From assembly GCF_016887565.1 (NCBI RefSeq), contig NZ_CP069396.1, forward strand, positions 8,166,001 to 8,230,000: DNA of 64,000 bases, written 5' to 3'. Source of the DNA: Archangium violaceum. Lineage in GTDB: Bacteria; Myxococcota; Myxococcia; Myxococcales; Myxococcaceae. Numbering within the stretch: the first letter of the stretch is position 1; each line of letters starts with the position of its first letter. Position numbers and translations under genes: made by a program. The notes beneath the pieces are model-generated. The model worked only from the letters and a program-made list of their open reading frames with translations. It was not told where the DNA came from and made no database searches. Below are positions 1 through 64,000 of the stretch, piece after piece.

Positions 1-1293
1 TGACTCCCAGCGGATGCCATAATCGAGCCCCTCGCGTCCGAAGAGGCCCAGGATGTCCGCCTGGGCGGTGGCGCCGTTGATGTGGGATTCCGCGCCCCAG
101 TTGTATTCCGTGATGCCCACCTGGGTTCCCGGGTAGTAGGTGCGGACCCAGTCCTTCAGCCGGGGAATCAGCATCACCTCGTCCTGGATCCACGACTCGT
201 CCGTGTAGTTCGGGTCCCACAGCGAGCGCGTCGAGCGGTTGCGCCGCAGCTGCATGGCCTGGGAGGTGTCGCTGCTGAACTCGCCGCCCTGCGGGTAGTA
301 ATGGACGGTGAAGACATCCAACAACCGCCGTCCAGTTGCCTGCTCGTTGCGGCGCAACTGGTCGAGCAACCACGGGAGGTAGTCCCAACCTCCGTTCGCG
401 ACACGATCCGGAAACTGGCTCCACTCGTGCGCTTCGCCGTATTGCTGGTCATACCCGCTATAGAAATAGCCACTCCACCCCCACTCCTCCGGCCCGAGCA
501 CGAGCGCTCCCGGGGCCGTGTCCTTCACCACGGCCGCATGGCTGACGAGCCGATCCCTCACCTCCTGCATGGTGGCGCCCGTGGGATGGACGTCGCGATG
601 GTTGACGTGCCACAAGCTCGGCTCGTTATCCATCAGATAGAGCCGTACCCCACCCGCCGAGGGCTGGCCCCAGCGCTCGAGCAGGTGGAGCACCCACCCC
701 CTCTGGAAGGAGGGCGCCGACGGCATGTTGGCATCGTTGGGATCATTGACGATGAGCCTGCCATCGAGCCCGATGCCATTGCCCGCGTCGAGGAACCATT
801 CCAGGTCGCGGTCCAGTTGCAGGCCGTACTTGAGAATCGAGAAGCTGGCCAGGCGGGTGCGCAGGAGACCGAGCTTCGCCACCCACCCCGATATCGGCAC
901 GGTGACGAGGGGTTCGGCACCGCCGGCCTTGGAGCTGGCGATGAAGGCATCCATCTCCCCACCTGGCTCCGGGCTGGAATAGGGCAGGCTCTCGAAATAC
1001 CAATCCCTGCCCCGATTGGTTGCATTCAATTGCCAGTTGTACCGTGTCGTGGCATTGCCGCCGCTGCGATTGAGCGGCGCATTGAGCTCGTTCAAATCCA
1101 CCTGGCTTGCATGCGCCACGCCATAGATGGAGGGGCTGATGGCATGTCTCCCAGCCCCCGCGTCTATATTTACAGTCACGGCAGGATTCTGCGCGTTGGC
1201 GGGAAGAGCCAGGACGACGAGCAGACCCGCGAACCACCTGAGAACCGTAGCCTGATACTCCCGCCCACTTCCCCACTGTGCTCGAGCTTTCAC
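1..1293 (-). CDS. Secreted glycoside hydrolase family 44 endoglucanase (3' end beyond window)
   Basis: This gene encodes a retaining beta-1,4-glucanase/xyloglucanase of family GH44 that would cut plant beta-glucans outside the cell. 431 codons are visible and the frame runs off the left edge. The GTG start at 1293 sits just after an AGGAGG-type ribosome site. The first ~37 residues form a signal peptide with an LLVVLALPANA core. Family marks are NRSGGNATTRYNW near residue 80, the DNEPSLW block carrying the likely acid/base Glu224, and ITEYNWGAESHINGATAQAD carrying the likely nucleophile Glu396. The remaining beta-sandwich and any carbohydrate-binding module lie outside the window. The gene is on the same strand as araFGH, 148 bp downstream of araH and separated by a hairpin. 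I infer that plant polysaccharide hydrolysis and arabinose uptake belong together. The family call is firm; the exact substrate is not. Confidence 0.9.
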   Translation of the reverse strand, partial: MKARAQWGSGREYQATVLRWFAGLLVVLALPANAQNPAVTVNIDAGAGRHAISPSIYGVAHASQVDLNELNAPLNRSGGNATTRYNWQLNATNRGRDWYFESLPYSSPEPGGEMDAFIASSKAGGAEPLVTVPISGWVAKLGLLRTRLASFSILKYGLQLDRDLEWFLDAGNGIGLDGRLIVNDPNDANMPSAPSFQRGWVLHLLERWGQPSAGGVRLYLMDNEPSLWHVNHRDVHPTGATMQEVRDRLVSHAAVVKDTAPGALVLGPEEWGWSGYFYSGYDQQYGEAHEWSQFPDRVANGGWDYLPWLLDQLRRNEQATGRRLLDVFTVHYYPQGGEFSSDTSQAMQLRRNRSTRSLWDPNYTDESWIQDEVMLIPRLKDWVRTYYPGTQVGITEYNWGAESHINGATAQADILGLFGREGLDYGIRWES

Positions 1294-1396
1294 CGATCCT
1301 CCTCCCCCCCCGTTCCAGGTTCATGCCCCGACAAAGAGGCAGCACCGCGGAACAAGTAGCTGAGGAGAAATGAGTGTGCTCGCAACTGTTTCTGCA

Positions 1397-1427
1397 CGTG
1401 ACCACGCACTTCGGTCGCATGGTCACG
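1397..1427 (-). terminator. Hairpin after araH
   Basis: Perfect 8-bp inverted repeat, CGTGACCA at 1397-1404 and TGGTCACG at 1420-1427, with a 15-nt loop. It lies between the araH stop at 1442 and the GH44 start at 1293. No U-run follows on the minus strand, so it may be a weak terminator or an mRNA 3' stabiliser rather than a strong intrinsic terminator. Confidence 0.45.
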
Positions 1428-1441
1428 CCCAAAGGCTCACA

Positions 1442-2392
1442 TCAGACGCGCCGCCCCGTGGAGCGTGTACGTAAATTATCGAGCAGGACGGCAAGCAACA
1501 GAATCACGCCACGAACCACGTATTGGTAGAATGCTTGGATGTTCATCAGGTTCATCACGTTCTCCGCGATGCCCATGATGAGCACGCCCACCAGCACGCC
1601 GGAGATGGCGGCCCGGCCACCGGCCAGCGACACCCCGCCCAGGACGCAGGCGGAGATGACCGACAGTTCGAGCCCCTGCGCCGCGTTCGGCTGACCACTG
1701 GTGATGCGCGACGACAGCAGGATGCCCGCGACCGCGCAGGCCAGCCCCTGCAGGGTGAAGATCCAGATGCGAATGGTGCCCACATTGACGCCAGCCAGGC
1801 GCGAGGCATCCGGGTTGCCACCGATGGCCAGCGTGTTGCGCCCGAAGACGGTGCGGTTCAGCACGAAGCCGAAGAGCAGGAAGGCGAGCGCCATGACGAT
1901 GATCGGCACCGGGACGCCGAACAGGTCCGTCTGGGCGATGTCGAAATACGCCGGGTCGTCGACGCCGACGGCCCGCCCATCCGAGGAGATCAACGCCAGA
2001 CCGCGGACGATCTGCATCGTCGCCAGCGTGGTGATGAGGGCGTTGATGCGCAGCCGGGCGATCACCACGCCGTTGACGGCCCCGACCACCACACCGGCGA
2101 GCAGGGCGGCCAGGAGGCCGAGACCGATGCTCTCGGTATGGTTCGAGACCATCACGGCGATCATCCCGGAGAAGGCCACCGTCGAGCCCACGGACAGGTC
2201 GAAGTCGCGCGAGGCCAGACAGAGCATCATCGTGCAGGCGACGATGCCGATGGTCACCACCGATTGCAGCAGACCCAGGATGTTGCGCTGGGTCATGAAG
2301 TTGGGAACGGTGACGGAGACGATCGCGAGGGCCAGCAGGAACAGGATGACCAGACCCTGCTCCCCGAGCACGACTCGTTTCAGGCGATCCAT
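1442..2392 (-). CDS. araH: L-arabinose ABC transporter permease AraH
   Basis: This is the membrane-spanning subunit of a ribose/arabinose-type (CUT2) sugar importer, predicted to form the inner-membrane channel as a dimer with AraG. The 316-residue protein is almost entirely hydrophobic helices, with the family segment DFDLSVGSTVAFSGMIAVMV and a conserved GGNPDASRLAGV loop. The open frame begins at 2497, but I chose the ATG at 2392 because the sequence before it overlaps araG coding, a GAGAGGA ribosome site precedes it, and the protein then begins MDRLKRVVLGEQG like other CUT2 permeases. It lies 11 bp after the araG stop and is the last gene of araF-araG-araH. Substrate is inferred from AraF; permeases alone do not distinguish ribose, xylose and arabinose. 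Confidence 0.88.
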   Translation of the reverse strand: MDRLKRVVLGEQGLVILFLLALAIVSVTVPNFMTQRNILGLLQSVVTIGIVACTMMLCLASRDFDLSVGSTVAFSGMIAVMVSNHTESIGLGLLAALLAGVVVGAVNGVVIARLRINALITTLATMQIVRGLALISSDGRAVGVDDPAYFDIAQTDLFGVPVPIIVMALAFLLFGFVLNRTVFGRNTLAIGGNPDASRLAGVNVGTIRIWIFTLQGLACAVAGILLSSRITSGQPNAAQGLELSVISACVLGGVSLAGGRAAISGVLVGVLIMGIAENVMNLMNIQAFYQYVVRGVILLLAVLLDNLRTRSTGRRV

Positions 2393-2403
2393 TTCAAATC
2401 CTC

Positions 2404-3903
2404 TCAAGCCACTGAGCGGTCGGGCAGTGCCGCCGCGAGGAGCTTCTCCTCGGAGAAGTCGGGTCTTTGGAATTCCGCGGCGATGCGACCGCCACACATC
2501 ACGAGGACGCGGTCGCTGATGCCCATCACCTCGGGCAGCTCGCTCGAGATGACGATGAGGGCGATGCCCTGCTCCGCCAGTCCATAGAGCACGTCGTAGA
2601 TCTCGCTCTTGGCGCCGACGTCGATGCCACGGGTCGGCTCGTCCACGATGAGCACCTTGACGCCGCGCTCGGCCAGCCAGCGGGACAGGATGACCTTCTG
2701 CTGGTTTCCGCCCGACAGGTTGACGATGTCCTGGAGGCGCGAGGGCGTCCGCACCCCGAGCCGTTTGATGAAGTCATTGGCCGTCTCGGCCTCCCGGCTC
2801 ATGTTCAACACGCCGAAGGGCGAGAAGTGACGCCGGCAGGAGATGTTGATGTTCTCCTCGACCGACCGGCCCTGCAGGATGCCATCCGTCTTCCGGTCCT
2901 CGGGGCAGAGCACCAGCCCGGCGCGCACCGCCTGCCGGGGATGATCGATCCGGACGGCCTTGCCGTCGATCCGCAGCTCGCCCGCGTGGCGGCGATCCGC
3001 GCCGTAGAGGATGCGCGCCAGCTCGCTGCGTCCCGCGCCCACCAGCCCGAAGAAGCCGAGGATCTCCCCGGCGCGAACCTCGAAGCTGGCCGGAGCCGCC
3101 AGACGCGGGCCGCTCACCCCGGAGACGGACAGCCGCACCGGGCCCTGCTGCCGGGGCCTCCAGCCCCAGATGTTCTGGATCTCCCGCCCCACCATCTCGC
3201 GCACCAGCGTCTCGCGCGTCAGGCCCTCCATGGTGTCGTGCCAGGCGACCCGCCTGCCGTCGCGCAGCACCACACAGCCGTCGCACAGGCGGAAGAGCTC
3301 GTCCAGGCGGTGCGAGACGTAGAGGATGACCTTGCCCGCCTTCCGCAGGCGGTCGACCAGCCGGAAGAGGATCTCGCTCTCGTGCGCGGAGAGCGACGAC
3401 GTGGGCTCGTCCAGCGCGATGACCGAGGCGTCGAAGATGGCGGCCTTGGCGATCTCCACCATCTGGCGGGCGCCGATCGACAGGTCCACGACCTTGGCTT
3501 GTGGATCCACGTCGATGCCGATGTCCTGCAACACCTTGCCCACCTGGGCGAACAGCTCCCGGTAGTTGACGACGCCGAACCGCGACGGGATGCGGCCCAG
3601 CATGAGGTTCTCGGCCACCGTCAGCTCGGGGACGAGCTGCAACTCCTGATGCACGACCGTGACCCCGGCCGCGATCGACGCGCGCGTCGAGGAGAAGCGG
3701 TGCGCCTTGCCGGCGATGTGGATCTCCCCGGTATCGGGCACGTAGTCCCCACCGAGGATCTTGATGAGCGTGGACTTGCCCGCGCCGTTCTCGCCCAGCA
3801 GGCCGATGACACGCCCGGCCGGGACCGAGAAGCTCAGCTCGTTGAGGGCACGGACGCCGGGGAAGCTCTTGGTGATGTTCTTGAATTCGAGAAAGGCCGT
3901 CAT
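2404..3903 (-). CDS. araG: L-arabinose ABC transporter ATP-binding protein AraG
   Basis: Cytoplasmic ATPase of the arabinose importer, with two fused nucleotide-binding domains as usual for CUT2 systems (499 residues). The N-terminal half has a canonical Walker A, GENGAGKST at residues 37-45, and a signature-like LSIGARQMVEIAKA. The C-terminal half has the degenerate Walker A GLVGAGRSE, the signature LSGGNQQKV and the Walker B region VDEPTRGIDVGAK. The canonical/degenerate pairing is typical of the family. I chose the ATG at 3903 (MTAFLEFKNITKSFPG) over the longer frame from 3972, because the extra 23 residues only translate the stem-loop between araF and araG. It lies 72 bp downstream of araF and 11 bp upstream of araH. 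Confidence 0.9.
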   Translation of the reverse strand: MTAFLEFKNITKSFPGVRALNELSFSVPAGRVIGLLGENGAGKSTLIKILGGDYVPDTGEIHIAGKAHRFSSTRASIAAGVTVVHQELQLVPELTVAENLMLGRIPSRFGVVNYRELFAQVGKVLQDIGIDVDPQAKVVDLSIGARQMVEIAKAAIFDASVIALDEPTSSLSAHESEILFRLVDRLRKAGKVILYVSHRLDELFRLCDGCVVLRDGRRVAWHDTMEGLTRETLVREMVGREIQNIWGWRPRQQGPVRLSVSGVSGPRLAAPASFEVRAGEILGFFGLVGAGRSELARILYGADRRHAGELRIDGKAVRIDHPRQAVRAGLVLCPEDRKTDGILQGRSVEENINISCRRHFSPFGVLNMSREAETANDFIKRLGVRTPSRLQDIVNLSGGNQQKVILSRWLAERGVKVLIVDEPTRGIDVGAKSEIYDVLYGLAEQGIALIVISSELPEVMGISDRVLVMCGGRIAAEFQRPDFSEEKLLAAALPDRSVA

Positions 3904-3930
3904 GCGCCCTCGCCGCTCGCCGGACAGGAG

Positions 3931-3962
3931 ACGTGGCGCGGCGCCGGAGCACCGCGCCACGT
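3931..3962 (-). promoter_or_regulatory. Stem-loop between araF and araG
   Basis: Perfect 11-bp inverted repeat, ACGTGGCGCGG at 3931-3941 and CCGCGCCACGT at 3952-3962, with a 10-nt loop, filling the gap between the araF stop (3976) and araG start (3903). No T-run follows. In many binding-protein transport operons such a structure protects the upstream transcript, so the binding protein is made in excess over the membrane components. That role is inferred here. Confidence 0.6.
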
Positions 3963-3975
3963 TCCGGGACAACGC

Positions 3976-4962
3976 CTACTGGAGGCCCAGCTCCTTGCGG
4001 ACGTCCTTGTACGTGTCGCGGGTGGCGAGCTTGCCGGAGGTGAGGATGAGCTTCTCCGGCTCCTTGTTGGTGGTCACCCAGTTGTACATGTTGAGCGTGG
4101 TCTCGTAGCCGTGACGCTTCGGCGAGATGATCACGCTGCCGTAGAAGCCGGTCGGAGCGGGCTTCTTGAACTCGTTGATGGCCGCGTCCGAGCCACCGAT
4201 GCCCACGGCCACCACGTCCCCGGCCTTGAGGCCGGCCGCCTCGGTGGCGCGGACGGCGCCGAGCACGGCCTCGTCGTTGAGACCGAAGGCCACCCACTTC
4301 TTGATGGTGGGGTTCTTGTTGAGGACGACGGTGGCGGCGTTCAGCGCCGCCTCGGTGTCGGTCTTGGCCTGCGGGGCGTCGAAGACGTTCTGCGCCTGGA
4401 AGCCGTTCTGCTTCAGGACGGAGATGGCGCCCTCGACACGGTCCTTCGCGGTGGGCAGCTGGTCGTAGGAGACGCGGATCGCACCGACCTCCTTGATGTT
4501 CCAGCCACGCGCCTTGATCTGCTCCACGATGGCCTGACCCACGGTCTCGCCAATCTTGGTGGCCGAGATGCCCATATGCGGCACGTTCTCGAGCGGCTGA
4601 CCCTTGCTGTTCACCAGGCGGTCATCGACCGTCATGAGCTTGAGCTGATTGGCCTTGGCGCGAGCGACCAGCCCCGGCCCCAGCTTGACGTCGGGGGTGC
4701 AGATGATGACGCCCTTCGCACCCTGGGCGCCCAGGTTGTCGATCGCGGACAGCGCCTTCTCTCCGTCCTCGGCGCCAATCTTGACGAGGGTGAACCCCTT
4801 CTCCTTGGCCGCGATGTCCGCGAACTTCCACTCGTCCTGGAACCACGGCTCCTCGGGCTGCTTGACCACGAAGCCGATCTTGACGTCGGCGGCGGTGGCC
4901 GCGGCAGACACCACGAGCACCGCCATGGCACCAGCCATGACCAGATTCTTCCAAAGGCGCAT
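3976..4962 (-). CDS. araF: L-arabinose-binding periplasmic protein AraF
   Basis: Periplasmic binding protein that delivers L-arabinose to AraGH. The 328-residue protein starts with a signal peptide (MRLWKNLVMAGAMAVLVV, likely cleaved after ATA near residue 24). The mature part closely follows E. coli AraF: IGFVVKQPEEPWFQDEWKFA, GVIICTPDVKLGPG, TVDDRLVNSKG, FGLNDEAVLGAVRATE and TGFYGS are all in the expected order. This similarity is the main reason for calling the operon arabinose-specific rather than ribose or xylose. It is the first gene of the operon, with a candidate promoter at 5043-5070 and a GGAGG ribosome site before the ATG. The stem-loop just downstream suggests higher expression than araG and araH. 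No arabinose catabolic genes lie in the window. Confidence 0.92.
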   Translation of the reverse strand: MRLWKNLVMAGAMAVLVVSAAATAADVKIGFVVKQPEEPWFQDEWKFADIAAKEKGFTLVKIGAEDGEKALSAIDNLGAQGAKGVIICTPDVKLGPGLVARAKANQLKLMTVDDRLVNSKGQPLENVPHMGISATKIGETVGQAIVEQIKARGWNIKEVGAIRVSYDQLPTAKDRVEGAISVLKQNGFQAQNVFDAPQAKTDTEAALNAATVVLNKNPTIKKWVAFGLNDEAVLGAVRATEAAGLKAGDVVAVGIGGSDAAINEFKKPAPTGFYGSVIISPKRHGYETTLNMYNWVTTNKEPEKLILTSGKLATRDTYKDVRKELGLQ

Positions 4963-5014
4963 TTTTCCTCCCTGAAGCGTCCAAGGCCTGACGCTTGGGT
5001 GTTGTGCGGTTTTA

Positions 5015-5035
5015 CGATTGGCGGGGGGTCAATCG
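5015..5035. promoter_or_regulatory. Short inverted repeat downstream of araF promoter
   Basis: CGATTG at 5015-5020 and CAATCG at 5030-5035 form a 6-bp inverted repeat with a 9-nt centre, between the predicted araF promoter and the araF start. It is placed as an operator would be, but the arms are short and no repressor is assigned. Confidence 0.25.
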
Positions 5036-5042
5036 CGCGGGG

Positions 5043-5070
5043 AGCGTAGTGTAAGTGGAGGTCGAGTCAA
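5043..5070 (-). promoter_or_regulatory. Candidate sigma70-type promoter of araFGH
   Basis: On the minus strand TTGACT (5065-5070) is followed after 16 bp by TACGCT (5043-5048). It is the best -35/-10 pair in the 280-bp gap shared with the divergent regulator at 5243. It would give a leader of about 75 nt before araF. Confidence 0.4.
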
Positions 5071-5242
5071 TACAAACCAGTCAGGCGCTACGAGCGTGGA
5101 GAGCGGCCCGGGCCACATGGCGCCCCCCACCGTATGTCAATGGAAGGCTGTGAAGGGACTGGAATCCATACGCGGTCCATCACCTGCTCATAGAGAGAGC
5201 GCGCAACACCTGCCCCTGGACCCGGCGTAGAGTCGGTACCGC

Positions 5243-7066
5243 TTGGACGATTGGCGCATCGAGCTTCTGGGCAGGGCACGGCTCAGCGGAGGACGCAACG
5301 GTCCACGACCGCTGGAGCGGAAGACAGCGGCATTGCTCGCCTATCTCTCCCTGGAGGGAGAGACGGCGCGAGGGAAGCTGGCGGGCCTGCTCTGGCCGGA
5401 GTCTCGCGAGGCCACCGCGCGTAACAATCTGTCACAGTTGCTGCGACGCCTGCGCGAGCTGCTCGGGGAGCCAGGAGTCGAGGGCCGCGAGAGCGTGCGG
5501 CTTCGCGAAGGGCTGAGGGTGGACGTGAGGGAGCTCGTCCGCGGCGAGCCCTCCTGGGCGGCCAGTCCGGGTGGCGAGCTGCTCGCGGAGCTGAGCTACG
5601 ACGAGTGCGATGACCTGGAGGACTGGCTGCGCGCCACCCGCCCGCGCGTGCTGCTCCTGCAGCAGAAGTCCCTGGAGGCGCGGGTCCTGCTCGAGGAGAG
5701 CGAGGGGCGGCTGCCCTCGGCCCTGGAAGTGGCGCAGCGGATGCTCCTGCTGGAGCCCACCTCCGAGGAGGCGTTCCGGCTCCTCATGCGCCTGCATCAC
5801 CAGCTCGGGAACCGGAGCGCCGCGCTCCAGGTCTGGCGCCAGTGCGAGGAGGTGTTGGAGCGAGAGCTGGGCACCCGGCCCTCGACCGCCACGCGCCAGC
5901 TGGCCAACGACATCCAGAAGGAGTCAGCCCCACCCGCCATTCCCTCTCCGGCCAGACGGGCCCTGCCCCTGGCCGTGGTGCACCCGCCCGTCCTGGCGGG
6001 CCGCGAGCCCGAGTGGGCGCGGATGGAGGAGGCCTGGGAGGCACGCCGGCCCATCTTCGTGGTGGGACCCCCGGGCGTGGGCAAGTCCCGGCTGCTCGTG
6101 GACTTCGCCCGCTCCCGGGGACGCTGGCTGATGCTGACGGCGCGCCCGGGGGACTTCGACGTGCCGTACGCCACGCACGTGCGCGGCATGCGCGAAATGT
6201 TGCGGCGCAACCCCGGGCTGGTCCTGGAGGACTGGGTCCGGCGCGAGCTGTCACGGGCGCTCCCGGAGCTGGGTGACGAGGCCCTGCCCCTGCCGCCTCC
6301 TCCAGAGGAAAAGGCCCGCTTCTTCGCCGCCGTCCTCCACCTGGCACGGCTGGCGCTGCGGGAGTTGGACGTCCTCGCCTTCGACGACGCCCAGTACATG
6401 GACAGCGGCAGCAGCGAGCTGAGCCTCTACCTGCTCGCGCAGCTCCAGGACGACATGTCCGCCGGGCGCTTTCCGCTGATCATCCTCAGCCAACGCACCG
6501 ACGAGACCCTCTGGAGTGGAGAGCGGATACGGCAGGTGGTGGATGCCGGGCTCGCGGAGTGGATCCAGCTCGAGCCGCTCGCGCCCCAGGCGGTGCACAC
6601 CCTGCTGCGAGGCATGGAGCTGCCCGCGCTGGAGCGCATGTCCGGCGACATCGCCCGCTACACCGGAGGCAACCCGCTGTTCGTCGTGGAGACGGCCCGG
6701 CACCTCTTCGAGTCCAATGCGCTCGAGGGTGAGTTCCCCTCGGGACTGCCCCCTCCGGGCCGGGCGAGGGCCATCATCCAGAAGCGGCTGGCCCGCTTGT
6801 CTCCGGAGGCGTTCCGGCTCGCGCAGGTGCTCGCGGTGGCCCGGGTGGACGTGGGCCTGGATCAGGCGGCGGCGGTGCTGCGGACTCCCGCCGAGCGGCT
6901 GGTGGATGCCTGGCGGGAGTTGGAGGAAGCCGCGCTCGTCCGAGGCGCGTGGTTCAGCCACGATCTCGTGGGCGAGGCCCTGCTCGCCGAGCTGCCCTCG
7001 TCCGTCCGGGAGCTGCTCTCCGGGAGGCTGACCGGGCGCGACGTCCCGGTCGACCCGGTCACGTAG
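5243..7066 (+). CDS. AfsR/SARP-like transcriptional activator with AAA ATPase domain
   Basis: Large regulator of 607 residues. Residues 1-100 look like the winged-helix DNA-binding domain of SARP/AfsR proteins ([12 protein letters not shown] at the start, [30 protein letters not shown]). Residues 105-240 are the helical bacterial transcriptional activator domain ([36 protein letters not shown]). An AAA/NB-type ATPase follows, with Walker A GPPGVGKS at 275-282 and the Walker B-like [10 protein letters not shown]. The only upstream start in frame is a TTG at 5243, after an in-frame stop at 5228, and no good ribosome site precedes it. It is divergent from araF, so it could act on the transporter, but SARP-type regulators more often control secondary metabolism or development. 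Its stop overlaps the end of folD by 8 bp on the opposite strand. Confidence 0.75.
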
Positions 7067-7901
7067 CCTTGGCCGCGTCCAGCGTGTTGCGCATCAGCAT
7101 GGCGATCGTCATCGGCCCCACGCCTCCGGGCACCGGGGTGATGAAGGACGCGCGCTCCTTGGCCTTCTCGAACTCCACGTCGCCCTTGAGCTTGCCGTCC
7201 GGCATCCGGTTCATCCCGACGTCGATCACCACCGCGCCGGGCTTGATCCACTCGCCCTTGATCAGCTCCGGCACACCCACCGCCGCCACCACGATGTCCG
7301 CCATCCCGACCTCGAACTTCAGGTCGCTCTTGCGGTGGCACACCGTCACGGTGGCGTCCGCCTGAAGGAGCATCAGCGCCATCGGCTTGCCCACGATGTT
7401 GCTGCGGCCCACCACCACCGCCCGCTTGCCCGCGGGGTTGCACCCCACCTCCTGCAGCAGCCGCATCACCCCGAACGGCGTGCACGGCCTGAGCGCCGGC
7501 TTGCCCAGCGACAGCTTCCCCGCGTTCATCGGGTGGAACCCGTCCGCGTCCTTCTCCGGCCTCACCGCCGAGATGATCCGCTCCGAGTCGATGTGCTTCG
7601 GCAACGGCAGCTGCACCAGGATGCCGTGCACCGCCGGATCCTTGTTGAGCTTGTCGATGATCGCCAACAGCGCGTCCTCGGTGATGCTCTCGTCCGGGTG
7701 CTCCTCCCACGAGTTGAAGCCCACCTCCTCGGCGGCCTTCTTCTTGCCGGTGACGTAGATCTTCGAGGCGGGATCCTCTCCCACCCGGACCACCGTCAAG
7801 CCCGGCACCAAGCCTCGCGAGGCCTTGAGCTGCTCCACTTCCGCCTTCACCTCCGCCCGCACCCGCGCCGCCACCGCTTTTCCGTCGATCAACTGAGCCA
7901 T
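7059..7901 (-). CDS. folD: Bifunctional methylenetetrahydrofolate dehydrogenase/cyclohydrolase FolD
   Basis: FolD interconverts 5,10-methylene-THF, 5,10-methenyl-THF and 10-formyl-THF in the cytoplasm, supplying one-carbon units for purine and formyl-methionine synthesis. The 280-residue length is standard. Family marks are [14 protein letters not shown], with the catalytic Lys within the KKK stretch, [40 protein letters not shown], the cofactor motif [14 protein letters not shown], and [15 protein letters not shown] at the C-terminus. The TGA stop at 7059-7061 overlaps the end of the convergent regulator gene, so there is no room for a terminator between them. Only a 52-bp gap separates its start from the divergent gene at 7954. 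Confidence 0.96.
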
Positions 7902-7953
7902 AGCGCGGCGGACTCTATGCCAAACTGACTCCCGTCAAGGGAGTGAAGCGCAC

Positions 7954-8730
7954 GTGGCACCTGGAAAAGTTCTCGGAGCGATGCTCGGACTGGCCATCGG
8001 CATGTTGATCGGTGGACCCCTGCCCATCGTCCTGCTCGTCATCGCCGGAATCTTCCTCGGCCACCAGGTCGACGAGCTGCACCTGCTGCCCTCCGAGACC
8101 GCTGGCGAGGGCGAGCCCCTGTCCCGCTCCGTCCTCAACACCGCCGCGCAGGACCACTTCGCCCGCCACCTGTGTGCCCTCTTCATCGAGGTGGCCCGCG
8201 CCGACGGTGACGTCGTGCGCGACGAGGTGCGCGTGGTCCGCGAGTACTTCGCCGATGAGCTCAAGTACGGCCCCGAGGCCCTCGGCCTCGTCCGCCGCTA
8301 CCTCAAGGAGCACCTCGCCCGCCCGCCTTCCCTGGAGGACTCCGCCGCCGCCTGCCGCGAGGAGCTGCCCACCGCCGAGCGCCTCCTGCTGCTCGATGCC
8401 CTCTACACCCTGGCGCTCGTCGACGGGAACCTCCACCGCGCCGAGCAGGACACCCTTCGCCGCGTCTCCCAGGGGCTCGGGCTCTCCGAGGAGGACTTCC
8501 GCTCCGTCACCGCGCGCCACTTCGGCGCCGGTGACGTCCACTACTCCCGGCTCGGCCTCTCCCCCGATGCCAGCGACGCGGACATCAAGCGCGCCTACCG
8601 CCAGCTCGCCGCCACCCACCACCCCGATCGCGTCGCCCACCTCGGCCCGGGGGCCGTCCAGCAGGCGTCGCGCCGCTTCCAGGAGATCAAGGAAGCCTAC
8701 GAGGAGCTCCGCCGGCTGCGAGGGTTGTGA
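7954..8730 (+). CDS. Membrane-anchored TerB/DnaJ-domain co-chaperone (DjlA-like)
   Basis: Protein of 258 residues with the DjlA plan: a membrane helix at residues ~5-35 (LGLAIGMLIGGPLPIVLLVI), a TerB-like helical domain at ~55-185 (FIEVARADGDVVRDEVRVVREYF, ALYTLALVDGNLHRAEQDTL), and a C-terminal J domain with HPD (YSRLGLSPDASDADIKRAYR, HHPDR) that should stimulate a DnaK-type Hsp70 at the membrane. The start is a GTG at 7954, 8-10 nt after GGGAG. The stop at 8730 directly abuts the metC stop on the other strand. The specific clients are unknown. Naming it djlA would be reasonable, but order and length differ slightly from E. coli DjlA. Confidence 0.8.
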   Translation: MAPGKVLGAMLGLAIGMLIGGPLPIVLLVIAGIFLGHQVDELHLLPSETAGEGEPLSRSVLNTAAQDHFARHLCALFIEVARADGDVVRDEVRVVREYFADELKYGPEALGLVRRYLKEHLARPPSLEDSAAACREELPTAERLLLLDALYTLALVDGNLHRAEQDTLRRVSQGLGLSEEDFRSVTARHFGAGDVHYSRLGLSPDASDADIKRAYRQLAATHHPDRVAHLGPGAVQQASRRFQEIKEAYEELRRLRGL

Positions 8731-9903
8731 TCATCCCGCATCGAGCGCCTGCTCGAGGTCCGCGATGAGATCCTCGACCGCCTCCAGGCCCACCGAGTAG
8801 CGCAGCAGCCCGTCCCCGATCCCCCGCTGGAGCCGGACCTCGCGCGGCATGGCCGCGTGCGACATGAGCGCCGGGTAGGACAGGATGCTCTCCACCGCGC
8901 CCAGGCTGACCGCCACCAGGGGAACGGTGACCCGATCGAGCACCTGTCTCGCGCGCTCCCCGGAGCCGACGTCGAAGGACACGATGGCCCCGTAGCCCTG
9001 GGACTGCCGCTCGTGGATGGCGCGGCCGGGGTGCTCGGGCAGCCCGGGGTAGTAGACCCGCGCCACCGAGGACTGCTGGGTCAGCCAATCCGCGAGCCTC
9101 CGCGCGTTGCGCTCGGCGAACTCCATCCGCGCCAGGAGCGTCTTCATCCCGCGCATCAGCAGCCAGGAGTCCTGGACGCCCAGCACGCCGCCCAGGGCGT
9201 TCTGGAGGTACTTGAGCTCCTGGCCCAGCTTCTCGTTGGCCACCACCGCCAGCCCGGCCAGCACGTCGCTGTGCCCCCCGAGGAACTTGGTCGCGCTGTG
9301 CACCACGATGTCGATGCCCAGCTCGATGGGACGCTGGAGACAGGGCGTCATGAAGGTGTTGTCCAGCATCGTCAGCAGGCCATGCTTCCGGGCCCACTCC
9401 GCCACCGCGGCGATGTCGGTGATCTTCAGGGTCGGGTTGGACGGAGTCTCCAGGAACACCGCCCGGGTGTTCGGCTGGCGCGCGGCCTTGAGCCTGTCCA
9501 GGTCGGTCGCGTCGACGAAGGTCGTCTCGATGCCCATCCGGCCGAGGATGGCCGTCAGCAGCCGGTACGTCCCACCGTACACGTCCTCGGAGCAGATGAC
9601 GTGGTCCCCCTTGGAGAGCAGCATGAAGGCGCAGGAGATCGCCGCCATCCCCGAGGAGAAGGCGAAGCCCCGGACACCACCCTCGAGCTCGGCGATGGTG
9701 TCCTCGAGCGCCTGGCGGGTCGGGTTGCCGGAGCGGGTGTAGTCGTACTCCGGGGGGTTCTCGAGCGAGGCATGGTGGAAGGTGGAGGCCTGGTACAGCG
9801 GGATGCTGGAAGCGCCCGTGCGCGCATCCATCCCCGAGGCGGAGTGCAGCACCCGGGTGGCCAGCTTCTGGCGGGGACGAGGCGTCTCTTGGAATCGGAT
9901 CAT
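8731..9903 (-). CDS. metC: PLP-dependent cystathionine beta-lyase, MetC type
   Basis: Cys/Met-metabolism PLP enzyme of 390 residues. The sequence follows Bacillus MetC closely: TGASSIPLYQASTFHHA, YTRSGNPTRQALE, AFSSGMAAIS, DVYGGTYRLL, LETPSNPTLKITD, and the PLP lysine Lys206 in VVHSATKFLGGHSDV. MetC would cleave cystathionine to homocysteine, pyruvate and ammonia. Gamma-lyase activity cannot be excluded from sequence. It is the third gene of metL-metI-metC, 7 bp after metI, the same MetI-MetC pairing seen in Bacillus. Expression should follow the leader and attenuator at 13.7-13.9 kb. The TGA stop abuts the end of the convergent J-domain gene, leaving no spacer. Confidence 0.85.
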   Translation of the reverse strand: MIRFQETPRPRQKLATRVLHSASGMDARTGASSIPLYQASTFHHASLENPPEYDYTRSGNPTRQALEDTIAELEGGVRGFAFSSGMAAISCAFMLLSKGDHVICSEDVYGGTYRLLTAILGRMGIETTFVDATDLDRLKAARQPNTRAVFLETPSNPTLKITDIAAVAEWARKHGLLTMLDNTFMTPCLQRPIELGIDIVVHSATKFLGGHSDVLAGLAVVANEKLGQELKYLQNALGGVLGVQDSWLLMRGMKTLLARMEFAERNARRLADWLTQQSSVARVYYPGLPEHPGRAIHERQSQGYGAIVSFDVGSGERARQVLDRVTVPLVAVSLGAVESILSYPALMSHAAMPREVRLQRGIGDGLLRYSVGLEAVEDLIADLEQALDAG

Positions 9904-9910
9904 GGTTGTC

Positions 9911-11083
9911 TCACCGGGTACAGGCTCCGCCGTCGATCTCCCGGCGGGCCGCTTCGAGTGACTGGGACAGGTCGGAGATCAGGTCGTCCACGTGCTCGAT
10001 TCCCACCGAGTACCGGAGCAGCCGCTCATCCACGCCCACGCGCCGGCGCAGCTCCTCGGGGATGTCCGCATGGGTCTGCACCGTGGGATACGTCATCAGG
10101 GACTCCACTCCGCCGAGGCTCTCCGCGAAGGCGATCAGCCGGACGTGGCGCAGGAGCGGCTCGACGAGGCGGGCATCCTTCAGCTTGAAGGAGAAGATGC
10201 CCGTGTTCCCCGAGGCCTGCTTCTTCTGGAGCGCATGGCCCGGATGGCTCTCGAGACCCGGATGGAAGACGGACTCGACGAGCGGATGCGCCGCCAGCCA
10301 GGTGGCGATGCGGAGGGCGTTCTCCTGGTGGCGCTCCATCCGCAGCGCCAGCGTCTTCATCCCGCGCATGAGCAGCCAGGAGTCCTGCGGCCCCAGCACG
10401 GCCCCGATGGAGTTGTGCAGGAAGGCGATCTGCTCGGACAGCGCCTTGACCCGCGTCACCACGAGCCCCGCCAGCACGTCGTTGTGTCCGCCCAGGTACT
10501 TGGTGGCGCTGTGGACGACGATGTCCGCACCCAGCTCGATGGGACGCTGGAAGAAGGGGGTCATCAGCGTGTTGTCCACGATGGAGATCAGCTCGCGCGC
10601 CCGGGCCCAGCGGCAGACCTTGTCGAGGTCCGTGAGCCGCATCAGCGGGTTGCTGGGCGTCTCGATGAGCACCGCCTTCGTCTGGGGCCGGACGTTCGCC
10701 TGGAGCTCGTCCAGGTCATTGGTGTCGACGTAGGTCGCGGAGATTCCGTAGCGGGACAGCACCTTCTCCAGCAGCCGGTACGTCCCTCCGTACAGGTCGT
10801 GTGAGACGAGCAGGTGCGACCCCTGGCCGAACAGGGAGAAGACGAGCTGGAGTGCCGCCATGCCCGAGCTGCAGGCGAAGCCGGCGTCACCCGATTCGAG
10901 ACGGGCGATCGCCTCCTCCAGGACGGCCCGCGTGGGGCTCTTCGTCCGCGAGTAGTCGAACCCCGTGCTCTGCCCCAGGCGGGGATGCCGGAAGGCGGTG
11001 GCGTGATGGACGGGAACGCTGACCGCGCCCGTCACGGAATCTGAAACGGAACCAATCTGCGCCAGCTGACTTTCGATCTTCAT
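9911..11083 (-). CDS. metI: PLP-dependent cystathionine gamma-synthase / O-acylhomoserine thiolyase, MetI type
   Basis: Second Cys/Met-metabolism enzyme (390 residues from the chosen start). It matches the MetI branch: VSVPVHHATAFRHPRLGQST, GFDYSRTKSPTRAVLE, CSSGMAALQLVF, HDLYGGTYRLLEKVL, and PLP Lys195 in VVHSATKYLGGHNDV. It would join an activated homoserine with cysteine (giving cystathionine) or sulfide. Two ATGs are possible. The one at 11089 overlaps the metL stop as ATGA but lies directly against the GGAGGAG ribosome site. The one at 11083 has ~6 nt spacing, so I chose it. The overlap with metL implies translational coupling. No homoserine acyltransferase is visible, so the acyl group used is unknown. 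Confidence 0.87.
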   Translation of the reverse strand: MKIESQLAQIGSVSDSVTGAVSVPVHHATAFRHPRLGQSTGFDYSRTKSPTRAVLEEAIARLESGDAGFACSSGMAALQLVFSLFGQGSHLLVSHDLYGGTYRLLEKVLSRYGISATYVDTNDLDELQANVRPQTKAVLIETPSNPLMRLTDLDKVCRWARARELISIVDNTLMTPFFQRPIELGADIVVHSATKYLGGHNDVLAGLVVTRVKALSEQIAFLHNSIGAVLGPQDSWLLMRGMKTLALRMERHQENALRIATWLAAHPLVESVFHPGLESHPGHALQKKQASGNTGIFSFKLKDARLVEPLLRHVRLIAFAESLGGVESLMTYPTVQTHADIPEELRRRVGVDERLLRYSVGIEHVDDLISDLSQSLEAARREIDGGACTR

Positions 11084-11085
11084 GG

Positions 11086-13605
11086 TCATCTCCTCCCCCG
11101 AACGTTCTGCGCGAGCCGCAGGATGTCGGCCAACACGCCCGCTGCCGTCACGTCACCGCCCGCGCCCGCGCCTCGGACGATGAGCGGGAACTCCCGGTAC
11201 CGCTCGGTGAAGAACGACACCATCGCCTCCGCGCCCTTCAACCCGGTGGCCGGGTGTGTCGCGTCCACCGCCACGGGGCCCACCTTCACGCGGGGACCCC
11301 CGGGCGCATTCGGGAGGATCTGCGCCAGGTAGCGCAGGCTCCTGCCCGCCGCCCGGTAGCGCGCCACCTGCGCGCTCACCTCCGCGTCCAGCGAGGACAG
11401 GGCTCGCAGGAAGGCCTCGGGATCGTCCTCGCGGAGGTACTCGCGCGGGACGAGCGGCTCCACGGCCACGTCCTCCAGCTCGAGCTCCAGCCCCAGCTCT
11501 CGCGCGAGGATGAGGCCCTTGCGCGCCACGTCCAGGCCCGACAGGTCATCTCGAGGGTGGGGCTCGGTGTAGCCGTTCGCGCGGGCCGTCCGCACCGCCT
11601 GGGACAGGGGAACGCCCTCCGTCAGCGCGTGGCAGATGGAGCCGAGCGAGCCGGAGAAACAGCCCTCGATGCGCTCCACGTGGTCCCCGGTGCGCACCAG
11701 GTTCTTCAGCGTCTCGATGACCGGGAGGCTCGCGCCCACGGTGGTCTCGTAGTGCCAGGCGCGGAAGTGCTCGCGGGCCTGGTTGAGCAGGGACTCGCGC
11801 TCCTTCCAGGGACGCGCGAGCGGTTTCTTGTTGGCCGCCACCACGTGGATGCCACGTCGAAATGCCGCCGCGTAGAGCGCCTCCATCCCGTCCGCCGCGG
11901 TGCAGTCCACCAGCACGGGCACGGACAGGCGCGACAGCCGCTCCAGCAGCGGCACCACGTCCGGAGGAGCGCCTCGGCTCGGGGAGACCCCGGCGAGCTT
12001 CGCGAGGGCCTCGGCGGGAGGCAGGCCCGCGGGCTCGAAGAGCGCACGCTGGCTGTCCACCAGCCCCACCAGCCGCAGGGACACACCGTGCCGGGCCTTG
12101 AGCGTCCTCGCGTTCTCCGCCAGCTGCGCGAGCAGCCGTCCACCCACCGTGCCCTTGCCCACCAGGAGGACGTTGATCTCCGTCTCGGTGAGATTGAAGG
12201 CGCTGTGCACGGTGCGCACCGCCACCGCCGTGTCCTCCGCGTCCACCGCGCACGACACGCTGCGCGAGCTCGCGCCTTGCAGGATGGCGCGCACGTTCAC
12301 GCCCACGCTGCCCAGCGCGTGGAAGAAGCGGCCCGCCACGTTCGGCCGGTGGCCCATGGACTCGGCGACCAGGGTCACCAGCGTCACTGGCGCCTGGGGC
12401 GGAGGCACCCTCACCTCCCGCCGCTCCCGCTCGCCCTGGAGCGCGGCCTCCAGCACGGCGTGCGCGCGCTGCGCCTGGGCCTGGGGCACCACCAGGGAGA
12501 TCGACGGCGCCAGCGCCGACAGAGTGCCACCCCAGACGGTGATCCGCGCCGCGTCGAGCGCCTGCAACACGCGATGCCCCAGGGGCTCGCTGAGCGTGGG
12601 ACGCAGCGACTCGACATGGAGCAGGGCCAACCGCTCCAGGCTCGTCACGCTGGTGGGCCGGTGAGGATCCGGATTGCCCTCGGCATCGATGCACGTGCCC
12701 GGCGCCTCCGGCTCGGTGGTGCTGCGGATGTGCAGGGCGGCCCCGCTCTCCAGCAGCGGAATCATCGTGCGCGGGTGGAACATGCGCGTGCCGAAGTGGG
12801 CCAGCTCGAGCGCCTCCGCGTAGGTCATGCGCGGCACGGGGTAGGCGTCGCTCACCAGCGCCGGGTCCGCCGTCATGACTCCGGGCACGTCCGTCCACAC
12901 CGTCACCTGACGCGCCCCGAGCAGCCACGAGAGCAGCGTGGCGGTGTAATCGGAGCCGTTGCGGCCCAGCGTGGTGGTCCTCCCCTGGTGCGAGCGGGCG
13001 ATGAAGCCGGTGACGACGGGCACCACGCCCTTCCACCCGGGCACCAGGGACGAGAGCTTCGCGCGGCTCGCCTCGATGTCCACCCGGGCCGCGCCCGCCG
13101 TCTCGTCGGTGACGAGGAAGGTGCGCGCATCCACCGGGAGGGCGGGCACTCCCCGGGCCGTCAGCGCCCGCGCCACCAGCTCGGAGGAGATGCGCTCTCC
13201 CACGGACACCACCTCGTCGAGCGTGGCCGGCGTGCACTCCCGGGTCAGCTCCACGCCCGTGAGCAACCGCTCGATGGGCGCCAGGAGCTGCTCCACCGTG
13301 AGCTCGTTCGCGGAGAGGCCGGAGCCCTCCAGGGCCGTGCCCGCGATGGTCCTGGCGAGGCCCCGGACCCGCTCCAGGTTCGCGTTGGCGTCCGCCGCGT
13401 CGCCTCTCGCGGCGGCCTGGGCCGCGGAGATCAACCAGTCGGTGGTATCACCGAGCGCGGACACGACGACCGCGAGCGGACGTTGCGCCTCGGTGATGAG
13501 GGAGAGGACGCGCGGCAGCCTTCCAGGCGTGCCGAGCGAGGAACCGCCGAATTTATAGACACGCCAGCCACTGCTCTCGGCGCGTTGCGAGTGTTCACTG
13601 CTCAC
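11086..13605 (-). CDS. metL: Bifunctional aspartate kinase / homoserine dehydrogenase, likely methionine-branch isozyme
   Basis: Fused enzyme of 839 residues catalysing the first and third steps from aspartate to homoserine. The N-terminal aspartokinase has WRVYKFGGSSLGTP, VVSALGDTTDWL and TLGRNGSDYTATLL. ACT-like regulatory modules follow around residues 310-450, and the C-terminal homoserine dehydrogenase starts near LLVGKGTVGGRLL with VAANKKPLA, GCFSGSLGSICHAL and PRDDLSGLDVARKG. The frame opens at 13653, but the GTG at 13605 has an AAGGAAG ribosome site at good spacing and is preferred. It heads the operon with metI and metC and lies behind a Met-rich leader peptide, so I name it metL rather than thrA. 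Feedback by threonine or methionine cannot be read from the sequence. Confidence 0.88.
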   Translation of the reverse strand: MSSEHSQRAESSGWRVYKFGGSSLGTPGRLPRVLSLITEAQRPLAVVVSALGDTTDWLISAAQAAARGDAADANANLERVRGLARTIAGTALEGSGLSANELTVEQLLAPIERLLTGVELTRECTPATLDEVVSVGERISSELVARALTARGVPALPVDARTFLVTDETAGAARVDIEASRAKLSSLVPGWKGVVPVVTGFIARSHQGRTTTLGRNGSDYTATLLSWLLGARQVTVWTDVPGVMTADPALVSDAYPVPRMTYAEALELAHFGTRMFHPRTMIPLLESGAALHIRSTTEPEAPGTCIDAEGNPDPHRPTSVTSLERLALLHVESLRPTLSEPLGHRVLQALDAARITVWGGTLSALAPSISLVVPQAQAQRAHAVLEAALQGERERREVRVPPPQAPVTLVTLVAESMGHRPNVAGRFFHALGSVGVNVRAILQGASSRSVSCAVDAEDTAVAVRTVHSAFNLTETEINVLLVGKGTVGGRLLAQLAENARTLKARHGVSLRLVGLVDSQRALFEPAGLPPAEALAKLAGVSPSRGAPPDVVPLLERLSRLSVPVLVDCTAADGMEALYAAAFRRGIHVVAANKKPLARPWKERESLLNQAREHFRAWHYETTVGASLPVIETLKNLVRTGDHVERIEGCFSGSLGSICHALTEGVPLSQAVRTARANGYTEPHPRDDLSGLDVARKGLILARELGLELELEDVAVEPLVPREYLREDDPEAFLRALSSLDAEVSAQVARYRAAGRSLRYLAQILPNAPGGPRVKVGPVAVDATHPATGLKGAEAMVSFFTERYREFPLIVRGAGAGGDVTAAGVLADILRLAQNVRGRR

Positions 13606-13695
13606 GGATGTCTTCCTTTCGGGAACTGCGTGGGACGGGGAGCCGGGGCCCACGGCGAAAGGCAGACGGTCGAGGAGTGCTCGGGACGTAGCCGT

Positions 13696-13808
13696 GCCGC
13701 GGGGCGCTGTTCAGGTCGGAAACCCGGGCACCCGCGGCTCTTCGGTACGAGAGGTCAGCTTAGAAACGGCTGGAAGCCCATCCTCCCGCGAGCGCGCGCA
13801 TGCCCGGG
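13696..13808 (-). promoter_or_regulatory. Predicted attenuator: two mutually exclusive RNA pairings
   Basis: On the minus-strand RNA, GCCGCGGG (13738-13731) can pair perfectly with CCCGCGGC (13703-13696), leaving a 27-nt loop. Directly adjacent TGCCCGGG (13730-13723), inside that loop, can pair perfectly with CCCGGGCA (13808-13801) in the leader-peptide coding region, where it includes the first base of the sixth Met codon. The two helices cross, so they cannot form together as a simple fold. A ribosome stalled on the Met codons would cover the 5' partner and shift the balance. This is the layout of a leader-peptide attenuator. No U-tract follows, so termination would be Rho-dependent or control would be translational. 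Confidence 0.6.
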
Positions 13809-13864
13809 CCACGCATGAGCATGGCCTCCATGGACATCGGCATTCGGGTGACAGGACAGGACAA
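13760..13864 (-). CDS. Methionine-rich leader peptide of the met operon
   Basis: Short frame ending in TAA at 13760-13762. From the ATG at 13843 it reads MPMSMEAMLMRGPGM followed by RALAGGWASSRF: 27 residues with methionine at 1, 3, 5, 8, 10 and 15. An in-frame TTG at 13864 has a far better ribosome site (TGGAG followed by 6 nt) and would add seven residues, giving 34. The predicted transcript start lies only ~18 nt upstream of that TTG. Six AUG codons in fifteen, in a GC-rich genome, ahead of metL-metI-metC, strongly suggests a sensor of charged Met-tRNA. The peptide would have no function beyond its translation. It is too short and too unusually started to be found by normal gene calling. 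Translation has not been shown. Confidence 0.7.
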   Translation of the reverse strand: MSCPVTRMPMSMEAMLMRGPGMRALAGGWASSRF

Positions 13865-13888
13865 GAGAATCTCCAGACGTGTGGCAAG

Positions 13889-13917
13889 AGGTAACAACAA
13901 GCCCCTCACGCTGTCAA
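13889..13917 (-). promoter_or_regulatory. Sigma70-type promoter of metL-metI-metC
   Basis: A perfect -35 TTGACA (13912-13917) with a 17-bp spacer and -10-like TTACCT (13889-13894) on the minus strand. The predicted start is the A near 13882, ~18 nt before the leader-peptide TTG. It is the only strong promoter-like pair seen in the gap. Confidence 0.6.
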
Positions 13918-13990
13918 TGCCGTGATGCGTGACTTTCAGGTAACCAACAGCGATGGGGCGCGGCGGCGACAGCGGTTACGCTCTCTCCCG

Positions 13991-14818
13991 ATGCCTACCC
14001 ACTCCACCATCCAGGTCCAGTTCATCGACGCGAACACGGGGCAGTCGCTCGGGGAGACGGAGATGCCCGCCGACAAGCTGCCTCCGAGCTTCGACGACGT
14101 CGCGGCCCTCCAGATCGACGACAAGCCCTACGAGGTCGTCTCCGCCGAGCCCAGGACGGCCGCCGAGTACCGCCAGACGGGCACCGTGCGGCTCATGCTC
14201 CGGGCCAAGAGCCTCCCGACCGCAGTGAATCCGCGCGACATCCTCTTCTCCCTGCCCACCCTCTGCGATGCGCTTCCCGCGCTCGACGAGGGCTCGACGA
14301 AGCAGGGCTTGAACGTGCTCGAGCTGCACGAGGACGACTGGCGGCAGATCGAGTTCGTCGCGCTCACGCTCGAGTCCTCCGTCGAGACCGACCTGCGGGC
14401 CGTCGCGCAGATCCACAAGAAGCACTTCAAGGATTCCGGCTTCGACGCCATCCACGTCCGCAAGGCGGTGGCCTCGCCGCTGGAGGGCACCTGGCTCACC
14501 CTGGATGACCTGCGGAGCACGCTGGGCCCGGCCGCGACGTGGTTCGATGGCCTCGCCTTCCAGGGCGCCACGGGGCTGATCGCGGGGGGCTTCGCCGTGA
14601 AGCTGGCCTCGGGGCTCACGCTGTACGGCACGCAGCGGGGCGGGCGGATCAGCGTCCTGGCCCTGCGCAGCAGGGATGGCACCACGGATGTCGAGGGGGA
14701 TGCCCGCCTGCTGGCCTCGATCGCCTCCAGGAGCCAGCTGCTGCTCATCGACTGGTGCCGGGTGGAGCAGCTCCCGCCCGTGGCCCAACACATCCGGGAC
14801 TGGCTGTCCGGACGCTGA
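13991..14818 (+). CDS. Hypothetical protein
   Basis: 275-residue soluble protein with no signal peptide or membrane helix and no family that I recognise. It starts MPTHSTIQVQFIDANTGQSLG. An acidic, strand-rich N-terminal part (VSAEPRTAAEYRQTGTVRLML, residues ~48-70) is followed by a mixed domain and a C-terminal glycine-rich sheet region (GATGLIAGGFAVKLASGLTLYG) ending DWCRVEQLPPVAQHIRDWLSG. The frame is open back to 13922, but the extra residues are Arg-rich and unlike the rest, so I prefer the ATG at 13991. Neither start has a good ribosome site. It is divergent from the met operon and convergent with the Uma2 gene. Codon use looks like that of its neighbours. Confidence 0.6.
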   Translation: MPTHSTIQVQFIDANTGQSLGETEMPADKLPPSFDDVAALQIDDKPYEVVSAEPRTAAEYRQTGTVRLMLRAKSLPTAVNPRDILFSLPTLCDALPALDEGSTKQGLNVLELHEDDWRQIEFVALTLESSVETDLRAVAQIHKKHFKDSGFDAIHVRKAVASPLEGTWLTLDDLRSTLGPAATWFDGLAFQGATGLIAGGFAVKLASGLTLYGTQRGGRISVLALRSRDGTTDVEGDARLLASIASRSQLLLIDWCRVEQLPPVAQHIRDWLSGR

Positions 14819-14872
14819 CCCGCGAATCCCGGACAGTGCGCTCGATGGCGCGGTGCCCAGGACGAACCTGGG

Positions 14873-15445
14873 TTACCGGGCACCGCCTCCCTGCTCCTCA
14901 CCCCAGAGGAAGGCCAGCTCCAGTTCGAGCGCCTCGAAGGGCTCGGCGCGCACAGGGGCCATTCCCGAGTGCGTGACGAGCAGCGAATAGCGCGCTCCCT
15001 CCAATCGGAGCACCTCCAGCGTGCGCAGTTCCGGATCCATCAGCCAGACGTGCCGCACGCCCTCGCGCGCATACACCGGCAGCTTGGCGGACCGGTCCAG
15101 GGCCGCGGTGGAGGGAGAGAGCACCTCGCACACCCAGTCCGGCGCGAGAGTGAAGGCCGCCGTGCGCGGTGGCCGAGGCATCCTCTCGCGGCGCCAGCCG
15201 GCCAGGTCCGGCACCAGCACATCCTCGCCCAGGTGTAGCTCCGGCTCGTCGAGGAGGAGCCAGCCGCCAGGACCCCCCCGCCCCCGATCGAACGGACCCG
15301 TCAACTCGCCGCCCAACCGAGAGGCCGCGACCGTGTGGGGAGCCGCGGGCCGAGGGCTGACGTGCAGCTCTCCCGCGATGATCTCCCCCACGACATGCTC
15401 GGGGAGCGCCTCCAGGTCCGCGTAGGTGGCCGGTCTCCGTCCCAT
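14873..15445 (-). CDS. Uma2-family PD-(D/E)XK endonuclease-like protein
   Basis: 190-residue protein of the Uma2 (DUF820) family, a restriction-endonuclease-like fold expanded in cyanobacteria and myxobacteria but of unknown biological role. It starts MGRRPATYADLEALPEHVVG, and the EIIAGELHVSPRPAAPH segment is typical. The catalytic core is visible as VLVPDLAGWRRER (Asp), PDWVCEVLSPST (Glu) and DRSAKLPVYAREGVRHVWL (Lys), matching the D-E-K pattern. The frame is open to 15589, but the ATG at 15445 follows a GGGGAAGG stretch and places the conserved YxDLxALP near the N-terminus. It stands alone between convergent and divergent neighbours. Whether it acts on DNA is not known. Confidence 0.8.
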   Translation of the reverse strand: MGRRPATYADLEALPEHVVGEIIAGELHVSPRPAAPHTVAASRLGGELTGPFDRGRGGPGGWLLLDEPELHLGEDVLVPDLAGWRRERMPRPPRTAAFTLAPDWVCEVLSPSTAALDRSAKLPVYAREGVRHVWLMDPELRTLEVLRLEGARYSLLVTHSGMAPVRAEPFEALELELAFLWGEEQGGGAR

Positions 15446-15562
15446 TCCTTCCCCATGTTCCCCGACGCCCGTCTCCGTTTCCATAGGGAGAGGGCATAGC
15501 ACCCCGATCTGACTTCCCAGGACGGTTCCCGAGGCATTCCCGCCCAGGTCGTTCCCAGGAAA

Positions 15563-15580
15563 CGCCCGGCTACCCGGGCG
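15563..15580. repeat. Small palindrome upstream of smr gene
   Basis: CGCCCGG at 15563-15569 and CCGGGCG at 15574-15580 with a 4-nt loop, lying in the 191-bp gap between the divergent Uma2 and Smr genes. It could be a regulatory hairpin, or chance in GC-rich DNA. Confidence 0.25.
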
Positions 15581-15636
15581 AGCAGGCATGAAACCGGGTT
15601 GAACCTCGGCCCGCGCTGACGCATTACAGGCGGTAT

Positions 15637-16320
15637 ATGAGCGACCGCGGCTCCCCCAAGAAGAAGAGCGAGAGCTTCAACAACCCCTTCAAGTCGGCTC
15701 TCGCGGACCTCAAGAAGAAGCAGGCCGAGCCGCCCAAGAAGCCCCAGGCGCCTCCCCCGCCCCCCAAGCCGACGAAGTCCAAGCGCTCCCAGGAGGAGGA
15801 CGACACGTCCCTTTTCCTCTCCGCCATGGACGGCGTGGAGCAGATCACCGAGCGCGGCGAGGCTCCCACTCCCAATCCCCGCCTCCCGGAGATCATCGAC
15901 GAGAACGCCGAGGCCCTCGCCGAGCTGGCCGAGCTCGTCGCCGGTCAGGGCACCTTCGACGTCGCCGACTCCAACGAGTTCATCGAGGGCGCCGCCCCCG
16001 GCATCGATGCCCGGTTGCTGCGCTCGCTGCGCCGCGGCGACTTCTCCGTCCAGGGCCGCCTGGATCTCCACGGCATGACCCAGGCCGAGGCCAAGGAGGC
16101 CGTGGACCGTTTCCTCTCCGAGAGCCGCCGCGCCCGCAAGCGCTGCGTGCTCATCGTCCACGGACGTGGCTTGAACTCCAAGGATCAGATCCCCGTCCTC
16201 AAGGAGCGGATCGCGGTGTGGCTGAACCAGAAGAGCATCGGCAAGACGGTCCTGGCGTTCGCTACCGCACGTCCGCAGGACGGTGGCGCGGGTGCCGTCT
16301 ACGTGTTGCTCCGCCGTTAG
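15637..16320 (+). CDS. Smr-domain protein
   Basis: 227-residue protein with a charged, disordered N-terminal third (KKK and PPPPPKPTKSKRS) and a C-terminal Smr domain at ~145-227. The domain carries GRLDLHGMTQAEAKEAVDRFL and the nuclease motif VLIVHGRGLNS, and ends FATARPQDGGAGAVYVLLRR. Smr domains are nucleases found in MutS2 and stand-alone proteins such as YdaL/SmrA/SmrB. Members have been linked to cleavage of mRNA at collided ribosomes or to DNA repair, so both substrates are possible here. The start codon at 15637 is an ATG that gives MSDRGSPKKKSES. It probably forms a same-strand run with the genes at 16357 and 17358 (36-bp and 5-bp gaps). Confidence 0.82.
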   Translation: MSDRGSPKKKSESFNNPFKSALADLKKKQAEPPKKPQAPPPPPKPTKSKRSQEEDDTSLFLSAMDGVEQITERGEAPTPNPRLPEIIDENAEALAELAELVAGQGTFDVADSNEFIEGAAPGIDARLLRSLRRGDFSVQGRLDLHGMTQAEAKEAVDRFLSESRRARKRCVLIVHGRGLNSKDQIPVLKERIAVWLNQKSIGKTVLAFATARPQDGGAGAVYVLLRR

Positions 16321-16356
16321 CTGGACGCCCGGGCGGCTCTGTGCATACATGCCGCC

Positions 16357-17352
16357 ATGGCACGCGATCTCATTGATCTGCACATCCACGTGGGTGGCTC
16401 CGTCGCCCCCCACATCCTCTGGTCCATCGCGCACCAGCAGGGCTTCAAGCTCCCGGTCAAGAACTACTTCGACTTCGTCGAGCTCATCACCTCGCGCCCC
16501 GGCAAGGTGGGAAGCCTCGAGGACTACCTCAAGATCCTCCACACCTGGACGGAGAAGATCCAAAGCTCGCCGATGGCCATCGAGCGCTCCATCTACGAGA
16601 TCATCGGCAAGGAGTACCGCGGCAGCCGGGTGACCCAGATCGAGCTGCGCTTCAACCCCATGAAGCGCAACCTCAACTCGGAGCTCGACCTGGACCACAT
16701 CATCCACGCGGCGCTCCGGGGCATGGACCGCGCGGTGCTCGAGTACGGGGTGAAGGTCGGCCTCATCTTCTGCCTCGCCCGCGAGTTCGATCACCGGCTC
16801 AACAGCATCGTCGTGGAGAAGGCCATCAAGTACCGCAACCGCGGCGTGTACGGCATCGACCTGGCCGGCACGGAGAAGAACGCCCTGGAGCTGGAGCCCA
16901 CCATGGTGCCCCAGTACGAGGAGCTCTTCGCCCGCGCGCGAAAGGCCGGCCTCAAGTGCACCGTGCACACCGGCGAGACCAAGGGCACCGGCGCCGAGGG
17001 CGTCATGGCCGTGGTGGAGAAGCTCAAGCCCCACCGCATCGGCCACGGCATCCGCGCCGCCTACGACGAGACGGCCATGAAGATGCTCCGCGAGAACGAC
17101 GTGGTGCTCGAGCTGTGCCCCACCTCCAACATCCACACCCGCGCCGTGGAGGGCATCGACGAGCTCAAGCACATCATGCGCACCTTCTGGGACCGCGGCG
17201 TCAAGTTCACCCTCAACACCGACGGCACCTACCTGCTCGAGACGGACATGGCCCGCGAGGTGGAGCTCGTCGAGAAGAACGGCATCCTCACCCCCGAGCA
17301 GGTGGACCAGACGCTCGCCTGGGCCCGTCAGTACTCCTTCATCCCCACCTGA
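16357..17352 (+). CDS. Adenosine deaminase-like metal-dependent hydrolase
   Basis: 331-residue amidohydrolase of the adenosine/AMP deaminase group. Zinc ligands and catalytic residues are visible in order: HIHVGG (His9, His11) at the N-terminus, VHTGE (metal His and catalytic Glu) near residue 205, HRIGHGI, ELCPTSNIHT, and LNTDG near 290 with the last metal Asp. In adenosine deaminases this Asp is followed by a second Asp that contacts the purine (NTDDP). Here the next residue is Gly and the Pro is lost, so activity on adenosine itself is doubtful. It may act on a modified nucleoside or another cyclic amine. It lies 5 bp upstream of pyrD, supporting a nucleotide-metabolism role. Confidence 0.78.
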   Translation: MARDLIDLHIHVGGSVAPHILWSIAHQQGFKLPVKNYFDFVELITSRPGKVGSLEDYLKILHTWTEKIQSSPMAIERSIYEIIGKEYRGSRVTQIELRFNPMKRNLNSELDLDHIIHAALRGMDRAVLEYGVKVGLIFCLAREFDHRLNSIVVEKAIKYRNRGVYGIDLAGTEKNALELEPTMVPQYEELFARARKAGLKCTVHTGETKGTGAEGVMAVVEKLKPHRIGHGIRAAYDETAMKMLRENDVVLELCPTSNIHTRAVEGIDELKHIMRTFWDRGVKFTLNTDGTYLLETDMAREVELVEKNGILTPEQVDQTLAWARQYSFIPT

Positions 17353-17357
17353 GGTCT

Positions 17358-18485
17358 ATGTACCGCATCGCCCGCGCCCTCCTCTTCCTCCTCTCCGCCG
17401 AGCGCGCCCACCGGTTGGGGATGACCCTGTTGCGATGGCTCGGGCACCTGTCGGGGATGTGTCGCGGCATGCGCGCGCGGACGCTCGCCGCCGTCACCTA
17501 TGACGCCTCGGTGAAGGTGGCGGGCCTGGAGCTCGCCCACCCCGTGGCGCTCGCCGCGGGCCTCGACAAGGAGGCCGAGGCCGTGGACGGACTGCTGGCG
17601 CTCGGCTTCTCCGCGGTGGAGGTGGGCACGCTCACCCCTCGGGCCCAGCCGGGCAACCCGAAGCCGCGCCTCTTCCGCATCCCCGAGCACCGCGCCCTCA
17701 TCAACCGCATGGGCTTCAACAACCACGGCGCCGCCAACGCGGCCGAGCACCTCCGCGCGCGCTCGTGGCACCCCGCCCCCGTGGGAGTGAACATCGGCAA
17801 GAACAAGGACACGCCGCTGGAGCGCGCCGTGGACGACTACGTCGCCTGCGTGGACACGCTGGCCCCCCTCGGGGACTACGTGGTGGTCAACGCCAGCTCG
17901 CCCAACACCCCCGGCCTGCGCAAGCTGCAGGAGCCCGAGCAGCTCACCGCGCTCCTGCGCGCCGTGAAGGAGCGGCTCTCCCGGGTCGCCCCCGGCAAGC
18001 CCCTCTTCCTCAAGATCGCCCCGGATCTCACCCCCGAGGCCGTGGACGAGGTGGTGGACGTGGCGCTCGCGTGCGGACTGGACGGGCTCATCGCCACCAA
18101 CACCACCATCGCCCGCCCCTTCGAGCACCCGCTGGCGAAGGAGGCCGGCGGTCTGTCCGGGGCCCCCGCGCGCGAGCCGGCCAACGCCGTCATCCGCCGG
18201 GCCTTCGCTCGCAGCGGGGGCACCCTGCCCCTCATCGGCGTGGGCGGCGTCTTCACCGCCGAGGACGTGTACGAGAAGCTGCGTGCCGGAGCCTCGGCCG
18301 TGCAGGTGTACACGGGCTTCATCTACGAGGGCCCGGGCATGGTGCGCCGGCTGCTCGAGGGACTCGGTCCGCTGCTGGCTCGGGACGGTTTCCGCTCGGT
18401 GCGCGAGGCCATTGGGGCCGACCACCGTGTCCCTCCGCCGGCCGCCGCCGTGCCCGAGCGCCAGGCCTCGCACCCCCAGGCCTGA
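17358..18485 (+). CDS. pyrD: Quinone-dependent dihydroorotate dehydrogenase (class 2)
   Basis: PyrD oxidises dihydroorotate to orotate in pyrimidine synthesis, passing electrons to the quinone pool at the inner membrane. The 375-residue protein has the amphipathic N-terminal extension of class 2 enzymes ([20 protein letters not shown]), then [49 protein letters not shown] and the active-site [12 protein letters not shown], where the Ser base marks class 2. FMN-site segments are IATNTT and [20 protein letters not shown]. The ATG at 17358 comes 5 bp after the stop of the previous gene, whose end supplies the GAGG ribosome site, so the two are coupled. A Pro/Ala-rich tail follows the domain. Paired hairpins lie after the stop. 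Confidence 0.96.
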
Positions 18486-18503
18486 GTCCCTCCGAGTAAA
18501 AGC

Positions 18504-18546
18504 GGGGCGCTCGCCGGATCCTTGGAGTGCAACCGACGAGCGCCCC
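18504..18546. terminator. Hairpin between convergent genes
   Basis: Perfect 10-bp inverted repeat GGGGCGCTCG (18504-18513) and CGAGCGCCCC (18537-18546) with a 23-nt loop, 19 bp after the pyrD stop. Its position between two converging genes suggests a bidirectional terminator, though without T-runs. Confidence 0.55.
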
Positions 18547-18551
18547 TCACA

Positions 18552-18571
18552 GTGCCGTGGCTGCACGGCAC
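18552..18571. terminator. Second hairpin between convergent genes
   Basis: GTGCCGTG (18552-18559), loop GCTG and CACGGCAC (18564-18571) form a compact perfect 8-bp hairpin 5 bp after the first one. It lies just downstream of the minus-strand gene that stops at 18583. Confidence 0.55.
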
Positions 18572-18582
18572 GTGAAGATATT

Positions 18583-19281
18583 CTACTTCCGATCCTCGTC
18601 GGACTGCACGTCAAGAGCACCACTGACGGTGCTCACTTCCACGTCGTGCTCCCCGTTGCCGTAGCGATGCTTGGCGGAGCCCAGGCTCACATCACGCCCG
18701 TTGAAGTGGCCGCCCACGGAGGAGTACTCCACGTTGGCGCCCGCGCCGCGCGGCAGCTTCAGCTTCACGTCGCCGGAGACGGTGCTCACCTCGGTGTCCG
18801 CGAGTGCCTCGGGCGCCAGCTTCACGTTCCCGCTCACCGCGGCCACCTCCAGCTTCCCGCGCGAGCCCTCGAGCGACGCGTCGCCGCTCACCACGGACAC
18901 GTCCTGATTCCCCGCCACGCCGGACACCTTCACCGGCGCCTCCACCGAGCTCACCTCCAGCGAGGAGTCGCGCGGCACCTTCACCACGAAGTGCGTGGCC
19001 ACCGGGTCCGAGCAGCCGCGGAGCTTCCCGCAGGTGCTGCCGCAGCACAGCCGCACCGATACCTCGTCCCCGTCCTGCTCCACCTCCACGGGGAACCTGG
19101 CGCGCTCGGCCTCGTCGCCCTCCTGCTTCACCTCCACCGACACCGTCTTCCCGTCCGTCGCTTCCACCCGGATGGAGCCGCTGACGTTGGAGATGGTCAC
19201 CTTCGGCGAGCCATCCGTTTCGAACTTCCAGGACTGCGAGGCGGGAGCGGCGGCCAGGACCAGGAGCAGGGCGAGATTCAC
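18583..19281 (-). CDS. Secreted DUF4097-like beta-helical protein
   Basis: 232-residue exported protein. A GTG at 19281 with GAGG eight bases upstream gives a signal peptide (VNLALLLVLAAAPASQS). The longer frame to 19347 is unlikely because its extra residues are not signal-like. The rest is a string of short strand repeats with the motif VSxVSGDVKL or variants (VSVVSGDASLEGSRGKLEV, VAAVSGNVKLAPEALADTEV, VSTVSGDVKLKLPRG), as in DUF4097/putative auto-transporter adhesin head domains. A Cys-rich loop CCGSTCGKLRGC lies near residue 78. These folds are right-handed beta-helices of unknown, possibly envelope-associated, function. It lies 62 bp downstream of the glycosyltransferase gene and ends at the double hairpin. 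Confidence 0.7.
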   Translation of the reverse strand: MNLALLLVLAAAPASQSWKFETDGSPKVTISNVSGSIRVEATDGKTVSVEVKQEGDEAERARFPVEVEQDGDEVSVRLCCGSTCGKLRGCSDPVATHFVVKVPRDSSLEVSSVEAPVKVSGVAGNQDVSVVSGDASLEGSRGKLEVAAVSGNVKLAPEALADTEVSTVSGDVKLKLPRGAGANVEYSSVGGHFNGRDVSLGSAKHRYGNGEHDVEVSTVSGALDVQSDEDRK

Positions 19282-19343
19282 GGAGGATGCCTCGTAGGGA
19301 AGAAGGTTGTCGCCCTCCCCTACGAGACACCCGGAAAACGATT

Positions 19344-20471
19344 TCACCCGCCGCGGGCCACCCGCCGGTACAGCGCGTCGTGACGGCGCACCAGCCGCTC
19401 CAGGGACAGCTCGCGCTCCACGAAGGCGCGCGCCTCCGCCCCCATGCGTCCACCCAGCTCCCGGTCCGCCAGGAGCCGCCGGAAGGCCCCGGCCATCGCC
19501 TCGGGCTGCAGGGGCGGCACCACCAGGCCCCGCTCACCGTCCGCCACCAGCTCCGGATTGCCACCCACCCGCGTCACCACCATGGGCAGCCCCGCGGCCA
19601 TGCCCTCCATCACCGCGTTGGACATGCCCTCGGCGGTGGAGCACAGCACCCCGAAGTCCGCCCGGGCGTAGATGGCCGGCACGTCCGAGCGGTGGCCCAG
19701 GAAGTGGACCGTGTCCCTCAGCCCCAGCTGTCCCGCCAGTCCCTCCAGCTCCGTGCGCCGGGGACCATCCCCCACCAGGAAGGCGTGCAGCACGTGCCCC
19801 TCGCCGCGCAGTTGCGCCAGCGCCCGCAGCAGATCCTCCTGCCGCTTCACCGGGTGGTTCATGTTCGCCACGTGCACCACCACCGGCGCGCCCTTCGTGT
19901 CCGGCAGCGGCGCCTTGAGGCCCTCGCGCACCCGCGCGCCGAAGCGCTTGAGATCCAGGCCGTTGGGGATGACGGACACCCGCTCCGGCGGCAGCCCCTC
20001 CTCCTCCACCAGCATCCGGCGGATGGCCTCGGCGTTGCCCACCACGTGGTCCGCCATCCGCGTGAGGCCCCTGAGCACCTCCCGCCGCGCCGCCCCGTGC
20101 CAGTGCGCCAGATCCAACCGTCCGACGATCACCTTCGTCCCCGCCAGCTTCGCCGCGGGCACCACCAGCATCGTCGAATAGAAGTCATGCGCGTGCACCA
20201 GCTCCACCCGCTGTTGCCGCAGCCAACGCGCGAGCCGCACCACCTGCACCACCGAGTTGGGCCGCGCCAGCGAGCCATTCAGCGGGAACACCTCTGGAGT
20301 GAAGCCCAGCCGGTGCACCGAGTCCATCAGCGGCCCCATGTCCTGCAGGACCCCCAGCTGCACCCGGTAGCTGGAGGGCAGGCCCCTCAGCAGCTCCACC
20401 ACCTGGACCTCGGTGCCACCGATGTGGAACGACTTGGTGAACTGCAAGAGGCGGAGGGGTTCCTCCGCCAT
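19344..20471 (-). CDS. Glycosyltransferase family 4
   Basis: 375-residue GT-B glycosyltransferase that would transfer a sugar from a nucleotide donor to a lipid-linked or polysaccharide acceptor. N-terminal LLQFTKSFHIGGTEVQVVEL is the GT4 glycine-rich acceptor loop. C-terminal VVVHVANMNHPVKRQEDLLRA, FLVGDGPRRTELE, GHRSDVPAIYARADFGVLCS and EGMSNAVMEGMAAGLPMVVT carry the donor site, including the EX7E-type pattern. The frame is open to 20492, but the ATG at 20471 has a near-perfect AGGAGG 5-6 nt upstream. That ribosome site overlaps the end of the upstream O-antigen ligase gene, so the two genes are translationally coupled. It is likely part of surface polysaccharide synthesis. The sugar is unknown. 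Confidence 0.85.
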   Translation of the reverse strand: MAEEPLRLLQFTKSFHIGGTEVQVVELLRGLPSSYRVQLGVLQDMGPLMDSVHRLGFTPEVFPLNGSLARPNSVVQVVRLARWLRQQRVELVHAHDFYSTMLVVPAAKLAGTKVIVGRLDLAHWHGAARREVLRGLTRMADHVVGNAEAIRRMLVEEEGLPPERVSVIPNGLDLKRFGARVREGLKAPLPDTKGAPVVVHVANMNHPVKRQEDLLRALAQLRGEGHVLHAFLVGDGPRRTELEGLAGQLGLRDTVHFLGHRSDVPAIYARADFGVLCSTAEGMSNAVMEGMAAGLPMVVTRVGGNPELVADGERGLVVPPLQPEAMAGAFRRLLADRELGGRMGAEARAFVERELSLERLVRRHDALYRRVARGG

Positions 20472-20481
20472 GCGCGCCTCC

Positions 20482-21768
20482 TCACGCCGCATTGTTCGAG
20501 CCCTCCCAGCTCGCCGCCAGCTGCCCCTTCACCACCGGAACCTTCACCGATTCCTCCGACTCCTGCGCCCGGGCGATGCGCTGCGCGCACGCCGCCAGTC
20601 CGAACAACACGTAGAGATGTGCCGACAAGATGTAACCGGAGAACAAGTCGCAGATGAGGTAGCCCGCCATGGAGGCCGACAGCCCTCGCGCCAACCACCC
20701 CACCCGGCCGCTGCGCGAGGCCTCGAAGGCGGCACCCGTCGCGCCTCCGGCGAACACCAGGAAGAAGAGCAGGCCCACCCAGCCCAGCTCCCCGATGACG
20801 TCCAGGAAGATGTTGTGCGCCACGTACGCGCGAGTGGCCTCGGGCGGCGCGTACAGCGGCCAGGCATGGCGGAAGGCACCCGCCCCCACGCCCAGCAGCG
20901 GCTTGTCCAGGCTGATGCGCGACGTCACCTGCCACGCGTACACACGGCCCATGGCCGAGGCGTCCTCGTGGAACGTCGCCACCGTCTCGTTGCGCTGCCA
21001 GAAGCTCTTGGGCGCGAAGATGGCCAGCCCCAGCGCCAGCGCCGTGCCGATCAGCACCGAGCGCATCTTCCTCTGCTCGCGCATCGCCCAGATGGCCATC
21101 GCCACCGACAGACCGATGAAGCCACCGCGCGAGTAGGTGAAGACGATGGCCACCACCGCCAGCACCACCGCCACGGCACACGCGATGCGCCACACCCAGC
21201 CGCTCTCCTTGCGCGCCAGGAAGGCCACCGCCAGCGGCACCACCAGCGCCAGGTTCATCGCCGAGCGGTTCGGGTCCGCGTACACCTCCACCCAGTGCGC
21301 CCGGTAGCCCTCCACCAGCGTCTCGGGCGTTCCGGTGAGGTACGTGGTGATGACGCCGTGGGACGTCACGATCGAGGCCAGCACCACCGCCCCGCACACC
21401 ACCGCCAGCCGCTTGGGCGTGGTGACCACGTTCACCAGCGTCAGGTAGATGGCCGTCAGCTTCAGCAGCTCGATGGCGGTGAAGCGCGACACCTCCGGGT
21501 TCACCGACCACGTCATCGAGGCCAGCGCCAGCCCCGAGAAGGCCAGCAGCGCCAGGCCTCGCGCGCCGTCGAAGTAGAGCGGCTCCGCGCGCCCCAATCG
21601 CCTCAGGGCCATCAACCCCGCCGCCAGCCCCGACGTCAGCAGCGCCAGCCGCAACGGAGCCAGCGCGGGGATCCACGCCTGCGGCACCATGTACATCAGC
21701 GCCGCGAAGGCGGTCAGCGCATAGAACGCCACCACATCCCGACGCTCCGCCGTGTCGCCCACGACCAT
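20482..21768 (-). CDS. O-antigen ligase / polymerase-like membrane protein
   Basis: 428-residue polytopic inner-membrane protein with ~10-12 helices and a large periplasmic loop. It carries WaaL/Wzy_C features: TYSRGGFIGLSVAMAIWAMR, where the Arg-Gly-Gly region is typical, and the loop MGRVYAWQVTSRISLDKPLLG followed by VGAGAFRHAWPLYAPP and AHNIFLDVIGELGWVGLLFF, with the conserved His. Such proteins ligate or polymerise lipid-linked glycans on the periplasmic side. I chose the ATG at 21768 because GGAGGAGG lies 5 nt upstream. The first 29 residues of the longer frame are not membrane-like. It is the first gene of a coupled pair with the glycosyltransferase. Which polymer it handles is not clear. 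Confidence 0.8.
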   Translation of the reverse strand: MVVGDTAERRDVVAFYALTAFAALMYMVPQAWIPALAPLRLALLTSGLAAGLMALRRLGRAEPLYFDGARGLALLAFSGLALASMTWSVNPEVSRFTAIELLKLTAIYLTLVNVVTTPKRLAVVCGAVVLASIVTSHGVITTYLTGTPETLVEGYRAHWVEVYADPNRSAMNLALVVPLAVAFLARKESGWVWRIACAVAVVLAVVAIVFTYSRGGFIGLSVAMAIWAMREQRKMRSVLIGTALALGLAIFAPKSFWQRNETVATFHEDASAMGRVYAWQVTSRISLDKPLLGVGAGAFRHAWPLYAPPEATRAYVAHNIFLDVIGELGWVGLLFFLVFAGGATGAAFEASRSGRVGWLARGLSASMAGYLICDLFSGYILSAHLYVLFGLAACAQRIARAQESEESVKVPVVKGQLAASWEGSNNAA

Positions 21769-21921
21769 CCCGTCCTCCTCCCGACCGAGCTCCCCGGTGC
21801 GCACACCGGGGCCCTCATTCGAGAGCAGTTCGCTAGCAGGCGATATGCCAACCACCCTGGAGGGCGAAGTCTCGTGGATCCAAGCCCTTAGCCACCGGGG
21901 TAATCCGGGGGACTGAAAGGA

Positions 21922-23595
21922 TTACGGCTTTCCGCTTTCCATGGGCAGCAGAACGGAGGCGATGGGGTTCAACTTGCCCTCCTGGAGGAACGAGGGTGCA
22001 AGCTCCTCCAGCAGCCGGGCGAGTGTCGTCTTCACCACGCGGCGCAGCTCGGGCCGGGCCGACTCGGGCACCACCGGCTCCAGCACCGCCACCACGCGAT
22101 CAGCCACGCCCGCGCGCAGGCGCGGGGCCTCCGGAGTGCCCTCGAAGAGCAGCGCCCCCAGCTCGTCGCCCCGCCCCGAGGGCACCGGCCTCGGGTCCAC
22201 CTTTCCCTCCAGCAGCGCCAGGGCCACCACGGCCGCGAAGAAGTGATCCACCCCCAGCGTGCCCGGCTCCACGCCGAAGCGGGCCAGCAGCTCACGCGCC
22301 CGCGCCTGCGAGCCACCGAGCAGCGCGCCCAGCAGCGCCACCTGGGCCTCCGCCCGCGCCAGCACCTCCTCGCTGGCCGCCAGCTCGCGTCGCGAGCGGA
22401 AGGGCACCGCCTCCGCCCCGGGCACCTTCAACGTCCGGCGCGGGCGCTTGCGGCGCAGCGCCTCGAGGGCCGCCGCCTCCTCCGGGAAGAGGAGCGCCAT
22501 GCCCTCCACCTGCGCCAGCGGCTGCTTCATCAGCCGGTCCGCGCGGAACTTGAGCGCCAGTGTCAGGGAGAAGCCCACCTGGAAGACGCGCCGCATCTCC
22601 GTGTCGCGCACCACCTGCGTGGCCCGCGAGGGGTCTCCTCCCGTCAGGTGCTCCAGCCCCAACAGCAGGTAGTCGCGCGCCATCTCGCCCACGCGCCGGA
22701 TGGAATCCAGCTCGCCCGGCTCCTCCACCTCTGCCACCAGCGTGGCGTTGGCCAGATAGCGCAGCTCGGTCTCCAGGTTCTCCCGCTCCAGCTCGTCCAG
22801 GCCCCGGAAGGCGGCCTCCAGGTAGTCCGGCTGGCCCTGTCCCGCCACCAGCGCCGTCCCCGAGGACGGAGCCGGCGCCGGCCCCGTTTCCACCCGGCTG
22901 AAGAGCCTCGCCGCCTCCTCCAACGGGGGGAAGCCCAGGTCCTGCAGCCGCGCCGTGCGGAAGCGGTGCGCCGTCTCCTCCAGCTCGCCGGGCACCTCCC
23001 AGCGCGTGGCCTCCAGGAAGCGCACCGCCTCGAAGGGGTTGTCCGCGATCAGATCGTTGATCAGGACGCGCATCCCGGCCAGCTCCGGGCCCTCCACGCC
23101 CTTGAACTCCACCAGGTAGCGGCCCTCGGGCGTCTCCAGCGTCACGCCCTCCGGGTTGACGTCCGGGTTCTCCTCCAGGTCGTGGATGACGGTGAACTCG
23201 CGCAGCAGCGACTCGAGCACCTCCGTGTCCACCCCGCGCAGCTTCTGGAGGAAGTCCGCGGGCTCGTCCCCGCGCGCGGCGCGCAGCCAGGTGAGCACCT
23301 CGTGCGGCGAGAGCTTGTCCTTCTTCCACCCGCCCAGGTCCACGAAGGTGCGGAACTGCTCCGGCGACGCCAGGTGGACGAGCTCGGTCGAGTCCGCCAG
23401 CCCCACCTCCATGATGGTGAAGTAGAGGTCCTCCGCGGGCAGCGAGCGCACCAGGGCGCGCGCGTCCCGGGACTCGATGAGGGCATCGAGCCGCCTCCGT
23501 GCGGGCAGCGACGCGAGCTGCCGGCGCACGGCGCTCAGCGCGCGCTGGGTGTCACTTCCATTCCCACTGCTTCCGTTTCCCTTGCCGTTCGACAC
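21922..23595 (-). CDS. DUF6178-family protein
   Basis: Large soluble, acidic, helix-rich protein of 557 residues, starting from a GTG at 23595 (MSNGKGNGSSGNGSDTQRALS). It matches the pattern I know from DUF6178 proteins of deltaproteobacteria: ASLPARRRLDALIESRDARA, LVRSLPAEDLYFTIMEVGLAD, ELVHLASPEQFRTFVDLGGW, and a central EGRYLVEFKGV. No enzyme motif, signal peptide or membrane helix was seen. Function is unknown for the family. It is 48 bp downstream of engB, so it may be the last gene of a cytochrome-engB-DUF6178 run. Confidence 0.7.
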   Translation of the reverse strand: MSNGKGNGSSGNGSDTQRALSAVRRQLASLPARRRLDALIESRDARALVRSLPAEDLYFTIMEVGLADSTELVHLASPEQFRTFVDLGGWKKDKLSPHEVLTWLRAARGDEPADFLQKLRGVDTEVLESLLREFTVIHDLEENPDVNPEGVTLETPEGRYLVEFKGVEGPELAGMRVLINDLIADNPFEAVRFLEATRWEVPGELEETAHRFRTARLQDLGFPPLEEAARLFSRVETGPAPAPSSGTALVAGQGQPDYLEAAFRGLDELERENLETELRYLANATLVAEVEEPGELDSIRRVGEMARDYLLLGLEHLTGGDPSRATQVVRDTEMRRVFQVGFSLTLALKFRADRLMKQPLAQVEGMALLFPEEAAALEALRRKRPRRTLKVPGAEAVPFRSRRELAASEEVLARAEAQVALLGALLGGSQARARELLARFGVEPGTLGVDHFFAAVVALALLEGKVDPRPVPSGRGDELGALLFEGTPEAPRLRAGVADRVVAVLEPVVPESARPELRRVVKTTLARLLEELAPSFLQEGKLNPIASVLLPMESGKP

Positions 23596-23643
23596 GGCGC
23601 GTGCCTACCACAGCGCCTCCCGGGCCGGGAGTGGAAGCGGGGC

Positions 23644-24252
23644 TCAACTCACGGCGCTCAACAACGCGTCCCACACCTCGTCCAGGCCCAGCTTCTCCGT
23701 CGCGGAGAAGGACAGGACGGCCTCGCGGGGCAGCGACAGCTCCTCGGCGAGCGACTGCAGCCGCGGCTTGCGGCGCGCCTTGGGGAGCCGGTCGATCTTC
23801 GTGGCCACCACCAGGATGGGGCGCTTGGCCTCCTGGAGGTAGTCGAGCGTCTGGAAGTCGTCCGAGGTGGGCCCCACCTCGGCGTCGATGATGCTCACCA
23901 CCACCTTCAGGTCCCGCCGCTTCTCCAGGTAGGTGGTGATCATCGACTGCCAGCTGGACCGCTCCGTCTTGCTCACCTTGGCGAAGCCGTAGCCGGGCAG
24001 GTCCGCGAAGCGCACGGTGTGACGCTTGCCCTCGCGCTCCACGTCCACGTCGAAGAAGTTGATCGTCCGGGTACGCCCGGGGGTGTTGGAGACGCGCACC
24101 AGCTTCTTGCGGCCGGCCAGCGCGTTGATCATGGACGACTTGCCCACGTTGGAGCGGCCCACGAAGGCCACCTCGGGGGTGGCCACGCCGGTGGGGTAGC
24201 CCTTGGGCTCCACCGCCGTGGTGAGGAACCGGGCATCGAGGATCTTGATCAC
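23644..24252 (-). CDS. engB: Ribosome biogenesis GTP-binding protein EngB/YsxC
   Basis: EngB is an essential small GTPase of 50S ribosomal subunit assembly. The 202-residue protein has all G motifs: G1 GRSNVGKSS, G2 region SNTPGRTRTINFF, G3 DLPGYG, G4 ATKIDR, and a G5-like FSATEK. The start is a GTG at 24252, one base after the TAG stop of the upstream cytochrome gene, so translation is probably coupled. No independent promoter space exists, which makes the cytochrome-engB arrangement notable. Confidence 0.96.
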   Translation of the reverse strand: MIKILDARFLTTAVEPKGYPTGVATPEVAFVGRSNVGKSSMINALAGRKKLVRVSNTPGRTRTINFFDVDVEREGKRHTVRFADLPGYGFAKVSKTERSSWQSMITTYLEKRRDLKVVVSIIDAEVGPTSDDFQTLDYLQEAKRPILVVATKIDRLPKARRKPRLQSLAEELSLPREAVLSFSATEKLGLDEVWDALLSAVS

Positions 24253-24253
24253 G

Positions 24254-24763
24254 CTATTTCTTCTTGGCGGTGGCCGGCTCGGGCGAGGCGCTCTCGGCGC
24301 GGGGCTGCTTGCCCGCGGTGCGCTCGGCGGACCAGTGGTCGATGGCCTTGAGGGCCTCGACGAAGTTGAAGGGCTTGAGGGACGGCGAGGAAGCGTCGTG
24401 GCAGGTGCGGCAGGCCTTCTCCGAGGGATCCACCAGGCCCACCAGCCGGGCGAGCTCGGCGTCCTTCATCACGTAGGCCGGCGCGTAGTACTGGCCGCCG
24501 CCATGGCAGGTCTCACACGTCACGTGGGAGACACTCTGGGCGGATTGGTCGGGCGCGTGGCACGACAGGCACCGCGCGTCCTTCTTCTGCGTCTCGGAGA
24601 GCGAGTCCGTGGCACGGGCATGCTTGGACTGCATCCAGGCCTCGTAGGCGGCCGGGTGGCAGCCCTTGCAGCTCTCCGGGCCGAGGAAATCGGCGGCTCC
24701 GGCGGCTCCGGGCAGGACGAAGGCGAGGACGAGCAAAAGGATCCAGGGGCCACGAGCGCGCAT
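24254..24763 (-). CDS. Periplasmic tetraheme c-type cytochrome
   Basis: 169-residue exported protein with a signal peptide (MRARGPWILLLVLAFVLPGAAGA) and four CxxCH heme-attachment motifs: CKGCH, CLSCH, CETCH and CRTCH, spread over residues ~30-125. The ESCKGCHPAAYEAWMQSKHA segment is characteristic of the cytochrome c554/'multiheme, doubled CxxCH' group, where electrons are passed between periplasmic carriers. A Pro/Ala/Lys tail follows. The redox partner is unknown. I chose the ATG at 24763 over the frame opening at 24787 because it places the basic n-region directly before the hydrophobic core. It is immediately upstream of engB with a 1-bp gap. Confidence 0.85.
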   Translation of the reverse strand: MRARGPWILLLVLAFVLPGAAGAADFLGPESCKGCHPAAYEAWMQSKHARATDSLSETQKKDARCLSCHAPDQSAQSVSHVTCETCHGGGQYYAPAYVMKDAELARLVGLVDPSEKACRTCHDASSPSLKPFNFVEALKAIDHWSAERTAGKQPRAESASPEPATAKKK

Positions 24764-24889
24764 CGGCCCGGTCACTAGCAGACACACCCGGAGCGGGCAA
24801 GGCGCAGGTGCGAAACCCGGGGGTCATGTGACCTGCCTGACGGAGGGGGTTCTTGAGAGGGTGCGGGGGGATCCGTTACACCAGAAGGG

Positions 24890-25360
24890 ATGAAGACCAT
24901 CGCCCTCGTCGCCGTGCTCCTCGCCTCCGCACCCGCCGTGGCCAAGCCGTGGCAGGGGATCGAACCCGGACAGTCCAAGAAGGAGCAGATCACCCAGAAG
25001 TTCGGAGAGCCCTCCCGCGTGGTCACCGTCGAGGGCAAGGAGATCATCGCCTACTTCGATCAGAAGGCCATCAAGGGCACCAAGCAGGTTCAGTTCAAGG
25101 TGGACCCGGGCACGCAGCTCGTCGAGCGCATCGACGTCTTCCCCGGCCCGGTCATCGACAAGGAGTCGGTGGAGAGCACCTACGGCCCCGCCTGCCCGAC
25201 CAGCGGCAAGGCGCCGCCCTCCCCCTGCTACGTGAAGAAGCTGACCGACGACTTCCGCACCTACATGCTCTACACCCGCCTGGGACTGGCCGTGTTCCTC
25301 AACGAGGACGGCAAGACGGTGCACTCGTTCATCTTCACCACCCAGCAGGCCGCCAAGTAG
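24890..25360 (+). CDS. Secreted hypothetical protein
   Basis: 156-residue protein with a clear signal peptide (MKTIALVAVLLASAPAVA, cleaved near residue 18) and a small mature domain. Mature marks are PWQGIEPGQSKKEQITQKFGEP, a repeat-like GEPSRVV segment, and VFPGPVIDKESVESTYGPAC with two Cys that could form a disulfide (CPTSGKAPPSPC). The KFGEPSRVV phrase resembles SmpA/BamE-like or outer-membrane assembly folds, but the match is weak and I do not assign a function. It precedes coaE by 7 bp and probably shares its transcript. Confidence 0.65.
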   Translation: MKTIALVAVLLASAPAVAKPWQGIEPGQSKKEQITQKFGEPSRVVTVEGKEIIAYFDQKAIKGTKQVQFKVDPGTQLVERIDVFPGPVIDKESVESTYGPACPTSGKAPPSPCYVKKLTDDFRTYMLYTRLGLAVFLNEDGKTVHSFIFTTQQAAK

Positions 25361-25367
25361 GCCCCGC

Positions 25368-25964
25368 TTGAAAATCTACGGACTGACTGGCGGTATCGCC
25401 TCCGGCAAGAGCACCGTGAGCCGGATGCTGCGGGAGCTGGGCGCCCAGGTGCTGGACGCGGACGTCATCGCCCGCGAGGTGGTGGAGCCCGGCACCCCGG
25501 GCCTCGCCGCCGTGGCCGAGCGCTTCCCGGGCGTGCTGGACGCGGAGGGGCGGTTGGATCGGGCGAAGCTGGGGGCGCGCGTCTTCGGGGACCCGAAGGA
25601 GCGGGCCGCCCTCAACGCCATCCTCCACCCGCTCATCGGACAGCAGTTCCTCCTGCGCACCCAGGCGCTGGCCGAGGCGGGGGTGGAGCACCTCCTCTAT
25701 GACGCTCCCCTCCTCATCGAGAACCGGCTGCACGAGGCCATGAACGGGGTGGTGCTGGTGTGGGTGCCCCGCCAGGTGCAGAAGGCCCGGCTCATGTCGC
25801 GCGACGGCCTGGACGAGGCGGCGGCGGAGGCCCGGCTGGCCGCTCAGCTACCGCTCGATGAGAAACGCCAGCATGCGACCTGGCTGGTGGACAACTCGGG
25901 AGATCTGGGAGCAACCCGGGCCCAGGTGGAAGAGGTGTGGCGCGCCATGCTCGCGCGCGGCTGA
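25368..25964 (+). CDS. coaE: Dephospho-CoA kinase
   Basis: CoaE phosphorylates the ribose 3'-hydroxyl of dephospho-CoA, the last step of CoA synthesis. The 198-residue protein has the P-loop GGIASGKSTVSRML at residues 7-20, the family segments LDADVIAREVVEPGTP and YDAPLLIENRLHEAMN, and the lid region QKARLMSRDGLDEAAAEARLAAQ. The start is a TTG at 25368 giving MKIYGLTGGIASGK. No better start exists upstream, because the previous gene stops 7 bp before. The following SDR gene begins 23 bp after its stop. Confidence 0.95.
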   Translation: MKIYGLTGGIASGKSTVSRMLRELGAQVLDADVIAREVVEPGTPGLAAVAERFPGVLDAEGRLDRAKLGARVFGDPKERAALNAILHPLIGQQFLLRTQALAEAGVEHLLYDAPLLIENRLHEAMNGVVLVWVPRQVQKARLMSRDGLDEAAAEARLAAQLPLDEKRQHATWLVDNSGDLGATRAQVEEVWRAMLARG

Positions 25965-25987
25965 GGGACGGGTATGCTCCGCCGCCC

Positions 25988-27172
25988 ATGAGCGAGAAGC
26001 GCAAGGAGCCCCGCGGCAAGGCCGGGACGTACTTCATCACCGGCTTCCCGGGGTTCATCGGCAAGCGGCTGGTCGAGCACATCATCCGGGAGGAGCCCAA
26101 GGCCCATGTCTATGCCCTGGTGCAGCCCAAGCACCTCAAGGAGGCCCAGCAAGTGGCTTCCCGGCTGCACGGGACGGGGGCCACGCTGGAGCTGCTCACC
26201 GGCGACATCGTGGACATGCACCTGGGCCTGTCCGGTGAGGAGTACCAGCGGCTGTGCGAGCGGGTGACGCACATCTACCATCTGGCCGCCGTCTTCTACC
26301 TGGGCGTCCCCAAGGAGACGGCCTGGCGCATCAACGTGGACGGCACCCGCAACGTGCTGGAGCTGGCACGCGACTGCGAGCACCTCAAGCGCTTCAACCA
26401 CTTCTCCTCCTGCCACGTCTCCGGGGACCGGGTGGGCGTCATCGCCGAGGACGAGCTGGACTGCGGCCAGGGTTTCCGCAACGTCTACGAGGAGACCAAG
26501 TTCCAGGCGGAGCGGCTCGTCCAGCGCGCCGCCGCCTCCAACATGCCCGTCACCATCTTCCGCCCGTGCAGCGTGGTGGGGGACTCGCGCACGGGGGAGA
26601 TCGACCGCTTCGAGGGCCCCTACTACCTGGGCATCCTCCTGGTGACGAGCCCGCTGGTGGTGCCCCTGCCGCTGCCCGGCAACGGCGTGGCCCCGCTCAA
26701 CGTGGTGCCCGTGGACTACGTGGTGCGCGCGGTGTGGACGCTGTCGCACGACGAGCGCGCCGTGGGCCGCACCTTCCACCTGGTGGACCCCAACCCCATG
26801 AGCGCCCGCCGCGTCTACGAGCTCATTGCCGAGAAGGCCCACAAGAAGCTGCCCCGCTTCAACCTGAGCGCCCGGGCCGCGGACGTGATGATGCGCCTGC
26901 CCGTGCTGGAGAAGCTCGCCCGCCCCCAGCGCGCCGCCCTCAACTACGTCAACCACCTGGCCATCTACAACTGCCACAACACCCTGGAGCTGCTGGACGG
27001 CACTGGCATCCGCTGCCCTCCCCTCTCCTCCTATCTGGATCAGCTGGTGGCCTACGTGCGCGATCAGTACCGCCAGCGCCGCGAGCAGGCCACCGAGGTC
27101 GAGGACCCGCTGGACCGGACCCCCACCATCCCCGATGAAGAAACGGGCACCGGCCCTCGTCGGAGCCGCTAA
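25988..27172 (+). CDS. Extended SDR-family NAD(P)-dependent reductase
   Basis: 394-residue Rossmann-fold protein of the extended SDR type, close to the NAD-binding domain of fatty acyl-CoA and thioester reductases (Male-sterility/NAD_binding_4). Visible motifs are the cofactor loop TGFPGFIGKRLVEHI, IYHLAAVFYLGVPKE, NVDGTRNVLELAR, the catalytic YEETK (Tyr and Lys) preceded by HFSSCHVSG, and the C-terminal NVVPVDYVVRAVWTLS. I prefer the ATG at 25988 over the open frame from 25937, which lies in the end of coaE. The substrate is probably a lipid or sterol-like carbonyl or thioester, but this is inference. It is followed after 2 bp by the EGF-like lipoprotein gene. Confidence 0.8.
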   Translation: MSEKRKEPRGKAGTYFITGFPGFIGKRLVEHIIREEPKAHVYALVQPKHLKEAQQVASRLHGTGATLELLTGDIVDMHLGLSGEEYQRLCERVTHIYHLAAVFYLGVPKETAWRINVDGTRNVLELARDCEHLKRFNHFSSCHVSGDRVGVIAEDELDCGQGFRNVYEETKFQAERLVQRAAASNMPVTIFRPCSVVGDSRTGEIDRFEGPYYLGILLVTSPLVVPLPLPGNGVAPLNVVPVDYVVRAVWTLSHDERAVGRTFHLVDPNPMSARRVYELIAEKAHKKLPRFNLSARAADVMMRLPVLEKLARPQRAALNYVNHLAIYNCHNTLELLDGTGIRCPPLSSYLDQLVAYVRDQYRQRREQATEVEDPLDRTPTIPDEETGTGPRRSR

Positions 27173-27174
27173 TC

Positions 27175-28116
27175 ATGCGCCACCTCTCCCGCCTCCTCTT
27201 CCTTCCGCTCGGTGCCGTGCTCGGCACGGGCTGCTTCGTGAACACGGGCCCCGATGTCGAGAAGAACCCGTGCGACCCCAACCCCTGCACCCAGGGTGAC
27301 AAGACCCAGTGCGTCAACGAGGACGGCAACGCGCGCTGCCTCTGCAAGCCGGGCACCGTCCTGCGGCCGAGCGGCGCCTGCGAGCCCCTCACCGCCGTCA
27401 ACTGCCCCGAGCACGGCGGCGATACCTCCGAGCCGGATGACTGCCTGTCCCGCGCCGCCCCGCTCGCCACCAACGTCCAGCGCCAGCAGAGCATCGAGCC
27501 CGTCGGCGACTACGACTTCTTCAAGATCGACGGCACCGTCGACAACGTCTACACCGTCACCGTGGAGCCTGGGCCCGGCTCGCTCATGCCGCGCGTGGAC
27601 GTGTTCGATCAGGGCGGTGAGTGGATCCGCGCCCACGACGGCCGTCCCAAGGCCCAGGTGGGCTTCAAGGCCCGCGCCTCCGCGCCCTACTACGTGCGCG
27701 TGAGCCACTCGCCGATGGATGCCTCCGCCGCCACCGGCGCCTACGCCCTCACCTCCAGCCTGGTGGGCAAGGATGACTACGGCGACCTCCCGGCCGACTC
27801 CACCCTCTTCGTCCCGGACGTGGGCGGCACCAACACCCCGAACACCCGCTACGGGCGCTTCGAGTACGGCCAGGACGAGGACTGGATCGCCCTCGACGTC
27901 ACCCAGGGCACCACGTACCGGATCGAGTTCGACACCAGCCGCTTCCTGCCCGCGCTCGCCGCCTTCACCCGCGAGGACGTGAAGAACCCGTTCCGCACCG
28001 CCCGCGCCGCGTACGTGGACATCTCCTCTCCCGGCGGCAACACCCGGGTCTACCTCAACCTCTACTCGCCGCAGGCCGAGCCGGGCAGCTACGCCTTCCG
28101 GCTGTTCCGTTACTAG
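27175..28116 (+). CDS. Lipoprotein with EGF-like domain
   Basis: 313-residue predicted lipoprotein. The signal peptide has lipobox LGTGC (Cys ~20). An EGF-like module follows at residues ~30-75 with the spacing CDPNPCTQGDKTQC, CLCKPG and a later C. The rest consists of two strand-rich segments that resemble bacterial pre-peptidase C-terminal (PPC-like) domains: YDFFKIDGTVDNVYTVTVEP, PYYVRVSHSP, DWIALDVTQGTTYRIEFDT and YLNLYSPQAEPGSYAFRLF. Such surface proteins with EGF-like modules are common in myxobacteria; the role is unknown. It starts 2 bp after the SDR gene and ends before the REP-like repeats. Confidence 0.7.
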   Translation: MRHLSRLLFLPLGAVLGTGCFVNTGPDVEKNPCDPNPCTQGDKTQCVNEDGNARCLCKPGTVLRPSGACEPLTAVNCPEHGGDTSEPDDCLSRAAPLATNVQRQQSIEPVGDYDFFKIDGTVDNVYTVTVEPGPGSLMPRVDVFDQGGEWIRAHDGRPKAQVGFKARASAPYYVRVSHSPMDASAATGAYALTSSLVGKDDYGDLPADSTLFVPDVGGTNTPNTRYGRFEYGQDEDWIALDVTQGTTYRIEFDTSRFLPALAAFTREDVKNPFRTARAAYVDISSPGGNTRVYLNLYSPQAEPGSYAFRLFRY

Positions 28117-28153
28117 TGGAGTCCTTGGACAGGGTCCGAGGGCCCGTGGATGT

Positions 28154-28188
28154 CCCCTCTCCCTCTGGGAGAGGGCTAGGGTGAGGGT
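28154..28188 (+). repeat. REP-like palindromic repeat, copy 1
   Basis: Copy of a widespread extragenic palindrome: CCCTCTCCCTCTGGGAGAGGG followed by CTAGGGTGAGGGT. The core CCCTCTCCC/GGGAGAGGG folds on itself. Copy 2 lies 109 bp downstream in the opposite orientation. Together they could form a large stem after the lipoprotein gene, or reflect insertion by a REP-associated transposase. Confidence 0.7.
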
Positions 28189-28296
28189 CTTCCCCCTGGA
28201 GCGCATCCCCACATGGGAGCTCACAGAGAGACGGCGAGGAGGGCAATTGCGTGCCGCGATGCAAGCCGGGGCGAGGAACACGAGGGTGACGTGACG

Positions 28297-28331
28297 ACCC
28301 TCACCCCCCGCCCTCTCCCAGAGGGAGAGGG
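28297..28331 (-). repeat. REP-like palindromic repeat, copy 2 (inverted)
   Basis: Inverted second copy, reading ACCCTCACCCCCCGCCCTC and then the CCAGAGGGAGAGGG core on the plus strand. It matches copy 1 apart from CTA to CGG-type changes in the arm. The flank at 28351-28371 also resembles the flank before copy 1 (GTGGAGT...GGACAG), suggesting that the duplicated unit is longer than the core. Confidence 0.7.
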
Positions 28332-28350
28332 AGCATGCGCAACACGACTC

Positions 28351-28371
28351 TGTCCACGAACTTCGCGGACA
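28351..28371. repeat. 21-bp near-perfect palindrome beside the REP pair
   Basis: TGTCCACGAACTTCGCGGACA is an inverted repeat with one mismatched pair (TGTCC, CGAA, central C, TTCG, GGACA). It lies 23 bp from the end of the minus-strand TPR-like gene and may be its terminator or part of a larger repeated element. Confidence 0.5.
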
Positions 28372-28393
28372 CTCCACCAGGCCTCGGCCCGAT

Positions 28394-29296
28394 TCAGCGA
28401 ACGGTGATGATGTCCTGGTCCAGCAGGTGGGCCAGGACACGCAACGTGTCCAGCCGGGACATGCCGGAGACGGAGAAGAGCGCCTCGTAGGTGAGCTGCC
28501 CGTCGATCCGCGACAGCAGGAAGCCCGCGCGGGGATCCAGGCTGAGCCGCATCAGGTCCGCCATGCGCAGCTTCAGCACGGGCACCCGCTTCAGGTCCCC
28601 CAGCTTCGCCTCCAGCGCGGCCTGCTGCGCGCGCGCGCAGCGCTCGCGAGCACTCGCCAGCCGAGCATCGCCCGGAGCGAGCGCCTCGGCCTTGAGCACC
28701 AGCGCCATGGCGCTCGACGGATCTCCCAACGAGAGCAGCTCCTCCACGCCCTGAAGCAGCGTGACCACGTCCGTCCGGGGAGCCACCTGGGGCACGGGCA
28801 CGGGCGGGGGCGTGATCGCACGCAGGGGCGTGCTCACCCGAGCGGGCGTGACCGGCCGGGGCGCCTCCACCCGCCGGGGAGCCGCCACCACCGGCTTCTC
28901 CTCCTCGAGCGGCGCCTCGGAGAGGAAGGCCAGCACGTCGGCGGTGATGTGGCTGCCCTGAGCCGGAGCGGCGGGCGCCACCTCCATCTCCTCGTCCAAC
29001 AGGATGACGCTCACCTCCAGCGCGGGCTGGGGCGCCACGGGCCGGGGCACGGCGGCCAGCGGGCGCACGGCGGGCGGCGGAGGCCTCGTGACCGCGGCGT
29101 TGCCGCTCTTGGCGAGCCACTCGCGGGCCCGGGGGTTGGAGGGGTCATGCGCCAGGGCACGCACGAAGAGGCGCTGGGCGCCCTCGGCGTCGCCTCCGAG
29201 GCGCAGCCAGAGCCCCGCCTCGATGAGCTGGTTGGCCCGGATGGCGTCGTGGCTCGGGGCCTGCTCGCTACCGAAAGAGGCGTGTGGGGCAATCAT
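28394..29296 (-). CDS. TPR-like protein with C-terminal myxobacterial winged-helix-like domain
   Basis: 300-residue cytoplasmic protein. N-terminal residues ~15-65 form a TPR-like pair (ANQLIEAGLWLRLGGDAEGA, LFVRALAHDPSNPRAREWLA). A long Pro/Ala/Val-rich linker follows, then a second helical repeat (LLSLGDPSSAMALVLKAEALAPGDARL) and a C-terminal module with DLMRLSLDPRAGFLLSRIDG and SGMSRLDTLRVLAHLLDQDII. The last block recurs in many myxobacterial signalling proteins, from memory of the family. I chose the ATG at 29296 because GGAGG lies 5 nt upstream. The TTG at 29347 would add 17 unlikely residues. A sigma70-like promoter lies at 29359-29387. Function unknown. Confidence 0.65.
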   Translation of the reverse strand: MIAPHASFGSEQAPSHDAIRANQLIEAGLWLRLGGDAEGAQRLFVRALAHDPSNPRAREWLAKSGNAAVTRPPPPAVRPLAAVPRPVAPQPALEVSVILLDEEMEVAPAAPAQGSHITADVLAFLSEAPLEEEKPVVAAPRRVEAPRPVTPARVSTPLRAITPPPVPVPQVAPRTDVVTLLQGVEELLSLGDPSSAMALVLKAEALAPGDARLASARERCARAQQAALEAKLGDLKRVPVLKLRMADLMRLSLDPRAGFLLSRIDGQLTYEALFSVSGMSRLDTLRVLAHLLDQDIITVR

Positions 29297-29358
29297 CGGG
29301 ACCTCCGGAACGGAGGAGTCCCCCCAGGGGAACTCAGGAAAGCTCAAGAACTTGAGAA

Positions 29359-29387
29359 ATCCTAAGCCCCCACCGGGACCGCGTCAA
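29359..29387 (-). promoter_or_regulatory. Sigma70-type promoter of the TPR-like gene
   Basis: TTGACG (29382-29387), a 17-bp spacer and TAGGAT (29359-29364) on the minus strand, giving a ~55-nt leader before the ATG at 29296. Upstream of it is GTGTAGGGATTCC (near 29420-29432), which shares TGTAGGGATT with a palindrome ahead of the gene at 39806. Confidence 0.55.
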
Positions 29388-29456
29388 ACACTTTTGGCGG
29401 ATTTTTCCAAACGAGCGGAATCCCTACACCCTCGAACAATCTCCTTCATTTCCGGA

Positions 29457-29487
29457 GAGTGTGCGCCCGGACGGCGAGCGCACACTC
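29457..29487 (-). terminator. Hairpin after argD
   Basis: Perfect 10-bp inverted repeat GAGTGTGCGC (29457-29466) and GCGCACACTC (29478-29487), 11-nt loop, starting 17 bp after the argD stop. No T-run follows. Confidence 0.6.
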
Positions 29488-29504
29488 CCGGGAGAGGCCG
29501 TCCC

Positions 29505-30761
29505 TCAGGACTTGAGGGCGCGCTCGAGGAGGCGCACGCCCTGGTCGAGCTCGTCATGGGTGACGGTGTAGGCCGGGGCGAAGCGGAGGGTCTTCTCGCC
29601 GGCGGCGTTGAGGAGCAGGCCGAGCTCGCGGCACTTGGCGATGTAGGGCGCGGCGTCCTGGAAGAGCTCCACGCCGATCAGCAGGCCATGGCCGCGCGCC
29701 TCCTTGACGACGGTGGGCAGGCGACCCTGGAGCTCGCGCAGGCGGGAGAGGAAGTAATCCCCCTTCTGCGTCACGTCGCGGAGCATCTGCGGATCCGTCA
29801 CCTTGCGCAGGACGACGTTGGCGGCGGTGGCGGCGATGAGGTTGCCGCCGAAGGTGGAGCCGTGGGTGCCCGGCACCAGGCTCTTGCCGGCCTCCTCGGT
29901 GCACAGCATGGCGCCAATGGGCAGGCCGTTGCCGAGCGACTTCGCCAGGCTGATGCCATCCGGGAGGATGTCCTCGTGCTGGTAGGCGAAGACCTTGCCG
30001 GTGCGGCCCATGCCGGTCTGGATCTCATCCACGAGCAGCAGCAGGCCCTTCTCGTCGCACAGGGCGCGCAGGGCCTTGAGGAAGCCCGCGGGAGCCGAGC
30101 GCACGCCGCCCTCGCCCTGGATGGGCTCCACGAGGATGGCGGCGGTGTTCGGGCCCACGGCCTTCTTCACGGCCTCCAGGTCCCCGTAGGGCACGTGGGT
30201 GAAGCCGGCCGGGAGCGGCTCGAAGCCCTTCTGGTACTTCGTCTGGCCGGTGGCGGTGACGGTGGCCAGGGTGCGCCCGTGGAAGGAGTTCTCGAAGGTG
30301 ATGATCTCGTAGCGGTCCGGGTTGCCGCGGTCCTTCTGGACCTTGCGGGCCAGCTTGATGAGGGCCTCGTTGGCCTCGGCGCCCGAGTTGCAGAAGAAGG
30401 CGCGCTGCAGGCCCGAGGCGGCGGTGAGCCGGCCGGCCAGCTCGATCTGCGGCTCGGAGTAGAAGACGTTGGAGACGTGCCAGAGCTTCTCCAGCTGGCT
30501 GCGCACGGCGGCGACCACCTCCGGGTGGCAGTGGCCGAGCCCGCACGTGGCGATGCCGCCGAGCAGGTCCAGATACTCACGGCCCTCGGCGTCCCAGACG
30601 CGCGAGCCCAGCCCGCGCTCCAGCACGATGGGCTGCTGCTTGTAGTTCTGCAGCAGGTGGGCCTTGGCCTTCTCCATCCACTGCTCGTTCTTGCCGGCGG
30701 TGGAGGCGGCCTTCGAGGCGGCTTCGGTATTGGCGTTCTTCGTCGGAGTGGTGAGGGGCAC
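29505..30761 (-). CDS. argD: Acetylornithine/N-succinyldiaminopimelate-type aminotransferase
   Basis: Class III PLP aminotransferase of 418 residues, most like acetylornithine aminotransferase, which forms N-acetylornithine in arginine synthesis. Motifs in order: YLDLLGGIATCGLGHCHPEVV, FFCNSGAEANEALIKLARK, FENSFHGRTLATVTATGQ, EPIQGEGGVRSAPAGFLKAL, LLLVDEIQTGMGRTGK, the PLP lysine in DGISLAKSLGNGLPIGAML, and HGSTFGGNL. The start is a GTG at 30761 after GGGAG. It adds a ~28-residue Thr/Ala-rich N-terminal extension not found in E. coli ArgD, and a later start cannot be excluded. It is 17 bp downstream of hslU and ends at a hairpin. Substrate could also be succinyl-DAP or GABA-like amines. Confidence 0.85.
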   Translation of the reverse strand: MPLTTPTKNANTEAASKAASTAGKNEQWMEKAKAHLLQNYKQQPIVLERGLGSRVWDAEGREYLDLLGGIATCGLGHCHPEVVAAVRSQLEKLWHVSNVFYSEPQIELAGRLTAASGLQRAFFCNSGAEANEALIKLARKVQKDRGNPDRYEIITFENSFHGRTLATVTATGQTKYQKGFEPLPAGFTHVPYGDLEAVKKAVGPNTAAILVEPIQGEGGVRSAPAGFLKALRALCDEKGLLLLVDEIQTGMGRTGKVFAYQHEDILPDGISLAKSLGNGLPIGAMLCTEEAGKSLVPGTHGSTFGGNLIAATAANVVLRKVTDPQMLRDVTQKGDYFLSRLRELQGRLPTVVKEARGHGLLIGVELFQDAAPYIAKCRELGLLLNAAGEKTLRFAPAYTVTHDELDQGVRLLERALKS

Positions 30762-30778
30762 GGGGACTCCCGGGTGGG

Positions 30779-32179
<1,401 letters not shown>

Positions 32180-32191
32180 GGTGACGCCCCC

Positions 32192-32719
32192 TCAGAGCTC
32201 TTCGATGGAGATGTTGGAGTTGGTGTAGATGCAGATGTCCGCGGCGATCTGCATGGCGTGGGTGGCCACCTCACGGGCGGGCAGCTGCGTGTGCGCCATG
32301 AGGGCGCGGGCGGCGGCGAGCGCGTAGGAGCCACCGCTGCCCACGGCGGCGATGCCGTAGTCGGGCTCGATGACGTCGCCGGAGCCGGAGAGGATGAAGG
32401 TCTTCTCGCGATCGGCCACGACGAGCAGGGCCTCCAGGCGGCGGAGGAAGCGGTCGGTGCGCCAGTCCTTCCCGAGCTCCACGCAGGCGCGGGCCAGGTT
32501 CTTCTGGTGCTCCTTGAGACGAGCCTCGAAGCGCTCGAAGAGGGTGAAGGCGTCGGCGGTGCTGCCCGCGAAGCCGGCGATGACGGAGCCCTCGCCGATG
32601 CGGCGCACCTTCTTCGCCGTGTTCTTCATGATGGTCTTGTCGAGACTGACCTGACCATCGCCCGCGATGACGACCTTTCCCTCGCGGCGGACGCAGAGGA
32701 TGGTGGTGCCGTGGAACAT
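32192..32719 (-). CDS. hslV: HslV peptidase subunit of the HslUV protease
   Basis: Proteasome-like threonine peptidase, 175 residues. The start is [21 protein letters not shown]. After removal of the short MFHG propeptide, the first Thr of TTIL is the nucleophile. Other marks are [60 protein letters not shown] and [16 protein letters not shown]. It is followed after 12 bp by hslU. In many bacteria hslV directly follows xerC. Here 11.9 kb of other DNA separates them, including a copy of the xerC end at 33455. Confidence 0.97.
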
Positions 32720-32878
32720 GGAGGGGGGTTTAACAAGTGGAAGCGGGGGATTCCATCGTTCCCCGACTGGCTGTTCGCCCTCGCACCCTTTTCGCAGTAG
32801 CCCCGCCTGGAGCGTCGTTCAGCGCGCCTTGAGAGGGGCGGTGCATTGGCCCGGCGCATGCTTCCGGCGCCGCTCGCC

Positions 32879-33403
32879 ATGCCCGGACCCCATGACCTCT
32901 TCGCACGCTTCACCTTCGGCCACCCCGAGCGAGCCGCGGCGGAACTGCGTGCCGTCCTGCCTCCGCATGTCGTCTCCGAGGTGGACTGGTCGTCCCTGCG
33001 GAGAGAGTCCGGCTCCGTCGTGGACCCGGAGCTGAGGGAGACCGAGAGCGACCTGCTCTTCACGGCCCGCCTGCGCGAGGGCCGGCCGTTGCGGCTGTAT
33101 GTGCTGCTCGAACACCAGTCCTCGGTGGACAGGTGGATGGCGCTGAGAATGCTGCGTTACGTGGTCCGGCAGGTGGAGCACTGGCGCACACAGCATCCGG
33201 AGAGCACGGTGCTCCCGGTCATCATCCCGCTGGTCATGTACCACGGGCCGGACGGGGCCTGGTCGGCACCCCGCCGGGCGGAGGAGCTCTTCGACGTGCC
33301 GGGCGAGGGGGAACAACGGGAGCGCTGGAGGGCGCTGATGCCACGCTTCGGCGACCCGCCTCCGCATGCTGGGCTACAAGGTCGCGCTTTGCAGGATCGA
33401 TGA
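32879..33403 (+). pseudogene. Truncated Rpn/PDDEXK-family transposase-like nuclease
   Basis: 5' remnant of a recombination-promoting nuclease (Rpn, 'putative transposase, YhgA-like'). From the ATG at 32879 it reads MPGPHDLFARFTFGHPERAA, then VVSEVDWSSLRRESGSVVDPEL and RETESDLLFTARLREGRPLR, followed by LYVLLEHQSSVDRWMALRML and VIIPLVMYHGPDGAWSAPR, all typical of the N-terminal catalytic half. Family resemblance stops near 33350 after WRALMPRF. The frame then ends at 33403 with unrelated residues, whereas intact members run to ~300 residues. About 50 bp beyond the stop lies the xerC-end copy. The gene is probably dead, and its truncation fits rearrangement at this junction. Confidence 0.75.
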
Positions 33404-33454
33404 ACAGACGAGCTCCCGAGCAGACGAAGGCGCTCGTCGTACCCGGTGATGACT

Positions 33455-33503
33455 CCCTCCGGTGCGCGGCGTCGTAGACGGCCTGGAGCCGATCCCAGCT
33501 CAC
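33455..33503 (-). repeat. Left direct repeat: orphan copy of the xerC 3' end
   Basis: 49 bp nearly identical to 44654-44702. On the minus strand it encodes VSWDRLQAVYDAAHR, corresponding to VSWEQLQAVYDAAHP at the XerC C-terminus. Similarity begins and ends abruptly and no other xerC sequence is present, so this is an attachment-site-like duplicate rather than a decayed full gene. Confidence 0.75.
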
Positions 33504-33535
33504 ATCCAAGACCATCAACCCCTGGGCCAAAAAAA

Positions 33536-33559
33536 AAGCCGGCCACACAGGGCCGGCTT
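33536..33559 (-). terminator. Intrinsic terminator after the first Hint gene
   Basis: AAGCCGGCC (33536-33544) and GGCCGGCTT (33551-33559) form a 9-bp stem with a 6-nt loop. On the minus strand it is followed by an unbroken T-run (33537 down to 33529). It lies 33 bp after the stop of the gene at 33592 and closes the island's transcription unit just inside the left repeat. Confidence 0.9.
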
Positions 33560-33591
33560 CTTCTACCTACAGAGGTCTTCGAACACCGCGC

Positions 33592-34560
33592 TCACTCCCC
33601 GAGGACGAGATCCGCGGGGACGTTGTTGCGCAGGATGATCCGGTTGAGCTCCTCCACGTACTCGCTCTGGTAGCGGATGGAGCCATTGAGATAGCCCTGG
33701 GCCACCAGGATGTTGGAGGTGAGATCCCGGCTCACGGGACGCAGGTTGTAGACCTTGCCGAACCACTCCCGCCGCTCGATGGCGAGGATCTTGTCGAGCG
33801 TGCCATCCTGCTTGACCAGGTACTCACCCGGGATGAAATCCATGGCCTTGGAGACTGCGCCCTCGCTGGTGACGAGCGGGTGATGCTCCGTCACCGACAG
33901 GCTGCCACCCGACTCCATGTGGAAGTCCAGGATCTCCTGCTTCGCGGGATCCTTGTCCAGGGTGTAGGTCGCGACAGGGTTGGCGATGTAGGTGAGGTTG
34001 TCGAGGGTGGCGTCCGGCGAGAGGGTGATCAGATCCGCGCGGCCAATGGACTGGGCCGCGGAGATGCTCTGCTCACCCGCCTCGAAGAGGACCTGCTGGT
34101 CGGGGGTGTAGCAACCCGGCTCGCACACGCCATCGTTGAGGACGTCCGCGGGCTTCTCCAGGTGGCCCAGTTGAGCGAGCTGTTCACCCGTCAGGGTCCA
34201 GGAGCTGGGCGTCACCTGGGCCTGGGAGCCGGCGGCACCGGGCCCGATCCAGATGTCGTAGTTCACCCTGGGATCCACATACACCGGGTAGATGTAGATC
34301 TGATAAGTGAGATACGCGGTGTTGGCATCCTCCGTGAAGACGGGGGACCAGAAGCGGCTGTCCTTCGGTTTGCCCGCGAGCTGATAGAGGTTCTTGTTCG
34401 CCTGAATCTGGGCCCACCGCTGCCGCCCATAGGCCTGGCTCGAGTTGGTGATCTGATCAAAGGTGCAACGGTACTCTGAGGGAGCCCAGGTGACGGCGGA
34501 TGCCTGGGATGCAATACCCAGAATCGTCATGGCAGCAAGGGAATAGATGTTTTTCTTCAT
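33592..34560 (-). CDS. Secreted Hint-domain (hedgehog/intein) protein 1
   Basis: 322 residues. A signal peptide (MKKNIYSLAAMTILGIASQASA) is followed by a ~125-residue N-terminal domain shared only with the other two paralogues here (WAPSEYRC, GRQRWAQ, YPVYVDP, IGPGAAGS). A Hint domain spans ~150 to 305: Cys150 in VCEPGCYTPDQQVLF is the splice-type nucleophile, TEHHPLVT (Thr224, His227) is block B, and KVYNLRPVSRDLTSNILVAQG is block F. No C-terminal His-Asn pair follows, so hedgehog-like N-terminal cleavage is more likely than splicing. Only ~28 residues follow, with no toxin domain. It is the last gene before the terminator. The biological role is unknown; autoprocessing is inferred. Confidence 0.75.
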   Translation of the reverse strand: MKKNIYSLAAMTILGIASQASAVTWAPSEYRCTFDQITNSSQAYGRQRWAQIQANKNLYQLAGKPKDSRFWSPVFTEDANTAYLTYQIYIYPVYVDPRVNYDIWIGPGAAGSQAQVTPSSWTLTGEQLAQLGHLEKPADVLNDGVCEPGCYTPDQQVLFEAGEQSISAAQSIGRADLITLSPDATLDNLTYIANPVATYTLDKDPAKQEILDFHMESGGSLSVTEHHPLVTSEGAVSKAMDFIPGEYLVKQDGTLDKILAIERREWFGKVYNLRPVSRDLTSNILVAQGYLNGSIRYQSEYVEELNRIILRNNVPADLVLGE

Positions 34561-34645
34561 GCGTGGTGGTCTCCAGGCCAGAGGGACTGCGTGTGATGCG
34601 GGAGTTGCCCGCCTCAGCTCTTCAATGCTGGGTGAAAAGCGTCAT

Positions 34646-35686
34646 TCAGTTCCGTGGGATGACTTCATCCGGCACGTTGTCGCGTAGGATGATCCGGTTG
34701 AGCTCCTCGACGAGCTCGCTCTGGAAACGACCCGAGCCGTTGAGATAACCCTCCGCGACCAGGATGTTCGACGTGAGCTCTCTGCTCCGGGGACGCAGGT
34801 TGTAGACCTTGCCGTACCATTGCCGCGCTTCGATGGAGACGATCTCGTCCAGGGAGCCATCCTGCTTCACCAGGTGCTCGCCGGCGACGAATAGTCGGGC
34901 CTTCTTCACACGGCCCTCGCTCGTCACGAGCGGGTGCTCGAGCGTCACGGCCAGCTTGCCCCCGGACTCCATGCGGAAGTGGAGGATCTCCTGGCTGGAG
35001 GCATCCCGATCCAGCGTGTAGCGCTCGACGGTGTCGCGGACGAGCTGGATGGAATCCAGCGTCGACTCCGGCGCCAGCGTCACCAGGTCGGCGACGCCCC
35101 TCGTCTGGGCCTCTTCGATGGAGACGGCCCCATCCTGGAAGAGAACCTTCTGGTCCGGCATGTAGCAACCCGGCTCGCAAATACCATCCACGAGCACCTG
35201 GACGGGCTTCAAGGTATAGCTGGCGTTGAGGATCTGGCTGCCGGTGTAACCCGCGGTCGGGGAGTTGGGCGCGCCCGGACCGAGGTACGGCACGTAATAA
35301 TTGTCAGGATCCACGTACACGGGATAGAGCCACATGCCGTAGTCCACGAAGGCGGTCGTGGAGTACGCCGTGTACTCCGACAGCCAGAAACGCTGATCCC
35401 GGGTGGCCGAGATGTTGTACGGGTCGTTGTTGGCCCATCGCTGGGCCCATTTCTGGCGACCTTCCCCCTGGTCGCTGTTGAGCTGATCCTGCGCGCACCG
35501 GTAGTAGCTGGGCGTCCAGGGAGGAGGCGGGACTCCACCTCCTCCGCCACCCTCGCTGGGTTCCTCCGGGTACATCTCGAGCATGTCGACCGCCCGGAGC
35601 TGCGCTTGCTGTTCCTGCTGCTCGAGGGCGAAGGCGTTCGTGGCACTCACGCAAAGCGCGAGCACCCACAGGGAGGGATTCTTCAT
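34646..35686 (-). CDS. Secreted Hint-domain protein 2
   Basis: 346 residues from the ATG at 35686 (MKNPSLWVLALCVSATNAFA signal peptide). It differs from its paralogues by a ~35-residue Gln- and Gly-rich insert (LEQQEQQAQL, then SEGGGGGGVPPPP) before the shared N-domain (YYRCAQDQL, GRQKWAQRWANNDPYN, YPVYVDP, LGPGAP). The Hint domain has Cys174 in ICEPGCYMPDQKVLF, TLEHPLVT (Thr248, His251), and KVYNLRPRSRELTSNILVAEG. The C-terminus NRIILRDNVPDEVIPRN is nearly the same as in protein 3. An upstream TTG at 35701 would add five residues and is less likely. It lies 86 bp upstream of protein 1 and 97 bp downstream of the S8 protease, with a hairpin between. Confidence 0.75.
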   Translation of the reverse strand: MKNPSLWVLALCVSATNAFALEQQEQQAQLRAVDMLEMYPEEPSEGGGGGGVPPPPWTPSYYRCAQDQLNSDQGEGRQKWAQRWANNDPYNISATRDQRFWLSEYTAYSTTAFVDYGMWLYPVYVDPDNYYVPYLGPGAPNSPTAGYTGSQILNASYTLKPVQVLVDGICEPGCYMPDQKVLFQDGAVSIEEAQTRGVADLVTLAPESTLDSIQLVRDTVERYTLDRDASSQEILHFRMESGGKLAVTLEHPLVTSEGRVKKARLFVAGEHLVKQDGSLDEIVSIEARQWYGKVYNLRPRSRELTSNILVAEGYLNGSGRFQSELVEELNRIILRDNVPDEVIPRN

Positions 35687-35745
35687 GGCTGATGACTCCA
35701 ATCCTCAAGACATCGACAAACAGCGAAGCGGCTTTCACATCAGGC

Positions 35746-35773
35746 GGAGGCGGGGCCGAGCGACCCCGCCTCC
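35746..35773 (-). terminator. Hairpin after the S8 protease gene
   Basis: Perfect 10-bp inverted repeat GGAGGCGGGG (35746-35755) and CCCCGCCTCC (35764-35773) with an 8-nt loop, 10 bp after the protease stop at 35783. No T-run follows, so it may reduce rather than stop transcription into the Hint gene downstream. Confidence 0.6.
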
Positions 35774-35782
35774 CGCGCTCCG

Positions 35783-37417
35783 TCAGTCGTTATGGGCCGA
35801 CTGGAGCGAGACCGGGGCCAGCGCCGGACGGAGGTTGAGCTTGCCGAGCGCACGGCGCAGATCGGGCCTCGGTCCAATCTGCTTCGCGTCGGCGGCCTGC
35901 GCGGTCCCCGTGGACACCAGGAGATCACGAATCGCCAGGGGCGACAGCGGGTAGCGCCCATTGGCCTTCAGGGCCCCCTGGATGCTGGCGACCGAGGCGG
36001 TGACGATGGGGGAAGCGCTGGAGGTGCCGCTGAACACCGAGGTGTAGTACTGGTTCTCGTCACCCGGGTTGAAGCGGTCCCCGTAACCCGTCGAGGTGAC
36101 CACCTCGCCCCAGGCGTGCACGTCCACCCGGCTGCCATAGTTGGTCCAGCACATTGGCACCCGGCCCGCGGACGAGCTGGCGCCCACGAGGATGGCACCG
36201 GAGTCTCGCGTGTTGCGGTTGAAGACACCCCCGTAGGCGGCGTCATCCAGGTTCGAGCTGCCGTTGCCGGCGGCCTCGACCACCGTCACGCCATTGATGG
36301 AAGCCAGGGAGATGGCGTCGTACTCCGCCTGCCAGTACTCCATGGCGATGTAGTCGCACTGCGGGGTGTTGCACGTGCAGGGAGTGCTGTTGGCCGGTCC
36401 CAGGCGGTGCAGCTCGATCAGGACGACGCCTCCCGCCCCCACCGCGTTGGCGGCATTGGTGATGGCACTGGCCACGCTCTGCGCGCCAATGGCCTCGTGG
36501 CCAATCTGGGCCCCATGGGCAATGCCCGTCACGCCATAACCGTTCTGTACGCCCACCATCTCACCCACCACCGCGGTGCCATGGTTGCGCCAGCCGATGT
36601 CGGCGAACTGGGTGCCCCCCGTATGGAAGAAGGTGGGCAGATCCTCGTGAGTGGTGCGCCACGCGCCCTCCACGTCGACGATCTTCACGCCCGAGCCATT
36701 GCCTCCGGCGACGGTCCACGCGTACAGCGCGTCCACGCCCAGCGGCGCGGCCTGGAGGTAGCCCTGCTCCCCCTGGAACTGCGGGGTGGTCGGAGCCAGG
36801 TCCACGGCGCCCAGCACGGACGTCACCAGCTGGGGCAAGGAGACCGCCGCGGGCTCCGCCAGCGGCTCGGCATAGGCGGTCTCCACGCTCGGCAGCGCGT
36901 CGAGCTCGGCCACCAGCTTCGCCATGTCCGAGGCGGTGGTGCCCTCCGCCAGGGGCACCTCCATGTACAGGTTGAGGTCCGCCATCTCCCGCCCACCGCG
37001 GAGCTCCGCGGTGGCCTTGTTGGCCGTCAGCGTCCGCTCGTCCGCGGTGAACAACCGGGCCAGCCTGCCCGCGCGAGACTCTCGCGACACGGCCTTGTGG
37101 ACGATCTCCAGATCCGACGACAGCCGGGCATCGTCCAACCGGAGCGCGGACAGCTTGGAGCGCTCCTGCTCGCTACGCTCCGCCACGTCCACGCTCAGCG
37201 AGCTGCCCCGCAGGCGCACATGGGTGCCCTCATGGAACTTGATGACGACGCGCGAGACCTGGACGTCCCTGCGCTGGCTCGCGGCAACTCCCTTCTTCGG
37301 CAACACTCGGGGCTCCAGCTCCCGCGCCCCCGCGACCGCCGGGGCGGCAACCCCCAGGGCAAGCGCCATGGACAGACCACGCATGACACCACCCAGCTGA
37401 ACACTCCTGGCACTCAT
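35783..37417 (-). CDS. Secreted subtilisin-like (S8) serine protease
   Basis: 544-residue exported protease: signal peptide (residues 1-~30, LSMALALGVAAPAVAGA), a ~190-residue propeptide, then the catalytic domain. The triad is Asp248 in VKIVDVEGAW, His279 in WRNHGTAVVGEM, and Ser466 in SGTSSASPIV, with the oxyanion Asn385 in EAAGNGSS. The Asp box is unusual (DVEGAW instead of D-S/T-G). A short Cys-rich insert, CTCNTPQC, lies near 347-354. The ATG at 37417 follows GAGGAG at 7 nt. It lies within the Hint cluster and is a natural candidate for cutting or activating the exported products of that cluster, which is inference. Myxobacteria also use many S8 proteases for prey digestion. Confidence 0.88.
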   Translation of the reverse strand: MSARSVQLGGVMRGLSMALALGVAAPAVAGARELEPRVLPKKGVAASQRRDVQVSRVVIKFHEGTHVRLRGSSLSVDVAERSEQERSKLSALRLDDARLSSDLEIVHKAVSRESRAGRLARLFTADERTLTANKATAELRGGREMADLNLYMEVPLAEGTTASDMAKLVAELDALPSVETAYAEPLAEPAAVSLPQLVTSVLGAVDLAPTTPQFQGEQGYLQAAPLGVDALYAWTVAGGNGSGVKIVDVEGAWRTTHEDLPTFFHTGGTQFADIGWRNHGTAVVGEMVGVQNGYGVTGIAHGAQIGHEAIGAQSVASAITNAANAVGAGGVVLIELHRLGPANSTPCTCNTPQCDYIAMEYWQAEYDAISLASINGVTVVEAAGNGSSNLDDAAYGGVFNRNTRDSGAILVGASSSAGRVPMCWTNYGSRVDVHAWGEVVTSTGYGDRFNPGDENQYYTSVFSGTSSASPIVTASVASIQGALKANGRYPLSPLAIRDLLVSTGTAQAADAKQIGPRPDLRRALGKLNLRPALAPVSLQSAHND

Positions 37418-37445
37418 GGAATCGCTCCTCTTGTTCGGATAGTCG

Positions 37446-38897
37446 TTACGGCTGTGAATTCAGATTGAAGCGGGCGATGAACGCATCCTGCCGGCCCTGG
37501 CTGCCCAATCCCCACAGATCGCCCGTCGTGAAGCCCGTGATGACGACGTCTCCCGCCTTGGTGACGATGACGTCGGAAGCCTCGTCGTTGCCGGTCGTTC
37601 CGATCTGACGGGACCAGTCCATGTTCCCCTGGGCGTCGTACCTGGCGACGAACGCATCCCGGCCTCCAGCGTTGTTCTTGCCCTCCTGCATCGCGCCGGT
37701 CGTGAAGCCCGCGACGTAGACCCTGCCCTCCGTGTCGAGCGCCATCCCCGTCGCACGGCTGAACTTCGACTTCACGCCGATCCGCTTGATCCACTCCGGC
37801 CGGTCTCCATTCACGCTGTACTTCAGCAGGAACGAGTTCTGGAGGCCGTCGTTCTCGGACATGCCCTGCTCGAGATCGCTGAAGGAAACGGCCAGGACAT
37901 AGAGATGACCCGCGTCATCCACCACCGCATCGAGCGCCGCGTCGATGTCGGACGTTGCCACCTGGCTCTTCCACGCCTCCACGTCCAGGTCATCCTGGGC
38001 AATCTTCGTGACGAACACATCCGTGGAGCCCGCGTGGCTCCCAGGCTCCTTGTAATCACCCATCGTCGAGCCCACGATGAAGATGTTGCCGGACGAGTCG
38101 AGCGCGAGGCCCTCGGCCCGATCATGGTCGGACGTCCCATACATCTTCCGCGTGGCGATCGTGCCGTCCGGGCTCAGCTTGTCGAGGGTGATCTGGAAGC
38201 CTTCGTAGACATCCTCCTGTGAGGTGCCCGCGATGTAGGCGTTGACGCCATTGCTCTCTTGACGCAAGGCGACGCCCAGCGCGGCATCTTCCTCGGCCGA
38301 GCCGTACTGCCGTGTCCATTCCCGGGTGCCAGTGGAGCGCAACTTCGTGGCGAAGATGTCATTGAAGCCCTGTCCGGACTCGGACGCGCCTGGCATCTGA
38401 CCGGCGGTACTCCCCACCAGGTAGGTCGTCCTATCGGACGCGATGGCGATGTCCTTGACACTGTCTTCGCCCGCGGAACCCAGCTGGGTGATCCTCACGT
38501 CGGGAAAGAACAACGTCCCCGCGGGGCTGGTGTCCGGCATGATCGGCGGAAAACGGGCGGAGAAGACATCCAGCCCCGCTCCGGCCTCCGTCACGTTGAG
38601 GTTGCCAGCCCCACTGAAGCGGCCCCGGGTGTTGCCCGCGACATAGATATTGCACTCATCATCGGTGCCAATCGCGACCCCCGTATCGTCCTGGTCCGTG
38701 CCGAATTGCCAGATGTCCCAGACGTGCACCCGTGAGCAAGGGGGGGAGCCCAGATTTCCACAGGTCCCGGATGCCTCGCAGCCGGTGGGGTCACCATTGG
38801 GCTCATCGACGTTAGGGGTATCGCAACCCGTCCAGGCCAGCAACAGGGCGGAGAGCAGCTTGGAGGCGTGAAGCGTGGAGCGTAGGAGCGTGTTCAT
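37446..38897 (-). CDS. SBBP-repeat (beta-propeller) lipoprotein
   Basis: 483-residue exported protein with a lipoprotein-like signal (HASKLLSALLLAWTGC; the WTGC lipobox is imperfect). The mature part holds about seven to eight ~55-residue repeats of the SBBP/delta-60 type: GVAIGTDDECNIYVAGNTRG, DIAIASDRTTYLVGSTAG, GLALDSSGNIFIVGSTMGDY, GMALDTEGRVYVAGFTTG and DVIVTKAGDVVITGFTTGDL, which should fold as a beta-propeller. The ATG overlaps the stop of the upstream membrane-protein gene (ATGA, 38894-38897), so the two are coupled. It lies 28 bp before the S8 protease gene. A surface scaffold or binding role is likely, and the ligand is unknown. Confidence 0.78.
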   Translation of the reverse strand: MNTLLRSTLHASKLLSALLLAWTGCDTPNVDEPNGDPTGCEASGTCGNLGSPPCSRVHVWDIWQFGTDQDDTGVAIGTDDECNIYVAGNTRGRFSGAGNLNVTEAGAGLDVFSARFPPIMPDTSPAGTLFFPDVRITQLGSAGEDSVKDIAIASDRTTYLVGSTAGQMPGASESGQGFNDIFATKLRSTGTREWTRQYGSAEEDAALGVALRQESNGVNAYIAGTSQEDVYEGFQITLDKLSPDGTIATRKMYGTSDHDRAEGLALDSSGNIFIVGSTMGDYKEPGSHAGSTDVFVTKIAQDDLDVEAWKSQVATSDIDAALDAVVDDAGHLYVLAVSFSDLEQGMSENDGLQNSFLLKYSVNGDRPEWIKRIGVKSKFSRATGMALDTEGRVYVAGFTTGAMQEGKNNAGGRDAFVARYDAQGNMDWSRQIGTTGNDEASDVIVTKAGDVVITGFTTGDLWGLGSQGRQDAFIARFNLNSQP

Positions 38898-39694
38898 TTT
38901 TTGTCCGCGAGTGCCCAGAGGGCGTCGTAGCGAAGCATGGAGTACTTGAGCAGCTTTTCCAGGTCCGTACCGCGCACGCTCGCCAGCAGTTCCTCGGCCC
39001 GCTTGCGATCGTTGTAGAGCATGACCATGAAGAGCTCGACCTTGTCTCCAGACAGGGAGCGGCGCAGCTCCAGATCCTGATCGGCTCGGATGTTCCTGGC
39101 GAGGATGACCTCCTCGACGTCCTTCAACAGCGCCTGCCGTTCCGGGTTCTCCTTCCACTCCAATCCCATCCCCAGATATTCGACCCGGTAGAGCCGCTTG
39201 AACTGTCCCTCCTCCGTGAAGGTCTTCTCGTCGGCGGCGAGCAGATCCCTCTTGGCGGCTTCGATGAGCTCGCGATCCTTGTACATGCCGCGCAACATCT
39301 CCTTCTCTTGCGGCTTGAGCAGGACCTTGCGCTGAAGTTGCCGGAACTGGGCGATGTCCGGATTGGCCGCCATGACGCGCTGACGGAGGGCATCCAGCGG
39401 CGAGCGGGGCTTGGCCAGGAGCGGCGGCGTGGTGTCCGTCTCCAACGGATCACTGACGACCACGGGATGCGCGGACTCGACGGGCACCTGGGGCTTGCCG
39501 GACTGGGGACTCAACGGCCGCGCGGGCTCGGATGGCGGGCTCGCGGCCACACGGGGCTGCTCCGGCGCGGGAGTGGGCGCCTCACTGGCGAACACGCCCG
39601 CCTTGCTCAGGAAGAAGAAGAGGACGGATGACCCCAGGACCAGGACGGCCAGCAGGGGAAGGACGAGATGCTTGGATTGAGGCTTGCGGTCCAT
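38894..39694 (-). CDS. Single-pass membrane protein of the Hint cluster
   Basis: 266-residue protein: short cytoplasmic N-terminus, one membrane helix (LVLPLLAVLVLGSSVLFFFL, residues ~10-29), a Pro/Ala-rich linker of ~65 residues and a C-terminal helical domain with SPLDALRQRVMAANPDIAQF, RQLQRKVLLKPQEKEMLRGM and LLASVRGTDLEKLLKYSML. I do not recognise the domain. Residues 1-37 of the longer frame are not protein-like; the ATG at 39694 has GGAG 6 nt upstream and is preferred. Its stop overlaps the start of the SBBP lipoprotein gene, implying matched amounts of the two proteins. The topology suggests a periplasmic coiled or helical domain tethered to the inner membrane. Confidence 0.65.
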   Translation of the reverse strand: MDRKPQSKHLVLPLLAVLVLGSSVLFFFLSKAGVFASEAPTPAPEQPRVAASPPSEPARPLSPQSGKPQVPVESAHPVVVSDPLETDTTPPLLAKPRSPLDALRQRVMAANPDIAQFRQLQRKVLLKPQEKEMLRGMYKDRELIEAAKRDLLAADEKTFTEEGQFKRLYRVEYLGMGLEWKENPERQALLKDVEEVILARNIRADQDLELRRSLSGDKVELFMVMLYNDRKRAEELLASVRGTDLEKLLKYSMLRYDALWALADKK

Positions 39695-39749
39695 TCGGAG
39701 CTCCAACTTCGGGACTGGCAGCGCTGGGTGGACGAGAGACACCAGGGGT

Positions 39750-39778
39750 GGGAGCCCGCTCCTCGTGGACGGGCTCCC
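39750..39778 (-). terminator. Hairpin between Hint gene 3 and the membrane-protein gene
   Basis: Perfect 9-bp inverted repeat GGGAGCCCG (39750-39758) and CGGGCTCCC (39770-39778), 11-nt loop, 28 bp after the Hint gene 3 stop. No T-run; partial termination or mRNA end protection is likely. Confidence 0.55.
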
Positions 39779-39805
39779 CTCCCCCAGCCATACAACGTCA
39801 CTCAC

Positions 39806-40750
39806 TCAGTTCTGGGGGATGACGTCGTCCGGCACGTTCTTGCGCAGGATGAGCCGGTTGAGCTCCTCCACGTACTCGCTCTGGAAACGGGCGGAGCCAT
39901 TGAGGTAGCCCTCCGCCACCAGGATGTTGGAGGTGAGATCCTTGCTCACCGGGCGCAGGTTGTAGACCCGGCCGTACCACGAGCGCTTCTCGATGGTGAC
40001 GATCTGATCGAGCGAGCCGTCCTGACGGACCAGGTGCTCACCAACGGTGAACTCCTTGGCCTTGCGCAGGCTGCCCTCGCCGGTCACGAGCGGGTGCTCG
40101 AGCGTCACGGACAGCTTGCCACCCGAGGCCATCCGGAAGTCGAGGACGTCCTGCCGGACGGGATCCCGATCCACCGTGTAGCGCTCGACGGTGTTGTTGA
40201 CGAGCTGCACGGCGTCCAGGGTGGACTCGGAGGACAGCGTCACCAGATCGTCGGCGCCCGCCTGCTGGGCCTTCTCGATCGGCACCTCACCGCTCTGGAA
40301 GAGGACCTTCTGATCCGGCGTGTAGCAACCCGGCTCGCACACGCCGTCCATCAGCACCTGGACCGGCTTGATGGTGTAGTCCAGGTTGAAGATCTGATCG
40401 CCGGTGAGGCCGGCGGTGTCGCTCCCCGCGGCGCCGGGCCCCATCACCGGATCGTAGCCCTGGTTGGGATCCACGTACACGGGGTAGAGCCAGGTCTGGT
40501 AGTTGTTGAGCGAGTCCAGCGCGTCCTGGTTGAACATGGCCGCCCAGAAGCGCTGATCCTTGTTGGCCGAGATGTTGTAGGGATCGGCATCCGCCCACTT
40601 CTTGGCCCACTGCTGGCGGCCACGGGCCTGATCCTGATTGGTGATCTGATCGAACGCGCAGCGGTAGCTGCTGGGGGCCCACGCCGCGGATGCCTGCGTG
40701 GCGAGACCCAGAGTCATGGTGACGGCGCAAAGCGACAGGCTCTTCTTCAT
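39806..40750 (-). CDS. Secreted Hint-domain protein 3
   Basis: 314 residues with signal peptide MKKSLSLCAVTMTLGLATQASA and AGGAG 6 nt before the ATG. The shared N-domain is well kept (WAPSSYRCAFDQITNQDQA, GRQQWAKKWADADPYNISAN, KDQRFW, YPVYVDP, MGPGAAGS). The Hint domain has Cys142 in VCEPGCYTPDQKVLF, TLEHPLVT (Thr216, His219), and RVYNLRPVSKDLTSNILVAEG, then ~30 residues to the end. It is closer to protein 2 in its C-terminal half and to protein 1 in its signal peptide and N-domain, so the three arose by duplication and possibly exchange. It has its own strong promoter and a ~240-nt leader. As in the paralogues, no terminal His-Asn for splicing is present. Confidence 0.77.
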   Translation of the reverse strand: MKKSLSLCAVTMTLGLATQASAAWAPSSYRCAFDQITNQDQARGRQQWAKKWADADPYNISANKDQRFWAAMFNQDALDSLNNYQTWLYPVYVDPNQGYDPVMGPGAAGSDTAGLTGDQIFNLDYTIKPVQVLMDGVCEPGCYTPDQKVLFQSGEVPIEKAQQAGADDLVTLSSESTLDAVQLVNNTVERYTVDRDPVRQDVLDFRMASGGKLSVTLEHPLVTGEGSLRKAKEFTVGEHLVRQDGSLDQIVTIEKRSWYGRVYNLRPVSKDLTSNILVAEGYLNGSARFQSEYVEELNRLILRKNVPDDVIPQN

Positions 40751-40837
40751 GCCCGACTCCTGTGGTGTGATTTCGAATGGACTTCGTCCCTGTCTTGCGC
40801 CACGACTGACGACAGGGGTGCTGCTTTCCCGCCTGGC

Positions 40838-40854
40838 TGTAGGAAATCCCTACA
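40838..40854. promoter_or_regulatory. 17-bp palindrome in the Hint gene 3 leader
   Basis: TGTAGG, AAATC, CCTACA: perfect 6-bp arms around 5 bp, ~85 bp before the start codon and downstream of the promoter. The minus-strand reading TGTAGGGATT recurs upstream of the promoter at 29359. It may be a regulator site or an RNA hairpin. Confidence 0.4.
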
Positions 40855-40877
40855 CGAGTGCCCTCTGGCTACCCCAC

Positions 40878-40899
40878 GAAACCTTGGGGAAACCTTGGG
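40878..40899. repeat. Tandem 11-bp direct repeat
   Basis: GAAACCTTGGG occurs twice head to tail (40878-40888 and 40889-40899) in the Hint gene 3 leader. It is a candidate tandem binding site, or slippage product. Confidence 0.5.
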
Positions 40900-40998
40900 C
40901 TTGGCGCCTCATGACCAGGAACGGATTTGGAGCACTCGTCCAGACAACGACTGCCGCGCAGCTGAAAGAAGTGAAAAGCCGCGCTCACCTGGAAAACG

Positions 40999-41026
40999 AG
41001 TATAAAACTTTTTCACGGAGTGTCAA
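40999..41026 (-). promoter_or_regulatory. Near-consensus sigma70 promoter of Hint gene 3
   Basis: TTGACA (41021-41026), 16-bp spacer and TATACT (40999-41004) on the minus strand: six of six and five of six matches to the sigma70 consensus. It shares TTTGACACT with the promoter at 42355-42384. The start would be near 40992. Confidence 0.7.
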
Positions 41027-41078
41027 ACCACAGCGTGAAAAAATAGCAGGAACTGATACAGACACGGGGAACGGACGT

Positions 41079-41110
41079 GGAGCGCCAGAGAAGGGAACCC
41101 CTGGCGCTCC
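41079..41110 (-). terminator. Terminator hairpin after the 41132 gene
   Basis: Perfect 10-bp inverted repeat GGAGCGCCAG (41079-41088) and CTGGCGCTCC (41101-41110) with a 12-nt loop, 21 bp after the stop codon. A T-run follows only ~40 bp later on the minus strand (near 41042-41037). Confidence 0.65.
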
Positions 41111-41131
41111 GACAACCCGCGCATGCAACGG

Positions 41132-42310
41132 CTACATGCCCATGGGATCCATTCCCAGGATGAGCGAACCGTTGTTGGTGTAGAGGTTCCAGTTGCGAGT
41201 GATACCAGACCAGCTGGCAATGGTCAGGGTCCAGGTCTTCTTGAAGAACCAGAAGCCCACCCGCACCCAGAGCTTCAGGTTGCCATTGAGGGTGTTCAGG
41301 TTGAGATCCGCCTTGAGCGTCCAGTCGAGGGAATAGAACGGCCAGAACAGCTCGGCGAAGGCGGGCAGGCTCACGTTGATGAGCGTCACGGCGCCCTCCA
41401 CGCCCACGCCCGCGACGACGATGTCCACGCCCGCGGAGGCATTGGCATTACCCCAGCCACCCGCGGTGGCGGTGAGCCTGGCCACCGTCGGACCAATCTG
41501 TCCCGAGACCGTCAGCTTGAGACCGCCGCTGACGGACGCCGAGACGGAAACCGGCACGGGGCCCACCATGAAGCGCTTGGTGGCGGAGAAGAAGGTGCGG
41601 CTCCAGTTGATGGGGGTGATCTCGAAGCTGTAGTAGAGGTTGCCCGACCATACCTGCTGACCCATGGCGAACAGGCGCGCGGTGCCACTGTTGTTTCCGC
41701 CCTGCTGACCGGAGACCTCGGCACGTGCCCGGACGATCTCCTTCTGGGCTCCGAAGGCCACGGCGTAGACCTTGCCCTCGGCGTAGGCCTCGACCCGCTT
41801 CTCGGCCGTGCCCGTCGACGGAGTGGCGGTCATCGAGGCATCGATGATGTAGCCCGCTCCGAACACGCTGTTGCCCAGGTTCTCGCTCCGGTAGTAGCTC
41901 TTGGTGAAGGGAGAGTTGGCGGGAGGCGCGGCGTTGTCATTGGTCACGACCGTCGGCGGGGAGACGTCACCCTGGTTGGCCTCCGGGATGATGCCCTGAT
42001 TGATGGTGATGACCTTGCTGCCATCCGTCGGGTCCGTGGAGAGCACGCCCCCGGTGCGCGACAGCTCATCATTGATGATGAGCTGCTGCTCGGCGGCAGA
42101 GTAGGAACCCGCGAAGGGGTAGCTCGACTCCCACTCGTAGTTGTTATTGAGCTGGTAACCACTCGGATAGGACGTCGTGGGAAAGCTCGCGTGATCCACC
42201 TCGTAGACGACGGGATCGACGTAGGTGGGAACCTGCGCTGAAGCCGCCTGCGGAAGACCTAGCGCGAGCAGAAACGCGGCAGCGCCCATCGACAAACGAA
42301 TACCGGACAT
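41132..42310 (-). CDS. Secreted beta-rich protein of unknown function
   Basis: 392-residue exported protein: signal peptide MSGIRLSMGAAAFLLALGLPQAASAQ, start ATG at 42310 with AGAGGGGG 4 nt upstream. The N-terminal third is Tyr- and Asn-rich (YPSGYQLNNNYEWESSYPF). The C-terminal two thirds are long alternating strands (VYAVAFGAQKEIVRARAEV, PVSVSASVSGGLKLTVSGQI, NASAGVDIVVAGVGVEGAV, NLKLWVRVGFWFFKKTWTLT), suggesting a beta-sandwich or a barrel-like sheet able to bind a hydrophobic ligand. I do not recognise the family. It has its own promoter and terminator and lies in the island between Hint gene 3 and the divergent LLTP-like gene, which suggests related control. Confidence 0.7.
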   Translation of the reverse strand: MSGIRLSMGAAAFLLALGLPQAASAQVPTYVDPVVYEVDHASFPTTSYPSGYQLNNNYEWESSYPFAGSYSAAEQQLIINDELSRTGGVLSTDPTDGSKVITINQGIIPEANQGDVSPPTVVTNDNAAPPANSPFTKSYYRSENLGNSVFGAGYIIDASMTATPSTGTAEKRVEAYAEGKVYAVAFGAQKEIVRARAEVSGQQGGNNSGTARLFAMGQQVWSGNLYYSFEITPINWSRTFFSATKRFMVGPVPVSVSASVSGGLKLTVSGQIGPTVARLTATAGGWGNANASAGVDIVVAGVGVEGAVTLINVSLPAFAELFWPFYSLDWTLKADLNLNTLNGNLKLWVRVGFWFFKKTWTLTIASWSGITRNWNLYTNNGSLILGMDPMGM

Positions 42311-42640
42311 GAAACCCCCTCTACAAGTCTGGTTTGTTGACGCAAAAGCCAACCCTTGTACATTTCTCACACTCCCAGTGTCAAAGGGAAAAACCCGAAG
42401 TGAAGTCAGATTTGGAAAGACGGTCGGCGCTGTTGGCGTGGAAATCCCCGAAAACAAGCCACGAATCCAGTGTTTGATTATTTTTCCAATGTTCCTGGAT
42501 TGCGTATGGGTGGCTCCCCACGAAGGGCAGACCCGCGGGCGGATGGATTGAGCAATCACAACCCGCTCGGCGCGAGGTGCGACGGGGAGTGAACCCGCCA
42601 CTAGGCGGAGAGCAGTGGGCCGTGCTAGCTGTCGAGCACC
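42311..42640. promoter_or_regulatory. 330-bp divergent control region
   Basis: No gene. It separates the minus-strand 41132 gene from the plus-strand 42641 gene. It holds the promoter at 42355-42384 with an overlapping small palindrome. By eye the part from 42310 to 42500 is A/T-richer than the genome around it. No convincing promoter for the plus-strand gene was found. Confidence 0.5.
42355..42384 (-). promoter_or_regulatory. Sigma70-type promoter of the 41132 gene with overlapping palindrome
   Basis: TTGACA (42379-42384), 18-bp spacer and TACAAG (42355-42360). The palindrome ACACT-CCC-AGTGT (42369-42381) overlaps the -35 and spacer and could be an operator. The TTTGACACT at the -35 matches that of the promoter at 40999-41026. 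Confidence 0.55.
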
Positions 42641-44617
42641 ATGCGCATGTCCTGGAAGCGGCATCACTTCTTCGTGCTGGCTGTCGTCCTCGTCTCGCTG
42701 GGCCTCGTGGCGTGGTGGGCTCTGCCCGGGAGTGCTCCGGAAGAGACGCCCACGAGGACTCCGGCCCGGAATGCCAGCACCCAGACGGCCTCCTCGCCGC
42801 GCCCCGAGCTCCCGGAGTTGCCGACGAAGACGGCCGATGGCTCCCGGCTCTGGGCTCCGGGCATGAGTTATCGCTACGCCGTGGAGACGGACCAGGAGGT
42901 GACCTTCAGCTCGTCACAGCCCGGTGCGCCCGTTCCTCCTGGCATGCGCTTCCATATCCAAGGGGAGTGGAACGTGGGCATCGTGAGCGCCGGCGAGGCC
43001 CGGATCGAAGCCCAGGTGCGGCTGGTGCCGGCGAGCGTCTCCGTCAACGTCGATGGAAAGGACGCACTCACACCCGAAGTGCGTCAGGCCATGATGGCCA
43101 GCCTGACCATGCCCTTTTTCATGACCCTGGAGCGCTCCGGTGCCGCGCGATGGGTCCATTTCGAGATGGGCACGGATGTGCTGGCACAAGGCATCCTCCG
43201 CTCCGTGGTCGCGGCCTCCCAGTTCGTGGTGACTGGCGTTCCCCAGCAGTCGTGGCAGACCGACGAGTACGACGTCACGGGCCAGTACCAGGCCTCATAC
43301 CAACGACTGTCAGGTGTGAAACAGTTCGAGAAGACGAAGCAAGCCTATACACATGTGGCCACCTCCCAGGGGCTTCAGCCCTATCAGGCGGGCACGCTGC
43401 GCATCGACGTGAGCTCGCGCACCACCTTCGGGCTCGCCGAGGATGGCTGGGCCGAGACGCTTCAGGCCCAGGAGCGGCTGGAGGTGGATGCCGGTCAGGG
43501 AATGCCCAGGGTGAGCAACCAGCTCCAGCTCCGTCTTCGTCTGCTGGAGCGAACCCGGGACGTCTCCCTGCTCGGTGCGCTGGAGGCGCGCCGGGCGAGC
43601 TTGAGCACGATGCTCCTGGCCAGCTACCAGGCCCAGACGCAGGATCCCAAGGAGCGTTACCGTCGGCTGCTGGCGGGCAAGCACTTCAATGATCTGCTCA
43701 ACGACTTGCGCTCCCTGCCCAAGACGGAGCGGGAGCGGGACGACGCCCGCTCGCTGGCGTTGGAGCAACTGCGCGCGCTCTTCATGCTCGAGCCCACCGA
43801 GGCCCTGAAGGTGCCCGATACACTGCGCAAGGGGGACCTGGATCCCATCGCGGCCAGTCCCCTGCTCGGCGCACTCTCCGCGGCCAGCACGCCAGAGGCC
43901 ATCCAGGCCCTCTCGAAGGTCGTCGACGATTCCTCCATCGGGGTGCCCGTGCGCACGGACGCGACCGCCGCGCTCGGCATGGCGGACGCCCCCACCCAGG
44001 AAGGAGTCAATGCCCTGAGGAACCTCAGGCGCGCTCCCCAGCCAGAGCTGCGCGACACGGCGACACTGGGGCTGGGCAACGCGGCGTACCAGATGCAGGA
44101 CGAGAACGCCCGCGGCGCGGAGGGCGTCGTGCGAGAGCTCGAGACGGCGTACCGCTCCGCGAGGACCCCGGAGGAGCAAGCCATCCTCCTGCGGGCCCTG
44201 GGCAATACCCGGGACGCGCGCGCCCTGGCGACGATCCAGAGCGGACTGGGCTCCAACTCGATCCTGGTGCGACAGGCCGCGGTCGAGGCCCTGCGCCTGA
44301 TTCCGGAGCCAACCGCCGACCGGCTCCTGGCGACACAGCTCCTCGGGGATGCCTCGCCCGACGTGCGCAAGGCCGCCTTGTTCGCCGCCAGCTTCCGGCC
44401 TCTCGAGCCCCTCCTGCCCTCGTTGCAGCAGGTGCTGCAGCGGGACCCCGCGGATGCGGTCAGGAGCGAGGTCGTCCACCTGCTGGGGGCCAACCTGCCC
44501 AAGCTGCCCGGCGCGCGCGTCCTGCTGAGCTGGAGCAGTCAGAACGACGCCAATCCGGCCATCCGTCAGCTCGCCACCCGCTTCCTCGACCACGTCGCCG
44601 AGAACGCTCACCCCTGA
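42641..44617 (+). CDS. Membrane-anchored protein resembling large lipid-transfer proteins, with HEAT-like repeats
   Basis: 658 residues. One N-terminal anchor helix (FFVLAVVLVSLGLVAWWALP), a Pro/Thr-rich linker, then a beta-rich domain at ~75-310 (LWAPGMSYRYAVETDQEVTF, GEWNVGIVSAGEARIEAQVR) and a helical superhelix at ~320-655 with HEAT-like repeats (VRTDATAALGMADAPTQEG, PEEQAILLRALGNTRDARAL, VRQAAVEALRLIPEP, VRKAALFAASFRPLEPLLP). The sequence ARWVHFEMGTDVLAQGILRS followed by EYDVTGQYQASYQ resembles the order in animal vitellogenin/MTP/apoB N-terminal regions (a short strand, then N-x-R-G-I-L, then E-x-D-x-x-G-x-C/Y-x-x-Y). This resemblance is read by eye and needs a profile test. It is the only plus-strand gene in the island and faces away from the cluster. 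An inner-membrane anchor with a periplasmic body is predicted. Confidence 0.6.
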   Translation: MRMSWKRHHFFVLAVVLVSLGLVAWWALPGSAPEETPTRTPARNASTQTASSPRPELPELPTKTADGSRLWAPGMSYRYAVETDQEVTFSSSQPGAPVPPGMRFHIQGEWNVGIVSAGEARIEAQVRLVPASVSVNVDGKDALTPEVRQAMMASLTMPFFMTLERSGAARWVHFEMGTDVLAQGILRSVVAASQFVVTGVPQQSWQTDEYDVTGQYQASYQRLSGVKQFEKTKQAYTHVATSQGLQPYQAGTLRIDVSSRTTFGLAEDGWAETLQAQERLEVDAGQGMPRVSNQLQLRLRLLERTRDVSLLGALEARRASLSTMLLASYQAQTQDPKERYRRLLAGKHFNDLLNDLRSLPKTERERDDARSLALEQLRALFMLEPTEALKVPDTLRKGDLDPIAASPLLGALSAASTPEAIQALSKVVDDSSIGVPVRTDATAALGMADAPTQEGVNALRNLRRAPQPELRDTATLGLGNAAYQMQDENARGAEGVVRELETAYRSARTPEEQAILLRALGNTRDARALATIQSGLGSNSILVRQAAVEALRLIPEPTADRLLATQLLGDASPDVRKAALFAASFRPLEPLLPSLQQVLQRDPADAVRSEVVHLLGANLPKLPGARVLLSWSSQNDANPAIRQLATRFLDHVAENAHP

Positions 44618-44648
44618 GCGGCCCCGTTCAGTCCCCGCGCACCCGCGC

Positions 44649-45557
44649 TCAAGCCCTCGGGTGCGCGGCGTCGTAGACGGCCTGGAGCTGCTCCCAGCTC
44701 ACGTGCGTGTACCGCTGGGTGGTGGAGAGGCTCGCGTGGCCCAGCAGCTCCTGGATGCTGCGGATGTCCGCCCCACCCCCGAGCAGGTGTGTGGCGAACG
44801 AGTGACGCATCGCGTGCGGGCTCACCTTGCGCTGCAGCGCGCACTGCACCACGTACGTGTCCAGATGCCTCGCGATGCTCCGGGGCGTCAGCCGGCCTCC
44901 GCGGTAGTTGAGGAACACCGCGTCCGCGTCCTGCTCCGGCCGAGGCACCGCGAGCAGCTCGCCCCGTCGCGCCAGATACGCATCCAGCGCGCGGATGGCC
45001 TGCGCGTTCACCGGCACCAGGCGCTCCTTGCTGCCCTTGCCCATCACCCGGACGATGCGCCCGCTGCGGTCCACGTCCAGCAGGTTCAGCCCGCACAGCT
45101 CGCTGATGCGCAGGCCGCCGCCGTACAGCATCTCCAGGATGGCCCTGTCCCGCAGGCCCAGCACCGTCTTCCGCGACGGCATGTCGAGGATGGCGAACAC
45201 CTCGTCCACGGGGAGCACCTTGGGCAGGCTCTTGGGCAGCTTGGGGCTCTTCACCAGCTTGGCCGGGCTGCCCGGCAGCAGCTTCTGCCGCACCAGGTAC
45301 TTGTAGAAGCTCTTGATGCTCGCGAGCCGCCGCGCGCGGCTGCTCGGCGCATGGTCCACCGCCAGCGTGCCCATGTAGCCACGGATGGACGCGTGCGTGG
45401 CCGCCAGCAGCGTCAGCTTCATCCGCTCGACCAGGTAGCGCTCGAAGTCCACCAGGTCGATGAGGTAGTTGCGCACGGTATGGGGACTGGCGCCCTTCTC
45501 GTCCTCGAGGTGGGCGCGGAACTTCTCCAGCAGCGGCGACAGCTCGGCGGTGCTCAT
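44649..45557 (-). CDS. xerC: Tyrosine recombinase XerC
   Basis: 302-residue site-specific recombinase that with XerD resolves chromosome dimers at dif. N-terminal SAM-like DNA-binding domain (EDEKGASPHTVRNYLIDLVD) and C-terminal catalytic domain with the full set Arg150 (LRISELCGL), Lys174 (GKGSKERLVPV), His248 and Arg251 (HAMRHSFATHLL), His274 (LLGHASLSTTQ) and Tyr283 (RYTHVS). It falls in the trmFO-xerC-hslV-hslU order seen in many bacteria, though a lipoprotein gene separates it from trmFO and the island separates it from hslV. Its last ~16 codons are duplicated at 33455, so its end appears to have been the target of an insertion. Confidence 0.93.
   Translation of the reverse strand: MSTAELSPLLEKFRAHLEDEKGASPHTVRNYLIDLVDFERYLVERMKLTLLAATHASIRGYMGTLAVDHAPSSRARRLASIKSFYKYLVRQKLLPGSPAKLVKSPKLPKSLPKVLPVDEVFAILDMPSRKTVLGLRDRAILEMLYGGGLRISELCGLNLLDVDRSGRIVRVMGKGSKERLVPVNAQAIRALDAYLARRGELLAVPRPEQDADAVFLNYRGGRLTPRSIARHLDTYVVQCALQRKVSPHAMRHSFATHLLGGGADIRSIQELLGHASLSTTQRYTHVSWEQLQAVYDAAHPRA
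44654..44702 (-). repeat. Right direct repeat within the xerC 3' end
   Basis: Partner of 33455-33503 in the same orientation. It covers the codons for VSWEQLQAVYDAAHPR, starting two codons after the catalytic Tyr283. The three mismatches are at 44659, 44689 and 44691. If the island came from outside, this copy would have completed xerC on insertion. Confidence 0.75.
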
Positions 45558-45600
45558 GGGCGGCTCCAGCGTAGACTCAACCGGGCCGCCCGCAAGCTTC

Positions 45601-47202
45601 TCACGGCTGGGCCGGCGCCACGTACACGCCGGGGTTCGGCCCCTGCTTCACCACGTACACCGCCAGCGAATCGTCCGGGCCCGCGAAGTACGCCGGCAGC
45701 TGCGCGCCCTGATCGAGCGTCTTCCTCGCCTGCGTCTTCACGTCGTAGACGGCCACGTCGAACGTGTCCGAGTCCATCCGCGCCGAGGTGGCGAGGATCC
45801 GGTTCCCATCCCCGGACAGCTTGTAGCTGTAGATGCCCTGCATCCACGTCTGGGGCTGGGTCTGCTCGGCCGGAGGCAGCGTCAGCGCCTTGAAGTCACA
45901 AGCACGGCCCTCGCGGATGCAGCCGGCGCGGAAGACGAGCGCCTTGTTCTCGGGGGCGAAGCCGTAGCCGAAGACGCCCGGGTGGGCCTTCTCCGCCTTC
46001 TCCGCGCCCACCTGGTACAGCATCAGGTCCACCGAGTAGATGGGCTTGAGGAAGCGCGAGAGGAAGGCCACGTACTTGCCGTCCTTGCCCCAGAGGAAGT
46101 TCGGCACGCGGCTGCCCACCAGCTTCGGCTCACCGTCCGGCAGCGTCACCACGCCCATCAGCCCCGCGCCCGCGGGCAGGTCGTACTTCGCCAGGAAGCC
46201 CAGTGCCTGGGAGTCCGGCGAGAAGGTCAGCTCCTTCACGCGCTCGCCCACCTTGCGTCCCGGCTCGCCCGACGCCGGGCCCACGTACAGGTCGCCCGGC
46301 ACCTCCGGCTTGCCTCCATCGTTGCGCGCCAGCCACTTCGAGTCCGGCGAGAAGGCGAACGCCGTCGAGCCCGAGGCCACCTTCCGGCCCTTCAGCTCCG
46401 GCAGGTCCGCCAGGTACAGGTCATACATGCCCGGCATCGCCGGGGTGCGCACCTGGTACGCCACGCGCTTGGAGTCCGGCGACAGCACGAAGTCGCCCAC
46501 CTGGTCCGCCAGCTTGATCGGCTCGCCCTTCTTCGCCGCGTCCTCCACCACCGGCGTCGCCAGGAGCCCGCCGGCCGCCGCCAGCCGCCGCTTGAAGAAG
46601 AGCATCGTGCCGTCCGGGGAGAAGCCCGCGGTGGACACCTCGCCCCCCACCTGACGGAAGGGCCCCGCCGGCAGCGGGCCCAGCTTCAGCACCCCGCCGT
46701 CCACGAAGGCCAGTTGCGCGCCGTCCGGACTCGGCAGGAAGTACGTCACCGCGTCGCCCAGCTTCCTGGGCTCGGCACTGGGGTCGCTGAGCGCCAGCAC
46801 GTGCAGCGCACCGGACTGGTTCGCCAGGTTGTACCCCGTGAGGTACAGCACGTGCTTGGAGTCCGGGGTGAAGAGCATCCCCCCGGGCACGTTCGTCACC
46901 CCATCGCCCAGCTTGCGCGGCACGCCGCCCGTCACCGGCACCATGTACAGCTCGCCCAGCCGCATCTGCGGCGGAATGCCCTCCACCGTCGGCTTGCGCG
47001 TCTTGCGCAGGTACGTGGCGAACTGCCCGTCCTCGGTGACGCGCAGATCCTCCGCCGCGCCCTCGGCCAGCATCACGCCCACTCCGCCCACCACCGCTCC
47101 GGCCCGGGCGCTCCCCTTCCCTCCCCCGGCCTTGTCCCCGTCGCGCTTGCACCCCACCAGCGCGAGCGCCATCAGCGCTCCCGCCATCACGGTTCGTCTC
47201 AT
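45601..47202 (-). CDS. WD40/TolB-like beta-propeller lipoprotein
   Basis: 533-residue lipoprotein with signal [18 protein letters not shown] (lipobox ALVGC). The mature protein is a repeated four-strand unit with the TolB/WD40-like (PD40) marker FSPDGT or close variants: [79 protein letters not shown] and [13 protein letters not shown]. This predicts one or two propellers of 7-8 blades. The ATG overlaps the trmFO stop (ATGA, 47199-47202) and has GAGGA 4 nt upstream, so it is coupled to trmFO. It is 43 bp upstream of xerC. The ligand and role are unknown, possibly envelope monitoring or protein interaction. Confidence 0.82.
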
Positions 47203-48554
47203 GCGGTCCTCTGGAGCTCCTGCGCGGGAGGGACACTCGGCAGCCACGCGGTCAGATCCGCCCGCGCCCGCTCCGCGTACTTCGCCCGCTTGTCCGCCTT
47301 CTTCACCCGCCCCGGCAGCGGCGGGAACAACCCGAAGATGACATTCGAGGGCTGGTAGTCATAGTCCGGCGGGTGTGCCTCGCCCGTCACGTGACGGTAG
47401 AGCGAGCCCATCGCCGTGGTGGCCGGCGGCGGGACGAACTCGCGCCCCGTCAGCCGCGCGTACACCGCCAGCGCCGTCATGTAGCCGCACGCCGCCGACT
47501 CCACGTACCCCTCCACGCCGGTGATCTGCCCCGCGAAGAACAGGCGCGGCTCCGCCTTGAGCGACAGGTCGCGCCCCAGCAGCCGCGGCGAGTCAATGAA
47601 GGTGTTGCGGTGGATCTGCCCCATCCGCAGGAACTCGGCGTTGGCCAGGCCCGGAATGCACGTGGTGAAGATGCGCTTCTGCTCGCCCCACGTCAGGCGC
47701 GTCTGGAAGCCCACCATGTTCCACGACGTGCCCGCCTTGTCCTCCATGCGCAGTTGCACCACCGCGTAGGGCTCCTCGCCCGTGCGCGGATCCTTCAGCC
47801 CCACCGGCTTCATCGGCCCGAAGGCCAGCGTCTCGTCGCCTCGATCGACCATCACCTCGATGGGCAGACACCCTTCGAAGTACCTGGGTTCCTCGAAGCT
47901 GTGCGGCTGCAGCTTCTGGCCCGCCTTCACCTCGGCGATGAACCGGTAGTACTCCTCCTGGTTCATCGGCAGGTTGATGTAGTCATCCCCTCCGCCCTTG
48001 CCGTAGCGGCTCGCGCGGAAGGCGATGTTCATGTCGATGGAGTCCCCCGCCACGATGGGGGCGATCGAATCGTAGAAGTAGAGCTTCTCCCCCACGTAGC
48101 GCTCGAGGTCCTTCGTCAGCGCGTCCGAGGTGAGTGGCCCCGTGGCCACCACCACCAGGCCCTCGGGCAGCTGGTCCACCTCGCCCGTCACCACCTCCAC
48201 GCCCGGGGCCTCGCGCACCGAGCGCGTCACCGCCGCCGAGAAGGCCTCGCGCTCCACCGCCAGCGCGTCACCCGCCGGCACCCGGTGCGTGTCCGCGCAC
48301 CCGAGAATCACCGACGACAGCGTCCGCAGCTCCGCGTGCAGCAGGCCGATGGCGCTCTCCGGGTTGTCCGAGCGCAACGAGTTGGAGCACACCAGCTCCG
48401 CGAACTGGTCCGTCTTGTGTGCCGGCGAGCGCCGGTGCGGCTTCATCTCGCGCAGCGTCACCGGTACCCCGCGCCGCGCCAGCTGCCAGGCGCACTCGCT
48501 CCCCGCCAGTCCACCGCCAATCACCGTCACCCGCTGAAACTTCACGTCCTGCAT
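47199..48554 (-). CDS. trmFO: tRNA (uracil-54-C5)-methyltransferase, folate-dependent, TrmFO
   Basis: TrmFO makes ribothymidine at position 54 of tRNA using methylenetetrahydrofolate and FAD, unlike the SAM-dependent TrmA. 451 residues from the ATG at 48554 ([20 protein letters not shown]), with GGAGA upstream; the frame to 48644 is not supported. FAD site [17 protein letters not shown], then [40 protein letters not shown], the FYDSIAPIV and [12 protein letters not shown] segments, [11 protein letters not shown] with a catalytic Cys, and [19 protein letters not shown]. FolD at 7 kb makes its cofactor precursor. It is followed by the coupled propeller lipoprotein. Confidence 0.95.
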
Positions 48555-48812
48555 CACACTCTCCGGGGGCCGTCCTGGGCCCGTCCGGCAACTGTTAGCA
48601 GGACCACCCCGCCCTTTCCCACACTCCCGCGCATGGATGTCCACTCCCGGGGCAACGATCCCCTGCTCGCCCGCCTCCTCCCCGGCCCTGCGACAAGTAG
48701 GAGAAACAGAAACAGTTTCCCTACCTCCCCCTGGCTCCTAGCTTTTCCCCGTTCATCGCGCGGGAAAGTCGGTCCGGGCGACGCAGTGCACCATTGGATG
48801 GAGCGACAGGCC

Positions 48813-49202
48813 ATGAACCGAGACAACGACCTTCTGAGGATTCGCGAGCTCCTGCAGCGCCGCCGTCGGGACATCCTGCACGCGAGTCAGGGGGCACAAC
48901 GCGAGCTGAGCGCGCTGAAGGACCAGGACCGCGATCCGGAGTACGAGGAGAACGCCCAGGCGGAGCTGGCGGACTACACCCTGTCCAGCCTGATGGAGGC
49001 GCAGCGGCGCGAGGTGATGCTCATCGATGCCGCGCTGCGTCGGATGGACACGGGCGTGTTCGGCGTCTGCGTGGACTGCGGCTTCGACATCCCCATCGAG
49101 CGGCTGGAGGCGCTGCCCTTCGCCATCCGGTGTGAGGAAGACGCAACGCGTCACGAGCTGGACATGCGCGGCGGGCACCACCAGGCGGTACCGACGCTCT
49201 AG
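48813..49202 (+). CDS. DksA/TraR-type zinc-finger transcription factor, degenerate finger
   Basis: 129-residue protein. N-terminal coiled coil (LRIRELLQRRRRDILHASQG, DPEYEENAQAELADYTLSSL) with acidic residues at the tip, then a DksA/TraR finger: RMDTGVFGVCVDCGFDIPIE and RLEALPFAIRCEED. Such proteins reach into the RNA polymerase secondary channel and, with ppGpp, adjust transcription in starvation. Only three of the usual four finger Cys remain (CVDC and one Cys in RCEED), with the fourth replaced by Asp, so metal binding may be altered. I chose the ATG at 48813 for its GGAG; an in-frame ATG at 48798 is possible. It lies between the topA/aglRQS group and trmFO on the opposite strand. Confidence 0.8.
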   Translation: MNRDNDLLRIRELLQRRRRDILHASQGAQRELSALKDQDRDPEYEENAQAELADYTLSSLMEAQRREVMLIDAALRRMDTGVFGVCVDCGFDIPIERLEALPFAIRCEEDATRHELDMRGGHHQAVPTL

Positions 49203-49242
49203 CACGCACGTCCGGTGGGGCGCCTGGGAGGCCAGGGGCGCC

Positions 49243-49830
49243 CTACTGGGGCTTGCCCTCGTCCTGGAGGACCACGAACCGGTAGTTCTCCAGCTCGTTC
49301 TGGCCCGCCGTGTAGAGCACCGTGAGGAGCATGTCGTACGGGATGGCCTTGTCCGCGATGACGGACAGCTCCCGGTTGAACGGCGCCGCCGGGTTGCGCT
49401 CGGCGATGTACTTGAGCTTCTCCACTTCCTTCTTGAGCTGCGCGTCCAGCGAGACCACCAGCCGGCCCTGGAGCGCCTCGGGGGGAATCTGCCCTCCCTT
49501 GAGCCGCAGCACTTCCTTCTCCCCCACGAGGATGTTCTTGGGGGTGACGGTGACGGCCACGGTGTCCTTGGGCGTGGCGCGCGTGGAGGACACCGGCGGC
49601 CGCACGTCCTCGCTGGCCGTCAGCGCCGCCGAGGACGAGGCGAAGGACTTGAGGAGGAACACCAGGAGGATGGTCATCATGTCCATCATCGCGGTGATGT
49701 TCAGCTCCTTGATCTCCCCGGCGGCCTCGCGCTCCTTGCGCTTCTTGCGCGCGAGCGCCTTGCGGTAGCGCATGCGCTGCAGCCGCTCTTCATCCGACGG
49801 CACCTGGAAGGAACTCTCGCCCGTCGACAT
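49243..49830 (-). CDS. aglS: TolR/ExbD-like protein, probable gliding motor component AglS
   Basis: 195-residue inner-membrane protein with one helix (residues ~44-66, NITAMMDMMTILLVFLLKSF) carrying the conserved proton-path Asp50. A periplasmic domain follows (PKNILVGEKEVLRLKGGQIP, RLVVSLDAQLKKEVEKLKYI). It is the second TolR-type gene after a TolQ-type gene, the order of aglR-aglQ-aglS in Myxococcus, which powers gliding by harvesting proton motive force. It abuts aglQ without spacing. A general ExbD/TolR function cannot be excluded, but two TolR partners for one TolQ and the close match of AglQ favour the motor. Confidence 0.75.
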   Translation of the reverse strand: MSTGESSFQVPSDEERLQRMRYRKALARKKRKEREAAGEIKELNITAMMDMMTILLVFLLKSFASSSAALTASEDVRPPVSSTRATPKDTVAVTVTPKNILVGEKEVLRLKGGQIPPEALQGRLVVSLDAQLKKEVEKLKYIAERNPAAPFNRELSVIADKAIPYDMLLTVLYTAGQNELENYRFVVLQDEGKPQ

Positions 49831-50352
49831 CTAGATGGCTCCGAGGGTGACGTCCGGGAAGAGCACGCGGTGCGACTTGTCCTGCGTCTCGCGGACGGCA
49901 TCCATGGTCTGGATGAGCGCGTCGTAGGGCGTCTCGGGGTCCGCGGCGACGATGACCTTCGTCTCGGCGGGGAAGGCGCTCTTGATCTTCACCATCTGCG
50001 CGTTGAGGGCGGCGTAGTCGTACGAGCCATCCGCCTTGACGGGGATGGTGGGCTCGCCCTCCTTGCCGAGGATGGTGTTCTCGCTGTTGACGAAGTGCCC
50101 CTTCTTGCTGATGAGCACGCTGAGCGTCAGCTTGGGCTGCTCCGGGTTCTCCTCCGGGGCCACCGAGGTGCTGGGGCCGCCGTAGCTCGGCGCGCTCACG
50201 TTGACGATGCCGAAGGCCGCCAGCCCGTTGATGGACAGCAGCATGAACAGGATGAGGTTCATGAGGATGTCGAGGTACGGGACGATGTTGAGCTCGCCCG
50301 TCTCCTCTTCCTCACGCGGCTTGAGCTTGCGCCTGGAGTAGTAGAACGCCAT
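49831..50352 (-). CDS. aglQ: TolR/ExbD-like protein, probable gliding motor component AglQ
   Basis: 173-residue inner-membrane protein: short cytoplasmic N-terminus MAFYYSRRKLKPREEEETG, one helix with LNIVPYLDILMNLILFML, where the Asp is residue 28, and a periplasmic domain. The position of this Asp matches the Asp28 of Myxococcus AglQ, known from published work to be required for motor function. The reading ELNIVPYLDI is typical of the TolR proton channel. It lies between the TolQ gene (10 bp upstream) and the second TolR gene (0 bp downstream). It is expected to run the trans-envelope gliding complexes. Confidence 0.78.
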   Translation of the reverse strand: MAFYYSRRKLKPREEEETGELNIVPYLDILMNLILFMLLSINGLAAFGIVNVSAPSYGGPSTSVAPEENPEQPKLTLSVLISKKGHFVNSENTILGKEGEPTIPVKADGSYDYAALNAQMVKIKSAFPAETKVIVAADPETPYDALIQTMDAVRETQDKSHRVLFPDVTLGAI

Positions 50353-50362
50353 GGAAGCGCCC

Positions 50363-51121
50363 TCAGGCGGCCCGGGCCTCGTCGGAGGCCGTGGACTCGC
50401 CGGCGGCCTTGCGCGCCAGCAGGTTCTCCAGCTTGAGCGCGTTGAGCTCCATCGTCTCCACCATGCTCTTGGCGTACGAGGTGAGGAACAGGTGGAAGAT
50501 GATGCAGAGCACCGCGATGGAGAGCGCGAACGCGGTGTTGTTCATGGCCTTGGAGATACCGTCGGACAGCAGGGCCTGCTTCTGCTCGGCGGGCACGTTG
50601 CCGAGCGCCTGGAACGTGCCGATCAGACCGAAGATGGTGCCGACGAGTCCCACCAGCGTGGCGATGTTGGCCAGGGACCACAGCCAGGGGATGCGCGCGC
50701 CCACGTGCGGGCTGTGCTCCACCAGCGACTCCTCCACCGCCTTGGCCACTTCGATCTCCCCGCGGTTGGCGCGGGTGAGGCCGGCGCGGATGATCTTCGC
50801 CAGGGGCGAGTGGGGAGCGGCGGCGCACAGCTTCACGGCGCGGTCCACGTTGCCGGTCATCACCAGCTTCGTCACCTGCTCCATGAAGGGGGGCGCGTTG
50901 AGGTTGTAGCGGAACATCAGCGTGACGATCCGCTCCAGGGCCACCGCGAGCGCGGCGGCCAGCCAGAACAGGTTCACGAACATGAACGGGCCGCCGTCCT
51001 TGAAGAACTTGATGGTGGAGTCCACGACGCCGAGCTTGGCCGGCGCCGCCTTCACGGCCTCCGCTGCCGCCGGGGCCTGGGTCAGCACCACGTCCAGCAG
51101 CTCGCTCACCATGGAAATCAT
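50363..51121 (-). CDS. aglR: TolQ/ExbB-like protein, probable gliding motor component AglR
   Basis: 252-residue inner-membrane protein with three helices: LFWLAAALAVALERIVTLMF near the N-terminus, then IATLVGLVGTIFGLIGTFQA and FALSIAVLCIIFHLFLTSYA near the C-terminus, the TolQ/MotA plan. It would form the proton channel stator with AglQ and AglS. Start choice is uncertain. I use the ATG at 51121 (MISMVSELLDVV); an ATG at 51148 and the frame to 51169 are alternatives, none with a strong ribosome site. First gene of the aglR-aglQ-aglS set, 127 bp after topA with no clear terminator between. Confidence 0.75.
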   Translation of the reverse strand: MISMVSELLDVVLTQAPAAAEAVKAAPAKLGVVDSTIKFFKDGGPFMFVNLFWLAAALAVALERIVTLMFRYNLNAPPFMEQVTKLVMTGNVDRAVKLCAAAPHSPLAKIIRAGLTRANRGEIEVAKAVEESLVEHSPHVGARIPWLWSLANIATLVGLVGTIFGLIGTFQALGNVPAEQKQALLSDGISKAMNNTAFALSIAVLCIIFHLFLTSYAKSMVETMELNALKLENLLARKAAGESTASDEARAA

Positions 51122-51248
51122 CGCGAAGTGGGTCCTTTCGACGACCATGCCTGCCCTGGGGGCGGGCACTGAACTTCTAGAGGACCCACTGCTGGGGTGT
51201 CAAGCCAGGGGCAGGCCATGCCCCTGATATCCTTGGACTTTCAGCCTT

Positions 51249-53876
51249 TCAGGCAGCCGAGGAAGCGGTGCTGCCCGTGGCCGCGGCGGCCTCCGGCTCG
51301 ACGATCTGCCGGCGGTAGTCGCACTCCTTGTTGGGGCAGGCCACGTACGGGCCGTCCCGCTTGGAGTACTTCTGCAGCAGGTAGGGCGACTGGCACTGAG
51401 GGCACGCCTCCGGAAGCGGCCGGTCCCAGGCGGCGAACTTGCAGTCCGGGTAGCGGTTGCAGCCGAAGAAGATCTTCCCCCGCCCGCTGCGGCGCTCGGT
51501 GAGGTAGCCCTGCTTGCAGTCCGGGCAGCTCACGCCGATGGAGATGGGCTTGGACGTCTTGCACTCGGGGTAGCCCGAGCACGCCAGGAAGCGACCGAAG
51601 CGGCCCCGCTTCACCACCATGGGCTTGCCGCAGTTCTCGCACTTCTCGTCGGTCGTCTCCTCCTCGATGATGACGATCTTCCCCTCGGCGTCGCGCTTGA
51701 AGTCCTTGGTGTTCTTGCACTCGGGGTAGTTCGAGCACGCGAGGAAGTGGCCCATCTTCCCCCACTTGATCACCATGACGTTGCCGCACTTCTCGCACGC
51801 CACGTCGGTCTTGATCTCCTCGCGCTTGACGTCGCGCATCTCCGCTTCGGCCTTCTCGAGCGTCTCCTTGAAGGGCGCGTAGAAGTCCTTGAGCACGGCC
51901 TTCCAGTTGGCCTCGCCCTCGGAGATCTGATCGAGCTTCTCCTCCATGCTGGCGGTGAAGGCGGCGTCCAGCTCGTGGGGGAAGTGCTTGACGAGCAGCT
52001 CGTTGCAGATGACGCCCAGGTCCGTGGGACGGAAGCGGCCCTCCAGCTTCTCCACGTACTTCTTCTCCTGGATGGTGGAGAGGATGGCGGCGTACGTCGA
52101 CGGACGGCCGATGCCCCGCTCCTCCAGTTCCTTCACCAGGGTGGCCTCGGAGAAGCGCGGCGGGGGCTGGGTGAAGTGCTGCTCGTCGAGCAGCTTCTGC
52201 AGGCCCAGCTTGTCCCCGTCGTTGAGCGAGGGCAGCTCGCCCACGCCGTCCTCGTCGGTGTCCTCGCCGGCGGCGCGCGCCTTCTCCTGGGCGGCCTCCT
52301 CCTCGGGGGTGAGGGTGGCGCCGTAGACGGCCAGGTAGCCCGGGAACTTCAGCGTGGAGCCCGAGGCCCGGAAGAGGGCCCGGCCCGCGGTGATCTCCGC
52401 GCTCGTCTGGTCATACACGGCCGGCATCATCTGGCACGCCACGAAGCGGTTCCAGATGAGCTCGTACAGGCGGAACATGTCCGCGGCCATGTCGTCGTTC
52501 ATCGAGTCGAAGTACGGCTTCACCTTCGAGGGCGGGTACTCGAGCGAGGTGGGACGGATGGCCTCGTGCGCGTCCTGGGCGCCCTTCTTGGTGCGGTACA
52601 CCACGGGCGCCTCCGGCACGTAGTCCGCGCCGTAGGTGTTGCCGATGAAGCCGCGCACCGCCGTCACCGCGTCGTCGGACAGACGGGTGGAGTCCGTACG
52701 CATGTACGTGATGAGCGCCGTCTGGCCCTCCTCGCCGAGCGGCACGCCTTCATAGAGCCGCTGAGCGAGCGCCATCGTCTTCTTGGCGGTGAAGTGCAGC
52801 CGGTTGGCCGCCTCCTGCTGCAGCTTGGAGGTGATGAACGGAGCGGGCGCGTTGCGGCGCCGCTCGCGCTTGTCCACCTTGGACACCACGAAGGCGGCGC
52901 TCTTGAGCTCCTCCACCAGCGTCTCGGTGGAGGCCCGGTCCTTCAGGTCGGCCTTCTTGCCGTCCACCTTGGACAGCTTGGCCTTGAAGGGCGGCGGTCC
53001 GGCGGGCCCCTCCAGCAGCGCGTCCAGCGTCCAGTACTCCTGCGGGACGAAGGCCTTGATCTCGTCCTCGCGCTCGCAGACGAGGCGCACGGCCACCGAC
53101 TGCACGCGGCCCGCGGACAGACCCCGGCGCACCTTCTTCCAGAGCAGCGGGGAGATCTGATAGCCCACCAGCCGGTCCAGGATGCGCCGCGTCTGCTGGG
53201 AGTCGTAGTTCTCCTGGCTGAGGTGGCGCGGCTGGGAGATGGCCTCCTGGATGGCCTTCTTGGTGATCTCGTTGAACATCACCCGGTAGGCGTTCTCGTG
53301 GCCGAGCTGCTGGTGGATGTGCCAGGCGATGGCCTCGCCCTCGCGGTCGGGGTCCGTCGCGAGGAACACCTTGTCCACGCCCTGGGCGGCCTTCTTCAGC
53401 TCGCCGAGCACCTTCTCCTTGCCCTTGATGACCTCGTACTGGGGCTCGAAGTCGTGCTCGATGTCCACGCCCATCTTGCTCTTGGGCAAGTCGAGGATGT
53501 GGCCAACCGAGGCCTTCACCGTGTAGCCGGAGCCCAGGTACTTCTTGATGGTCTTCGCCTTCGCGGGCGACTCGACCACCACGAGGTAGTGCGGCCCCTT
53601 GCCGCGCCTGGGGGACTCGGTGCCCTCGGCGTCCTCGGCGGAGGCCTCCACGGTGGCCAGGGCCCCGTCACCGCCCTTGCGGCGCGAGGAGGCCTTCTTG
53701 GCCGCCGTCTTCTTGGCGGCGGCCTTCTTCTTGGTGGCCGTCTTCTTCTTGGCGGCCGTCTTCTTGCGCGCCGCCGGCTTCTTGGCTGCCGTCTCGGCGG
53801 TGGCCGTTTCGGCGGTGGCCGTCTCCTCGACCTCCGTCTCGCCCGCCCCTGCCGTCTTCTTCGTGCGCGTCGCCAT
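51249..53876 (-). CDS. topA: DNA topoisomerase I with histone-like N-terminal tail and four zinc ribbons
   Basis: Type IA topoisomerase that relaxes negative supercoils, 875 residues. Residues 1-~70 are a Lys/Ala-rich tail of the histone H1 kind ([20 protein letters not shown]), uncommon for TopA. The Toprim domain follows ([20 protein letters not shown] with Glu102; [20 protein letters not shown]). The active-site Tyr is in [16 protein letters not shown]. The C-terminus has four C4 zinc ribbons beginning CEKCGN, CENCGK, CPDCKQ and CPQCQS. The ATG at 53876 has GAGGAG 4 nt upstream. It lies 8 bp after dprA, the dprA-topA order shared with Bacillus, and is followed by the aglRQS set. Confidence 0.96.
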
Positions 53877-53884
53877 GATTCTCC

Positions 53885-55006
53885 TCAAACCTTCTCGTAC
53901 AACCTTCCAGGATGCTGGATGACGAGCCCAGACAGCTCCAGCTCCACCAGCGCGCTCGAGAGCACCGCGGGCGAGAGCCGGCTGCCGGCCAGCACCTCAT
54001 CGAATGACCTGGGAACCCTGTCCAACACCTGGTAGGCCCCCCTCGCTTCCACCGAGAGCTCCGTCCACGAGGAGCCCTCCCCTGGCGGCACCGCCTTGTC
54101 GGGGTGGATGCCCACGGCCCGCCAGACTTCCTGAACCGAGAGACACGCCCGGGCGTGTCCGTCCCGGATGAGCGCGTTGCAACCAGCCGCTCCCTCGTTC
54201 AATACATCACCGGGCAGGGCCAGCACGGGCCTGCCCTGCAGCCGGCCCGCCTCCGCCGTGTAGAGGCTGCCGGAATCCGCCCCGGCGCGCAGGACCAATA
54301 CCGCATCCGACGCGCCAGAAATGAGTCGGTTGCGCCGGGGGAAGGTCGTCGTGCTCGCACGGACCCCTGGCGGCAACTCGCTGAAGAACACGCCACCCCG
54401 GGCCAGGAAGTGCGGCAGCAGCTTCGCCTGGGCGGGATCCAACTCGTCCAGCGCCGAGCCCAGGAAGGCCCACGTCTCCCCGCCCGCGTCCAATGCCCCC
54501 CAATGGCACGCCCTGTCCACCCCCGCGGCGGCGCCGGACACCACGCCCACCCCGCCCTCCGCCACCTGACGGGCGAAGCCGCGCGCGAAGGGAAGGAAGC
54601 CCTGATCCGGGTGCCGGCTGCCCACCATGGCCACCCGACGGCGCGGCGGCCCCACCTCTCCCCGGTAGAAGAGGAGCGGCGGCGCGTCGTCCACCTCCGC
54701 CAGCCGCGCCGGGTAGGTCATCTCTCCCGCGAACGTCACGCCCATGCCCACCGCCGCGCAGCGCTCCAGCACGCGCTCGGCCAGCAGGCCCAGGTCGGGC
54801 ACCTCGGCCAACCTGCGCCGGACGGGCATCGGAACGGGCGCCTCGCCCAGCCACTCCCTTACCGGGCAGGCAAGCAGGCGAGTGAGCTCTCCCCGGGTGA
54901 ACGCACGCAGGGCACTCAGGGCCCTCGGGCCCAACCCGGGGACCGCCCAGAGCGCCAGGAGCGCGCGTTGCTCCGCCGTGGAGCTGTTCGTCGTGAAATC
55001 CACCAT
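53885..55006 (-). CDS. dprA: DNA processing protein DprA
   Basis: DprA binds incoming single-stranded DNA during natural transformation and loads RecA. 373 residues. N-terminal helix-hairpin-like region (LLALWAVPGLGPRALSALRA), Rossmann-like core with VAMVGSRHPDQGFLPFARGF, VVSGAAAGVDRACHWGALD, FFSELPPGVRAS, PRRNRLISGASDAVLVL and LALPGDVLNEGAAGCNALIR, then a C-terminal winged helix (RVPRSFDEVLAGSRLSPAVL). The ATG at 55006 follows GGAGGGGG. It is first in the dprA-topA pair and overlaps nothing. Its presence suggests capacity for DNA uptake, but no other competence gene is in the window. Confidence 0.93.
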   Translation of the reverse strand: MVDFTTNSSTAEQRALLALWAVPGLGPRALSALRAFTRGELTRLLACPVREWLGEAPVPMPVRRRLAEVPDLGLLAERVLERCAAVGMGVTFAGEMTYPARLAEVDDAPPLLFYRGEVGPPRRRVAMVGSRHPDQGFLPFARGFARQVAEGGVGVVSGAAAGVDRACHWGALDAGGETWAFLGSALDELDPAQAKLLPHFLARGGVFFSELPPGVRASTTTFPRRNRLISGASDAVLVLRAGADSGSLYTAEAGRLQGRPVLALPGDVLNEGAAGCNALIRDGHARACLSVQEVWRAVGIHPDKAVPPGEGSSWTELSVEARGAYQVLDRVPRSFDEVLAGSRLSPAVLSSALVELELSGLVIQHPGRLYEKV

Positions 55007-55186
55007 GCCCGACCCCCTCCTGGGCCCACCTATATAGAAGATGGATCCGACGGAAAGGGGCGGGACACATAAACACCGGACTGGCGGTGGTCAAGCGGCA
55101 CGTCCCCTGCAGTAGGGGCCAGGCGAGCCGATCCAGGGGGTTACGTGCCCCATCCGAGGGGTCATCCGGCGGCGTGCCGGCCCCAC

Positions 55187-56422
55187 CTACCGCTGGGCGG
55201 TGGGCTGCTGGCCCACGCGCAGCACCGCGCGAGCCCCGGGCACCACCTCCTGGATGGAGTACGTGAGGACGCAGTTGCTGGTGCGATCCTTCACCTCGGT
55301 CACCATGCACAGGGCGATGTTCTCCGTGGGCATCGGCTGCGGCTTGCGCTTCTTGATGGGCAGATCCAGCTCGAGGACGTGCCCCACGCCGGGGTCTCCC
55401 TGCCGGGTGATGGTGAAGGTGTTGCCCACCTGGACGCCGTCGCTGCTGCCCTTGTCGATGACCAGGAAGTGGTGCTCGCCGATGATGGTGAGGTACGGCA
55501 CGAGCGCGGTGACGACGACGCCCGTCACCTCCTTCTCGTTGTTCCGCGCCACCACCTGCTCCACCAGCCGCTCGCCATACGGACCCACCAGGTCGCCGCG
55601 CGCGATGGCGTCCCACGTGTCCATCACCTGCGCGGTGACGAAGAAGTCACCCAGCTTCACCACCCGGAGGGTGCCGACGAACTCGGTGAGGTAGCCCACC
55701 GGCCTGTTCGTCACCGGGTGCTTCACGCTCTCCACCGTGTGGAACACCACGTACCGGTCGCCGATCTTCGCATCCGCCTTGCGCTTGAAGCGCACATAGA
55801 CGGTGTCGGGGAAGGACAGCATCGTCGCCTCGGTGGAGGCCCCCTCGATGCGGCCCGCCTCGTCCAGCTCCCGCGTGGTGACGAAGCCATGCGTCATCAC
55901 CGTGCGCGAGGCCTTGGGCTCGTAGGTGAGCTTGCCGGCCACCTCCACCGCGGCGCCGGAGCCCTCCATCTCGGAGCCCTCGGCGATGTCCCCCGGCTCG
56001 GCCACCATCTCCGTCGGGGCCGGGCCGACGCCCGCCTCCACCCGCGAGGGGACCTCCTCGCCCGCCGGGAAGAAGCGCACGTTGTTGCCGGGGTAGATCC
56101 AGTGCGGGTTGGCGATCTCCGGGTTGTAGGACCAGACCTTGGGCCAGTACCAGGGGCTGCCCAGGTACTTCTGGGAGAGGTCCCACAGGGTGTCGCCCCG
56201 CTCCACCGTGTGCACCTCGCCGGGAGCGGACTCACGGCCACCCTGGCCCGGGGGAATGACGAGGTTGCCGGGCCGGCCGGGAGGCTGCTGCTCATCGACG
56301 ACCTCGGACCCCTCGGTCTCGTCGCCGGCCTCGGGCTCCTGTTCCTCCGCGTTCTGCGCCCAGACGGCGGGCGGCACGAGCACAGTGGCGAGGAGGAGCG
56401 AGGAGAGGATCCGCGAGCGCAT
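55187..56422 (-). CDS. Secreted LysM-domain protein
   Basis: 411-residue exported protein. Signal peptide MRSRILSSLLLATVLVPPAVWAQ, an acidic linker, and one LysM-like peptidoglycan-binding domain at ~75-125 (VHTVERGDTLWDLSQKYLGS, WPKVWSYNPEIANPHWIYPG, then NNVRFFPAG). The C-terminal ~280 residues form a repeated strand-rich region (GFVTTRELDEAGRIEGAST, DRYVVFHTVESVKHP, HHFLVIDKGSSDGVQVGNTF) that I do not recognise by name but is common in myxobacterial LysM proteins. The ATG at 56422 has AAAGGAAG 7 nt upstream. It lies 22 bp downstream of the YbgF-like lipoprotein gene. A cell-wall-associated role is expected. Confidence 0.8.
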   Translation of the reverse strand: MRSRILSSLLLATVLVPPAVWAQNAEEQEPEAGDETEGSEVVDEQQPPGRPGNLVIPPGQGGRESAPGEVHTVERGDTLWDLSQKYLGSPWYWPKVWSYNPEIANPHWIYPGNNVRFFPAGEEVPSRVEAGVGPAPTEMVAEPGDIAEGSEMEGSGAAVEVAGKLTYEPKASRTVMTHGFVTTRELDEAGRIEGASTEATMLSFPDTVYVRFKRKADAKIGDRYVVFHTVESVKHPVTNRPVGYLTEFVGTLRVVKLGDFFVTAQVMDTWDAIARGDLVGPYGERLVEQVVARNNEKEVTGVVVTALVPYLTIIGEHHFLVIDKGSSDGVQVGNTFTITRQGDPGVGHVLELDLPIKKRKPQPMPTENIALCMVTEVKDRTSNCVLTYSIQEVVPGARAVLRVGQQPTAQR

Positions 56423-56444
56423 CGGATGACTTCCTTTCGGACTG

Positions 56445-57266
56445 CTAGTGCGAGAGGGACGCGAGCCGCTGTTCCGCCTGAGTGGCGGCGGCCGTCCCCG
56501 GGAACTGGGTGAGGATGCGGGTGTAGAGCGCCCGCGCGTCGTCTTTCTGGTTGAGCCGCAGCCGGCACTCGGCCAGCCGCAGCATGCCGTCCAGCACGGC
56601 ATCTCCAGCCGGATAGCTGGCGATGAGGCGCTCGAAGGTCTTCGCGGCGGCATCGTGGTCCTTCAGCCCGATCTGCCCGAGCCCGCTGAAATAGAGCGCG
56701 TTGTCCGCGCGCGGGTGACGGGGGTTGTCCTCGGCGAAGCGCGACAGGCGGACCACCCCACCCTCCACGTTGCCGGTGCGCAACGCCGCCACCGCCTGCT
56801 CGAACTCGGCGTCCAGGATGGTGACGTCCAGCTGCTCCTTCGGCTCGGCGGCGGCGGGGCCGCTGTCCCCCTCGGGCGCGGAGCTGATGAACATCTCCAT
56901 GTCGTCGGGCGCGGGCTCGACGACGGGCACCTGGGTGGGCAGCGAGGGCGCGGGCTCGTTGCGCGGCTTGAGCTTCACCACCGCCAGCTCGGGCGTGGTG
57001 AAGGACTTCTCGGGCTCGGGAGCGGCCGCCGTGGAAGCGGACCCCTTGTTGGACGGAGCGGCGGCACGGGCCTGGGTGACACTGGCGTGCAGCTCCATGC
57101 GCTCCAGACGCTTCTCCAGGCGCGCCTGGGTGTCGCGCATGGCGCGCACCTCGGCCTTCAGCTCCGCCAGCTCCGACGTCTGGGCGGAGCCGGTGGTGGC
57201 ACAGGCGGTCAGCGCACAGAGAGGCGCGAGGGCAAGCAGTCGGCGAATGATGCGGTGCTCCAACAC
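56445..57266 (-). CDS. YbgF/CpoB-like TPR lipoprotein
   Basis: 273 residues from a GTG at 57266 (VLEHRIIRRLLALAPLCALTAC; lipobox LTAC). The start is uncertain: no ATG exists, and a TTG at 57314 and the next TTG are alternatives with no clear ribosome site. The mature part has a coiled coil (ELAELKAEVRAMRDTQARLE), a Pro/Ala-rich linker, and a C-terminal TPR-like domain (DNALYFSGLGQIGLKDHDAA, KTFERLIASYPAGDAVLDGM, LYTRILTQFPGTAAATQAEQ), which is the plan of CpoB/YbgF, a periplasmic partner of Tol-Pal in other bacteria. It is not next to tolB or pal here. It is 22 bp upstream of the LysM gene and 68 bp after the pgeF end. Confidence 0.72.
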   Translation of the reverse strand: MLEHRIIRRLLALAPLCALTACATTGSAQTSELAELKAEVRAMRDTQARLEKRLERMELHASVTQARAAAPSNKGSASTAAAPEPEKSFTTPELAVVKLKPRNEPAPSLPTQVPVVEPAPDDMEMFISSAPEGDSGPAAAEPKEQLDVTILDAEFEQAVAALRTGNVEGGVVRLSRFAEDNPRHPRADNALYFSGLGQIGLKDHDAAAKTFERLIASYPAGDAVLDGMLRLAECRLRLNQKDDARALYTRILTQFPGTAAATQAEQRLASLSH

Positions 57267-57334
57267 GGTGACGGGGGTACCCGGAGGATAGGAAGGGGTG
57301 CTGGAGACCGTCAAGAAATCGGCCCAGAGGCCGA

Positions 57335-58105
57335 TCAGAACCGGTGCACCACGAAATTGAGGTGCCTGCCCGTCCGCCCAGCGTCACGTCGATGCGAGAA
57401 GAATCGGCTCGCATCACATGCGGTGCAGTGGGGCAGCACGTCCACATGGGCGGCCTTCAGCCCCGCTCCCAGCAACGTCTCCCGCACGGCCCGTGACAGG
57501 TCCAACCGCACCTCACCGCGCTCGCGGACCACCACCTCCGCGCCGAAGCCCGCGGTGAAGCGCTCGCCCAGGTCCTCGGAGACGACATAGCAGCAGCGCT
57601 GGATGCAGGGGCCCACCGCGGCCAGCAGCCGCTCGGGCCGCGAGCCCCTCGCCACCAGGGACTCCACCGCCCGCGCCACGATGCGCGCGTCCGTGCCCTT
57701 CCACCCCGAGTGCACCCCCGCCACCCGCCTCCCCTCCGGGTCCACCAGCAGCACCGGCACGCAGTCCGCCGTGCCCACCGCCACCCAGTGCTCCGGCCGC
57801 TCCGTCCAGAGCGCGTCCGCCTCGCCCTCCGTCGGACGGAGTGTCCCCGTCCCCTCACCCGCCCCTACCTCCACCACGCGAGCTCCGTGCACCTGACTCA
57901 CCCGGTGCAGCGAATCGAGCGCCGCGCCCGCCGCCGCGGCCAGCCGGCGATGGTTCTCCTCCACCCGCTCCCTCAGGTCACCCACCGCGAAGCCCAGGTT
58001 GAGGGAGGCATACGGCCCCTCCGACACCCCACCCGCCCGCGTGGCGAAGCCATGGGGCACGGGGAGCAGAGAGGAGAGCACGAAGGCGGGGGTCTGAGCG
58101 GACAT
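57335..58105 (-). CDS. pgeF: Peptidoglycan editing factor PgeF (YfiH/laccase-domain)
   Basis: 256-residue enzyme of the YfiH family that corrects misincorporated residues in peptidoglycan precursors; some members also act as purine nucleoside phosphorylase/adenosine deaminase. Family marks are HGFATRAGGVSEGPYASLNL, VSQVHGARVVEV, GTADCVPVLLVDPEGRRVAG and VHSGWKGT, the last two with the Cys and His ligands of the metal site, then GPCIQRCCYVVSEDL and PHCTACDASRFFSHRRDA. The start ATG at 58105 is the first in frame. It is divergent from the diguanylate cyclase gene and upstream of the YbgF-like lipoprotein on the same strand. Confidence 0.9.
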   Translation of the reverse strand: MSAQTPAFVLSSLLPVPHGFATRAGGVSEGPYASLNLGFAVGDLRERVEENHRRLAAAAGAALDSLHRVSQVHGARVVEVGAGEGTGTLRPTEGEADALWTERPEHWVAVGTADCVPVLLVDPEGRRVAGVHSGWKGTDARIVARAVESLVARGSRPERLLAAVGPCIQRCCYVVSEDLGERFTAGFGAEVVVRERGEVRLDLSRAVRETLLGAGLKAAHVDVLPHCTACDASRFFSHRRDAGRTGRHLNFVVHRF

Positions 58106-58197
58106 GGTGGATCCGATCCGAGCACACTACGCGGTGCGTCAGGCAACATCTACCTCCACGACATCCGTCCTGACGAATAATTTCCAACAGAGTCCGT

Positions 58198-58227
58198 TTG
58201 ACAGTGTGCGTCAGCCGATCTGACAAT
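58198..58227 (+). promoter_or_regulatory. Sigma70-type promoter of the diguanylate cyclase gene
   Basis: TTGACA (58198-58203), 18-bp spacer and GACAAT (58222-58227), giving a ~50-nt leader before the ATG at 58284. Confidence 0.5.
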
Positions 58228-58283
58228 CCATCAATGACACGGGGGTTGACGGCAGCGGGCCGGGGGTTCCTGCCTCCACGGAC

Positions 58284-60197
58284 ATGGCATTGGGTCTCGA
58301 AACCGTAGGCAGGAAGCTCCTGTGGAGCGTCGCCCTGCCCGGGCTGCTCGCGGCCGTCCTGGGCATCGGCTACTTCTGGCGTGAGGCCCAACGAGCGGCC
58401 CAGGACGCCACCCAGGACGAGGCCCTGGTGCTCACGGAGTTCATCGGCACCCACTTCCGGCTGCCCACGCCCCAGGGTCTGCCGCCCCACTCGCCGGTGG
58501 CCGAGCTGCTGCGCTCGGAGACGCGGCTGCTGCGCGCCACGGCGGAGCTGGACATCGTGTCGCCGGACGGGCGCATCCTCTGGTCCTCCCGGCCCGAGGA
58601 GGTGGGCACCCGCCACCCCAAGGCCGCGCTGCTGGCGGAGTCCGATCAGGAGAGGAGCTTCTCGGACGCCCAGGCGACGGAAGTCATCCGCCCACTCGGT
58701 GGAAAGGACTGCGCGGGCTGTCACGTGGACGCGGCGATGCGTCCCCTGGGAGTCCTGCACCTGCGGGTGAGCGAGCCCGTGGTGCACCGCGAGCTCACCG
58801 AGGCCCTGGGCGGCGGACTGGTGGCGGTGCTGGTGCTGGGCACCATGCTGATCGTCGCCACCGGGGTGTCTCTGCACCTCTTCCTCACGCGGCCCCTGCG
58901 CCGGCTGACGGCCGCCATGCGCCGCGCCGAGGAGGGAGACTTCCTGGTGCGCGCCGAGGTGCGGGGCACGGATGAGATCTCCCGGCTCGGCTCGGCCTTC
59001 AACGCCATGCTGGCGCGCATCACCTCCATGAAGGCCGAGGAGATCGACACCCACCGGGATCTCCAGGTGACGAAGTGGAAGCTGTCCCTCAAGGAGGAGC
59101 TGGAGGAGCGCATCGCCGAGCTGGCCCTGCTCTTCGACGTGGCGCGCTCGGTCAACTCCACCATCGAGCTGTCCGAGCTGCTCTCGCGCATCACCCAGCT
59201 GGTGCCCGAGCGGCTCCACATCCCGCACTTCTCCACCATGCTCGTCAACGCGGACGGAGTGCTGGAGATCAAGAGCACCTTCCCGGCGGATCCGGCCCTG
59301 GATGGGATGACCTTCCAGATCGGCGAGGGTGCATGCGGGCGCGCGGCGGAGACGCACCGGGCGGTGTACGTGCCGGACGTCACGGACCCCTCGAGCGTGT
59401 TCGCCCGGCGCGCGCTGCTGCCGGGACACGAGGCCGGCGCGCTGCTGTGCGTGCCCATGGTGCACATGGACTCGGTGCTGGGCGTGCTCAACTTCCGGCG
59501 CCCGGAGGTGGCCAGCTTCGCCCCCGAGGAGCTGGAGCTGCTCAGCGCGGTGGCCGACCAGGTCGCCACGGCGGTGAAGAACGCCATGCTCCACGCCGAG
59601 GCGGTGAAGCTCACCATGACGGACCCGCTCACCGGGGTGCCCAACCGCCGCCACCTCTTCGCGCGCCTGGAGTTGGAGGTGGCACGCGCGCAGCGCTTCG
59701 GCTCGCCGGTGTCCATCCTCATGGTGGACATCGACCACTTCAAGAAGCTCAACGACGCCGCGGGCCACCGCGCCGGTGACGAAACGCTGCGCAAGGTCTG
59801 CGACGTGCTGCGCGCCCGCGTGCGCAAGGTGGACACGCTCGCGCGCTACGGCGGCGAGGAGTTCATGCTGGTGCTGTCCCAGGTGTCCAAGGACGACGCC
59901 TACGACGTGGCCGAGAAGCTGCGGCGCGCCGTGGCCGAGGCCCCCCAGCTCGCCGCCCCCACCCAGCCCGGCGGCCACATCACCGTCTCCATCGGCGTGG
60001 CCACCATCCCCACCGACGCCTCCAGCCAGGACACCCTGGTGGATTGCGCCGACGCCGCCCTCTACGCCAGCAAGCGCGGCGGGCGCAACCGCGTCACCTG
60101 CTACGAGGCCGGCATGGAGCTCCACCCGGGCCGCGAGCGCGGGCTCTCCCGTCCCAACGATCCCTCCTCGCCCACTCCGTCCGTGGCCAAGGCCTGA
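58284..60197 (+). CDS. Diguanylate cyclase with periplasmic heme-c motif, HAMP and GAF domains
   Basis: 637-residue inner-membrane sensor that would make c-di-GMP. N-terminal helix (ALPGLLAAVLGIGYFW), a periplasmic domain of ~150 residues with one heme-attachment motif CAGCH at 143-147 (GGKDCAGCHVDAAMRPLG), a second helix (GGLVAVLVLGTMLIVATGVS), HAMP (LTRPLRRLTAAMRRAEEGDF), GAF at ~285-440 (LFDVARSVNSTIELSELLSR), and a C-terminal GGDEF domain with GGEEF near 522-526. The upstream RKVD is a proper RxxD inhibitory site five residues before GGEEF. A covalently bound heme suggests sensing of redox state or a gas such as NO or O2. It is divergent from pgeF and 39 bp before the lipoxygenase. Confidence 0.88.
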   Translation: MALGLETVGRKLLWSVALPGLLAAVLGIGYFWREAQRAAQDATQDEALVLTEFIGTHFRLPTPQGLPPHSPVAELLRSETRLLRATAELDIVSPDGRILWSSRPEEVGTRHPKAALLAESDQERSFSDAQATEVIRPLGGKDCAGCHVDAAMRPLGVLHLRVSEPVVHRELTEALGGGLVAVLVLGTMLIVATGVSLHLFLTRPLRRLTAAMRRAEEGDFLVRAEVRGTDEISRLGSAFNAMLARITSMKAEEIDTHRDLQVTKWKLSLKEELEERIAELALLFDVARSVNSTIELSELLSRITQLVPERLHIPHFSTMLVNADGVLEIKSTFPADPALDGMTFQIGEGACGRAAETHRAVYVPDVTDPSSVFARRALLPGHEAGALLCVPMVHMDSVLGVLNFRRPEVASFAPEELELLSAVADQVATAVKNAMLHAEAVKLTMTDPLTGVPNRRHLFARLELEVARAQRFGSPVSILMVDIDHFKKLNDAAGHRAGDETLRKVCDVLRARVRKVDTLARYGGEEFMLVLSQVSKDDAYDVAEKLRRAVAEAPQLAAPTQPGGHITVSIGVATIPTDASSQDTLVDCADAALYASKRGGRNRVTCYEAGMELHPGRERGLSRPNDPSSPTPSVAKA

Positions 60198-60236
60198 CCT
60201 GGCGCGAGGTGGACCTCCCTCTGGTACCCTCCGCGA

Positions 60237-62303
60237 ATGCTCGCACCGCTGCGCCGCCTGTTGTCTGCTCTGGGTCTCCAGAATCGAGACACCCCATCAG
60301 ACCTCCTCGAGCCCGCGGAGCTGGCCAGGTGGTACTCGGGCCTGGGTCCCGACGAGCGCGCCGCCGTCAGTCGTGAGCTCGCCTCGCGCGTCCGCGCGCC
60401 CCGCCCCCTCCGCGACCCCGCCACCCTGCCCGCCGTCGCCACCGGACGCCTGATCTTCGAGCACGACGGCCCCCAGGGTCCCATTCCCCTGCACCACCTC
60501 AAGGTCGAGCTGTGGGACCGGGATCCCGGCGCGCCGGACGACTTCCTGGGCGAGGGCTTCACGGACGACGACGGGCACTTCGCGGTCCGTTACGATCCCG
60601 CCGACGCGGGGCTGGGAGATTTGCCGGACCTGGAGCTTCGCTTCTTCGAGCCCCAGCACACCTTCCGCAAGGACGGGCGGATCGTGGAGTCCTGGCGGCG
60701 CATCGGCGCGCAACGGGGCCCCGATGACCACGGCGGGCACTCCTACGACTTCGGCACCCTCCGGCTCCCCTACTGGGAATACGATCCGTCGACGCCCCTG
60801 GCCCGGCTGCTCGTCACCGAGCAGGGCACTCCCCCGACGGCCTACGCCCCGGGACGTTCGCTGGCGATGCTGAAGGCGGTCGCCCCCATCGAGCTCGTCA
60901 AGCGTCAGCACCTGCTCCAGATCCGCCTCGGTCGAGCCCCCAGCATCGCCGGGTTGCAGGCCGACTATCCCGAGCCGATGACGGTCCGCATGGAGCGACA
61001 GGAGCCGGGCTCCACTCGCGGTGACGCCTTCTTCGGCGAACGGCTCCTCAACGGCATGTTCGCGACGGTCATGGACCGCGATCCCGAGGCGCCCGGCGAT
61101 CCCAGTGCCTTCCGGCTCTACTTCCCCTGGAACGCCTACGAGCAGGACGGCCTCCACTGCCAGCCCGACGTCGACGTGCGGCTGCGCCTGGTGGAGGGCC
61201 GGCTCCTGCCCGTGCGCATCATCCTGGGACTCCGGGAACCGGGGGCGACGGCGCCCGGCTCGCCCACCACGCGCCGGACCTTCACGCCGGAGGATGGCGC
61301 CAGATGGGAGGCCGCCAAGCGCATCGCACGGGTGAGCGCGACACTGGACACCGAGCTGGGCAACCACCTCGGGCAGTGCCACTTCAACGTCGAGCAGTAC
61401 GCCATCGCCGCGCACCGCAACCTGCGGCGCAACCCCCTCCGCTGGTTGCTCATGCCCCACATGCGGGAGGTGGTCCTGATCAACCACTCCGCCAACGGGT
61501 TCCTGGTGGGGCCGAACGGTTACATCACCCGCGCCAGCGCGTTGACCGAGCGGAGCGTCGATGCGCGGCTGCTCCACCTGATGGGCAGCTACGACTGGCG
61601 GGGCTTCGCGCCCGCGGCGCCGGTGTGCGAGGGGCACCGCTACGCCCACGCCGCGCAGCTGTTCTGGCGGGTGCTCGGGGAGCACGTCGACGCCTTCTTC
61701 GCCGAGCACGGCGGCGCGGTGGAGGCCCAATGGCGGGAGGTGCGCCGCTTCTCGGACGACCTCGTGGCCCACTCGGTGCCCGCCTTCGTGTGCCGCTATC
61801 TCCGGGCGCGGGTGTCGGGGAAGGACGCTCCGTGGTTCGTCCGGTCCGAGCGCATGGACCTGGACGCGAAGGCCGCCGAGCCACCGCCCAAGGCCGTCAG
61901 CGCGGTGACCCATACCGACGTCCCCCAGCCCGGCGAGCTGGACGCGCTCAAGCAGCTGTGCCGCTACGTCATCTTCTTCGCGACCTTCCGGCACGCCTGG
62001 GCCAACAACCTCCAGTGGGAAGACGCCGGAGAGGTCCTCTACTCCAGCCTGGGGCTGCGCTGGGGCAAGGGAGGAGGACTCCCGGAGAGCGAGGAGGATC
62101 TGGACGCCGCCCCTCCTCCGGACGAGGCGACCGAGATGCTGTGGATCTCCTGGATGCTGTCCAAGACCAACTACGGCTTCCTCCTGGCCAACGAGGAGGA
62201 CGACGTGCATCCGCGGCTGGTGGAGCTGCTCCGGGCCCGCGCCGCCGAGTTCGCGGCGCTGGGCCTGGACGTCAGGACGATCAGCTCCCGCATCAACATC
62301 TGA
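60237..62303 (+). CDS. Lipoxygenase with N-terminal transthyretin-like domain
   Basis: Non-heme iron dioxygenase of polyunsaturated fatty acids, 688 residues. Iron ligands are readable: His377 and His382 (NHLGQCHFN), His586 and Asn590 (FRHAWANN), and the C-terminal Ile688 (SSRINI). The surrounding block NVEQYAIAAHRNLRRNPLRW and LLMPHMREVVLINHSANGFL is classic. The N-terminal part (~65-160) is not the plant/animal PLAT domain. It looks like a small Ig/transthyretin-type domain (PLHHLKVELWDRDPGAPDDF, LGEGFTDDDGHFAVRYD). No signal peptide was seen. The product, regiospecificity and lipid substrate are unknown; roles in host or prey interaction or signalling are only inference. It ends 15 bp from the convergent degP-like gene. 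Confidence 0.9.
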   Translation: MLAPLRRLLSALGLQNRDTPSDLLEPAELARWYSGLGPDERAAVSRELASRVRAPRPLRDPATLPAVATGRLIFEHDGPQGPIPLHHLKVELWDRDPGAPDDFLGEGFTDDDGHFAVRYDPADAGLGDLPDLELRFFEPQHTFRKDGRIVESWRRIGAQRGPDDHGGHSYDFGTLRLPYWEYDPSTPLARLLVTEQGTPPTAYAPGRSLAMLKAVAPIELVKRQHLLQIRLGRAPSIAGLQADYPEPMTVRMERQEPGSTRGDAFFGERLLNGMFATVMDRDPEAPGDPSAFRLYFPWNAYEQDGLHCQPDVDVRLRLVEGRLLPVRIILGLREPGATAPGSPTTRRTFTPEDGARWEAAKRIARVSATLDTELGNHLGQCHFNVEQYAIAAHRNLRRNPLRWLLMPHMREVVLINHSANGFLVGPNGYITRASALTERSVDARLLHLMGSYDWRGFAPAAPVCEGHRYAHAAQLFWRVLGEHVDAFFAEHGGAVEAQWREVRRFSDDLVAHSVPAFVCRYLRARVSGKDAPWFVRSERMDLDAKAAEPPPKAVSAVTHTDVPQPGELDALKQLCRYVIFFATFRHAWANNLQWEDAGEVLYSSLGLRWGKGGGLPESEEDLDAAPPPDEATEMLWISWMLSKTNYGFLLANEEDDVHPRLVELLRARAAEFAALGLDVRTISSRINI

Positions 62304-62318
62304 GCGGGGTGAGCGGGC

Positions 62319-63782
62319 TCAGGGGACGCGCAGGGCGCGCAGGAAGCGCCCGCCACCCGGTGTCTCCACGCGCAGCAGCAGCGTGCTGCCCGGGGACGCC
62401 TTGCGGATGAGCTTCGCCAGCTCCTCGGCGTTGCGCACCGGCTTGCGATCCACCTCCACCACCACCATGCCCGGCTCCAGCTCCGCGCGCTCCGCCGGCG
62501 AGCCCGGCAGCACGTCCGTCACCAGCGCGCCCTGCGTCGACGTCAGCCCCGTGCGCTCCACGATGCGCGGATCCACGTTGCTCAGCGACACGCCCACGCG
62601 CGCCTTCGAGGACTGCTCGGTCTCCTCGTCGCCACCGCGGCGCTGGCGCACGCTCACCCCCTCCAGGTCCGGCCGCGTCCCGAGCTGCACCTTCAGCTCC
62701 TGCCGCTTGCCGTCCCGGAACACGTCCAGCACCGAGGTGGTGCCCGGCTTCTTCAGCGCCACCGTGCGGGTGAGCTCACCGCCCGAGCCCACCTTCCGCC
62801 CGTCGATGGCCACGATGACGTCATCCGCCCTCATGCCGGCCTTGCCCGCCGGGGAGTTGTCGTTCACCTGCGACACGATGGCGCCCTCGTTCACGGGCAG
62901 CGACATCGCCTTGGCCAGGTCGCCCGTCAGATCCTGGATGCCGATGCCCAGCCACGCGCGCGTCACCGCGCCGTCCTTCTCCAGCTGCGGCAGCAGCGCC
63001 TTCACCATGTTGCTCGGCACCGCGAAGCCGATGCCCGTGCCACCACCCACGATGGCGGTGTTGATGCCCACCACCTCGCCCTTCATGTTGAAGAGCGGGC
63101 CACCCGAGTTGCCCGGGTTGATGGCGGCGTCCGTCTGGAGGAAGTCGTCATACGGGCCGGAGTGGATGTCGCGCGCCCTCGCCGACAGGATGCCGCTGCT
63201 CACGCTCGAGGCCAGCCCGAACGGGTTGCCGATGGCCAACAGCCAGTCACCCACGCGCAGCGCGTCCGAGTCTCCCAGCTTCACGAACGGCAGGTTCTCC
63301 ACCTTGCCCTGGAGCTGGATGAGCGCCACGTCGGTGAGCGGATCCCTCCCGACGATCTTCGCGTCGAAGCTGCGCCCGTCGTCCATGCGGACGCGGATCG
63401 TCACCGCTCCTTCGATGACGTGATTGTTGGTCAACACCAGGCCCTTGGGGTCGATGATGAAGCCCGAGCCCGCGCCCTGGCGGAGCTGCTCGCGCCTCTG
63501 ACCCTGGCCTCCGCCTCCGTTTCCGAAGAAGCGATCGAAGAGGGGATTGTCCTGTCCGAAGCCCTCGGACCTGGAGGCCTTGGCTTGCACGTCCACGTTG
63601 ACGACGGCGCCCTTCACCGACTCCACGAGCGGGGCCAGCGAAGGCAGGGCCTGCGCTTCCCGGGTGGCGGGCTGGACGGGGTTGGAGGACGGAGCCGCCG
63701 TCTGGGCGGGCGCGAGGATCGGCAGCGCGAGGACGAGAGCACCCGCGAGGGCGCTCTTCTGGGGGTTCAGTCGCTTGGTCAT
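62319..63782 (-). CDS. DegP/HtrA-type periplasmic serine protease with two PDZ domains
   Basis: 487-residue exported protease-chaperone for misfolded envelope proteins. Signal peptide MTKRLNPQKSALAGALVLAL with cleavage after APA. Protease domain with His in LVLTNNHVIEGA, Asp in RDPLTDVALIQL, and Ser in DAAINPGNSGGPLFNMKG. The Q-linker region has GFGQDNPLFDRFFGNGGGGQ. Two PDZ domains follow (WLGIGIQDLTGDLAKAM to DVFRDGKRQELKVQLG; VGVSLSNVDPRIVERTGL to the end). I chose the ATG at 63782 with GGGAGAG upstream; the longer frame adds non-signal residues. It could be named degP or degQ, as two PDZ domains do not separate these. The convergent lipoxygenase is 15 bp away. Confidence 0.9.
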   Translation of the reverse strand: MTKRLNPQKSALAGALVLALPILAPAQTAAPSSNPVQPATREAQALPSLAPLVESVKGAVVNVDVQAKASRSEGFGQDNPLFDRFFGNGGGGQGQRREQLRQGAGSGFIIDPKGLVLTNNHVIEGAVTIRVRMDDGRSFDAKIVGRDPLTDVALIQLQGKVENLPFVKLGDSDALRVGDWLLAIGNPFGLASSVSSGILSARARDIHSGPYDDFLQTDAAINPGNSGGPLFNMKGEVVGINTAIVGGGTGIGFAVPSNMVKALLPQLEKDGAVTRAWLGIGIQDLTGDLAKAMSLPVNEGAIVSQVNDNSPAGKAGMRADDVIVAIDGRKVGSGGELTRTVALKKPGTTSVLDVFRDGKRQELKVQLGTRPDLEGVSVRQRRGGDEETEQSSKARVGVSLSNVDPRIVERTGLTSTQGALVTDVLPGSPAERAELEPGMVVVEVDRKPVRNAEELAKLIRKASPGSTLLLRVETPGGGRFLRALRVP

Positions 63783-63901
63783 GGTCTCTCCCGAGATAAG
63801 ACGGAAAGACTTCAAGGCAAGGCAGACCCGCCCTGCCTGCACGACTGGGAAACAGTGCGGCGCCCCTTCTCTTCCCGAGAAAGACCGCGAGCGTGTAGGA
63901 G

Positions 63902-64000
63902 TTACACCCCCAGCAACAGGGCGAGTGCCCCGGGCTGGCCCGGTTCGAGGGCGAACAGCAGCCGCTCGCGCAGCACCTTCAGCTCCTCGTAGCCCATCTC
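63902..64000 (-). CDS. 3' end of a gene (C-terminal 32 residues)
   Basis: Frame entering from the right edge and ending in TAA at 63902-63904. It reads MGYEELKVLRERLLFALEPG and then QPGALALLLGV, a helix-rich tail. Codon choice (third-position G/C) is that of a real gene. Too little is present to assign a family. Confidence 0.55.
   Translation of the reverse strand, partial: EMGYEELKVLRERLLFALEPGQPGALALLLGV

Follow-up and report, generated by a model that had tools for sequence, protein, structure and literature searches.

Classical leader-peptide attenuators govern the his, trp, thr, leu and phe operons, and the SAM-I/IV class of riboswitch senses SAM by direct binding. Attenuators of the classical kind are also described in the part of PMC8079986 consulted here, which in addition reports the prediction, in Streptomyces lividans TK24, of a Met/Cys leader named 'metL' before metNIQ. 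In mycobacteria, polycysteine leaderless ORFs (Canestrari 2020) respond to cysteine through translation attenuation, according to the excerpts of PMC9031893 and PMC13236596 on which we draw. For Actinobacteria, a 2005 paper describes Cys leaders that have no conserved terminator (PMC1262725, in part), and the same excerpt reports no conserved upstream structures for the methionine operons of these bacteria. For Proteobacteria, the consulted part of PMC4239095 gives SahR, SamR, MetJ, MetR and SAM/SAH riboswitches as the controls of methionine genes, and a term search of the main text of that paper has no hit for Myxococcales, Myxococcus, attenuation or leader peptide. Exchange between riboswitch or T-box and leader peptide before one and the same gene has precedents in other pathways (PMC2965389, in part). 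Attenuation by a leader that senses Met-tRNA is little documented, with one prediction found in the open-licence literature, and a full-text search of that literature returned no paper on leader-peptide attenuators in Myxococcus.

In this study, we have followed up an earlier note on a 64,000-nucleotide stretch of DNA (hereafter the window) from a genome of 13.2 Mb, in which a methionine-rich leader had been noticed ahead of metabolic genes. Our analysis indicates that this leader is a candidate ribosome-mediated attenuator that probably reads the supply of methionyl-tRNA. By the features tested, with the exception of a U-tract, it works like an attenuator, and we regard it as a well-supported candidate. 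The features of the locus, all on the minus strand and given from upstream to downstream, are as follows.

13912..13917, minus strand: perfect -35 element TTGACA, present in 10/10 homologous leaders
13889..13894, minus strand: weak -10-like hexamer TTACCT, 17 nt from the -35
13871..13877, minus strand: Shine-Dalgarno-like TCTGGAG, identical in 6/6 Archangium leaders
13760..13864, minus strand: Met-rich leader ORF with TTG start, 34 amino acids and a stop; homologues in 10 genomes including this one
13799..13843, minus strand: six AUG codons in 15 (codons 8, 10, 12, 15, 17 and 22), the proposed regulatory codons
13807..13826, minus strand: hairpin P0 (segment 1), GGCCAUGC-UCAU-GCGUGGCC, which competes with 2:3; z = -1.6
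13800..13808, minus strand: segment 2, CCCGGGCAU, first 7 nt invariant in 10/10; pairs with segment 3
13731..13738, minus strand: 5' arm of the 3:4 hairpin, GCCGCGGG, inside a 21-nt invariant run; hairpin z = -2.2
13723..13731, minus strand: segment 3, GUGCCCGGG; 2:3 is the proposed antiterminator
13696..13703, minus strand: 3' arm of the 3:4 hairpin (segment 4), CCCGCGGC, arm kept in 7/10; 3:4 is the proposed terminator-like hairpin
11086..13605, minus strand: aspartate kinase/homoserine dehydrogenase (AK-HSD), first operon gene; NCBIfam NF006959, 746.9 bits against a cut-off of 726
9911..11089, minus strand: PLP enzyme of Cys/Met metabolism (cystathionine synthase/lyase family); best model NF006095, 522 bits, cut-off 585 missed
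8731..9903, minus strand: PLP enzyme, cystathionine beta-lyase-like; best model NF005976, 588.4 bits, cut-off 627 missed

The leader precedes the biosynthetic operon of its own amino acid, composed of AK-HSD and two PLP enzymes of the Cys/Met family. The genes had been named metL-metI-metC in the earlier note. The first gene passes the cut-off of the NCBIfam model for aspartate kinase/homoserine dehydrogenase I and stays below that of type II (532.1 against 582), both PLP genes fall below the cut-offs of their best models, and the triple name is for that reason a working name. The consensus-like promoter described there is perfect in its -35 element but weak in its -10, where TTACCT matches TATAAT at two of six positions, and a promoter scan of the window called none. 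All ten homologues have TTGACA, 17 nt and then a hexamer that begins TTA or TAT. The short frame itself (13760-13864, minus strand), which translates as LSCPVTRMPMSMEAMLMRGPGMRALAGGWASSRF*, is as had been reported, with TCTGGAG 6 nt before the TTG start at 13862-13864, and its six Met in 15 codons make it the sole such case among the 104,604 open 15-codon stretches in the six frames of the window. In the fetched loci, with overlapping loci counted in, 45 of 1,218,083 stretches reach six Met, 31 of them from loci with a metL-type leader and 14 from two loci without it, L038 and L105. Each of these two loci has seven 15-codon windows with at least six Met, perhaps the same stretch of a single genome. 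Searches of Pfam and NCBIfam with the leader gave zero matches, and Rfam at gathering score gave none in the window or in the loci L040, L041, L054, L055 and L056, so that no curated model assigns the leader to the SAM/SAH riboswitches or T-boxes at that score.

A lack of conservation of the Met-rich frame or of the paired segments in relatives had been named beforehand as the finding that would speak against the proposal. On the contrary, the leader is conserved in 10 genomes of four genera, the only carriers of the metL type among the genomes searched. A 32-nt pattern (up to three mismatches) occurs once each in 7 of 96 family genomes, namely the six Archangium and G001, with zero matches of the reversed control in the same 96; a search at the DNA level through the order (145 genomes) brings in G045, G081 and G082; and a peptide profile run over 195 genomes of the phylum recovers the same ten and 12 others, all of which were inspected and look like chance. 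Inspection of the weak matches of the DNA search covered 17 of 23 new loci (6 loci and the matches without a locus, at E 2e-4 or higher, lie outside it): 14 look like chance, and the three in G045, G081 and G082 are true. Loci from metagenome-assembled genomes with the order metY, metX-like, metL (L034, L038 and L039), as well as L035, are without the leader. In Archangium, AK-HSD follows directly after the leader. In the other four genomes the leader heads metY, with AK-HSD further down; the order in G045 is metY (above the TIGR01326 cut-off), a MetX-like gene (below its cut-off) and AK-HSD.

When the six Archangium leaders are aligned, two stretches without a change exceed all others in length: one of 57 nt, which covers the Met codons, hairpin P0 and segment 2 with wobble bases included, and one of 21 nt (GCCGCGGGTGCCCGGGTTTCC), which covers the 5' arm of 3:4 and segment 3. 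In the downstream gene the longest invariant run is at most 23 nt in the same six, and 372 of 672 codons identical in amino acid (Met and Trp left out) are also identical as codons; by this comparison the leader is constrained as RNA and not as a reading frame alone. Upstream, the fraction of identical columns is 0.17-0.40 per 40-column window, a six-genome figure lowered by G006, whose upstream DNA differs, and it rises to 1.0 over the Met codons. The ribosome site and start position are kept in all six, with TTG in two and GTG in four. At the peptide level, E-A-M-x-M-R-G-P-G-x-R-x-x-A is common to 8/8 aligned sequences, and G004, outside this alignment, carries the MRGPG-containing motif. 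The four leaders from outside Archangium end in a Cys cluster (ECCPSCCR, ECCCGCRI, ECCRRCC and ECCRCC), in which TGT is used for 13 of 16 Cys codons versus 1 of 18 in the AK-HSD genes of the same genomes; in Archangium, which is without this tail, the frame is shifted by a 1-nt difference after the core or meets an immediate stop. Between G081 and G082 there are two 3-nt indels, and the frame is kept.

Two crossing 8-bp pairings had been described downstream of the start, one of them including the last Met codon, and both are present. Pairing 1 joins 13800-13808 (CCCGGGCAT) to 13723-13731 (GTGCCCGGG), reaches 9 bp through a terminal U-G and contains the AU of the last AUG, which lies in segment 2. 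Pairing 2 joins 13731-13738 to 13696-13703, so that the two cross in order with one base in common, and in the predicted fold of the window leader pairing 1 runs on into the 5' arm of pairing 2. Upstream of these, both arms of P0 (GGCCAUGC-NCAU-GCGUGGCC) are identical in 10/10; the single loop base that varies switches Leu to His or Arg. The Arg codon in P0 is CGU, one of the rarer choices (12 of 146 CGN codons in four genes of the window); it is retained, and it provides the U that pairs with A. From the core start to segment 3 (GCCCGGG), the distance is 98-101 nt in every one of the ten. As for the co-variation in relatives that the earlier note proposed to look for, the Met frame and the arms of 2:3 do recur, but covariation across the leaders is scant. 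In the 2:3 helix, 96.7% of 90 cells pair over the ten leaders; G081 and G082 share the one double change, from A-U to G-C, and a 2:3 score as high is reached by 16 of 500 shuffles, so that support from covariation is modest. The partner of segment 3 in 3:4 as first described is kept in seven of ten, but it is a different one in G045, G081 and G082; every one of the ten nevertheless has a downstream pairing of segment 3 whose mean probability is 0.71 or higher at some ribosome positions at least. Against shuffles, the stability of 3:4 in three metL-type leaders gives z of -2.2, -1.1 and -0.2, the latter two not clearly more stable, and the shuffle test is a poor one for G001 because its stretch stopped before the 3' arm.

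Using pair probabilities at equilibrium and 30 C, with 30 nt masked by the ribosome (A-site -16 to +13, an assumed footprint), we explored how these pairings would depend on the codon being read. In an RNA that ends after segment 3, the probability of 2:3 is 0.94-1.00 in 10/10 leaders when the A-site holds Met codon 10, 12 or 15 (10 or 15 in G045, 12 or 17 in G081, 16 in G082); two codons beyond the last favourable Met it falls to 0-0.09 in all ten, and it stays low for at least 10 codons. As stall sites, the AUG codons 17 and 22 would be of no help to 2:3 in this short-RNA model. In the model, the block of 2:3 by a ribosome that covers segment 2 is simple geometry. The short RNA also forms 2:3 at a probability of at least 0.43 in seven of ten leaders without a ribosome (range among genomes 0.00-0.90), and in five of ten with the ribosome at the stop, and the off state therefore depends on segment 4 winning. 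At full length, 9/10 leaders have at least one Met codon at which 2:3 passes 0.5 (in G005, Met codon 10 alone), and G001 reaches no more than 0.29; for G001 and G045, the codons were counted here from a TTG that lies three codons further upstream. With the ribosome at the stop, 3:4 is favoured in 9/10. The exception is G082, in which 2:3 is preferred both then and on an RNA that carries no ribosome. Stalls on Cys codons favour 2:3 in G001 (0.85-0.88, against 0.00 at the stop) and are no different from the stop in G082. In silico, the conserved and mutually exclusive pairings are balanced by ribosome position, with exceptions in G001, in G082 and in weak off states. As modelled, this folding balance is what a classical attenuator should show, and the invariant Met of 'EAM' would be the last site at which a stall is of use.

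Based on our results, we infer that the leader is translated, that it responds to methionine and that expression is stopped at an early step, in the following way. A ribosome would translate the Met-rich ORF as RNA polymerase transcribes the leader. When charged Met-tRNA is scarce, the ribosome would wait on the AUG codons up to codon 15 and cover segment 1; segment 2 would be left free to pair with segment 3, 3:4 would be blocked, and the operon of AK-HSD and PLP enzymes would be expressed. When Met-tRNA is ample, the ribosome would proceed and either cover segment 2 or later let segment 1 re-form, upon which 3:4 could form and expression would stop early, probably with help from Rho because 3:4 is not followed by a U-tract; an unusual terminator or control at translation may serve instead. 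The initiator tRNA should be affected by methionine starvation as well, which makes the mechanism of a leader that stalls on AUG a genuine puzzle; in addition, shortage might make initiation on the leader itself slower.

The window leader appears, from comparison of related loci, to be one of a family-wide set of sulfur leaders and not a lone case. A short Met/Cys ORF lies ahead of metY in 32 of 50 loci, for example MFVTSAMCMCSMPVPGGPKPAAAG and, in the window's own genome, MNSVPFASCRMRMPSGGRQPAAG. The other 18 comprise four with a metL-type leader, two with a SAM-I/IV riboswitch, two cut by a contig end (G016 and G022) and ten with neither a leader nor a riboswitch (three g26 genomes, and G085 with six of family f3). 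In 31 of these metY leaders (alignment A3, which leaves out G026), 131 of 697 internal residues are Met or Cys (82 Met, 49 Cys), with zero internal Cys in G006 and G031. GGUGGGC in the ORF complements GCCCACC, the 5' arm of a strong downstream hairpin, in 31/31 aligned, and both helices pair in every counted cell, although such counts are uninformative because the helices hardly vary. A partly T-rich tail follows the hairpin, which has z = -3.0 in the window's own genome, and the hairpin pattern is found in 44 of 96 family genomes and in none of the control. The sequence GTCG is invariant immediately after this hairpin in 31/31 leaders of A3, and at L111 (G026) the leader ORF is there and the hairpin is missing. 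Full-length metY leaders form the hairpin whatever the position of the ribosome in seven of nine tested, that is, with no switch; in the short RNA the pairing forms without a ribosome in 6/11 and at the stop in 5/11.

A third group, of Cys-rich leaders, precedes the gene of a sulfate-binding protein in 12 of 30 related loci, as counted with a crude filter that requires two Cys in a span of four residues close to the stop; CCCC occurs in seven of the 12. A second copy of the hairpin in G002 lies before such a gene, with the leader MKVCCRRSTGVGARPPEA* and the T-rich tail TTTTGATTTT. Cys-rich ORFs and a terminator-like hairpin lie before a sulfate ABC transporter substrate-binding protein at L163:190-450 (G002) and L169 (G000), and the CCCC leaders come from other genera. 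Palindromes such as TCCGCCATAACGGA, perhaps operators of a transcription factor, lie near promoters of metY or the sulfate gene in L133, L125 and L169; related ones stand upstream of metY in L034, L038 and L039, and by eye there are none before the operon of the window. From the composition of the leaders operon by operon, the codon mix tracks the pathway: Cys at sulfate uptake, Met and Cys at metY, Met with or without Cys at AK-HSD.

The SAM-I/IV riboswitch (RF01725) gave 35 matches in 34 of 96 genomes, of which 30 sit 275-329 nt before the closest homologue of AK-HSD (56-57% identity; genera g4, g6 and g19) and those of G041 and G080 precede metY. Two matches in G051 and one in G091 lie elsewhere, and L153-L162, from several genera, carry such riboswitches ahead of AK-HSD or metY. 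The ten Met-leader genomes have no match, under strict filters that can lose weak ones. In genomes such as G056 and G067 a riboswitch stands before AK-HSD and a Met/Cys leader before metY, so the two devices coexist. From best hits, we infer that the AK-HSD genes behind riboswitch and leader are orthologous.

The manner in which expression would stop bears on a rival arrangement, in which translation of the leader gates access of Rho, or translation of the first gene, and the Met codons sense without any 2:3/3:4 switch. The earlier note had remarked on a missing U-tract, and rightly: it is absent after 3:4 in all ten leaders, whose longest T run is 2-4, a terminator scan of the window called none, and the locus does not belong with the classical Rho-independent attenuators, in which a G+C-rich hairpin is followed by a U-tract. 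In the 80 nt past 3:4, C exceeds G in 10/10 (C 333 and G 206 of 800), a bias that would fit Rho; moreover, the Cys leaders of Actinobacteria are likewise without terminators, and the consulted part of PMC1262725 proposes Rho for them. We nevertheless consider this arrangement unlikely on the whole, since pure Rho control needs neither the near-fixed spacing of segments 2 and 3 nor their one compensatory pair, and since the first gene starts about 90 nt past the 3:4 hairpin. Improbable in our view is a new metabolite riboswitch, for SAM, SAH or methionine, that happens to contain an open frame. The 57 invariant nt with their wobble bases, the pseudoknot-like order of pairing and the SAM-I/IV riboswitches before the closest gene in relatives would all suit it. 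It is opposed by the lack of an Rfam match at gathering score, by the start codon, the Shine-Dalgarno and the two in-frame 3-nt indels, by Met and Cys codons that track the pathway in three operons with dissimilar leader sequences, and by the sole variable loop base of P0, which alters the amino acid (Leu, His or Arg).

Arrest motifs of the RAGP/RAPP type offer a comparison for MRGPG, and the invariance of E-A-M-x-M-R-G-P-G-x-R in 8/8 aligned peptides could mean that the nascent peptide stalls the ribosome on a metabolite. The invariant residues, however, largely coincide with paired nucleotides, being dictated by the 3' arm of P0 and segment 2, and no such motif is seen in the printed metY and sulfate leaders, which makes arrest a slim prospect, a shade slimmer than the riboswitch. 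Exact conservation across species might also be that of a DNA operator or of a small functional protein with incidental Met richness; this is very improbable indeed, given that Pfam and NCBIfam show no match, that what is conserved goes with the RNA pairings and with segment 3 at a distance, and that the C-terminal part differs from genus to genus or is lost.

Attenuation by ribosome position is therefore the reading that we carry forward, and a broader form of it may, tentatively, be put to the family. There could be graded sulfur attenuation in these myxobacteria, in which the codon mix of the leader is the setting of the sensor (mainly Cys at sulfate uptake, Met and Cys at metY, and Met alone or Met then a Cys tail at AK-HSD), a single leader could read two amino acids in series (as in G001, where Met and Cys stalls both allow 2:3 and the stop does not), and this system and the SAM-I/IV riboswitch could have replaced one another before the same gene in evolution. 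The interest of the locus lies in its amino acid, in the family-wide sulfur set, which supplies candidate sulfur attenuators in myxobacteria, and in the exchange with the SAM riboswitch.

In comparison with known systems, the leader has, like the classical attenuators, a short ORF in which codons for the pathway product are frequent, 2:3 and 3:4 pairings that exclude each other and a position ahead of a biosynthetic operon, but differs in its Met codons, in the lack of a U-tract after 3:4 and in its myxobacterial host. The S. lividans 'metL', as given in the consulted part of PMC8079986, is also a predicted Met/Cys leader (...GARCMCRRMCAF*) with methionine-linked genes and no typical terminator; unlike ours, it comes from one species, is leaderless, precedes a transporter operon and encodes a peptide that is not alike, and neither homologues nor alternative pairings appear in that part of the text. 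The earlier note had held a Met-sensing leader in a myxobacterium to be a new case; because of this prediction, novelty is limited to, at most, the phylum and biosynthetic operons within the open-licence literature searched. Like the polycysteine ORFs of mycobacteria, as far as the excerpts describe them, the leader is a short ORF that would sense a sulfur amino acid, and four of the ten metL-type leaders resemble them further in a Cys-cluster end and a start 8-12 nt after a -10-like hexamer; those ORFs read cysteine, whereas here we find Met codons and conserved 2:3/3:4 pairings. Finally, the SAM-I/IV riboswitch heads the closest homologous gene in related genera and binds SAM directly, whereas the leader would sense the charged tRNA. 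With either the derivative or the charged tRNA as the likely signal at the closest gene, a direct comparison of two sensing logics becomes possible in related bacteria.
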